Source: a virus. From it: DNA of 28,607 nt. The notes below the pieces were generated by a model. That model saw only the letters and a list, made by a program, of their open reading frames with translations, made no database searches and was not told where the DNA came from. Shown piece after piece: positions 1 through 28,607 of the stretch (the stretch's first letter is position 1; every line of letters begins with the position of its first letter). The stretch lies in the IMG/VR virus record IMGVR_UViG_3300047386_000147, positions 1 to 28,607 of that record. One strand, 5' to 3'. The position numbers were made by a program, and so were the translations under genes.

Positions 1-56
1 AAAACGTCGTGTTGAGTTAGGTTGCTAAAGTTACAAATGCCTTCTATTACTGCCAT
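1..56 (-). CDS. Leftward gene, 5' end only (partial)
   Basis: The first 18 codons read MAVIEGICNFSNLTQHDV and run off the left edge of the window. The start is chosen because a GGAG ribosome site lies about 9 bases upstream of this ATG, and a strong promoter lies just behind it. An earlier in-frame-looking ATG near 107 gives only a 25-codon frame that stops at once, so it is not used. Too little is visible to assign a family. The beginning loosely recalls phage single-stranded-DNA-binding OB-fold proteins, but that is a guess. Confidence 0.6.
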   Translation of the reverse strand, partial: MAVIEGICNFSNLTQHDV

Positions 57-88
57 TGGAATAATCTCCGTTTTTTACTTGGGTTGCA

Positions 89-105
89 ACTAGATCATGT
101 CTAGT
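89..105. promoter_or_regulatory. Operator-like dyad at the leftward start site
   Basis: ACTAGA-TCATG-TCTAGT is a perfect 6-base inverted repeat with a 5-base spacer. It lies about 10 bases downstream of the -10 box at 115-120, over the expected transcription start. That is a usual place for a repressor site. The palindrome GTTGCAAC overlaps its edge at 83-90 and recurs at 3498-3505. Confidence 0.45.
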
Positions 106-114
106 CATACTAAT

Positions 115-123
115 ATTATACCA
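115..123 (-). promoter_or_regulatory. Extended -10 promoter, leftward
   Basis: Read on the minus strand, TGGTATAAT is a perfect TATAAT with the upstream TG of an extended -10 promoter. No good -35 box is present at 17-18 bases (the best is TTAGCC), as often tolerated for extended -10 promoters. It lies just after the stop of the gene ending at 130 and points at the partial gene starting at 56, so it begins a new leftward unit. Confidence 0.65.
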
Positions 124-129
124 CATCAT

Positions 130-318
130 TTAATCGAAGGCTAATACAAAGTTGCCTTCTACTGGCATATTAGGATCGTTCACAGTGTAAGTAAAGTAAG
201 AAATCCTAGCTGCATTGATTGTTTGACAGTCTTCGTCTCCAGAACTAAAGGCTACCTGTTGGTCTAAATAACAATCAGGCATACGCTGTAAAACTTCCAA
301 TAATTGTTTGTAAGTCAC
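130..318 (-). CDS. Small phage protein of unknown function
   Basis: A 62-residue acidic protein starting (M)TYKQLLEVLQRMP. A GTG start at 318 is chosen because AGAGGA lies 8 bases upstream and the previous gene stops only one base before it. Extending to 351 would overlap that gene by 32 bases with no better ribosome site. The opening, a short helix with the pattern LLxxLQxxP followed by an acidic beta-rich part, is common among small conserved phage proteins. No function is known to me. It is the last gene of the leftward operon. Confidence 0.65.
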   Translation of the reverse strand: MTYKQLLEVLQRMPDCYLDQQVAFSSGDEDCQTINAARISYFTYTVNDPNMPVEGNFVLAFD

Positions 319-319
319 G

Positions 320-574
320 TTAGTCGTCCTCTGGTGTTGGAAATGGATCACTGGCTTTCTCTAGGAACAGTTCAAAGTCAGACCTACTGATCTTCACACT
401 GTCGCTAGGAGCCTCTCTAGTGTCCATCTCGAGCTTTAAAACAAAAGGTATACCACCATAAGGGTCACACCTCATAATCTCGTTAGCGACGTCTCTAGCC
501 TCACTGTAGCCAAGGCGATAGATGGAGTAGTCACCACCGGTTATTTCGTACACACTAAACTCGTCTTTAATCAT
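320..574 (-). CDS. Hypothetical acidic protein
   Basis: An 84-residue protein starting MIKDEFSVYEITGG and ending in a Pro/Asp-rich tail (FPTPEDD). AGGAG lies about 11 bases before the ATG. It is followed after one base by the next leftward gene. Its upstream side is unusual for this operon: instead of overlapping its neighbour it is preceded by a roughly 100-base gap filled with short tandem repeats (595-673). I do not recognise the family. Confidence 0.7.
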   Translation of the reverse strand: MIKDEFSVYEITGGDYSIYRLGYSEARDVANEIMRCDPYGGIPFVLKLEMDTREAPSDSVKISRSDFELFLEKASDPFPTPEDD

Positions 575-594
575 ACTTAAGTTGTCTCCTGGTG

Positions 595-673
595 TATTAC
601 AGAAGTACTACAGGAGTACTAATGTAGTTTACTACTATGTTTTACTACTTCTGTTTACTACTAAGGTACTACT
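595..673. repeat. Tandem TACT(AC) repeats, iteron- or operator-like
   Basis: Seven copies of a short motif (TATTAC, then TACTAC/TACTAA) start at 595, 606, 617, 630, 643, 656 and 667. The spacings are 11, 11, 13, 13, 13 and 11 bases. The central three share the longer core GTTTACTACT or GTTTTACTACT. The array fills the only real gap within the leftward operon and touches the stop codon of the upstream gene. Regular spacing near one helical turn suggests cooperative protein binding, such as an operator, a replication site or a partition-like site. No protein partner can be named. Confidence 0.6.
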
Positions 674-862
674 TTAGTAGAGGGTATCAGAATCATCATC
701 ATTTGTCAAGAATAAATCTTCAGTAATAGTACCAATGCTGTCAACATTAGTATCTATGGATGAAAATAAACAGTTGTTGCATAGGTCTAGAAACTCTCCG
801 TGGTTGTCTTTTTTTAACATTTCTTTTTCTTCTAAGATTCTATCACATGCTTTACATCTCAT
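674..862 (-). CDS. Small Zn-knuckle protein
   Basis: A 62-residue protein with two CxxC pairs, C3/C6 and C28/C31, which look like one four-cysteine zinc site. The C-terminal half is acidic (a D/E/S/T-rich tail ending DDDSDTLY). The ATG overlaps the TGA of the upstream gene as ATGA, which indicates translational coupling. Small zinc-ribbon proteins in phage early operons are often regulators or host-binding factors, but nothing here fixes a target. Its stop codon abuts the tandem repeat array. Confidence 0.7.
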   Translation of the reverse strand: MRCKACDRILEEKEMLKKDNHGEFLDLCNNCLFSSIDTNVDSIGTITEDLFLTNDDDSDTLY

Positions 863-1056
863 ATGTTTTTCCAGTTGTCCCCATAAATATCTAGCATATT
901 ACGCTCAAGATCAGCTTTAGACATCTTTTGCAAGTCCCCTTTGACCTTAAGGCGAAACATTTCTATTTCATATTCCTCAATCATAGCCATCATGTAGTCC
1001 ATCTCAGCAGCACTGAAGTAGTCCGTTGGGTCTGGTGGTATCATTTGTTCGACCAT
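859..1056 (-). CDS. Hypothetical helical protein
   Basis: A 65-residue, Met-rich, mostly helical protein (MVEQMIPPDPTDYF at the start, then a long amphipathic helix). It shares a TAATG junction with the upstream gene and an ATGA junction with the downstream Zn-knuckle gene. No domain is recognised. Confidence 0.65.
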   Translation of the reverse strand: MVEQMIPPDPTDYFSAAEMDYMMAMIEEYEIEMFRLKVKGDLQKMSKADLERNMLDIYGDNWKNI

Positions 1057-1313
1057 TACTTGTTGCCTCTTGTTAAGTACTTAAGGTGATTTATAGAGTC
1101 TGCCAGTTGTTGCATTCGCTCTAGTTTTTGCCGGTGTTGTTCGTTTAGGTCTTCCACTGTTAACTGTAATTTAGTCATAGCAGTGTTCATACGTCCATAA
1201 TCAGGTTCAGCGTCAGGGTCATACTCAGGTTCGACATAGTGTTTATAAATACCTTTGCCTTCTAACCTGTCGTAATAGTCATCATGCCAAACGTCTGCTG
1301 TTTCTCTTGTCAT
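1056..1313 (-). CDS. Hypothetical protein with C-terminal coiled coil
   Basis: An 85-residue protein. The first half is rich in Asp, Tyr and Glu. From about residue 45 onward it is a long amphipathic helix with leucines at heptad-like spacing, so dimerisation is likely. AAGGAG lies 9 bases before the ATG, inside the end of the sigma-region-4-like gene. I do not recognise the family. Confidence 0.7.
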   Translation of the reverse strand: MTRETADVWHDDYYDRLEGKGIYKHYVEPEYDPDAEPDYGRMNTAMTKLQLTVEDLNEQHRQKLERMQQLADSINHLKYLTRGNK

Positions 1314-1315
1314 CT

Positions 1316-1480
1316 TTAGTTCTCCTTTGCTCCTACGTACTTCTTGAGCCTATCAGATTGCTTTAATTTTTTCAATGCCTGGTATTCAGTTTGTTGCACT
1401 TCAGCACGTGTAATATTTAACACTTTTGCAACTTCCTCCTGAGTCATAAAGTAGTCGCCTACGTGGCTACGTTTCTTCAT
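1316..1480 (-). CDS. Sigma-70 region 4-like HTH mini-protein
   Basis: A 54-residue frame whose residues 10-41 follow sigma-70 region 4.2 closely. It has YFMTQEEVAKVLNITRAEV followed by QQTEYQALKKLK, where E. coli RpoD has a -35-binding helix-turn-helix of the form LEEVGKxFxVTRERIRQIE followed by ALRKLR. There is no region 2, so this cannot be a full sigma factor. Positions equal to E. coli E585 and R588, which touch the -35 box, are Ala and Gln here, while R584 is kept. It overlaps the methyltransferase-like gene as ATGA and feeds into the next gene. Likely roles (inference) are a small promoter-binding regulator or a decoy that engages RNA polymerase. Confidence 0.8.
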   Translation of the reverse strand: MKKRSHVGDYFMTQEEVAKVLNITRAEVQQTEYQALKKLKQSDRLKKYVGAKEN

Positions 1481-2067
1481 AGATTGCCCCACTGGTCTGC
1501 CATTGCTTCCGCAATGCCCTCAAAGGTAGTGCTTCTGATCTTCCATCTGTCAGCACTAGGTGGTAAGTAATGAATTCTTTGCTGTTGGTTCTTCGGTAGT
1601 TTGTCCATTATTTCTTTGACATTGTTGGTCTCAGTCAACGACGGTAAGTTGTGCAACCAAAGGCCTGTTTTCTTTGACTCAGGATGTCCAAACATCCAAG
1701 GCTGTACGTATTGCGTAGGCTTAAAGGGTAAGACACCTACAGGATTCTCCATACATACAAACCTAGCGTTTTCTTTTGCAGTCTCCCAAAGCTCTCTGGT
1801 CCACTCTATGGCCTTTAGTCTCTCGTCATGCTTTGGCATACCTTGACCGTACCAAGCGTTTCCAGAGACAGCTAAAGCTGTGCAAGGTGGATGCATTATA
1901 ATTATGTCCCATTGCTCTCGTTTCATTACTCCAATGCAATCTTCTTCGTAATGCTTTGGTGATTCATCGTCTGCGGGTAATAGATCACATGACCACGCAT
2001 CATGTCCTAAAGCTGCAAAGGCTTCTCTTACTCTCCCTGAATATTCACAAGCGACCAAAACTCTCAT
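1477..2067 (-). CDS. Cytosine-C5 DNA methyltransferase-like protein
   Basis: A 196-residue protein with a SAM-binding start (VLVACEYSGRVREAF, residues 3-17) and the catalytic PPCT of C5 methyltransferases at 60-63, with C62 as the nucleophile. It also has an ENP motif (107-109, equivalent to ENV) and a C-terminal FEGIAEAMADQW helix resembling the last MTase motif. It is far shorter than usual C5 enzymes (300 or more residues) and has little room for a target-recognition domain. It may be relaxed in specificity or need a partner. Homologues of this short form occur in many phages. It probably protects phage DNA from restriction or marks it. It starts within the ATGA junction with the small membrane gene upstream. 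Confidence 0.75.
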   Translation of the reverse strand: MRVLVACEYSGRVREAFAALGHDAWSCDLLPADDESPKHYEEDCIGVMKREQWDIIIMHPPCTALAVSGNAWYGQGMPKHDERLKAIEWTRELWETAKENARFVCMENPVGVLPFKPTQYVQPWMFGHPESKKTGLWLHNLPSLTETNNVKEIMDKLPKNQQQRIHYLPPSADRWKIRSTTFEGIAEAMADQWGNL

Positions 2068-2189
2068 TTCCTGGTTGCTCCCTTTGGTTTAGTTGTGAAT
2101 CTCTCATAAAGTGAACACATGGCCCACCAAAAGCCAACACCTATTATTAGTAATGCTATGTCCCAACATGGCTGCCATTGTTCAAACAT
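2064..2189 (-). CDS. Single-pass small membrane protein
   Basis: A 41-residue frame. MFEQWQPCWD is followed by a hydrophobic segment (residues 10-26, IALLIIGVGFWWAM region) and a basic tail (KPKGATRK). This gives one membrane helix with a positively charged C-terminus. AGGAG lies 9 bases upstream. The start lies within the end of the gene before it, and its stop forms ATGA with the methyltransferase-like gene, so it fits the operon exactly. The position in the early operon, away from the holin cluster, suggests a host-envelope or superinfection role rather than lysis. That is inference. Confidence 0.7.
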   Translation of the reverse strand: MFEQWQPCWDIALLIIGVGFWWAMCSLYERFTTKPKGATRK

Positions 2190-2403
2190 TGTCTAAAACT
2201 CCTATAGCCTGTGCAAACTCTCTACGTGTGTTAAAGTCCTCCAAGGCGTCACCTACGTCGCTGTAGATCAACATGTTGCCTACGTAGTCCCCATCTTGAC
2301 GCCACACAATGTGTGCGTTGTTTATGTCTGAGTAGCCACAGTAAACTTTTGTTTTACCGTTGTACATGTCAAAGCTTGTGAAGTAATCTACTGATGATTT
2401 CAT
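2182..2403 (-). CDS. Hypothetical protein
   Basis: A 73-residue protein rich in Asp, Tyr and Val, predicted mixed beta then alpha (MKSSVDYFTSFDMYNGKT at the start, FNTRREFAQAIGVLDN at the end). It begins in an ATGA overlap with the upstream gene and overlaps the small membrane gene downstream. No family recognised. Confidence 0.65.
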   Translation of the reverse strand: MKSSVDYFTSFDMYNGKTKVYCGYSDINNAHIVWRQDGDYVGNMLIYSDVGDALEDFNTRREFAQAIGVLDNV

Positions 2404-2636
2404 GACACTAGTTCCTCAATGTCTGACTGTGGCACCTCGTAAGCTTCAGCACCTTGTAGCCATTGGTTGATATGTTTGGTTGTAGTTGGGCTGAACTTCT
2501 TTTGTGTGCGTATGTACCCTCTGTTTGGTAGCCATGCTGCTACCGGTGTTTCATAGCTAAAGAGAATGTCCATTGATCCAGTGTGTAGATCATAGGTGAC
2601 CTGTGTTGTGTTGCTGCCTAGTTGCTTAAGTTTCAT
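2400..2636 (-). CDS. Conserved small phage protein of unknown function
   Basis: A 78-residue protein starting MKLKQLGSNTTQVTY and containing LFSYETPVAAW and KHINQWL. This pattern (a short beta-rich protein with FSYxTPVAA and a C-terminal HINxWL helix) recurs in many phages without an assigned function. The start at 2636 is preferred over a frame extension to 2684 because it has GGAG 9 bases upstream and an exact ATGA overlap with the previous gene. Confidence 0.7.
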   Translation of the reverse strand: MKLKQLGSNTTQVTYDLHTGSMDILFSYETPVAAWLPNRGYIRTQKKFSPTTTKHINQWLQGAEAYEVPQSDIEELVS

Positions 2637-2845
2637 GCTGTAATTACTCCAGTGTAAAAGTCTGATTTTCTGTTGACGTACCACAGTGCCTCTTCTTCAT
2701 TGTTAAATATGTACTGATATAACACTGGTGACATATGGTGTCCGTGTTTGTGGTACTCGTACAGTTTGCCATTGTCAAGCACTAGTTTGACTCTTGCTGT
2801 GTGTCCGTTGTAGCCGTCTGGCCTGTTCGCATAACATACGATCAT
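2633..2845 (-). CDS. Hypothetical protein
   Basis: A 70-residue protein, His- and Tyr-rich in the middle (YEYHKHGHHM), predicted beta-rich at the start. GGAG lies 8 bases before the ATG. It is ATGA-coupled on both sides. The clustered histidines could bind metal, but the pattern matches no family I know. Confidence 0.65.
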   Translation of the reverse strand: MIVCYANRPDGYNGHTARVKLVLDNGKLYEYHKHGHHMSPVLYQYIFNNEEEALWYVNRKSDFYTGVITA

Positions 2846-3012
2846 TGTGTTGTCTCCAATTTAGGTATTTTTGCTCCACGTCTACGTAATACAACACCAT
2901 GTAATAGAATGTGTGTCCTTGTCATGTATTCAGTAGGATTTGTCATGCTCTCTTGTATCGCGTGTGTAGGTAATACCACCAGTAAAGATAAATACTGCTG
3001 TTTAGCTGTCAT
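2842..3012 (-). CDS. Small basic hypothetical protein
   Basis: A 56-residue frame starting MTAKQQYLSLLVVLPTHAIQ and ending in a basic stretch (VVLRRRGAKIPK). It has an AGGAG site 8 bases upstream and ATGA overlaps with both neighbours, exactly like the rest of the operon. The frame fills what would otherwise be a gap of about 160 bases. No homologue is recognised. The amphipathic first helix plus Arg/Lys tail would suit a nucleic-acid- or membrane-surface-binding peptide (inference). Confidence 0.6.
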   Translation of the reverse strand: MTAKQQYLSLLVVLPTHAIQESMTNPTEYMTRTHILLHGVVLRRRGAKIPKLETTQ

Positions 3013-3203
3013 ACCTCCAGCTCCTCTAGTGCTTCCAGTGCTTCTGTAAATGCCTCTTGTTCAGTCTCTAGACCGTAGCAAGTGAATGCATGGAAATCTA
3101 CCCACTGTCCTCCAATAGGTGTTTGAAAGTTGAACATGGAGTTTTCGTTCCACTCAATGCGTACATGTCCATGTGTCTCGTGTTCTAACTCTAAGTATTT
3201 CAT
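3009..3203 (-). CDS. Hypothetical acidic protein, first gene of the leftward operon
   Basis: A 64-residue protein (MKYLELEHETHGHVRIEW at the start) with a Glu-rich C-terminal helix. GGAG lies 9 bases before the ATG. It is the promoter-proximal gene of the leftward operon, beside the 569-base non-coding region. No family recognised. A clear leftward -35/-10 pair in front of it was not found. Confidence 0.65.
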   Translation of the reverse strand: MKYLELEHETHGHVRIEWNENSMFNFQTPIGGQWVDFHAFTCYGLETEQEAFTEALEALEELEV

Positions 3204-3430
3204 GTTGTGGTGCTCCGTTGTGTTTGCTGATGTATTTACTTTAGGTGCAACACTTGCTGTAGTCCAATATTAGTTTTGAATACTGAATCACAAAGTCATT
3301 TAGTTTATGAATAACTATTGACAATGCCTGGTGTTTGGTGTACTCGCGTGCGCCTACGTATAAATATAAGTAGTGACTAGAGGGACCAACATAAGCTCAC
3401 ACACTTGTCAACCCAGCACACCAACAAAAG

Positions 3431-3439
3431 TTATCCACA
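3431..3439 (+). promoter_or_regulatory. DnaA box
   Basis: TTATCCACA matches the strongest E. coli DnaA box exactly. A nine-base match can arise by chance, but this one lies in the only large non-coding region. A one-mismatch relative, TTATTCATA, lies on the minus strand at 3306-3314. It suggests that host DnaA may act at phage replication or transcription here. Confidence 0.5.
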
Positions 3440-3450
3440 GGTTGTCCCCA

Positions 3451-3469
3451 TGTTGCACCTCATGCAACA
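3451..3469. repeat. Inverted repeat, 7-base arms
   Basis: TGTTGCA-CCTCA-TGCAACA is a perfect dyad 11 bases after the DnaA box. Thirty bases further on, GTTGCAAC (3498-3505) repeats the half-site core as a palindrome, and the same 8-mer occurs at 83-90 beside the leftward promoter. A shared regulator recognising TTGCAA-type sites would explain this. Confidence 0.45.
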
Positions 3470-3530
3470 ACTATGCCAGCTTCAAGGGCTAACATGAGTT
3501 GCAACCCGTGTCAACTGGTAAAACTACGGC

Positions 3531-3559
3531 TTGACTTCTTTGGTTTCCTGGTGTAAACT
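3531..3559 (+). promoter_or_regulatory. Possible rightward promoter (weaker)
   Basis: TTGACT and TAAACT are separated by exactly 17 bases. The -35 is 5/6 and the -10 is 4/6 to consensus. It would add an upstream start to the rightward unit that begins at 3773. Confidence 0.35.
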
Positions 3560-3669
3560 TGAGGCGGGGGCCCCTGTTGCCACTGTATAATTATAGTTGT
3601 AGCCACCTACGTACAAAATAGGGCAAAATTAGAAAAAATAACGGTAATTACTGCTTATGTAACCTCTTG

Positions 3670-3683
3670 TTTACACTAGTAAA
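3670..3683. repeat. Inverted repeat upstream of main rightward promoter
   Basis: TTTAC-ACTA-GTAAA is a dyad 32 bases upstream of the -35 box at 3716. The half-site TTTAC is the same as in the GTTTACTACT units at 627-662, and ACTACTACT follows at once. One protein might bind both places. Confidence 0.35.
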
Positions 3684-3715
3684 ACTACTACTTTGTAAAA
3701 TAACTAAAAAATAAC

Positions 3716-3744
3716 TTGACTTTTATGTAAACTTATGTTATACT
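3716..3744 (+). promoter_or_regulatory. Sigma-70-type promoter for packaging genes
   Basis: TTGACT, then exactly 17 bases, then TATACT, each 5/6 to consensus. Transcription should start near 3751, just before the first rightward gene at 3773. The palindrome ACTATAGT (3742-3749) overlaps the -10 and start site and is also present at the second promoter near 9595. Confidence 0.75.
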
Positions 3745-3772
3745 ATAGTTGTAATTAGGGATAATTTATGTT

Positions 3773-4156
3773 ATGACCGACGTTGTTAAAAAAAGAGGTC
3801 GTGGTAGACCCCGTAAGTCAGAAGTAGCTGCTGTAAAACCTGGAAACAAGGGTGTAGTAGGCCGACCAAAGGGTGACGCAGCAATAATCAATGAATACAA
3901 AGCACGTATGTTGGCTTCACCTAAGTCACGTAGGGTGCTAGAGACTATTTTTGATGCTGCTTTGGACAACGACCATAAGAATCAGGCTGCTGCTTGGAAA
4001 CTTGTGATGGACCGTATATTACCTGTAGGTGCTTTTGAAAAAGACGTAGTAAAAGACACTGGTAGAAACGCTATTCAGATCAACATTAGTGGCGTAGGTA
4101 CTGCAGAGGTGTCAACACCTGACATTATAGAAGGAGAAGTAGTAGATGAGTCTTAA
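3773..4156 (+). CDS. AT-hook DNA-binding protein, candidate small terminase subunit
   Basis: A 127-residue protein. It begins with a strong AT-hook-like motif (KKRGRGRPRKS, residues 6-16) and a second GRPKG (31-35), which should bind the minor groove of AT-rich DNA. A helical core follows (residues 37-82, with AAWKLVMDRILPVGAFE), then an acidic C-terminus. The core resembles small proteins found next to phage terminases whose helices end in LxxDRILP. Position (first gene, two genes before the large terminase) and DNA binding support a small-terminase role, but typical HTH features are not plain. AGGG lies 12 bases before the ATG. An ATGTTATGA mini-frame overlaps just upstream. Confidence 0.6.
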   Translation: MTDVVKKRGRGRPRKSEVAAVKPGNKGVVGRPKGDAAIINEYKARMLASPKSRRVLETIFDAALDNDHKNQAAAWKLVMDRILPVGAFEKDVVKDTGRNAIQINISGVGTAEVSTPDIIEGEVVDES

Positions 4157-4496
4157 GTACTTCACTAGAGAAGAATTTGACTGTCAGGTTACTGGTACAA
4201 ACAACATGGAACGAGAGTTTCTAGAGAAGTTAGACGAGTTACGTGAGGCATGTGGTTTTCCTTTTGAAGTCACGAGTGGCTATAGGCATCCAACTAAGCA
4301 TCCTATAGAGGCTAAGAAAGACGTACCTGGTACTCACGCACAAGGCATCGCGGCAGACATAAAAATAACAAATGCCGCTGATCGCCTAACTATTGTGACC
4401 AAAGCCATTGAACTTAAGTTTACTGGCATAGGTATTGACAAAGGTTTTGTACACGTGGACACGCGTGGTACTACTCCTGTTATGTGGACGTACTAA
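4146..4496 (+). CDS. M15 family peptidase, probable endolysin
   Basis: A 116-residue single-domain protein with the M15 (VanY/D-Ala-D-Ala carboxypeptidase-like, M15A type) pattern. It has SGYRHP at 44-49, H64 and D71 within GTHAQGIAAD, and H103/D105 in FVHVD. H64, D71 and H103 are the expected zinc ligands, with D105 beside the last. It should cut peptide cross-links of host peptidoglycan. There is no signal peptide, so it would need the holin encoded near 16397 to reach the wall. GGAG lies 9 bases before the ATG. It overlaps the upstream gene by 11 bases. The location between terminase genes, far from the holin, is a split lysis arrangement. Confidence 0.85.
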   Translation: MSLKYFTREEFDCQVTGTNNMEREFLEKLDELREACGFPFEVTSGYRHPTKHPIEAKKDVPGTHAQGIAADIKITNAADRLTIVTKAIELKFTGIGIDKGFVHVDTRGTTPVMWTY

Positions 4497-4849
4497 TGTT
4501 ATACACAAAGAACAAGAACCTAACGGACACCAGTACGCAGACAATTGTTACTATTCCTAACGGTTACGTAGCACACTGGAACATGGCTTTTGTAGCTAAC
4601 CTTCACAATGCTACGAATGACATTACGTTGTTTGTAGATAAGCCTAGTCCTACTCCAGATGTATATATCTACAACGGGACAAACATATCCTCAAAGGAAA
4701 ACCTGTTGATTGATGGTAATGCAACCTTTGTTTTACAACCAGGAGACATTATTAAGGCATCTAGTGGTAGTGCAGGTAACGTAGAAGTAGTAGTTACGTT
4801 TGATTTGTTAGAAGCACCAGTAGTGTTTAATAATTTTAATGGATCTTAA
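4496..4849 (+). CDS. Small beta-rich protein, probably structural
   Basis: A 117-residue protein with alternating hydrophobic strands and many Thr, Asn and Val (TIVTIPNGYVAHW, ITLFVDKP, ATFVLQPGDIIKAS). It looks like one beta-sandwich of the sort used for decoration or fibre tips. The ATG at 4496 overlaps the preceding stop as TAATG. A GTG at 4484 would extend it by four codons without a ribosome site. Its end overlaps the large terminase by 11 bases. No family is recognised. A virion decoration role is inference. Confidence 0.6.
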   Translation: MLYTKNKNLTDTSTQTIVTIPNGYVAHWNMAFVANLHNATNDITLFVDKPSPTPDVYIYNGTNISSKENLLIDGNATFVLQPGDIIKASSGSAGNVEVVVTFDLLEAPVVFNNFNGS

Positions 4850-6089
4850 TATAGAGCTACTGCCTTGGCAGCAAGATGTTTGGGCAGACGACACAAGATT
4901 TAAAATAGTAGCTGCTGGGCGACGTACAGGTAAGTCTAGGTTAGCAGCGTGGATGTTAATAGTTAACGCACTTAAGGCGGACAGAGGCCATGTATTTTAC
5001 GTCGCACCTACTCAAGGACAAGCCAGAGACATCATGTGGCAAACCCTTTTGGAACTGGGACATCCTGTTATTAGTGGTAGTCACATTAATAATTTGCAAA
5101 TCAAGCTTGTCAACGGAGCCACAATCAGCCTCAAAGGTGCAGATAGACCAGAGACCATGCGAGGTGTCAGCCTTAAGTTTTTAGTCATGGACGAATACGC
5201 AGACATGAAACCTGACGTATTTGAGCAGATCTTGAGACCGGCACTTGCCGACCAAAAGGGCTGTGCAATGTTCATTGGTACGCCAATGGGAAGAAACCAC
5301 TTTTACGAGTTGTACAAATATGCGGAATTAGATGATGACCCTACATACAAATCATGGCATTTTACGTCGTACGATAACCCGTTGTTGGACCCTGACGAAA
5401 TCAACATTGCTAAAAAGTCTATGTCTTCTTACGCGTTTCGCCAAGAGTTTATGGCGTCGTTTGAAGCTCGTGGGTCAGAAATGTTTAAGGAAGATTGGGT
5501 TAAGTTTAGTAAGTCTAAGCCGGAAGTAGGAGATTATTACATTGCTGTTGACTTGGCAGGATTTGAAGAAGTCAATAAGAAACGAACAAAGAATTCTAAG
5601 CTTGACGAAACTGCCATCGCCGTCGTTAAAGTTAGTGAGCATGGTTGGTTTGTTGACAATATCATATATGGACGATGGAGTCTTGACGAAACGGCTACTA
5701 AAATCTTTCAGGCCGTCAGAGATTACCGTCCCGTATCGGTTGGAATCGAAAGAGGTATTGCTAAACAAGCCGTAATGTCTCCTTTAGTGGACTTACAAAA
5801 GAAGTACGGTACGTTCTTTAGAGTAGAAGAACTAACACACGGTAATAAAAAGAAGACTGACAGGATTATGTGGGCGTTACAAGGTAGATTTGAAAACGGC
5901 TACATCACGTTAAATAAAGGTGAGTGGAATGCTAGGTTTCTTGACCAGTTGTTTCAATTCCCTGATCCATTAACTCACGATGACTTGGTTGACGCTTTAG
6001 CTTACATCGACCAGTTAGCTAATGTGGCGTACGACTATACGTACGAGATTGAAGACCACGAAATCTTAGACGTAGTAGCAGGATACTAA
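4839..6089 (+). CDS. terL: Terminase large subunit
   Basis: A 416-residue packaging motor. The N-terminal ATPase has Walker A AAGRRTGKS (25-33), Walker B LKFLVMDEY (112-120, with D118 and E119) and a coupling motif GTPMG (147-151). The C-terminal RNase H-like nuclease has the acidic residues D238 (AVDLAG), E304 (GIERG) and D381/D385 (DDLVDALAY). It cuts concatemeric DNA and drives it through the portal encoded next. It is shorter than many large terminases (470-600 residues), but all core motifs are present. It overlaps the upstream gene and has no clear Shine-Dalgarno, so translation is probably coupled. Confidence 0.95.
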   Translation: MDLNIELLPWQQDVWADDTRFKIVAAGRRTGKSRLAAWMLIVNALKADRGHVFYVAPTQGQARDIMWQTLLELGHPVISGSHINNLQIKLVNGATISLKGADRPETMRGVSLKFLVMDEYADMKPDVFEQILRPALADQKGCAMFIGTPMGRNHFYELYKYAELDDDPTYKSWHFTSYDNPLLDPDEINIAKKSMSSYAFRQEFMASFEARGSEMFKEDWVKFSKSKPEVGDYYIAVDLAGFEEVNKKRTKNSKLDETAIAVVKVSEHGWFVDNIIYGRWSLDETATKIFQAVRDYRPVSVGIERGIAKQAVMSPLVDLQKKYGTFFRVEELTHGNKKKTDRIMWALQGRFENGYITLNKGEWNARFLDQLFQFPDPLTHDDLVDALAYIDQLANVAYDYTYEIEDHEILDVVAGY

Positions 6090-6090
6090 T

Positions 6091-8130
6091 ATGAGTGAAC
6101 TATACGAACAAGACCCATTGATGATCCAAGAATCTCTTGAAGACTGGGTTATGACTAAATGCGAAGACTGGAGGGACCACTACGAAAGCAACTATGAAAA
6201 CAAATTTGAAGAATATTATCGACTCTGGCGTGGTCAGTGGGACCCTTCTGACAGCGAGCGTAGGTCTGAGCGTTCCCGTATTATTTCTCCTGCACTTCAA
6301 CAGGCTGTTGAGTCTAATGTAGCAGAGTTAGAAGAAGCTACGTTTGGTCGTGGCAAGTGGTTTGACGTTAGTGACAACTTCGGAGACACCCAAAGACAAG
6401 ACGTGCAGTTCCTTCGTAACAAGCTTACGGAAGACTTTGAAAACTGCATGATACGTAAAGCTGTCGCAGAGTGTCTAATTAACTCAGCAGTCTTTGGTAC
6501 AGGCATTGGTGAGATTGTTATTGAAGAAATGAAGGAAATGGTTCCTGCTACTGAGCCTATTATGGAAGGTCAGTTGCAAGCTGTAGGTGTAAACATTACT
6601 GACCGTGTGGTTGTTAAGCTTAAGCCAGTAATGCCTCAGAACTTCCTAATTGATCCTGTAGCAACTAATGTTGAAGACGCTATGGGTGTAGCTATTGACG
6701 AGTTTGTTAGCAAACACCAAGTAGAACTTCTGCAGGAACAAGGCGTGTACCGTGACGTGTACGTTGGTTCTGCTGCTCCTGATACTGACTTAGAGCCTGA
6801 CCAAGACCTAACTATTTACAATGACGACAAGGTACGTTTGACTAAGTACTATGGTTTAGTGCCACGAGAGCTTCTAGATTCCGCTACAAGCGACGAAGAC
6901 GAAGAACTGGTAGGTGAGGTAGAGTCAGATTCTCGTTACGTAGAGGCCGTTGTAGTGGTTGCTAACGGCGGTATACTTTTGAAGGCAGAAGCTAACCCCT
7001 ACATGATGTCTGATCGTCCTGTAGTAGCTTTTCCTTGGGACGTAGTACCTGGTCGCTTTTGGGGTCGTGGTGTTTGTGAAAAAGGCTACAACAGTCAGAA
7101 AGCTTTGGACACAGAACTACGTGCTCGTATTGATGCCTTAAGCCTTACAATTCATCCTATGATGGCTATTGATGCCACTCGTTTACCACGTGGTGCAAAA
7201 CCAGAAGTACGTCCTGGTAAGATGATTCTAACCAACGGAGATCCACGTGAAGTACTTCAACCGTTCAACTTTGGTCAAGTTAGTCAAATCACTTTTGCTC
7301 AAGCCGGAGCACTGCAGCAGATGGTACAGCAAGCAACAGGAGCAGTGGACTCAGCAGGAATTGCAGGTCAAGTTAATGGCGAGAGTACTGCCGCTGGCAT
7401 TAGTATGTCTCTTGGCGCTATTATTAAACGTCATAAGCGTACACTGATTAACTTCCAACAATCTTTCCTTATTCCTTTTGTTAAGAAAGCTGCGCACAGG
7501 TACATGCAGTTTGATCCTGAAAACTATCCTGTAGCTGACTACAAGTTTAACGCAAGCAGCACTTTAGGTATTATTGCACGTGAGTACGAAGTAACTCAAC
7601 TTGTGCAACTACTACAAACTATGGGTCAGGACTCACCGTTGTACAGTACACTAATAGAATCAGTTATTGACAACATGAATCTGTCTAACCGTGAAGAACT
7701 ACTTGCAGCTATGCAACAAGCTTCACAGCCTAATCCTCAAGCACAACAAATGCAGATGGAGGCTCAGCAAGCACAAATGCAGTTCCAGCAGTCACAAACA
7801 GCTGCTCTGTCTGCTCAGGCTCAAGAGTCACAAGCACGTGCCGCTAAGCTTGCTGCAGAGGCTGCTGTTGTACCGCAGGAGCTTGAGATTGACAAGATTA
7901 ACGCTATTACCCGTAACCTGCGTGAAGGTGACCAAGAGGACAAAGAGTTTGAACGTCGTCTTAAAGTTGCTGAAACGCTTATCAAAGAAAAAGCAATAGA
8001 CCAAAAAGGACAATCTAATGCTAATGACACAACGCGAAATGCAAACCCTGCTGGACCAAGTCAACAGCCACTTCAAGGGAACGTTCCAACGCCTAGACGA
8101 CCTGGAGAAGAAAGTGGAGGAGCTGTCTAA
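6091..8130 (+). CDS. Portal protein
   Basis: A 679-residue protein directly after the terminase. It opens with an acidic, aromatic helix region (WRDHYESNYENKFEEYYRLW, 27-46) followed by RSRIISPALQQAVES, a pattern common in portals of short-tailed marine phages. It has a long mixed alpha/beta core and a Gln/Ala-rich helical C-terminus (about 530-620) that may form the barrel inside the head, as in P22. It should form the dodecameric DNA channel and docking site for terminase and tail adaptor. It starts two bases after the terminase stop. The last 113 bases are shared with another frame (8018-8203). Confidence 0.9.
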   Translation: MSELYEQDPLMIQESLEDWVMTKCEDWRDHYESNYENKFEEYYRLWRGQWDPSDSERRSERSRIISPALQQAVESNVAELEEATFGRGKWFDVSDNFGDTQRQDVQFLRNKLTEDFENCMIRKAVAECLINSAVFGTGIGEIVIEEMKEMVPATEPIMEGQLQAVGVNITDRVVVKLKPVMPQNFLIDPVATNVEDAMGVAIDEFVSKHQVELLQEQGVYRDVYVGSAAPDTDLEPDQDLTIYNDDKVRLTKYYGLVPRELLDSATSDEDEELVGEVESDSRYVEAVVVVANGGILLKAEANPYMMSDRPVVAFPWDVVPGRFWGRGVCEKGYNSQKALDTELRARIDALSLTIHPMMAIDATRLPRGAKPEVRPGKMILTNGDPREVLQPFNFGQVSQITFAQAGALQQMVQQATGAVDSAGIAGQVNGESTAAGISMSLGAIIKRHKRTLINFQQSFLIPFVKKAAHRYMQFDPENYPVADYKFNASSTLGIIAREYEVTQLVQLLQTMGQDSPLYSTLIESVIDNMNLSNREELLAAMQQASQPNPQAQQMQMEAQQAQMQFQQSQTAALSAQAQESQARAAKLAAEAAVVPQELEIDKINAITRNLREGDQEDKEFERRLKVAETLIKEKAIDQKGQSNANDTTRNANPAGPSQQPLQGNVPTPRRPGEESGGAV

Positions 8131-8203
8131 TGTCAAAGAAAGCAGACCCAAGACTAGCACGAGCGGGCGTAAGCGGGTACAACAAACCAAAGAGGACTCC
8201 TAA
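8018..8203 (+). CDS. Small coiled-coil protein overprinted on portal 3' end
   Basis: A 61-residue frame, +1 relative to portal, with MTQREMQTLLDQVNSHFKG followed by LDDLEKKVEEL, a convincing heptad coiled coil, and a basic tail. AAAGGA lies 7 bases before the ATG at 8018. A second in-frame ATG is at 8024. It overlaps the portal by 113 bases and the next gene by 74. The portal end in the same DNA is low-complexity (Asn, Pro, Gly, Gln), the sort of region that tolerates overprinting. Comparable short coiled-coil genes follow portals in some marine phages. A role in head assembly is inference. Confidence 0.6.
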   Translation: MLMTQREMQTLLDQVNSHFKGTFQRLDDLEKKVEELSNVKESRPKTSTSGRKRVQQTKEDS

Positions 8204-8396
8204 TCACCCTAAGAAGTCCCACGTAGTTGTCGCTAAGGAAGGTGACAAAGTAAAGACTATACGCTTTGGCCAACAAGGCAAAACAGGTGATAAAACAATG
8301 ACTAAAAGGGCTAAGTCGTTCAAAGCAAGACACGCTAAGAACATAGCCAAAGGTAAGATGTCAGCTGCATTTTGGGCTAACAAAACTAAATGGTAA
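8130..8396 (+). CDS. Basic conserved phage protein (TIRFGQQG motif)
   Basis: An 88-residue, very Lys/Arg-rich protein. It contains SKKADPRLARAGVSGYNKPKR near the start and KTIRFGQQG (about 43-51), then KSFKARHAKNIAKGKMSAAFWA. I recognise this as a conserved small protein of marine and cyanobacterial phages with no settled function. Its charge suggests DNA binding or packing in the virion. GAGGAG lies 7 bases before the ATG, and the portal stop overlaps as TAATG. It is the first of four basic genes in a row. Confidence 0.75.
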   Translation: MSKKADPRLARAGVSGYNKPKRTPNHPKKSHVVVAKEGDKVKTIRFGQQGKTGDKTMTKRAKSFKARHAKNIAKGKMSAAFWANKTKW

Positions 8397-8406
8397 GGAG
8401 AACACT

Positions 8407-8520
8407 ATGCCAATGGTAAACGGTAAGAAGTACGCATACACTACAGCAGGTAAAAAGAAAGCTAAAGAAGCGGCTAAAAAAACAGGTAAAAAGGTTCGTT
8501 ATGCCAAAGGCAAAAAGTAG
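8407..8520 (+). CDS. Tiny Lys-rich protein
   Basis: A 37-residue frame starting MPMVNGKKYAYTTAGKKKAK, with Lys in over a third of positions. GGAG lies 6 bases upstream. The pattern MPMVxxKKYxYTxAGKKKAK is familiar from many phage genomes near head genes, without known function. It overlaps the next gene by 20 bases. Confidence 0.75.
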   Translation: MPMVNGKKYAYTTAGKKKAKEAAKKTGKKVRYAKGKK

Positions 8521-8656
8521 TCCTAAACCTAAAAACAAAGCTCTTTACTCACGAGTCAAAGCAGAGGCTAAAAAGAAGTACAAGGTTTGGCCTAGTGCGT
8601 ATGCTTCAGGTTGGTTGACTAAAGAGTATAAAAAGCGTGGTGGAACCTATGAGTAA
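8501..8656 (+). CDS. Small basic protein (PSAYASGW motif)
   Basis: A 51-residue protein with ALYSRVKAEAKKKYKVWPSA and YASGWLTKEYKKRGG. This is a conserved motif (xVKxxAKxKFxVWPSAYASxxLxxxYKxRGG) found in phage and some large-virus proteins of unknown function. The start lies inside the previous gene, with an AAGG site 6 bases upstream. The basic surface suggests nucleic-acid binding. It may act together with the other basic genes here. Confidence 0.75.
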   Translation: MPKAKSSPKPKNKALYSRVKAEAKKKYKVWPSAYASGWLTKEYKKRGGTYE

Positions 8657-8891
8657 AACCAAAGGCGGTCTTACTAAATGGTTTAAAGAGGATTGGGTGG
8701 ACGTTAAAACGGGTAAGCCTTGTGGTCGTAAATCAGCTACCAAGAGTAAACGTCCTTACCCTTCTTGTAGGCCTAAAGCGGTTGCAGCTAAGATGACAGC
8801 TGCTGAAAAGAAGTCTTCAGCTAAACGCAAAACCGGACCTGCTAAAATTAAACACGCAGTTACTGCTTCAGGGAGACGTAGAAAAAAGTGA
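8649..8891 (+). CDS. Basic protein with GGLTKWFKEDWVD motif
   Basis: An 80-residue protein starting MSKTKGGLTKWFKEDWVDVK, followed by CGR and YPSCRP and a Lys/Arg/Ala-rich tail ending GRRRKK. The pairing of WFKEDWVD with CGR...YPxCxP marks a widespread small viral family, possibly DUF5872 or a relative. I am not certain of the number. The two cysteines may bind a metal or be redox-linked. The ATG at 8649 is chosen over GTG at 8637 because it fits the family start. It overlaps the previous gene by 8 bases and the next by GTGA. Confidence 0.7.
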   Translation: MSKTKGGLTKWFKEDWVDVKTGKPCGRKSATKSKRPYPSCRPKAVAAKMTAAEKKSSAKRKTGPAKIKHAVTASGRRRKK

Positions 8892-9577
8892 GTTACGAAA
8901 CTAAAGTAAAGCAAGCTTTAGATATATGTTTAAACAAAAACTACTTTAAGGGAAACGATAAAGAAACAGCCATAGTAATGTACTCAGGTGGTATGGACAG
9001 TGTCTCATTACTATGGAATCTTTTGGAACATACAGAACAAGACATACACGTACACTCAATACACATAGACAACTCTGAAGGCCGTGTTAAAGCAGAAGCA
9101 AAAGCTATAGAGAACACGATCAACTATATGAGAAAGAACCAAAGACCCTTTGAGTTCTCTTCTTCGGTGTACTCTTGGAAAGCTAAGTATCCAGGTGGTA
9201 AGGACATGGTGCTTGCACTATTCCAAGCTATGAGGACTGCTTCTGGTTTAGGTAAAGCTTTTAACATTGTTTATACAGGTGACTACAACATAGGTAGAGA
9301 CGAAGGTGCTGAAGCACAAGGTGTGTTAAATGCACTATGTACTACACGACGTGTTAAGCCTATTTGGTTAGCACCTTTTGAACACATGACGTACAACTCT
9401 GTAGAACGTAGCAAAGGTATCTACTTAAGTATGCCTGAAGAGTTACGTGAGATGTACTGGTCCTGTAGACATCCTACCGATGCTTTAGGTGGGTTTATTG
9501 TCTGTGGTGACTGCCACGCTTGTGAACGACAACAAGCAATGCAAGAAAGTATAAAAAAAGACTTGACAAACGACTAA
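8888..9577 (+). CDS. queC: QueC-like 7-cyano-7-deazaguanine (preQ0) synthase
   Basis: A 229-residue PP-loop ATPase. It has SGGMDS at 33-38 (ATP pyrophosphatase loop) and a C-terminal zinc site C193, C206, C209 and C212 (CGDCHACERQ), the hallmark of QueC. QueC turns 7-carboxy-7-deazaguanine into preQ0 using ATP and ammonia. Phages use preQ0-type bases to replace guanine in DNA and escape restriction, or boost host queuosine. The usual partners (GTP cyclohydrolase, QueD, QueE, a DpdA-type transglycosylase) are not in this window. The GTG start overlaps the previous stop as GTGA, and GGGAG lies about 12 bases upstream. It sits between basic head-linked genes and scaffold, which is unusual. A different PP-loop role cannot be ruled out. 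Confidence 0.75.
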   Translation: MSYETKVKQALDICLNKNYFKGNDKETAIVMYSGGMDSVSLLWNLLEHTEQDIHVHSIHIDNSEGRVKAEAKAIENTINYMRKNQRPFEFSSSVYSWKAKYPGGKDMVLALFQAMRTASGLGKAFNIVYTGDYNIGRDEGAEAQGVLNALCTTRRVKPIWLAPFEHMTYNSVERSKGIYLSMPEELREMYWSCRHPTDALGGFIVCGDCHACERQQAMQESIKKDLTND

Positions 9578-9591
9578 AAATATGCTATACT
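9563..9591 (+). promoter_or_regulatory. Sigma-70-type promoter for scaffold/capsid unit
   Basis: TTGACA (6/6), exactly 17 bases, TATACT (5/6). The -35 lies inside the last codons of the QueC-like gene and the start site should be near 9598. ACTATAGT at 9595-9602 matches the palindrome at the 3716 promoter. This gives the capsid genes an independent strong start, which fits the high demand for coat protein. Confidence 0.8.
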
Positions 9592-9620
9592 ATTACTATA
9601 GTTAAACATTAGAGGAAACT

Positions 9621-9875
9621 ATGACTCCTGAGCTTGAAACTTATTTTAATAATTATAACGAACTCTTTAACCACGAAGGTTTCAAACAACTCATTCAAGA
9701 ACTTTCTACTAACGCTACTCAGCTTGCTGATATACAAACAGTAAAAGATATAGAAGATCTACATTATCGTAAAGGACAAGTAGCTGCCTTCGCAACTATT
9801 ATTAATTTACAAAACACTATTACTGCTGCTAGAGAACAAGCTGAAGCAGAAGAAGAAGAACCTTTAGATGTTTAA
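9621..9875 (+). CDS. Conserved small helical protein, head-gene region
   Basis: An 84-residue protein (MTPELETYFNNYNELFNHEG at the start), helical, with an acidic end (EAEEEEPLDV). The pattern of FNxEGxKQLI followed later by DLxxRKGQ recurs in short-tailed marine phages between portal and scaffold. GAGG lies 7 bases before the ATG. Function unknown. Location suggests a part in head assembly. Confidence 0.75.
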   Translation: MTPELETYFNNYNELFNHEGFKQLIQELSTNATQLADIQTVKDIEDLHYRKGQVAAFATIINLQNTITAAREQAEAEEEEPLDV

Positions 9876-10092
9876 AGTCTACGACTTCCGTTGTACTAAC
9901 GGACATGTCTTTGAAGAATTCGTAAAGCCTGACGTCACAACTAGTAGGTGTGGTTGTGGCGCTAACGCTAAACGATTGGTTTCTGCCCCATCTTTCCACC
10001 TTGACGGTGCTTCTGGAGATTTTCCAGGTCAGCACATGAAATGGGTTAGGGAACATGAAAAAGCAGGCCGTAATAAAAAAGAGGACGCCTAA
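9868..10092 (+). CDS. FmdB-type zinc-ribbon protein
   Basis: A 74-residue protein whose first 40 residues match the FmdB zinc-ribbon pattern: YDFRCTNGHVFEEFV, then CGCG, then KRLVSAPSF. Likely metal ligands are C9, H13, C28 and C30, so the usual first CxxC is replaced by CxxxH. FmdB ribbons are small regulators or assembly accessories, and similar genes lie beside capsid genes in several marine phages. It overlaps the previous gene by 8 bases and has only a weak AGAAGAAG ribosome site, so it is probably translation-coupled. Confidence 0.75.
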   Translation: MFKVYDFRCTNGHVFEEFVKPDVTTSRCGCGANAKRLVSAPSFHLDGASGDFPGQHMKWVREHEKAGRNKKEDA

Positions 10093-10150
10093 CGGCTAAT
10101 CCTTTCTACATTAATCTCCATAACCATAATAAAAGGCGGAGCAGTTTAAT

Positions 10151-10960
10151 ATGTCAAGAGCGACACTAATTGACGAGCGTATTGAAGACGACTCAACAAC
10201 TACTGATCTTGAAGCCCAAGCGTTTGATGAGCCAACTCAAGAAAACCCCATACCGAAAGCCAAACCTAAAGAAGAAGACTTACCTGATAAGTACCAAGGA
10301 AAGTCAGTACAAGAAATTGTACAGATGCACCAAGAAGCTGAAAAGATGCTTGGTCGTCAGTCTTCCGAAGTTGGCGAGTTACGTAAGGTAGTAGACGACT
10401 TCATACATACACAACTCGAACAAAAAAACACACCTGTTCAACAGCCCGTTGACGAAGATGACGACATTGATTTCTTTACTGATCCAAAATCAGCCGTTAG
10501 TAAAGCTATTGAGAATCATCCTAAGATTAAAGAAGCGCAGGAATACACTACTCAGTACAAGAAGCAAACCGCACTTGCACAACTACAGTCAGAACATCCT
10601 GACATGCAAGACATACTAGGTGACGCTAAATTTGCTGAGTGGATTAAGGCTTCTAAATATAGGACTCAGATGTTTGTAGCAGCAGACCAGGAATATGATT
10701 ATGACGCTGCTAACGAGTTGTTCAGTCTTTGGAAAGAGCGTAACCAAATGGTTAAGCAGACAGCCAAAGTAGAACGAACAGCACGTAAACAATCTCTCAA
10801 AGCTGCAACTACCGGAACTGCTAGAGGAACAGCAGAGCGATCTCGTAAGAAGACTTATCGTCGGGCTGACATAATTAAACTTATGCGAACCGACCCTGAA
10901 CGCTATCAGTCTATGTCAGACGAAATATTTAAGGCGTACCAAGAGGGTCGAGTTAAGTAG
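10151..10960 (+). CDS. Head scaffolding protein
   Basis: A 269-residue, highly charged protein just before the coat gene. The N-terminal half is acidic and disordered (many D, E, T, P, Q). A helical middle follows, then a basic C-terminus (about 205-269: KQSLKAATTGTARGTAERSR, then short helices ending FKAYQEGRVK). This layout, a basic helical end that binds coat protein, is that of phage scaffolds. It would template procapsid assembly and leave before or during DNA packaging. GGCGGAG lies about 10 bases before the ATG. Confidence 0.8.
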   Translation: MSRATLIDERIEDDSTTTDLEAQAFDEPTQENPIPKAKPKEEDLPDKYQGKSVQEIVQMHQEAEKMLGRQSSEVGELRKVVDDFIHTQLEQKNTPVQQPVDEDDDIDFFTDPKSAVSKAIENHPKIKEAQEYTTQYKKQTALAQLQSEHPDMQDILGDAKFAEWIKASKYRTQMFVAADQEYDYDAANELFSLWKERNQMVKQTAKVERTARKQSLKAATTGTARGTAERSRKKTYRRADIIKLMRTDPERYQSMSDEIFKAYQEGRVK

Positions 10961-10983
10961 CCTAATTATCAAGGAGATTTATC

Positions 10984-11976
10984 ATGGCTGGCGAAACCTC
11001 TGGAACTTATTTTACAGCGAATGCTGTAGTTGACAAAACTGCTGCTGGTACTTTCATCCCAGAAATCTGGAGTGACGAAGTAATTGCAGCTTACCAAAAG
11101 AACCTCAAGCTTGCACCTCTTGTAAAGCGTATCCAAATGTCTGGTAAGAAAGGTGATGTAATTCACATTCCTAAGCCAACACGTGGATCTGCTTCTGCAA
11201 AAGCTGAAGCTACTGCGGTAACAATCCAAGCAAACCTAGAGTCAGAACTGCAGATTGCTGTTGACCGTCACTTCGAGTACTCACGTCTTATCGAAGACAT
11301 CGTCGAAGTACAGGCGCTTAACAGCCTCCGTCAGTTCTACACTGAAGACGCTGGCTACCAGCTTGCTCTTAAGGTAGACACTGACTTGCACTCAGCAGGT
11401 ACTGGCTTTGGTAACGGTGGTTCAATCGTGTACTCTGGTTCAGTAGCTCCTACTGACTATCAGCACACTGGTTGTTTCTTCAACGACAACGGTACAACTA
11501 CTCAGTACACTGACGACACTCTTGTTTCTGGTGACGACTTTACTGACGCGTTCTTCCGTGACATGATTCAGAAGATGGACGACAACGACGTTCCTATGGA
11601 AAACCGTTGCCTTGTTATTCCACCTGCGACTCGTAATGCTATCATGGGCATTGATCGCTATGTGTCTTCTGACTTCGTAAGCGGTCAGTCAGTTAACTCT
11701 GGCCTTATCGGTAACCTGTACGGTGTAGACATCTACGTGTCTTCTAACTGTGCAACTATCGAAGCTGCTGGTGATAACACTGCAGGAACCGTTGATACAC
11801 GTGCTGCTCTTCTCTTCCACAAAGACGCAATTGTCATGGCAGAGCAAATGGCCGTACGTTCACAAACCCAGTACAAGCAGGAGTACCTCTCAACTCTGTA
11901 CACTGCTGACACTTTGTATGGTGTTCAGGTATATCGTCCTGAAGCTGGTTTCGTTCTCGCAGTACCTTCTGCATAA
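10984..11976 (+). CDS. Major capsid protein
   Basis: A 330-residue protein after the scaffold. Its N-terminus (FIPEIWSDEVIAAYQKNLKL, residues 24-43) and the following VIHIPKP and VDRHFEYSRLIED segments are typical of HK97-fold coat proteins of short-tailed phages. It has the strongest ribosome site seen here (AAGGAG, 7 bases from ATG) and a more GC-rich codon choice (AAC, TTC, GAC, CGT) than neighbours, both marks of very high expression. A terminator follows within 12 bases of the stop. Assembly would be on the scaffold encoded upstream. Confidence 0.9.
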   Translation: MAGETSGTYFTANAVVDKTAAGTFIPEIWSDEVIAAYQKNLKLAPLVKRIQMSGKKGDVIHIPKPTRGSASAKAEATAVTIQANLESELQIAVDRHFEYSRLIEDIVEVQALNSLRQFYTEDAGYQLALKVDTDLHSAGTGFGNGGSIVYSGSVAPTDYQHTGCFFNDNGTTTQYTDDTLVSGDDFTDAFFRDMIQKMDDNDVPMENRCLVIPPATRNAIMGIDRYVSSDFVSGQSVNSGLIGNLYGVDIYVSSNCATIEAAGDNTAGTVDTRAALLFHKDAIVMAEQMAVRSQTQYKQEYLSTLYTADTLYGVQVYRPEAGFVLAVPSA

Positions 11977-11986
11977 GAACGACAAG

Positions 11987-12010
11987 AGGGGTCAGCAATG
12001 GCCCCTTTTT
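11987..12010 (+). terminator. Rho-independent terminator after capsid gene
   Basis: AGGGGTC-AGCAAT-GGCCCCT forms a 7-pair stem (one G-T pair) with a 6-base loop and is followed by TTTTT. It ends the scaffold/capsid unit and would lower read-through into the fibre gene. Confidence 0.85.
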
Positions 12011-12046
12011 CCTTTCTCCTCCGTTTTTCTGCAATAGGACTTTCCG

Positions 12047-15000
12047 ATGTCGAACTATACTAAGACTACAGACTTTGAAGCGAAGGACTCGTTACCTACA
12101 GGCGACTCAGGAAAGATCATCCGTGGCGCTGAATTTGAAACTGAGTTCGATGCAATTTCTACTGCTATTGCAACCAAAGCTGACACAGCAGGTCCGACCT
12201 TTACAGGTACGTTGACCTTTGAAACTATTTCTGACGGAACCATTGGTGTCACTGCCTTTGTCGACGAAGATGATATGTCGTCCGACAGTGCAACTCTGGT
12301 TCCCACACAGCAGTCCGTAAAAGCGTACGTTGACTCTGTAACAACAGAACTTAATGCTCAAGACCTTGACTTCCAGGCTGACTCAGGCGGCGCATTAAAC
12401 ATTGATTTAGATTCTGAGACTATGACGTTTACTGGTGGTACTGGTATTGATACGTCTGGCTCAGGTAATACTGTTACCTTTGATATTGACTCTACTGTTA
12501 CAACCTTAACAGGCACACAGACGCTTACTAACAAAACACTTACTGCTCCTGTTATCTCTGGCAACTTAACTACAGACGGAACTATTGATGGCCGTGATGT
12601 TGCTACTGACGGTGCTAAGTTAGACGGCATAGAAGCTGGTGCTACTGCTGACCAGACTGACGCTGAGATCAGAGCCGCTGTAGAAGCAGCAACTGACTCC
12701 AACGTATTTACAGACGCAGACCATACAAAGTTAGACGGTATAGAAGCCAGCGCAACGGCAGACCAAACCGACGCTGAAATAAGAGCAGCCGTAGAAGCTG
12801 CTACCGACTCTAACGTCTTTACTGACGCAGATCATACAAAGTTAGACGGCATTGAGGCTAGTGCTACAGCAGATCAAACAGATGCTGAGATTAGAGCCGC
12901 AGTAGAAGCCGCTACAGACTCCAATGTATTTACCGATGCTGACCATAGTAAACTAGACGGTATCGAAGCATTAGCAGACGTAACGGACACAACTAACGTT
13001 ACAGCCGCTGGTGCCTTGATGGACTCAGAGCTAACTAACCTTACTGCTGTTAAGTCTCTGGATCAAGGTGTTGCTACTACTGACAGCCCAACCTTTGCAG
13101 GTCTAACGACTACAGCAGACGTATCTTTTGGCGACAACGACAAGGCTGTATTTGGTGCTGGTAATGACCTAGAAATTTATCACACATCAACAGGCAACCA
13201 CTCAATTATCGAAGAAACGGGCGGCGGCAACTTGGTTGTGCGAACTAATGGGCCGCATATTGAGTTTGACAAAGGCTCTACCGAATATATGGCAAGAATG
13301 TTAGTCGATGGAGCTGTTGAGCTTTATTATGACTCAGTTTTAAAACTAGCCACAACCTCCACAGGCATCGACGTAACTGGCACAGTGACTGCTGATGGTT
13401 TGACTGTTGATGGTGGAACTAAATTTTCTGGTTCAGCAGATGAATCATCATCTGGCGGCCTGTCTTTAAAAACAGGTTTAATAGACGCATCAATTAGTAA
13501 TTCAACAGATGCCTTTATAGGTGTTCACGATACTGGTGGATTAGGCTCTTTAGCTGGAGACTTATTGTTAGTTCCTCGTAGCTCAACAGGTGTTGCAAAT
13601 TCTATTCAGTTATTTTCTGGACAAACAACTCCTAAGTTACGTCAAAAAATTGCAGACAACGGCGACATCAGCTTCTACGAAGACACGGGTACGACTGCGA
13701 AGTTGTTCTGGGATGCTTCTGCGGAGCGTCTTGGATTAGGAACTACTTCTCCACTTACTGATATACATATCGTAAATTCAGGAGCGGCCCAGTTTTTGCT
13801 TCAGGCAGGAGATTCATCCACTGCAACAATGCTGTTTGGCGACAGTGCAGATACTAATATTGGTTGGATTCAATACGATAATTCAGACAATAACATGAAC
13901 TTTCGTACAAACAACGCAGAACGCATGCGTATCGACTCCAGTGGCAACTTGCTAGTTGGTACTACAAGCTCAACGCTATTCTCTTCTTCTAGCGAGACTG
14001 GGACAAACATTACATCTCAAGGAGGCTTGTATATTGCCCATAATGGGACGAACTTACCAGTCTTCAACAGAATTACATCTGACGGCGACATTGTAGACTT
14101 TCGCAAAAACGGCCTTGTAGTCGGTAGTATTGGTACACAAAGTGGCAATCCTTATATTGGAGGAACAAACAGAGGTATTCGGTTCGACAGCACACAGATT
14201 ATACCTGTTGATATGACCGCTTCTGGAAGTAATGCAGACAACTCAATAGACATTGGTAACTCTGGCGTTCGCTTCAAAGACCTCTACCTGTCAGGCAATG
14301 CTTATGTAGGCAATGCAGTTACTTCCAGTACAGATGGTTCTTCTGACTTAAAACTAGAAGGCAATCAGCACATCTTTAGAAGAGGCTCTGCTGGTAGTTA
14401 TGCGGAGCAAGCAAGGATAGATAGCTCAGGCAACTTGCTGGTTGGTACTACTAACGCAAATATTTACAACACCACAGGAGACGACGGTGTCGCAATTAAA
14501 ACTGACAATATTCAAGTACAACGAGCCAATAATGAACCGTTATTCCTAAACAGAACAGGAAGTGATGGAGTTATTGCTTCATTCCGAAAAGACGGCTCTT
14601 CAGTCGGTAGTATTGGTACTGAAGGCGGCAGACTGCAAATAGGTCTAGGCGCTAGTGGACTGTATTTTTATGATAGCGGCCCTAGTGTTTTGCCTTGGAA
14701 TGTCAGCAGTAATTCTGGAGCAGATAATTCTATTGATTTAGGAAGTTCGGGAAACCGCTGGAAAGACCTTTACCTGTCAGGCGGTGTCTACCTAGGCGGC
14801 ACAGGTTCAGCCAACAAGCTAGATGACTATGAAGAAGGGACGTGGACGCCTTCTTATGGTGCTAGTTCAACAAACCCAACAGTTACTCATTCCGTTCAAG
14901 TTGGGCGCTATGTAAAAGTTGGAGGTTTAGTAACTTGTTTTGGAAGAATTAAAACAAGTGCTGTTTCCACGCAAGGCGCTGGTAGTTTAAACATTTCAGG

Positions 15001-15247
15001 TCTTCCTTTTACTGCTCAAAATGTTTCGCAATTATTTGGTGGAGCAATATTATCTTATGTTTCAAATTGGGTGGCTGGTAATGCTCCAAGTGGTGGTTAT
15101 GTGGATACAAATTCAACAACTTGTTATTTAACCAAGCGTGGAGACAGCGATGAAGATATGGGAACAGGAGTAAATCCCGGAGACCTTTCTACAGGATCTA
15201 GTGATAACGATTTAATTTTTACTATTACTTACAAAACTACTGCTTAA
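12047..15247 (+). CDS. Tail fibre / receptor-binding protein
   Basis: A 1066-residue fibre. The N-terminus (YTKTTDFEAKDSLPTGDSGK followed by AEFETEFDAI) is the anchor type common in marine podoviruses. Residues 191-301 are three 37-residue repeats (KLDGIEAxATADQTDAEIRA at their start). After these come beta-rich modules seen twice each: RIDSSGNLLVGTT, VGSIGT and DNSIDxGxSGxRxKDLYLSG. The C-terminal 140 residues start with YEEGTWTP, typical of a fibre head domain, and probably bind the host surface. It should be a trimeric beta-helical rod. AGGA lies 10 bases upstream. It follows the capsid terminator, so it needs read-through or an unseen promoter. Confidence 0.85.
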   Translation: MSNYTKTTDFEAKDSLPTGDSGKIIRGAEFETEFDAISTAIATKADTAGPTFTGTLTFETISDGTIGVTAFVDEDDMSSDSATLVPTQQSVKAYVDSVTTELNAQDLDFQADSGGALNIDLDSETMTFTGGTGIDTSGSGNTVTFDIDSTVTTLTGTQTLTNKTLTAPVISGNLTTDGTIDGRDVATDGAKLDGIEAGATADQTDAEIRAAVEAATDSNVFTDADHTKLDGIEASATADQTDAEIRAAVEAATDSNVFTDADHTKLDGIEASATADQTDAEIRAAVEAATDSNVFTDADHSKLDGIEALADVTDTTNVTAAGALMDSELTNLTAVKSLDQGVATTDSPTFAGLTTTADVSFGDNDKAVFGAGNDLEIYHTSTGNHSIIEETGGGNLVVRTNGPHIEFDKGSTEYMARMLVDGAVELYYDSVLKLATTSTGIDVTGTVTADGLTVDGGTKFSGSADESSSGGLSLKTGLIDASISNSTDAFIGVHDTGGLGSLAGDLLLVPRSSTGVANSIQLFSGQTTPKLRQKIADNGDISFYEDTGTTAKLFWDASAERLGLGTTSPLTDIHIVNSGAAQFLLQAGDSSTATMLFGDSADTNIGWIQYDNSDNNMNFRTNNAERMRIDSSGNLLVGTTSSTLFSSSSETGTNITSQGGLYIAHNGTNLPVFNRITSDGDIVDFRKNGLVVGSIGTQSGNPYIGGTNRGIRFDSTQIIPVDMTASGSNADNSIDIGNSGVRFKDLYLSGNAYVGNAVTSSTDGSSDLKLEGNQHIFRRGSAGSYAEQARIDSSGNLLVGTTNANIYNTTGDDGVAIKTDNIQVQRANNEPLFLNRTGSDGVIASFRKDGSSVGSIGTEGGRLQIGLGASGLYFYDSGPSVLPWNVSSNSGADNSIDLGSSGNRWKDLYLSGGVYLGGTGSANKLDDYEEGTWTPSYGASSTNPTVTHSVQVGRYVKVGGLVTCFGRIKTSAVSTQGAGSLNISGLPFTAQNVSQLFGGAILSYVSNWVAGNAPSGGYVDTNSTTCYLTKRGDSDEDMGTGVNPGDLSTGSSDNDLIFTITYKTTA
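12617..12949 (+). repeat. Three 111-base repeats in the fibre gene
   Basis: KLDGIEA recurs at residues 191, 228, 265 and 302 with exact 37-residue spacing. Units 2 and 3 agree at 36 of 37 residues, yet 23 of those 36 codons differ synonymously (counted by hand). A fourth unit is present only as its first seven residues. Confidence 0.9.
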
Positions 15248-15250
15248 TTA

Positions 15251-15270
15251 TCTCAAGTGGATTCTTGAGA
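15251..15270 (+). other. Hairpin after the fibre gene
   Basis: TCTCAAG-TGGATT-CTTGAGA is a perfect 7-base stem with a 6-base loop, a few bases after the fibre stop and 20 before the next start. No U-run follows, so it is not a classical terminator. It could protect or process the mRNA or weaken transcription. Confidence 0.45.
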
Positions 15271-15290
15271 CGGACTAAAGGAGAAAGACA

Positions 15291-15518
15291 ATGGCATTAA
15301 CTAAAAGCGTAACAGCAGACAAAATTGAAGTAGTCACAGGACAAGACGAGGACGGCAACGACGTAACCTCTGTTCAAGTACGGACTGCTACTAAGGTACT
15401 CGAAGACGGTGCTGTAATTTCACAGTCGTATCACCGTCATGTAATTCAATCAGGTGACGATTGGTCATCTGAACCCACCAACGTGCAGGACATCTGCAAC
15501 GCAGTATTTGGAGCATAA
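15291..15518 (+). CDS. Small conserved protein after fibre
   Basis: A 75-residue protein (MALTKSVTADKIEVVTGQDE at the start, SYHRHVIQSGDDWS in the middle). Beta-rich first half with QVRTATKVLEDG. I have seen this pattern in marine phages next to fibre genes without an assigned function. A fibre-assembly or fibre-tip accessory is plausible. AAAGGAG lies 8 bases before the ATG. Confidence 0.7.
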   Translation: MALTKSVTADKIEVVTGQDEDGNDVTSVQVRTATKVLEDGAVISQSYHRHVIQSGDDWSSEPTNVQDICNAVFGA

Positions 15519-15520
15519 CA

Positions 15521-15838
15521 ATGGCTACATGGACTATCGCAAACCTTGAGCGTAACGTGGCAGACGGCGGTGTAACCGTGGCGCACTGGCGTGTTACTGA
15601 ATCTGAAACTGTTGGCACTGGCGACGACGCTGTGACTTACTCTGCATCCTCATACGGCACTGTAGGCTTTACACCCGACGCTGACGCTGACGGCTTTGTA
15701 GCTTACGATGACCTTACTGAGTCTGCTGTACTGGCATGGGTACACGAGTCAGTTGATCAGGACGCTACTGAGGCGGCACTAACAGCCAACATCGAAGCAC
15801 AGAAGAACCCTGTGTCTGCTGATGGTATGCCTTGGTAA
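15521..15838 (+). CDS. Small conserved protein, fibre region
   Basis: A 105-residue acidic protein (MATWTIANLERNVADGGVTV followed by HWRVTESE). It has a beta-rich body and a C-terminal helix with VLAWVHESVDQDATEAALTA and ends KNPVSADGMPW. This is a conserved marine-phage family of unknown function that normally travels with the gene before it. GGAG within the previous gene's end serves as ribosome site. Confidence 0.7.
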   Translation: MATWTIANLERNVADGGVTVAHWRVTESETVGTGDDAVTYSASSYGTVGFTPDADADGFVAYDDLTESAVLAWVHESVDQDATEAALTANIEAQKNPVSADGMPW

Positions 15839-16200
15839 TGCCTGAGATTGATGACAACACCAGAGTAGCTATACCGCTAAGGAATTTAGTTGCTCTTGGT
15901 GCTGGCATCGTTATGGCTACTACTGCTTACGTAACTCTTGACACTCGTATCATCTCTATTGAACACGGTCAGGAAATACAGAACATGAACATACTGGAAA
16001 ACTCTGCGTTTGTTCGTGAATGGCCTCTAGGTCTACGTGGTGCGTTACCAGATGATCTTATACAGAACGCTAAGATTATGGCTCTGGAAGAACGCAACAT
16101 AGAGATACACGAGTTACGTAGGCAGTTAAATAAAGTAGAAGTAGAGATAGGTAAGTTAAATGCACAGGTGACTGTAGATCACCAAAGCGGTAAGGAATAG
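15838..16200 (+). CDS. Single-pass membrane protein with coiled coil, lysis-linked
   Basis: A 120-residue protein. It has an N-terminal charged stretch, one membrane helix at about residues 15-36 (LRNLVALGAGIVMATTAYVT), then a periplasmic-looking part ending in a coiled coil (ALEERNIEIHELRRQLNKVE). That topology fits an inner-membrane spanin or a pinholin-like partner, but there is no proof. The ATG overlaps the preceding stop as TAATG. A TTG at 15832 would add two codons without benefit. It forms a block with the next two membrane genes. Confidence 0.6.
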   Translation: MPEIDDNTRVAIPLRNLVALGAGIVMATTAYVTLDTRIISIEHGQEIQNMNILENSAFVREWPLGLRGALPDDLIQNAKIMALEERNIEIHELRRQLNKVEVEIGKLNAQVTVDHQSGKE

Positions 16201-16202
16201 TC

Positions 16203-16400
16203 ATGTCAGATCTAGAGCAAGCATTAAGTCGGTTAGAAGCTCATGAGCGTGAGTGTAGTATTCGTTATGAAATGATTCAGATGCAACTGGACGCACACAA
16301 TCAACGCTTTGACAAACTAGAGAAGATGATGACAGGCGGCTTTGCTTCTATTGCTATTATCGTGACTATGGCTATTGCTATCTTGGAGTTTGCTAGATGA
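16203..16400 (+). CDS. Tail-anchored membrane protein, XhlA-like
   Basis: A 65-residue protein. Residues 1-42 are an amphipathic helix (LEQALSRLEAHERECSIRYE, then LDAHNQRFDKLEKMM), followed by a C-terminal membrane helix (GGFASIAIIVTMAIAILEF). The layout resembles haemolysin XhlA-type accessory proteins that assist holins. It lies between another membrane protein and the 3TM holin, which it overlaps as ATGA. Confidence 0.65.
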   Translation: MSDLEQALSRLEAHERECSIRYEMIQMQLDAHNQRFDKLEKMMTGGFASIAIIVTMAIAILEFAR

Positions 16401-16795
16401 TTGAGTCGCTCATAGGGCCTGTTACAGGGCTTCTGGACAAGTTTGTACAAGACAAGGACCAGAAGGCTAGGCTAGCTCATGAAGTTGCCACAATGGCTCA
16501 GAGACACGCTCAGGAGCTTGCTAAGTCACAACTAGAGGTTAACAAGGTAGAAGCAGCGCACAAGTCCTTATTTGTCTCTGGTTGGAGACCTGCTGTTGGC
16601 TGGTGTTGCGTACTAGGTATGATGGGCAACTTTATGGTCATACCGTTTACCAACTTTGTTTTAGCTCTGTTGGCTATTGAAGTTACTATACCACTCATTG
16701 ACCTAGAGACTATGATGCCTGTATTGATGGGTATGCTTGGTCTTGGTGCTATGCGCTCTTATGAAAAAACCAAGGGCGTATCAAGGGAAAAGTAA
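16397..16795 (+). CDS. Holin, 3TM type
   Basis: A 132-residue protein. After an N-terminal helical stretch (KARLAHEVATMAQRHAQELA) comes the signature FVSGWRPAVGWCCVLGMMGN (about 54-73), then two further membrane segments with PLIDLETMMPVLMGMLGLGA. This matches the 3TM holin superfamily (gene-transfer-agent-type holin). It should form holes in the inner membrane at a set time and release the M15 peptidase encoded at 4146. It is followed directly, with no gap, by the giant charged protein. Confidence 0.85.
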   Translation: MIESLIGPVTGLLDKFVQDKDQKARLAHEVATMAQRHAQELAKSQLEVNKVEAAHKSLFVSGWRPAVGWCCVLGMMGNFMVIPFTNFVLALLAIEVTIPLIDLETMMPVLMGMLGLGAMRSYEKTKGVSREK

Positions 16796-19700
16796 ATGGC
16801 TAAAAGTTCTCGAGGAATGTTTACAGGTGGGAGCGTGTACTCAGGAGGTACGCCTACCTTTGATGAAACTGTAGGCCAACCAACACTGCCAACTGGTGGG
16901 GTCAAAGGTGGTCCCACAAAGCAAGCTCCTATAGTTAGACCACCTCCTACTTCAGAACCTGCTCCTGCTCCAGAGCCAGAAACAGAAGAAATGACCTTTA
17001 CGTTTATAGAAGGTAGGGAAAGAGGAGGAGCACAACAGAACTATCTTTATGGTCAGGAAGGAGAAGTTCGACAGGTTACTGTAGACGAACTACGTGAGTA
17101 CTTTGAAAGCGACGAAGTAAACAGACTACCTGAAGTATTCGGTACGTTTGACAATTATCTTGCTTACATGACTGAGCGTGAAGAGTTACTTCAGTCTGGT
17201 GAGCTGACTGTTGGAGACTGGGCTAACGCAGACACCGGCTTTACCGAAGATCAACAAATGATTCTTGAGGGTGACGCTGACTTAACTATTGATCCTAGCG
17301 ACCCTGGTCAAAACTTAGAAAACTTACGTAGACAACAAACTAGTACTCAAGCTGGTGCTTATAACAACTGGTTGAACTCTGAAGCTAACCAAGCGTTACT
17401 ACGTAAGTACGGTGTTGTTACTGACCTTTATTCTACTTCGGGAGACCGCTTTAGATGGAATGGATCAGCCTACGTTAAAGTAGAAGACCAAAGTTCCGGT
17501 GCCGGAGACATCTTTAAAGCAGGTTTCCAAATTGCTGTAGGCTTAGCTTTAGGCGGTGCTGGAGTTGGATCTGCTCTTTCTTCTACAGTAGGTTTAAGTG
17601 GTGCTTCTGCTGCGGCTTTTTCTGCTGCTGTTAACTCAGTAATCTCACAGGTAGCTACCGGCGTCTTAACAGGTGGTGACTTAGACATAAGCCTTGAAAG
17701 TGTTATACAAGCTGCTGTTACTGGCGGTTTACTAGACACCGACATTGCACAGGAAGCACTCCAAGCATTAGAAACAGGTAACGAGTTTGTTGACGCTGTT
17801 GTTCAAGCAGGTGTTATTAACTCAGCTACTCAGTTAGCTACAAGCGGTGAATTAGACCCACAACAGCTTATTGAAGCTATGGTTCGCGCAGGTCTTACGG
17901 ACCAGTTTGGTGAGTACTTAGAAAACCTAGAAGACTTAGCACAAACTGAATTAGACCAGCTTGAGGAATTCTTTAGAGGCTACGTACCAGACATAAGTGC
18001 TATTGAAGACTTCTTGTCACAAGCAGAAGGTTTATTTGACACTGACATCTCTGAGTACACAGAGCAATTTGAAGAAATTGTAAGTCAAATTGGTGATGCT
18101 GTAGAAGGTGCTGTAGAAGAAATAGACGAAGAAGAACTAGAGTACAGAGCAGGTGAAGGCTACATAGACCCTGGTTCATACTACTACTATACCGACGAAA
18201 ACGGTAATAGAATTCTAGGTCAAGACATAGAAGGACTTCGGTATACTTCTGACGGAACTTATGTTGATGCTGACGGTAATGTCTATGACTTAGGAGGCAC
18301 TGCTGCAGTAAACGAAGACGGCACTGTTGATTACTATGACGGCTTTGCTGAAGACGGCGCGTCTATTATTGCTACAGGAGAAATCCAGTTAGGTCAAGAC
18401 GGTCTTTATGACTCTGAAGGCAACCTTGCTTACTACCAAGACGAAGGTCAATGGTTTGACGCCGACGGTAACATAGTAAGTGACCCTACTGTTGTAGACC
18501 AACTAACAGGTTTAACTGAAGGTCAGGTTCCTTATGATCCTAGACAGTTTTCAGACACTGCTTTTCAATCTGCTATTGATAGTGCAGTAGATCAACAAGA
18601 CATCGGTGCTATTGTCGATCATATGACAAGCATTGGAACAGGTGTAGACGCTAACGGTTTCTTTGGTCTCTCCGATTCAGACCAGGAAGTTTTAATGGGT
18701 TTGTTTGGTGTCTCAACTCAAGAAGAATTAGTTGAAGCACTGGCTCAGTCAGGATACACAGTTAATACTAACGGTTCTCAAGTAGTAATAGACTTTAACT
18801 ACGATAGAAGTGAAGAGTACGGTCAGATTAATGACGTAGATCAATCTGGCAACATTATTCGTGTACGAGACCCTAACGAACCAACAGAAATTTTTATAGA
18901 CCCTGAGTACGACCCTACTGAAGAAACGCCTGAGCCTGAACCTGAGCCTGAAATAGGTGGCGGTGGAGGTGGCGGAGGTGACTCTTCTACTACTCCTACT
19001 GATGAAGACGATCCATTAGCTAGTACTGTTCCTTCTGCTGAAGACACGGCTGAACAAATACGAAGGGATCAGGCTGAAGCCGCTGCGGAAAGACAGCAGA
19101 AAGAACAAGATGCTGCTGCGGAAAGACAGAAGGACGCTGCTGCAGCTGAGAGACAAAAGGATGCAGATGCTGCAGCCGAACGTGCATCTAAGGACGCTGC
19201 TGCAGAAGCTTCTAAAGATGCTGCTGAGCGAGCTGACAAAGAGACTGCTGAAAAAGCAGAAAAAGAATCTGCTGCAGAAACACAACAGAAAGAACAAGCA
19301 GCTGCAGAAGAAGCACAGAAGGAAGCCACTGCTGAAACTGAGCAAAAGGAAGCTGAAGCAGCTGAGGCAGCTGATAAGGAAGCTCAAGCAGAGACTGAAC
19401 AAAAGGAAGCTGACGCTGCTGAAAAGGCAGAGAAGGATGCTGCTGCAGAGACTCAGGAAAAAGAGCAGGCCGCTGCAGAACAACTTAAGAAGGACACTAA
19501 AGCAGAGACTCAGGAAAAAGAACAAGCTGCTGCTGAAAAAGCTGAGAAGGACCGTCAGGCTGAAGAAGATAAAAAAGAGTTAGCAGAAGCTGAAGGTAAG
19601 GACGCTGAGGAAACTCAAAAGGAACAGCAAGCAGAAACAGAAGAGAAAGAGGCTGCTGCTGAACAAGCAGAGAAGGACGCCGAAGCTGAAACTCAAGAAA

Positions 19701-21691
19701 AAGAAGAAGTAGCTGCAGAACAAACTAAGAAAGAAGCCGATGCTGAAACTCAGGAGAAAGAGCAGCAAGCAGCAGAAGAAGCTAAGAAAGAAGCCGATGC
19801 TGAAACCCAAGTAAAAGAAGAAAGAGCAGCAGAAGTAGCTGAGAAGGACGCTCAGGCTGAAACTGAGGAAAAGGAAGCTCAGGCTGCAGAGCAAGCTCAA
19901 AAGGATGCTGAGGCTGAAACTCAGGAAAAGGACGTAGCTGAACAACAAGAAAAAGACGCGGAAAAAGAAACAAAAGAAACGCAAGCTGAGCAACAAGATA
20001 AGGATGCTGAGAATAAAGCAAAGGAAGATGCTGCTGCGGAACAAGCTGACAAAGAAGCTGAAAACAAAACTAAGGAAGAGCAAGCGGCAGAGCAGGCTGA
20101 CAAAGATGCTGAGACTAAGGAAAAAGAAGAGATAGCTGCAGAACAATCAGATAAAGACGCTGAGCAAACCCAAAAGGACGCTCAGGCTGAGACTCAGGAA
20201 AAGGAAGAAGTAGCAGCTGAGGAAGCTAAGAAGGAAGCCGATGCTGAAACTGAATCTAAGGACGCAGAGACTGCTGAGAAGGACGCTCAGGCTGAAACCG
20301 AAGAGAAAGAAGAGGTAGCTGCTGAGACTGCAGAAAAAGATGCTCAAGCTGAAACAGAGCAGAAGGAAGAAGCAGAACAGGGTAGAAAAGAAGAAGCTGA
20401 AGAAATAGCTAAAGAAGCTGCTGAAGAAGTTCAAAAGGAAGAAGCCGAAAAGGAACAAAAAGACGCTGCTGCAGAGCAAGCTGATAAGGACGCAGAGAAA
20501 GAAGATAAAGACGCTATTGCAGAACAAGAAGAAAAAGATGCAGAAAAGGAAGATAAAGAAGTAGCTGCAGAACAGTCTGATAAGGATGCTGAGAAAGAAG
20601 CCAAGGATACTGCTGCAGAACAACAAGACAAAGATGCTGAAAAAGAAGAGAAAGATGTTGCTGCAGAACAGGAAGATAAAGATGTTGCTGCAGAACAAGA
20701 AACTAAAGAGGCTGCTGCAGAAGAGCAACGTAAAGAAGAGGCTGCTGCTGAGACTGCTGAGAAGGATGCCGAAAATAAAACTAAGGAAGAAACAGCTGCA
20801 GAACAGGAAGATAAAGACGCCGAAGAAACAGCTAAGGACGCTGCTGCAGAAACTAAAGAGAAAGAAGAAATAGCTGCCGAAGAAGCTCAGAAGGACGCTG
20901 AGGCTGAAACAGCAGAGAAAGAAGCTGAAGATCAAGCCAAGGACGCTGAAGAGGCTAAAAAGGAAGCTGACGCTGAAACTCAAGAAAAGGAAGAGGCTGC
21001 TGCAGAAAGATCAGAAAAGGAAGCTGCTGCAGAGACTCAAGAAAAAGAAGAAGCGGAGCAGGCACGTAAGGAAGAAGCTGAGCAGACTCGTAAAGAAGAA
21101 GTAGCTGCTGAAGAAGCTGTTAAGGAACAAGCTGCCGAAGAGCAAGCTAAAGAGCAGCAAGCAGCAGAGGAAGCCGCCAAAGAGCAACAAGCGGCTGAGG
21201 AAGCTACCAAAGACGAAAACGCCCAGAAGGACACCAGTGCTGAAACCGAAGCTAAGGATGCTGAACAAGCCAACAAGGATGCTGCTGACGAACAGTTAGA
21301 AAAGGATCTACAGTCTTCTGAAGAAGTACGGAAGGACGCTGAAGAGCAGGCCAAAGACACTACTGGAACTGGAGATGGTGACGGTGACGGAACTGGTGAA
21401 GGAACTGGTGTAGGAGACGGTACTGGAACTGGAGGTGGTTCAGGTGCTGGAACAGGGACTGGTACTGGTGATGGTTCAGGACCTGGTGTTGGTGGTGGTA
21501 CAGGCATGATGGCAGCTGCGGCAGCACCTAAGAAGACTGACTTTACTCCTTTCATGTCAGGCATTAATTACGAGTTGCCTACGTTGGAAGAAATAGGTCA
21601 AGCACCTCAAGTTGACTACGTAGCGTCTTTACAGGACACATTAGGACCAACCGGAATAACAAGCAGTTTGTTTAAGGAATATATCGGATGA
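16796..21691 (+). CDS. Giant virion-region protein with ~770-residue charged helix
   Basis: A 1631-residue protein in sections. It has a Pro/Gly-rich start (1-65), a folded acidic domain (66-235) and a hydrophobic Gly/Ala part that could touch membranes (about 237-368). A stretch with five D/N-x-(D/E)-G-N/T hairpin motifs follows (about 460-560). After a further domain come a PEPEPE-G8 linker (about 710-725), a region almost only of A, E, K, D, Q and T (about 752-1520), a Gly/Thr/Asp linker (1521-1580) and a short C-terminal domain. Units of 16 or 19 residues recur in the charged part. As one straight helix it would be about 115 nm long (1.5 A per residue). It starts right after the holin and overlaps the tail adaptor as ATGA, so it is probably a virion or ejected protein. 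Function unknown. Confidence 0.75.
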   Translation: MAKSSRGMFTGGSVYSGGTPTFDETVGQPTLPTGGVKGGPTKQAPIVRPPPTSEPAPAPEPETEEMTFTFIEGRERGGAQQNYLYGQEGEVRQVTVDELREYFESDEVNRLPEVFGTFDNYLAYMTEREELLQSGELTVGDWANADTGFTEDQQMILEGDADLTIDPSDPGQNLENLRRQQTSTQAGAYNNWLNSEANQALLRKYGVVTDLYSTSGDRFRWNGSAYVKVEDQSSGAGDIFKAGFQIAVGLALGGAGVGSALSSTVGLSGASAAAFSAAVNSVISQVATGVLTGGDLDISLESVIQAAVTGGLLDTDIAQEALQALETGNEFVDAVVQAGVINSATQLATSGELDPQQLIEAMVRAGLTDQFGEYLENLEDLAQTELDQLEEFFRGYVPDISAIEDFLSQAEGLFDTDISEYTEQFEEIVSQIGDAVEGAVEEIDEEELEYRAGEGYIDPGSYYYYTDENGNRILGQDIEGLRYTSDGTYVDADGNVYDLGGTAAVNEDGTVDYYDGFAEDGASIIATGEIQLGQDGLYDSEGNLAYYQDEGQWFDADGNIVSDPTVVDQLTGLTEGQVPYDPRQFSDTAFQSAIDSAVDQQDIGAIVDHMTSIGTGVDANGFFGLSDSDQEVLMGLFGVSTQEELVEALAQSGYTVNTNGSQVVIDFNYDRSEEYGQINDVDQSGNIIRVRDPNEPTEIFIDPEYDPTEETPEPEPEPEIGGGGGGGGDSSTTPTDEDDPLASTVPSAEDTAEQIRRDQAEAAAERQQKEQDAAAERQKDAAAAERQKDADAAAERASKDAAAEASKDAAERADKETAEKAEKESAAETQQKEQAAAEEAQKEATAETEQKEAEAAEAADKEAQAETEQKEADAAEKAEKDAAAETQEKEQAAAEQLKKDTKAETQEKEQAAAEKAEKDRQAEEDKKELAEAEGKDAEETQKEQQAETEEKEAAAEQAEKDAEAETQEKEEVAAEQTKKEADAETQEKEQQAAEEAKKEADAETQVKEERAAEVAEKDAQAETEEKEAQAAEQAQKDAEAETQEKDVAEQQEKDAEKETKETQAEQQDKDAENKAKEDAAAEQADKEAENKTKEEQAAEQADKDAETKEKEEIAAEQSDKDAEQTQKDAQAETQEKEEVAAEEAKKEADAETESKDAETAEKDAQAETEEKEEVAAETAEKDAQAETEQKEEAEQGRKEEAEEIAKEAAEEVQKEEAEKEQKDAAAEQADKDAEKEDKDAIAEQEEKDAEKEDKEVAAEQSDKDAEKEAKDTAAEQQDKDAEKEEKDVAAEQEDKDVAAEQETKEAAAEEQRKEEAAAETAEKDAENKTKEETAAEQEDKDAEETAKDAAAETKEKEEIAAEEAQKDAEAETAEKEAEDQAKDAEEAKKEADAETQEKEEAAAERSEKEAAAETQEKEEAEQARKEEAEQTRKEEVAAEEAVKEQAAEEQAKEQQAAEEAAKEQQAAEEATKDENAQKDTSAETEAKDAEQANKDAADEQLEKDLQSSEEVRKDAEEQAKDTTGTGDGDGDGTGEGTGVGDGTGTGGGSGAGTGTGTGDGSGPGVGGGTGMMAAAAAPKKTDFTPFMSGINYELPTLEEIGQAPQVDYVASLQDTLGPTGITSSLFKEYIG
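19050..21360 (+). repeat. Degenerate AEK/KD repeats coding for the charged helix
   Basis: Protein units of 19 residues (type AETQEKEEVAAEQTKKEAD) dominate 19440-20370. Units of 16 residues (type AEQSDKDAEKEAKDTA) dominate about 20470-20690. The DNA is rich in GCTGCAGAA and AAGGAAGA words. The opposite strand therefore reads as long Leu/Phe/Ser/Cys-rich frames that are not genes. Confidence 0.85.
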
Positions 21692-22335
21692 CATACTTGA
21701 ACCTTATGAATAACGTGCTACGTAGGCTGCGTGAAGAAGAAACCACGTCGGTTACTAGCACTACTTACAACAAGATGGTTGGTGACTTTATTAACGACGC
21801 TAAGAAGTTAGTAGAGGAGTCTAACGACTGGTCTGCCTTGAGAAGCACTATTACTGTTTCTACTACAGCCGACGACAATACTTATTCCTTGACGGACTGT
21901 GGCGACAACGTAAAGGTTATGTGTGTTCTTAACGACACTAGTAATGTCTTTATGGAGTACCAAAGTAAGGACTGGTTTAACGAGCAACTATACATTAATA
22001 ATGCTGCTACAGGCGCACCTATGTACTACACGTACAACGGCCTTGACGCTAGTGGTGACACGCAAGTACTCGTAGGTCCAACTCCTGACGGCGTGTACAG
22101 CTTGCGGTTTGACGTGATTAAACGACAAGGTGACTTGAGTGCTAATACTGACACGTTGCTGATACCTTCGCAACCTGTAGTACACCTAGCTGTTGCTTTG
22201 TTGGCTCGTGAACGTGGAGAAACAGGAGGAACTTCTACTGCTGAGTACTTTGGTATTGCTGATAGATATTTGTCTGACGCTATCGCAATAGACGCAGCTA
22301 AGCATCCAGAAGAGATGTACTTTAGGACTATCTGA
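21688..22335 (+). CDS. Head-to-tail adaptor (tail tube A / gp4-like)
   Basis: A 215-residue protein starting MTYLNLMNNVLRRLREEETT, a common opening of adaptors that dock below the portal of short-tailed phages. A helical first third with NDWSALRS is followed by a beta part (ITVSTTADDNTYSL), with a helical C-terminus. It should form the dodecameric ring between portal and nozzle. It overlaps the giant protein as ATGA and is followed by the nozzle after one base. Confidence 0.8.
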   Translation: MTYLNLMNNVLRRLREEETTSVTSTTYNKMVGDFINDAKKLVEESNDWSALRSTITVSTTADDNTYSLTDCGDNVKVMCVLNDTSNVFMEYQSKDWFNEQLYINNAATGAPMYYTYNGLDASGDTQVLVGPTPDGVYSLRFDVIKRQGDLSANTDTLLIPSQPVVHLAVALLARERGETGGTSTAEYFGIADRYLSDAIAIDAAKHPEEMYFRTI

Positions 22336-22336
22336 T

Positions 22337-23845
22337 ATGGCTCAAGAACTAAAGAGTATTAATCTTGTAGCGCCAGCGTTCAAAGGTATTAACACCGAAG
22401 ATTCACCGTTGGCGCAGGACCCGTCGTTTGCTGAAATAGCAGACAACGCTGTGATTGACAAACGTGGTCGTATTGCGGCACGTAAGGGTCATAGTGTCAT
22501 TACAACTAATAAAACAGCACTAGGCTCTGGTACGATCAGGGCTGTAAAAGAGTTCGACAGAAGTACCGGTAGCAACGTAGTGTTGTCTGTAGGCAATAAC
22601 AAGATATTCACAGGTACTACTACGCTTACTGACGCTACGCCTGGAAGTTACACGGTAACAGCAGACAACTGGAAGATTGTTAACTTTAACGACAAAGCGT
22701 ACTTGTTTCAAGCTTCTCATGAACCTTTAGTGTACGACGGTTCGTCAGTGGTACGTCTAGACTCAGTAGCTGGTGCTGCCGGTGTTGTGCTAGGTAACGA
22801 AGTACTGTCAGCTTACGGTCGTCTCTGGGTAACAGGAGTTGGTGGTAGTCCTTCTATCGTGTACTGGTCTGACCTCTTGATAGGCCATGACTTCTCAGGC
22901 GGTACTAGTGGCTCCATTGACGTGTCTAAAGTCTGGCCTGACGGGTACGACGAGATTGTAGCACTGGCTGCACACAACGGCTTTTTAATTATCTTTGGTA
23001 AGCACAGCATCATTGTGTACCAAGGAGCAGAAGCACCAGCAACTATGGTTCTTCAGGACACTGTAGCTGGTATCGGTTGCGTAGACAGAGACACTGTTCA
23101 GTACACTGGTACGGACGTACTATTCCTGTCACACACTGGTTTAAAGAGCTTTGGACGTACAATACAACAAAAGTCCATGCCTGTTAGTAGTTTGTCAGCA
23201 AACATTAGTAAGGACATTATTAACGCCTTGCAGACAGAAAACACATTCTTTAGGTCTGCTTATAGTCCTGAAGAAGGTTTTTACTTACTAACTTTTGTAG
23301 GTCAGGACAACACTTACTGCTTTGACGTTAGAGGAACAACAGAGAATGGTTCCTACCGTGTTACTCGTTGGCCTTCTACTGGCTTTAGTTGTTACACACG
23401 TTTAGACAACGGTGACTTTTACATAGGCACGTCTGAAGGTATTAGTGAGTACACTGGTTATCAAGACAACGGTTTAGGCTACCGCTTTAAGTACTACAGC
23501 CCAAGCCTAACATTTGGCGACAGTTCTAGAGTTAAAATTCTTAAGAAGCTGAAGCCTACGTTAGTTGGTGCGAACAACGCAACAGTATTTATGAAGTGGG
23601 CGTACGACTTTAAAGGTACGTACGCAACAGCAGAGTTTACGGTAGGGGACCAGATCACTGGTTTCTTCGGTGAAAGTGAGTACACAACTGTGGAGTTCAC
23701 AGGTGGCGCTTTGACCAACCAAAGAAGTTTAAACGCAACAGGCTACGGAACTAGTATTGTTGTAGGTTTAGAAGCAGAGATTGACGGTTCACAGCTGTCA
23801 CTACAGGAGATCAACGTAATGGCTTTAATGGGTAAATTACTATGA
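22337..23845 (+). CDS. Tail nozzle / DNA stabilisation protein (P22 gp10-like)
   Basis: A 502-residue, almost wholly beta protein. It opens with INLVAPAFKGINTEDSPLAQ, which is followed within 20 residues by ADNAVIDKRGRIAARKGH, as in nozzle proteins of short-tailed phages. Repeated blades (AYGRLWVTGVG, VYWSDLL, FLIIFGKHSIIVYQG) suggest a beta-propeller. It would plug and extend the tail tube under the adaptor ring. It ends in an ATGA overlap with the next gene. Confidence 0.8.
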   Translation: MAQELKSINLVAPAFKGINTEDSPLAQDPSFAEIADNAVIDKRGRIAARKGHSVITTNKTALGSGTIRAVKEFDRSTGSNVVLSVGNNKIFTGTTTLTDATPGSYTVTADNWKIVNFNDKAYLFQASHEPLVYDGSSVVRLDSVAGAAGVVLGNEVLSAYGRLWVTGVGGSPSIVYWSDLLIGHDFSGGTSGSIDVSKVWPDGYDEIVALAAHNGFLIIFGKHSIIVYQGAEAPATMVLQDTVAGIGCVDRDTVQYTGTDVLFLSHTGLKSFGRTIQQKSMPVSSLSANISKDIINALQTENTFFRSAYSPEEGFYLLTFVGQDNTYCFDVRGTTENGSYRVTRWPSTGFSCYTRLDNGDFYIGTSEGISEYTGYQDNGLGYRFKYYSPSLTFGDSSRVKILKKLKPTLVGANNATVFMKWAYDFKGTYATAEFTVGDQITGFFGESEYTTVEFTGGALTNQRSLNATGYGTSIVVGLEAEIDGSQLSLQEINVMALMGKLL

Positions 23846-24696
23846 GCGACACATTAAGACAATTATTGGGTTTAGGTGCCATAGGCGCTGGTGGTTTACT
23901 TACAGGTAAAGCTTATCAACGTCTTGGTGAAATAGGTGAACAAGCAAGAAGGGAAGCAGGCGATATTGCTACTACTGGTGTAGAGCAAACACGTTTCCAA
24001 CCTTTCACAGTGACGACAGGAACAGGAGGAGCATTAACTACTACTCCTCAAGGTGGTCTTACTGTAGGCATGTCTCCAGAAGAACAAGCGTTCCAACAGC
24101 AGATGTTCGGAGGTGCAGGTCAGTTTTATCAACAGGCTATGCAACCTACGCAGGCACGTGAGCAGGCTGTCTTTGAGCGAATAAGGGAAGCACAGCGTCC
24201 TGAAGAGCAACGTCAGCGTCTTGCTACTGAAGAGCGTCTAGCGGCACAAGGACGCTTAGGTTTGCGTACAGCACAGTTTGGAGGCGCTCCTGAGCAGTTT
24301 GCTTTGGCTAAGGCTCAGGAAGAAGCACGTAACCAAGCGATGCTAAGTGCAATGCAACAGGCGCAAGCTGAGCAGATGCAACAGGCGCAGCTAGGTGGTC
24401 AGTTCATGGGTGCTAGTTACACACCTCAAGCGCAAGCATTGAACGTCCTACAAGCAGGTATGCCAGCTGCACAAATGGCGCAACGTGGTCAGTTACAAGG
24501 TGCTGGTTTGTTTGGTGAAGCACAAATGGGTGGACTTGAGGCACTGCTTGGTTCAGGTCTTGGACAAGCTAACCTCTACGGTCAACTAGGTACTGGTCTC
24601 CTGTCAGGACTGTTGACACCACAGCAAGTTGGTATGGGTGACGGTATCACTAAAATTGTTAACCCACTGTTTGATCTACTAGGCATAGGAGGCTAA
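23842..24696 (+). CDS. Ejection-type internal virion protein A
   Basis: A 284-residue protein rich in Gln, Ala and Gly. It has a glycine-rich hydrophobic N-terminus (QLLGLGAIGAGGLLTGKAY), a Gln/Ala helical centre (QAMLSAMQQAQAEQMQQAQL) and a second Gly/Leu hydrophobic C-terminus. This make-up and the place after the nozzle match the small ejection proteins of P22-like (gp7) and T7-like (gp14) phages, which enter the host envelope with the DNA. Exact family not recognised. Confidence 0.7.
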   Translation: MSDTLRQLLGLGAIGAGGLLTGKAYQRLGEIGEQARREAGDIATTGVEQTRFQPFTVTTGTGGALTTTPQGGLTVGMSPEEQAFQQQMFGGAGQFYQQAMQPTQAREQAVFERIREAQRPEEQRQRLATEERLAAQGRLGLRTAQFGGAPEQFALAKAQEEARNQAMLSAMQQAQAEQMQQAQLGGQFMGASYTPQAQALNVLQAGMPAAQMAQRGQLQGAGLFGEAQMGGLEALLGSGLGQANLYGQLGTGLLSGLLTPQQVGMGDGITKIVNPLFDLLGIGG

Positions 24697-24697
24697 G

Positions 24698-26125
24698 ATG
24701 GCTAGGTTTTCACAAGGACTACTACAGGGTCTTATGCAGCCTGCATTTGGTCAAAACCTGTATCAAGTAGGTAGAGCAGCAGCAGCTGGTCCTTCTATGA
24801 CTAGGGCGTCACAGCGAATGCAAGAGGAGCGTGAGCAAACTCAACGTGGCGTTACTGGTGGCTTATTTGATTTGGAACAGGCAGTAGCAGAAGGTCGTGA
24901 CTATCGAGACGCTATTGGTTCTCTTGTTGGCTTAGGTGCTACAACTGAGCAGCTAGAAGCCGCACAAGAGCGTGGCAGAGCTACTAAAAAGCGAACTGAA
25001 GAAGAAGCACTAAAAGGTAAAGAACAAGAGGCAATTAAACGTCTAACATCTGCTGCTTTTATGAAAGCCGCTAAAAGCAAAGATCCGGCTAGTAATGAAG
25101 CCTATGTAAGATCTCTGGTTGATACACAAGATCTAAAAGGTTTGAGAGACTTCTTGAAGACAAAAGCTGAAGGCTCAAAAGCAAAAGCTAATGTCGTAAC
25201 TGAAGAAGTTTTAGAAAAAGGCAAAACAGTTACATACAGTGTAAGTTTAGACCCTTATGACGGAAAAGAACTAGGTAGAGTTAAAATAGGTGAAAAACCT
25301 GCTGAAGAAGACGATAAAAAGACTCTTGCAGAAGAACGAGCAGAATTCTTTTATACTAGTGACGGTTCTAAGCTTTACACAAATGTAGTGGCAGAAGGAA
25401 ACGTTGCCTCTGCTGACGTTACTAAATTTAGTAATCTTTTGAACGAAGCGGAAAGAGTAGCTGCAGAAGAGCCTTGGTATAATGTTGGTGGTGTTTTAGG
25501 TGACGTTAGGGACTTTGCTGTGTCAGACATTGCAGGTCTTGGTAGTGAAATTACAGCCTTTAGAACAAGCCTTAATGAAGTTCAAATGCAGCAGGCAATT
25601 AAGCTTTTACCACGTGGACCAGCTTCAGATAGGGACGTACAACTTGCTTTAAACGCTAGCCCTGATTTAAAAGACTACAGTCCAAAAGACCGCATCTCTG
25701 CTTTAAAAGGTATGCTAAAAATTAAGCAAGCACATCAAGAGTATATCGAAGGTAAGACTCGTTGGATTGAGCAAACTAGAGATCCTACTGCACTAGGTTA
25801 TGAGCGGTACGCTGCTGTAAAAGGCCTTGATAAAAAGATACAGGCAGTAAAGGACGACTTTGGTCCTGTCATTCAGCAGCTGGATTCTTACTTAGTAGAA
25901 GCAGCTAAGCTTAGAGAAGCAGGCGATACAGTCGCTGCTGACGCAATGGTTGCTTTTGTTCAAGAAGAACAAGCAAGGCTTCAAAACCAGTCTAGACAAA
26001 ACGCGCAAGACGATCCTACTATGGCTGTGTTTGACGCAGATTATTTAGGCTTGTTAACGCAAAGAGGCTTAGAAAATAGCAGGTACTTAAAGTTTCTTGA
26101 TGAAAACGAAATTAAATTTCAGTAA
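24698..26125 (+). CDS. Ejection-type internal virion protein B
   Basis: A 475-residue, mostly helical protein. It starts MARFSQGLLQGLMQPAFGQN, has a basic coiled region (residues 85-160, KKRTEEEALKGKEQEAIKRL), a central beta insertion (VTYSVSLDPYDGKELG) and a helical C-terminal half. It is second of three genes in the position of T7 gp14-gp15-gp16 or P22 gp7-gp20-gp16. It probably forms part of the trans-envelope channel. It starts two bases after the previous stop. Confidence 0.65.
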   Translation: MARFSQGLLQGLMQPAFGQNLYQVGRAAAAGPSMTRASQRMQEEREQTQRGVTGGLFDLEQAVAEGRDYRDAIGSLVGLGATTEQLEAAQERGRATKKRTEEEALKGKEQEAIKRLTSAAFMKAAKSKDPASNEAYVRSLVDTQDLKGLRDFLKTKAEGSKAKANVVTEEVLEKGKTVTYSVSLDPYDGKELGRVKIGEKPAEEDDKKTLAEERAEFFYTSDGSKLYTNVVAEGNVASADVTKFSNLLNEAERVAAEEPWYNVGGVLGDVRDFAVSDIAGLGSEITAFRTSLNEVQMQQAIKLLPRGPASDRDVQLALNASPDLKDYSPKDRISALKGMLKIKQAHQEYIEGKTRWIEQTRDPTALGYERYAAVKGLDKKIQAVKDDFGPVIQQLDSYLVEAAKLREAGDTVAADAMVAFVQEEQARLQNQSRQNAQDDPTMAVFDADYLGLLTQRGLENSRYLKFLDENEIKFQ

Positions 26126-26135
26126 GAGGTGACAA

Positions 26136-28490
26136 ATGTCTGACGCTTTACTACAAGGGTTTAGAGATACTTCTCAAACACCGACAAATACACCTGTTGC
26201 TTCTTCAGCAGGGCTTCCTGACGCAAAGAAAGAAGAAATCAGGAACGCTCTTGACGAAGCTATGGCTCAAAACAACAAGTCTAGAGAAGAACTAGAGCTT
26301 GAAGAAACAGCGTGGTCTTCTGAAGACTCACTGGCTGCTGCACAGCGTTACTTCTCAAGCGCCGCTGTAGGTTGGGGTGACGAAGCAAGTTTATGGGTTG
26401 CTGCTTTTATTAATGCAAATGTTACTTATCCTTATTACGATCTAGAAACAACTTCAAAAGAGCAGTACAAAAAACTTAAGAAAGAGTACGACGCCCGACA
26501 AGCTGAATTTAAGCAACGACAACCTGGTGCTGCTTTAGCTGCCGATGTCGCTGGTGGTCTTATTTCTCCTGCTATGGCTTTGAAGGCTCCTGCTGCTGTA
26601 GTTAGTCGTTTAGGCCCAACAGCAACTGCTGCTGCTGGTGCTGTCGGTACAGGTGCAATCTATGGTGCAGGAGAAGCTGCAGAAGGACAACGATTAGAAG
26701 GTGCTGGTATAGGTGCCGTTGGTGGTGGTCTAGGTTACGGAGCAGTAAAAGCGGTTACTGCTGGTGGCGGTGCTGTTGCTAACGCATTGACTAAACGAAG
26801 AGTTGAAGGTGATCTTGTTGACATGGACGGAGACTTTGTTCCGTTAACTCTTGCTGCTAGTTCGCCTACAGGTGTGGAAGGCTTTATACACCAGTTTTAC
26901 AGAGACGTAGTTGGGCCTTCTTTTGGAGCAAAAGGTGCTATAAGACAGCAACAAGAAGTTATTCTTGATAAAGCTGAGGACGCTGTAGCTGCTCAAAAAA
27001 AGTTTTCTGGTCAATTAGATGAAGGAATCAAAGAGAAAACTAAGCTTGTCGAACAACAACTAAAAGATGCTGGTTCTGCTTTGAAAGAAGAGCAAAAAGC
27101 CCTTACTACTCTAAAAAGAAACGAAACAGCTGATGTAACTTTACCGTTAAAAGAAAAACTAAGTGCTTTGAATTCTGGTAAAGCAGAGGAAATAGCCGCT
27201 AAAGCTACCAGCGAAACTCGAAAAATGATGGACGCTAGACAGTTAAACTTTAGAACTGAAGCCTTTATGAATTCTTTTCCAGAAGGCGCTGTACCTAGAG
27301 ACATCGAACGTGTAATTAGTAAAGAAAACATTGGGGAACGTATTAACGCTTTAGACGAACTTTGGCGTGTAAAAGGCTACTCAATGATTAACAAAAAGAA
27401 GTTTAGGTTTAAAGCAGGAGAACTACAAAAAAATTTAGAACAGGCTTTAGTTAAAGATCCTTACTTTGTAGCTAACACTGTAGATGTTCCTTCTGTAATG
27501 AAGGTCTTTGACAATGCTGTTGAAAATACTAACTTCTTTAGAGACCCAAGCGGTCGTGTTGAAGGCTCATTAGTTTCTTCTCTTAGGAGTCGAATAGGGA
27601 CACTAGCTAATGCTACCGTTGATCCACAAAACCGCAGAGCTTTGTACACTCTTCAGGACGAAATAGATAAAGTAATGAAGAGCCAACTTACGGCAGGCCA
27701 GAAAGAAGCTTTTGAAAAAGAAGCTGGTAAATGGAAATCAACTGTTGTTTTACGAGAAGCTATTGAAGGTACTCAAGGCGGTGCTAAAAGAGGGTACTTT
27801 GAAGTATCTGATTGGATTAAAGAAGTAGGAAAGAACAATCGTTGGGACTCTAGATACGGAACAGGCCCATTGAATGCAGAAGCCAGAAAGATAGAATCAA
27901 ACCTCAAAGCAATGGAAAAAACTATTGCAAAGAGAGCAACCAATCTAGCTAAAACAAAAGCTGCGTTAGTCGAGAAAGAAATTAGAAGCCATAAGAAAAA
28001 ACTCGAAAGTGAACTAACTAAATTAGTACAGGACACTAGAACTAAAAAATCTAGGCTTAAGAGAAACCCTGAACTAACTTCGGAAATTGCTGCTGCTACA
28101 ACGAGAAAATCACAAGTTGAAGCAGAGCTTGGGTTTTTAACTAAAGAGTTGGATCAATTAAAAGACCTACGAACGTCTAAAAACCCTAGTTGGTACTGGA
28201 CGCTGACCTCTTCTTCTTTACTAGGTAGTTTAACAGGAGCGGCTGTTGGTGCTGCTACTGGTGGTTTAGTAGGTGTAGGTACAGGATTAATCGCTGCTCC
28301 AATAGCAGGTACTATAATAGGTGCCAAACTAGCAAGACCAGGAGTTCAAAGAGCTATTGCAGGACAAACACCTAAGCAACAGGAGGTTCAAAGGATGTTG
28401 CAGTCAGATATGACAGGAGAAACTGCACGAATCTTAGGACAAGCAGGCGGTGTTGCTGGTGCTAGAACAGGTATGTTAACAGAGCAATAA
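26136..28490 (+). CDS. Ejection-type internal virion protein C (large)
   Basis: A 784-residue protein. It has an acidic N-terminus, a Gly/Ala-rich membrane-like stretch at about 130-220 (ALAADVAGGLISPAMALKAP, later GAGIGAVGGGLGYGAVKAV) and long charged coiled coils (about 285-360 and 600-690). A C-terminal glycine-zipper-like segment SLLGSLTGAAVGAATGGLVG follows at about 690-730. Glycine-rich membrane segments are expected for a protein that crosses the inner membrane with the DNA. No lytic transglycosylase motif, as in T7 gp16, was seen. GAGG lies 7 bases before the ATG. It is the last rightward gene, with a leftward terminator at its stop. Confidence 0.7.
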   Translation: MSDALLQGFRDTSQTPTNTPVASSAGLPDAKKEEIRNALDEAMAQNNKSREELELEETAWSSEDSLAAAQRYFSSAAVGWGDEASLWVAAFINANVTYPYYDLETTSKEQYKKLKKEYDARQAEFKQRQPGAALAADVAGGLISPAMALKAPAAVVSRLGPTATAAAGAVGTGAIYGAGEAAEGQRLEGAGIGAVGGGLGYGAVKAVTAGGGAVANALTKRRVEGDLVDMDGDFVPLTLAASSPTGVEGFIHQFYRDVVGPSFGAKGAIRQQQEVILDKAEDAVAAQKKFSGQLDEGIKEKTKLVEQQLKDAGSALKEEQKALTTLKRNETADVTLPLKEKLSALNSGKAEEIAAKATSETRKMMDARQLNFRTEAFMNSFPEGAVPRDIERVISKENIGERINALDELWRVKGYSMINKKKFRFKAGELQKNLEQALVKDPYFVANTVDVPSVMKVFDNAVENTNFFRDPSGRVEGSLVSSLRSRIGTLANATVDPQNRRALYTLQDEIDKVMKSQLTAGQKEAFEKEAGKWKSTVVLREAIEGTQGGAKRGYFEVSDWIKEVGKNNRWDSRYGTGPLNAEARKIESNLKAMEKTIAKRATNLAKTKAALVEKEIRSHKKKLESELTKLVQDTRTKKSRLKRNPELTSEIAAATTRKSQVEAELGFLTKELDQLKDLRTSKNPSWYWTLTSSSLLGSLTGAAVGAATGGLVGVGTGLIAAPIAGTIIGAKLARPGVQRAIAGQTPKQQEVQRMLQSDMTGETARILGQAGGVAGARTGMLTEQ

Positions 28491-28510
28491 AAAAGGGGGC
28501 TTAGGCCCCC
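28489..28510 (-). terminator. Leftward rho-independent terminator
   Basis: GGGGGC-CTAA-GCCCCC on the minus strand is a perfect 6-pair stem with a 4-base loop and is followed by TTTTTT. On the plus strand no U-run follows, so it acts mainly on leftward transcripts. It ends the convergent gene whose stop is 6 bases away and overlaps the stop codon of the rightward gene. Confidence 0.85.
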
Positions 28511-28515
28511 ATAAG

Positions 28516-28607
28516 TTACAACTCACAGTTATTACCAGTGCAGGCTAACTGTTGAGACCCTTCCGTCATGTCTGAGTTTTCTGAGATTGCCCAATCAATG
28601 GTCTCAG
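28516..28607 (-). CDS. 3' end of a convergent leftward gene (partial)
   Basis: The last 30 codons of a minus-strand frame, reading ETIDWAISENSDMTEGSQQL then ACTGNNCEL and stop. The other two minus-strand frames contain stops here, and the terminator directly after the stop supports a real gene. Two cysteines close to the end are notable. The rest lies outside the window, so no function is given. Confidence 0.65.
   Translation of the reverse strand, partial: ETIDWAISENSDMTEGSQQLACTGNNCEL

Follow-up and report, generated by a model that had tools for sequence, protein, structure and literature searches.

A stand-alone protein from uncultured podoviruses that resembles the C-terminal end of a primary sigma factor

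Phages that depend on the host's RNA polymerase frequently intervene at the junction between sigma region 4 and the beta flap, and the locus described here raises the question of what a virus might do with the very end of a sigma factor and none of the rest. The window, which is the whole 28,607-nucleotide stretch of DNA analysed, comes from an uncultured podovirus that, like its many relatives, is known only from environmental sequence. On its minus strand (1316..1480) lies a gene of 54 codons, running from an ATG at 1480-1478 to a TAA at 1318-1316 and translated as MKKRSHVGDYFMTQEEVAKVLNITRAEVQQTEYQALKKLKQSDRLKKYVGAKEN. The mini-gene is certainly a real coding gene, because the frame is kept in eight kin contigs (L002-L009) at 85-100% identity and because, across the nine contigs compared, dN (0-0.10) is far below dS (up to about 2.7), with the changes falling mostly at third codon positions.

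The resemblance of its product to sigma is equally clear in profile searches. The Pfam model Sigma70_r4 (PF04545) matches the mini-protein at 29.4 bits, above the curated cut-off of 24.1, with residues 12-41 lying on positions 21-50 of the 50 in the model, a match to region 4.2 alone and not to the whole of region 4 (4.1 plus 4.2). A narrower profile, built from four SigA/RpoD segments, gives 27.6 bits, whereas the top score among 20,000 shuffles is 16.3 bits and the runner-up among the 418 frames of the window reaches 6.0 bits; a chance match is thereby excluded. Repeated searches with growing alignments recovered a family of about 165 encoding loci from uncultured viruses in the last scan, 80 of which were kept; they fall into subfamilies at about 35-75% identity, and each of the 26 members sampled is matched by Sigma70_r4 at E<=0.05. 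The first-pass annotation, which had proposed a stand-alone sigma region 4 mini-protein and had staked this on conservation of the frame in related phages and on a predicted region 4 fold, thus stands on the Pfam match, on the kin that carry the frame with dN far below dS, and on the region 4 helices that AlphaFold2 predicts. At 54 residues and with region 2 absent, the protein is nevertheless not a sigma-70 family sigma factor.

Is the source then any helix-turn-helix, or sigma in particular? The first-pass annotation saw nothing else of a sigma factor beyond the helix-turn-helix and its flanking end, which understates the likeness, as residues 41-50 also match the ten residues at the very end of primary sigma. 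At E about 1e-8, the family profile can be aligned with residues 331-371 of SigA (371 in total) and 572-612 of E. coli RpoD (613 in total), right through the terminal tail RSxKLRxFL of these primary sigma factors, whereas its alignment to RpoH stops at profile position 42; on these grounds the alignments mark the C-terminus of a primary sigma, and not just any helix-turn-helix, as the apparent source. The phage tail RSGKLRTFLE scores far above shuffles against the Thermus sigma tail RSEKLRDFLE, and RSGKLRxFL[DE] likewise outscores shuffles in each variant tested (P<=0.007). Compared with RpoD/SigA, the mini-protein aligns from T572 to the C-terminal residues and its predicted helices match, but it lacks regions 1-3 and 4.1, has lost E585, has R588 changed and shares a family-wide deletion of three residues before the tail, seen as a gap facing H600-P601-S602 of RpoD. 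Region 4.1 (H1-H2) is absent, and the likely start codons examined sit just before region 4.2. Some Pfam matches to longer relatives begin at model position 5-9, but a remnant of region 4.1 was rejected for L175, L182 and L204, where the extra N-terminal residues are a translated Shine-Dalgarno region and overlapping upstream gene, and where the likely starts again lie just before region 4.2.

Structure prediction gives a consistent picture. AlphaFold2 with an eight-row alignment places helices at residues 14-21 and 25-53, with a mean pLDDT of at least 90 in each block from 11 to 40, and with a 26-row alignment at 7-10, 14-21, 25-41 and 43-53 (mean pLDDT 80, pTM 0.54). Read together with the sigma alignment, the predicted elements are the first helix of the helix-turn-helix (sigma H3, residues 14-21; 1418..1441, minus strand), the recognition helix (sigma H4, residues 25-41; 1358..1408, minus) and an H5-like C-terminal helix (residues 43-53; 1322..1354, minus), the candidate flap-hook tail, since the H5 tail of sigma70 occupies the beta-flap hook (PMC2988021). 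The helix-turn-helix is the best-predicted portion and the tail has a lower pLDDT of about 60-73. In the PDB the top structural match to the model is an archaeal transcription factor, and most of the others are region 4 of primary sigma factors; with a chain this short, it is no surprise that none has E<=0.001. Among the best viral structural matches (BFVD) are 54-67 aa proteins of uncultured Caudovirales annotated as sigma-70 region 4, and the kind is therefore already known by annotation; UniProt A0A6J5N2N3 (54 aa, 47% identity over 34 columns), A0A6J5LCA9 and A0A6J5KJE7, known from annotation only, are similar to the mini-protein in size and fold. A literature search found no paper on stand-alone sigma-4.2 phage proteins.

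The residues that would meet DNA deserve separate attention. In sigma70, R584, E585, R588 and Q589 read the -35 element. Mini-protein residues 13-44 align with E. coli RpoD 572-603 free of gaps, and bear out the first-pass reading that R584 is kept (residue 25) while E585 has become Ala (residue 26) and R588 Gln (residue 29). Among 41 distinct family sequences, the equivalent of R584 is R in 36 and that of E585 is never E, while that of R588 is R in 22, Q in 13 and K in four; column 589 is the most variable, with 585 and 586 also in the most variable group. The tail behaves otherwise, with L at the L607 equivalent in 38 of 41, F or Y at the F610 equivalent in 38 of 41, and the L607, F610 and L611 equivalents hydrophobic in most. 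From these counts it appears that the family retains scaffold and tail while the DNA-reading positions drift.

Base-reading residues that differ from RpoD and vary within the family might suggest that the mini-protein takes the place of sigma region 4 in the holoenzyme, giving it a new -35 specificity and shifting it to a phage promoter class, much as the first-pass annotation had envisaged when it proposed redirection to other -35 sequences. The promoters make this unlikely. The main late promoter of the window, TTGACT-17-TATACT, with TGn, lies directly before terS (3716..3744, plus strand) and is near-consensus for sigma70. A perfect or near-perfect sigma70 promoter with TGn precedes terS across much of the group (L160, L175, L204 and others), reaching 12/12 consensus in many kin; the form found in the window occurs in phages with and without the mini-gene, and the late -35 is the standard TTGAC[A/T] in either case. 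No class of promoters with an atypical -35 came to light, and kin that lack the gene have the same layout. We consider it similarly doubtful that a hybrid holoenzyme forms, in which host sigma regions 1-3 would be combined with phage region 4.2 on the beta flap for altered -35 recognition. Further against redirection, sigma region 2 (PF04542), the part of a sigma factor that binds core and recognizes the -10, has no match in 18 contigs of the group, on which ground a sigma divided between two proteins, with region 2 on the partner, was rejected, and no RNA polymerase was seen in the kin that lack the gene, which likewise disposes of a phage polymerase as its replacement there. A search for T7-type RNA polymerase, with two Roseobacter phages as positive control, found none in the other contigs or in G005 (37,367 bases), which looks nearly complete because both of its ends lie in the tail-fibre gene. 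As far as seen in these sequences, the phages appear to rely on the host enzyme; the lack of an RNA polymerase has precedent among marine podoviruses, as in SIO1 (PMC6775973).

How far the gene is needed can be judged from its distribution. Seven kin (L077, L087, L091, L092, L098, L110 and L131) lack it, although their terminase is 90-95% identical and their early region is readable; the case is strongest for G013 and G016 (35-37 kb), and several others are fragments that may carry a copy elsewhere. A further helix-turn-helix was looked for in ten small early proteins from three of these kin and not found. Because close kin live without it, the mini-gene is accessory and neither a required function nor a master switch. 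Beyond the uncultured viruses, 50,697 isolated-phage records yielded no family match at E<=0.01, the weaker matches there including ordinary sigma factors, and a single weak relative (43%) turned up in the genome collection, on a contig of a Magnetococcales MAG. L010 and L011 were rejected as family members, having probably been recruited by a peptide, KKYVGAKE, shared by chance with DnaE; their mini-protein is of a different, T4-like type without the tail. This second short sigma region 4 protein (MTLEEVAKRLGISLVRVSQIEKQALKKL), which has no sigma tail, occurs in L010, L057, L064 and L071.

The gene neighbourhood introduces a further possibility, namely that the mini-protein controls an adjoining methyltransferase gene, in the manner of MAD1 of the MADS defence system. 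The upstream gene encodes a cyanophage gp12-type DNA methyltransferase (phrog_757; 1477..2067, minus), whose stop overlaps the ATG of the mini-gene (ATGA), and the same overlap with a different, Dcm-type methyltransferase is found in L028, L030 and L037. Like MAD1, the mini-protein is small, has a helix-turn-helix-like stretch and sits beside a methyltransferase, and it gives a weak match to the PADLOC mad1 profile (E=0.002). Control of the kind exerted by MAD1 or by a restriction-modification controller is nonetheless very improbable, as no methyltransferase adjoins the mini-gene in L031-L035 or in the 57-aa group, and as such an enzyme is absent beside many family members. In the comparison with MADS, the adjoining gene gives a generic methyltransferase match, the linkage is not constant in the family and the rest of the system was not seen. 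Among kin the position immediately upstream of the mini-gene is a swap site: the window has the gp12-type methyltransferase there, the three contigs named above have the Dcm-type enzyme, L097 has a QueC-like PP-loop protein, and L031-L035 have no gene of this sort. Downstream, and directly after the mini-gene, starts an 85-aa gene of unassigned function (1056..1313, minus) that is a frequent neighbour in kin. In contigs that are long enough, the mini-gene shares an operon with the primase-helicase and DNA polymerase genes, upstream of both, and this operon faces opposite to the terminase and portal genes. Sequence comparison shows a mosaic early module, swapped around the divergent intergenic region. 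Relative to the window, L041, L051 and L160 have terminase and portal at about 86-94% identity, primase at about 42-44% and polymerase at 55-60%. Elsewhere in the window, a QueC-like PP-loop protein (phrog_1550; 8888-9577, plus) lies among the structural genes and may be a pointer to deazaguanine chemistry, and a 1631-aa protein (16796-21691, plus) contains long degenerate charged repeats (KDAAAE-like).

What, then, might the protein do? Our tentative preference, which we hold with rather less than even confidence, is that it is an accessory mimic of the C-terminus of sigma, acting at the beta flap, on promoter DNA or both. The gene product would amount to a truncated primary-sigma C-terminus, comprising H3, H4 and H5 without region 4.1 or region 2, probably expressed early given its place in the leftward operon, and with the host RNA polymerase as its most likely target. 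Its tail would dock at the beta-flap tip and displace sigma70's own tail, the helix-turn-helix would touch or occlude upstream promoter DNA, and host promoters that need the -35 contact would be weakened or tuned. The main late promoter, with its TGn extended -10, could tolerate a weakened -35 contact, and TGn/-10 promoters withstand its loss in sigma70 (PMC2988021); this lends the mimic no specific support, because kin without the gene have the TGn promoter too. Consistent with mimicry, the hydrophobic positions of the tail are held and the base-reading positions vary. Against it, sigma70 touches the flap through H1, H2 and H5 (PMC2988021), and H1-H2 are missing here. The earlier suggestion that the protein occupies the beta flap and blocks host sigma gains support, not adduced there, from the conserved H5 tail, but loses some through the absence of the other flap-contacting helices.

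The missing region 4.1, together with a deletion that may alter the geometry of the tail, makes it nearly as likely that the protein is a small DNA-binding repressor or autoregulator without contact to RNA polymerase, dimerizing through its long C-terminal helix as a minimal Cro-type protein; the tail could instead serve folding or dimerization. As the main rival to flap mimicry, this reading is a real if lesser possibility. It accords with the helix-turn-helix being the best-predicted part and with weak matches to HTH_3 and P22 Cro, but these fall below their cut-offs (15.2 against 23 and 15.6 against 30.2 bits) while Sigma70_r4 lies above its own. A helix-turn-helix of the sigma4.2 type also occurs in regulators such as the archaeal Tfx family (a weak NCBIfam match), yet the tail matches primary sigma specifically. 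The strong, constitutive-looking late promoter would need a repressor for its delay, but an operator confined to mini-bearing phages did not emerge from the two conserved intergenic elements checked: the terS promoter itself and a conserved early-facing element, TTGAC..CTTATGTT (3388..3411, minus), which resembles the late promoter and is common to mini-bearing and mini-lacking kin. Both were rejected as operators of the mini-protein, being present in kin without the gene.

For mimicry at the flap, phage precedents exist. T4 gp33, encoded by the phage, binds the beta-flap tip and stands in there for sigma domain 4 (PMC2988020), a functional precedent for the flap binding proposed for the mini-protein, but it has 112 residues, no discernible sequence similarity to sigma and no DNA reading (PMC2988020). 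It also works with gp55 and the sliding clamp, whereas no region 2 partner was found for the mini-protein. T4 AsiA and Xp10 P7 are likewise small phage proteins at the interface of sigma4 and the beta flap (PMC2988021, PMC3985653), described there as binding to sigma4, to the flap or to beta', with no resemblance to sigma seen in these descriptions, while the mini-protein is sigma sequence; T4 MotA binds H5 of sigma70 (PMC2988021).

In these descriptions gp33, AsiA and P7 are not presented as sigma sequences, and the mini-protein is a literal sigma end. As such it is a very small tool for testing which flap contacts sigma region 4 needs. If the hybrid holoenzyme were true, a stolen sigma tail would control the host RNA polymerase in widespread phages without a polymerase of their own. 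More generally, a protein of this kind, conserved in a large uncultured group and unmatched in the isolated-phage records, would show that a stolen sigma tail can be of use by itself.

Follow-up and report, generated by a model that had tools for sequence, protein, structure and literature searches.

The QueC-like gene and its neighbourhood

The window analysed here is the whole 28,607-nucleotide stretch of the viral record IMGVR_UViG_3300047386_000147, and the gene under study, which encodes a QueC-like protein of the PP-loop type, derives from an uncultured marine phage. The gene lies in a row of head genes on the forward strand (Table 1), the order being portal, PHROG 7595 protein, DUF5872 protein, QueC-like protein, p9621, zinc ribbon, scaffold and capsid, and its reading frame overlaps that of the upstream DUF5872 gene by four bases. 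The portal protein is distantly related (approximately 25 % identity) to those of the HMO-2011-type podoviruses of marine bacteria, and no close isolate was recovered by a megablast search with bases 1-25000, which returned a single 42-base match. Within the clade whose QueC-like proteins are 52-65 % identical, DUF5872, where found, follows the gene rather than preceding it, and DUF5872 was rejected as an obligate partner because blastp gave no match to it beside several gene-positive loci (e.g. L012 and L015). The PHROG 7595 proteins of the window and its relatives have two alternative C-termini, of the ARYWSCKKW and AAFWANKTKW types, both of which occur with and without the QueC-like gene. 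Elsewhere, the virion gene block of the window encodes a 1631-aa protein (positions 16796-21691) in which a Gly/Thr/Asp-rich stretch comes after very long, degenerate Ala/Glu/Lys-rich repeats, and the reverse strand (1477-2067) encodes a protein that matches PHROG 757 DNA methyltransferases (E 4.5e-64) and has no Pfam match.

Table 1. Features of the head-gene region of the window and of the QueC-like gene, with collagen-like inserts seen in relatives
Feature	Position	Strand	Basis or remark
Portal protein gene	6091..8130	+	PHROG 1216, E 1.5e-51
Small basic protein, PHROG 7595	8130..8396	+	E 4e-35
Variable slot of the head operon, from the PHROG 7595 gene to p9621	8397..9620	+	Occupied by the QueC-like gene here and by other genes elsewhere
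DUF5872 basic protein	8649..8891	+	Pfam PF19197, 28.1 bits, cutoff 27.5
QueC-like PP-loop gene	8888..9577	+	229 aa, GTG start, PHROG 1550, E 4e-12
SGGMDS pyrophosphate-binding loop, residues 33-38	8984..9001	+	Family alignment
E64-G65-R66-x3-E70 motif, where QueC has YxQxHxxE	9077..9097	+	R66 and E70 invariant, plus H56
Y133-N-I-G, aligned with QueC YPDC	9284..9295	+	hhalign of A4 against canonical QueC; column counts
CRHP ... CGDCHAC zinc-type cluster (C193, R194, C206, C209, C212)	9464..9523	+	Invariant in 37/37
p9621, small Glu-rich protein	9621..9875	+	Conserved in synteny; no convincing family match
FmdB-type zinc-ribbon protein	9868..10092	+	PF09723, E 2.7e-5, below cutoff
Head scaffolding protein	10151..10960	+	PHROG 19777, E 4e-5
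Major capsid protein, without Gly-Glu tail	10984..11976	+	PHROG 267, E 2e-52; C-terminus inspected
Collagen-like insert loci	L173:4989-5681, L180:4095-4787, L196:8001-8690, L225:2500-3189		

The sequence-only reading had pointed to a PP-loop and to the four cysteines C193/C206/C209/C212, and both are indeed seen in this reading frame. Residues S33, G34, G35, D37 and S38 of the loop are invariant across the 37 aligned family members, and H56, R66, W191 and R194 are among the invariant residues that only this family has. The cysteines, which form a predicted zinc site, are spaced C-x12-C-x2-C-x2-C; the spacing of eight residues that had been given for Bacillus subtilis QueC agrees with the canonical C(x)8CxxCxxC of PMC13329287, as against 12 here. 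Models named for QueC recognize the protein unevenly: the Pfam model scores 22.1 bits (cutoff 22) over residues 28-77 only, the NCBIfam model 19.5 bits, far below its cutoff of 150.3, and the PADLOC 'QueC' model (190 positions), top-scoring among those tried, 30.7 bits (E 7.5e-8). The match to PHROG 1550 spans residues 18-225, and was set aside as evidence of family since that cluster is unspecific and also takes canonical QueC, including that of Escherichia coli.

A search of viral contigs found close relatives of the protein at 57 distinct IMG/VR loci, and later scans extended the set down to 54 % identity and beyond. Among 12 representative pairs, the 10 with finite dS (two of them with dS above 2.5) gave dN/dS values of 0.048-0.163, and the gene is therefore real and under purifying selection. 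At one locus (L058, G005:C1:4721-5408), the gene is broken in two, with TGA and TAG codons, which reflects either decay or an assembly error.

An accessory gene of the head operon

The distribution of the gene was assessed from a portal-based scan, in which the best 80 of at least 600 stretches were kept and 56 of the 80 show a scaffold or capsid gene as well. The QueC-like gene is present in four and absent from 52 of the 56 portal relatives in which the interval is visible, a sample from the best matches rather than a census. On a tree of capsid proteins with 66 rows (92 before the removal of duplicates), 13 changes are required to account for where the gene occurs, and well supported branches force at least 11 of these gains or losses. 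Because 52 of 56 relatives are without it and so many changes are forced, related viruses evidently do without the gene, which is accessory. A core head gene is thereby rejected, since those 52 relatives, drawn from the best 80 of at least 600, keep their head genes without it. The earlier statement that the gene lies inside the head-gene operon thus holds for its position among head genes, with the qualification that the gene is an accessory there; the location was nonetheless a good clue, even though the gene has been gained and lost within the clade.

Where the QueC-like gene is missing, the variable slot is filled by other small genes, including ones for basic proteins. One relative has an HNH-endonuclease-like reading frame in the slot (L172:4012-4512), and in four gene-negative relatives a collagen-like protein with Gly-x-y repeats is encoded between the portal and PHROG 7595 genes (Table 1), both being judged from sequence.

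Two rival explanations draw on this distribution. It is improbable, in our assessment, that the protein is a counter-defence factor, e.g. a mimic of Cap9 or QatC, interfering with type IV CBASS or Qat and retained only where hosts have those systems. The frequent gain and loss and a variable slot shared with other small genes are what this explanation has in its favour, together with a fold closest to that of Cap9 (see below). Against it, a mere decoy would have no need of the ATP loop and cysteine residues that are strictly conserved, an early counter-defence gene would hardly be expected in a head operon, and neither Pfam, PHROG nor synteny revealed a defence-protein partner among the neighbours. 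Slightly more improbable still is that the gene is plain inserted cargo, with a product that plays no part in the virion; accessory status agrees with this view, which would make both the position of the gene and the protein tails of its relatives, considered below, coincidental.

Departure from the canonical QueC signature

According to PMC13329287, QueC is recognized by SGGxDS, C(x)8CxxCxxC, YxQxHxxE, VPxRN and YPDC; residues Y35, R99, Y131 and Y189 are needed in the E. coli enzyme, and D133 is the aspartate that reads the nucleobase. In an alignment (A8) of nine canonical QueCs, that of E. coli and eight from phages, Y35, Q37, E42, R99, N100, D133 and Y189 are invariant throughout. When the 37-member family alignment was compared with A8 by hhalign (98.6 %), Y35 mapped to N62, Q37 to E64, H39 to V67 and E42 to E70, such that only the glutamate of YxQxHxxE survives. 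R99-N100 corresponds to K105-D106, the first column being R or K in 35 of 37 members and the second D or N in all 37. Y131 is retained as Y133, while D133 is lost to I135, in a column that holds M in 18 members, I in 11, D in five, T in two and L in one, and Y189 corresponds to R194, invariant in 37/37. The marine branch has kept the Tyr and lost the Asp; in the Muddy branch, the two positions hold His and Asp.

By the published QueC signature, then, the protein is predicted not to be a preQ0 synthase. The sequence-only reading had seen no preQ0 partner, and its impression extends to relatives: FolE, QueD, radical SAM and TGT proteins were each absent from 15 gene-carrying records of related viruses (23-37 kb, fragments or of unknown completeness) in searches to which the controls responded, and QueD from nine records or genomes of distant members. 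By comparison, genes for QueD, QueE, QueF or TGT flank five of eight canonical phage QueCs even though only about 60 flanking bases are displayed. In a tree, canonical QueC forms one clade apart from the QueC-like family with 100/99 support, the two being joined by long branches.

That same reading had also offered a single QueC relying on host CDG, and this option is not supported by the motif test: two residues shown by mutagenesis to be essential in E. coli (Y35 and Y189), as well as Q37 and D133, are replaced here, and the nine canonical QueCs retain them. It is weakened further by the relatives that occur in phages of mycobacteria. QueD is present in only 13 of 151 genomes of the family to which Mycolicibacter belongs, and it was not found in the Mycolicibacter genome that carries a QueC-like relative; a search of cellular genome contigs with the actinophage-type alignment (A5) gave one relative. 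Mycobacterium smegmatis is described as being without the preQ0 pathway in PMC6884629. A preQ0 synthase that acts on host CDG, and so raises queuosine in host tRNA or feeds DNA modification, accordingly keeps the QueC fold, the zinc-type site and the hhalign result on its side, and is nevertheless very improbable given the replaced residues, the absence of pathway genes from the records searched (the TGT family in none of 15) and the separate clade. The data are in line with the second option raised at the outset, namely a relative of QueC that has a new substrate.

Predicted fold and relation to Cap9, QatC and other ATP pyrophosphatases

An AlphaFold2 model built from 37 sequences has a mean pLDDT of 90.2. 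In a structure search with 1000 chains realigned, Cap9 came first (Z 16.2, 2.8 Å, 171 residues) and B. subtilis QueC second (Z 14.8, 3.3 Å, 179 residues), followed among others by NcsA (Z 13.5, 5.1 Å), Erwinia carotovora QueC (13.4) and QatC (13.1); in a search of BFVD, the Muddy protein ranked third. Since the gap between Cap9 and QueC is only 1.4 Z, the fold does not decide between them. The matches to NcsA, TtuA and LarE were set aside, the fold alone being in common.

These neighbours lend some weight to another explanation, namely that the protein acts on a small molecule, on DNA or on tRNA, with a substrate other than CDG, in the manner of TilS, NcsA/TtuA, GMP synthetase or the nitrile synthetase ArtA. 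All of the latter are structural neighbours (Z 11-13.5), and in a profile search D-N-x-E-G-R-x3-E, the motif of the family, was similar to GMP synthetase (E 0.002). Yet Cap9 and QueC are still the closest folds, and the recurrent location in virion operons and the association with tails in relatives (see below) speak against it, so that we consider it rather unlikely.

The comparison with Cap9 (type IV CBASS, PDB 9NTO), a QueC-like N-terminal deazaguanylase, is instructive in both directions. The likeness lies in the solved structure, the closest found, in small size, PP-loop and cysteine cluster, and in a lone gene without partners for preQ0 synthesis, in a case where the enzyme acts on a protein. 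Cap9 joins CDG to the N-terminal glycine of a CD-NTase (PMC11996544 and PMC13279940). However, Cap9 retains Y/FxQ, RN and YxDC, whereas the phage protein is changed at the equivalents of Y35, Q37 and D133, and Cap9 reads CDG with a Tyr and an Asp (Y115 and D117), where profile alignment to QueC gives the phage protein a Tyr but I135. Cap9 also adjoins its CD-NTase, and the neighbours of the QueC-like gene are head genes with no CD-NTase among them. As to the N-terminal glycine that Cap9 modifies, MG starts are nearly absent among the head proteins; for the five head proteins surveyed, those listed are three of 99 scaffolds (MGRAQ). An N-terminal glycine target among the neighbouring head proteins was not supported, N-termini being alike with and without the gene.

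QatC, from qatABCD, shares a QueC core in which the CDG-reading Tyr/Asp pair is altered, and PMC13279940 describes it as having lost that pair; it is proposed to modify protein. It differs in being longer (about 400 aa), with long extensions at both termini for which the 229-aa phage protein has no equivalent, and in its partner QatB, no QatB-like neighbour being recognized beside the QueC-like gene. Canonical QueC (PF06508 cluster 1, bacterial and phage) has the fold, SGGxDS and CxxCxxC in common with the family; the differences are the signature residues and pathway neighbours, which the QueC-like gene lacks.

Mycobacterium phage Muddy gp16 and FF47_16 belong to the same family by alignment, at 22-28 % identity, with a common H, E-G-R and W-x-C-R-x-P signature. 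Similarity is full-length and includes H, E-x-R-x3-E, W-x-C-R and CxxCxxC (alignments A1 to A4), and tblastn of the window protein against Muddy gives 24.6 % identity over 84 % (E 5e-7). The Muddy branch differs in having H-x-D where the marine branch has Y-N-I/M, in its hosts and virion types, and in the Gly-Glu tails on the Muddy capsid and tail proteins. In 2019, Hutinet et al. judged that the QueC-like singletons of Muddy and ECML-4 probably constitute another N-type ATP pyrophosphatase subfamily (PMC6884629).

Distant family members in virion operons

Distant members of the family recur next to genes for structural proteins. In Muddy and FF47, the gene sits between the major tail protein gene, which it directly follows, and that for the tail assembly chaperone; in PIS 136, it directly follows the major tail protein gene (PHROG 792, E 4e-90); and in L280, it starts at the stop codon of the major tail protein gene (PHROG 792, E 2e-113). 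In L126, it stands directly behind an SPP1-type capsid gene (PHROG 247, E 3e-115) and before the head-tail adaptor; in L124, before TerL and portal; in L125, approximately 4 kb before TerL; in L314, two reading frames before the tape measure gene (PHROG 25337, E 1e-14); and in L145, in a prophage-like region upstream of the capsid gene (PHROG 10, E 1e-16). Two members are exceptions. In L128, the gene is in a row with a SET-domain gene (region L128:9209-10588) and adjoins a 2OG-oxygenase-like gene (below cutoff), and in Klebsiella phage RCIP0012, the distant member lies among unannotated genes near a topoisomerase, none of them annotated as structural. Both exceptions favour a substrate among small molecules, DNA or tRNA.

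RimK-like ATP-grasp proteins are a family of protein glutamylases. In PIS 136, a gene of this type (L060:12705-13454; RimK 30.9 bits, cutoff 21) lies behind the QueC-like gene, and tblastn found no match to it in the other records of a collection of 50,697 phages. A reading frame similar to it occupies the same place in L127.

Gly-Glu-rich C-terminal tails

In four lineages that carry the QueC-like gene, capsid or tail proteins have a Gly-Glu-rich tail at the C-terminus, a link that is new here. In Muddy, the capsid protein ends in GGGSGEGEGESE and the tail protein in GGGGEGEGEGE, and FF47 is alike. Within Muddy's genus, NoShow and JacoRen57 have tail proteins that are 78 and 76 % identical to Muddy's and are directly followed by the chaperone gene; the QueC-like gene was not found in either by tblastn of the collection that contains both. 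Their tail proteins end in KAAA and KAPEEG and their capsid proteins in EVVTP and EEEETP, respectively, such that, in this same-genus comparison, capsid and tail proteins are tailed only where the gene is present. In L124, the capsid protein and the presumed tail protein both end in repeated GE, the major tail proteins of L124 and L125 being assigned by position, without a family match. The L126 capsid protein ends in GGGGENGGENGGENGGEV, and the 25 relatives listed for it align only to residue 318-322 of 343, the closest of them ending there. The PIS 136 capsid protein (PHROG 777, E 1e-165) ends in GEGEGEGGEGGEG, its L127 homologue is tailed too, and in L280 three proteins are tailed, i.e. the major capsid protein, the major tail protein and a third.

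In a scan of 248 loci (L001-L248) and the window, tails occur only in gene-carrying phages, although these loci are mostly marine and many are short, which makes them a weak control for siphophages. A second scan, for (GE)3 followed by a stop codon, gave 62 viral contigs. The QueC-like gene is present in four of the 38 that were searched whole and in one of the other 24, and was not detected in the remaining 57 of 62; a tailed reading frame of at least 150 aa occurs in 14, four of which carry the gene. The hypergeometric probability of five in 62 is approximately 3e-11, assuming 1000 gene-carrying contigs in 2.9 million, and this figure overstates the case because two of the five (Muddy and L124) prompted the idea and the lineages are related. 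Without Muddy and L124, three of 60 contigs carry the gene, and these include L310, which has a cut gene and a 70-aa tailed reading frame of no known family, and L283, in which the tailed protein is without an assigned function. Conversely, the major capsid proteins of L145 and L125 have no Gly-Glu tail despite the presence of the gene, and the presumed major tail protein of L125 ends in GGGG.

These observations bear on the cargo-gene explanation from both sides. Tail and gene each occur without the other, which favours it; the comparison within Muddy's genus and the three tailed proteins of L280 count against it.

In the window, the 19 proteins checked have no Gly-Glu tail, and its clade has none either, save for a weak one on the L067 portal protein when the rule was relaxed. 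The capsid C-terminus PSA (window positions 11961-11976 and relatives) occurs in 42 of 61 gene-positive and in one of 31 gene-negative rows. As PSA needs only three changes on the capsid-protein tree, the association is mostly one of ancestry, and PSA was rejected as a substrate mark.

A candidate ligase for virion proteins

The reading to which we incline, at just short of an even chance, is that the family comprises QueC-fold ligases that modify virion proteins and resemble Cap9 rather than QueC in what they do. A divergent QueC-fold N-type ATP pyrophosphatase would spend ATP to activate a carboxylate, and would then ligate a group onto a phage-made protein, most probably one of the virion, which would amount to an optional particle decoration. 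The carboxylate might be on a small molecule, as in CDG, or, as hinted by the adjacent RimK-like gene, on the Glu-rich tail. In the siphophage branch, the likely targets would be the Gly-Glu-rich C-terminal tails of the major capsid and tail proteins, and a like reaction on some head protein in the marine clade would be an extrapolation.

The data behind this virion-ligase reading are the predicted fold, the intact ATP loop and cysteine site and the lost QueC substrate signature, along with the lack of pathway genes in the records searched, the purifying selection, the accessory status, the recurrent placement in virion operons and the tail association in relatives; the ligation reaction, the virion-protein substrate and the attached group are what we infer. 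Its fuller version, in which QueC-like ATP pyrophosphatases, encoded singly or in some cases beside a RimK-like ATP-grasp partner, attach a new chemical group to the Gly-Glu-rich tails of siphophage major capsid and tail proteins and to another head protein in the marine clade, is less probable.

Several observations count against a virion ligase. There is no Gly-Glu tail on the 19 window proteins checked, head-protein N-termini are the same regardless of the gene, head genes persist without it in 52 of 56 relatives, and members without tails exist as do tails without the gene. Unrelated extra genes also insert in virion operons. Moreover, the target of Cap9, like that proposed for QatC, is a glycine at the N-terminus and not a C-terminal tail.

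Novelty and significance

The superfamily is known already, and this family was set apart from QueC in 2019 in PMC6884629; the link to tails is the novel part. In the open-licence literature searched, no paper was found on the function of the QueC-like family or on Gly-Glu tails. An ATP-dependent decoration of virion proteins would parallel the virion glycosylation of mycobacteriophages such as Che8 and Corndog, in which phage enzymes also modify the phage's own virion proteins, the difference being that these are glycosyltransferases as against an ATP pyrophosphatase here (PMC12363180). Glycosylation of that kind shields particles from antibody binding, as stated in PMC12363180, citing Freeman 2023. 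If the virion-ligase reading is true, it would supply a function for 'QueC' annotations that are without an explanation in Muddy and similar phages. That enzymes of the QueC fold can modify proteins is a recent finding, made in bacterial immunity. Phages that modify their own particles with the QueC fold would, if this reading holds, place this chemistry on both sides of the conflict.
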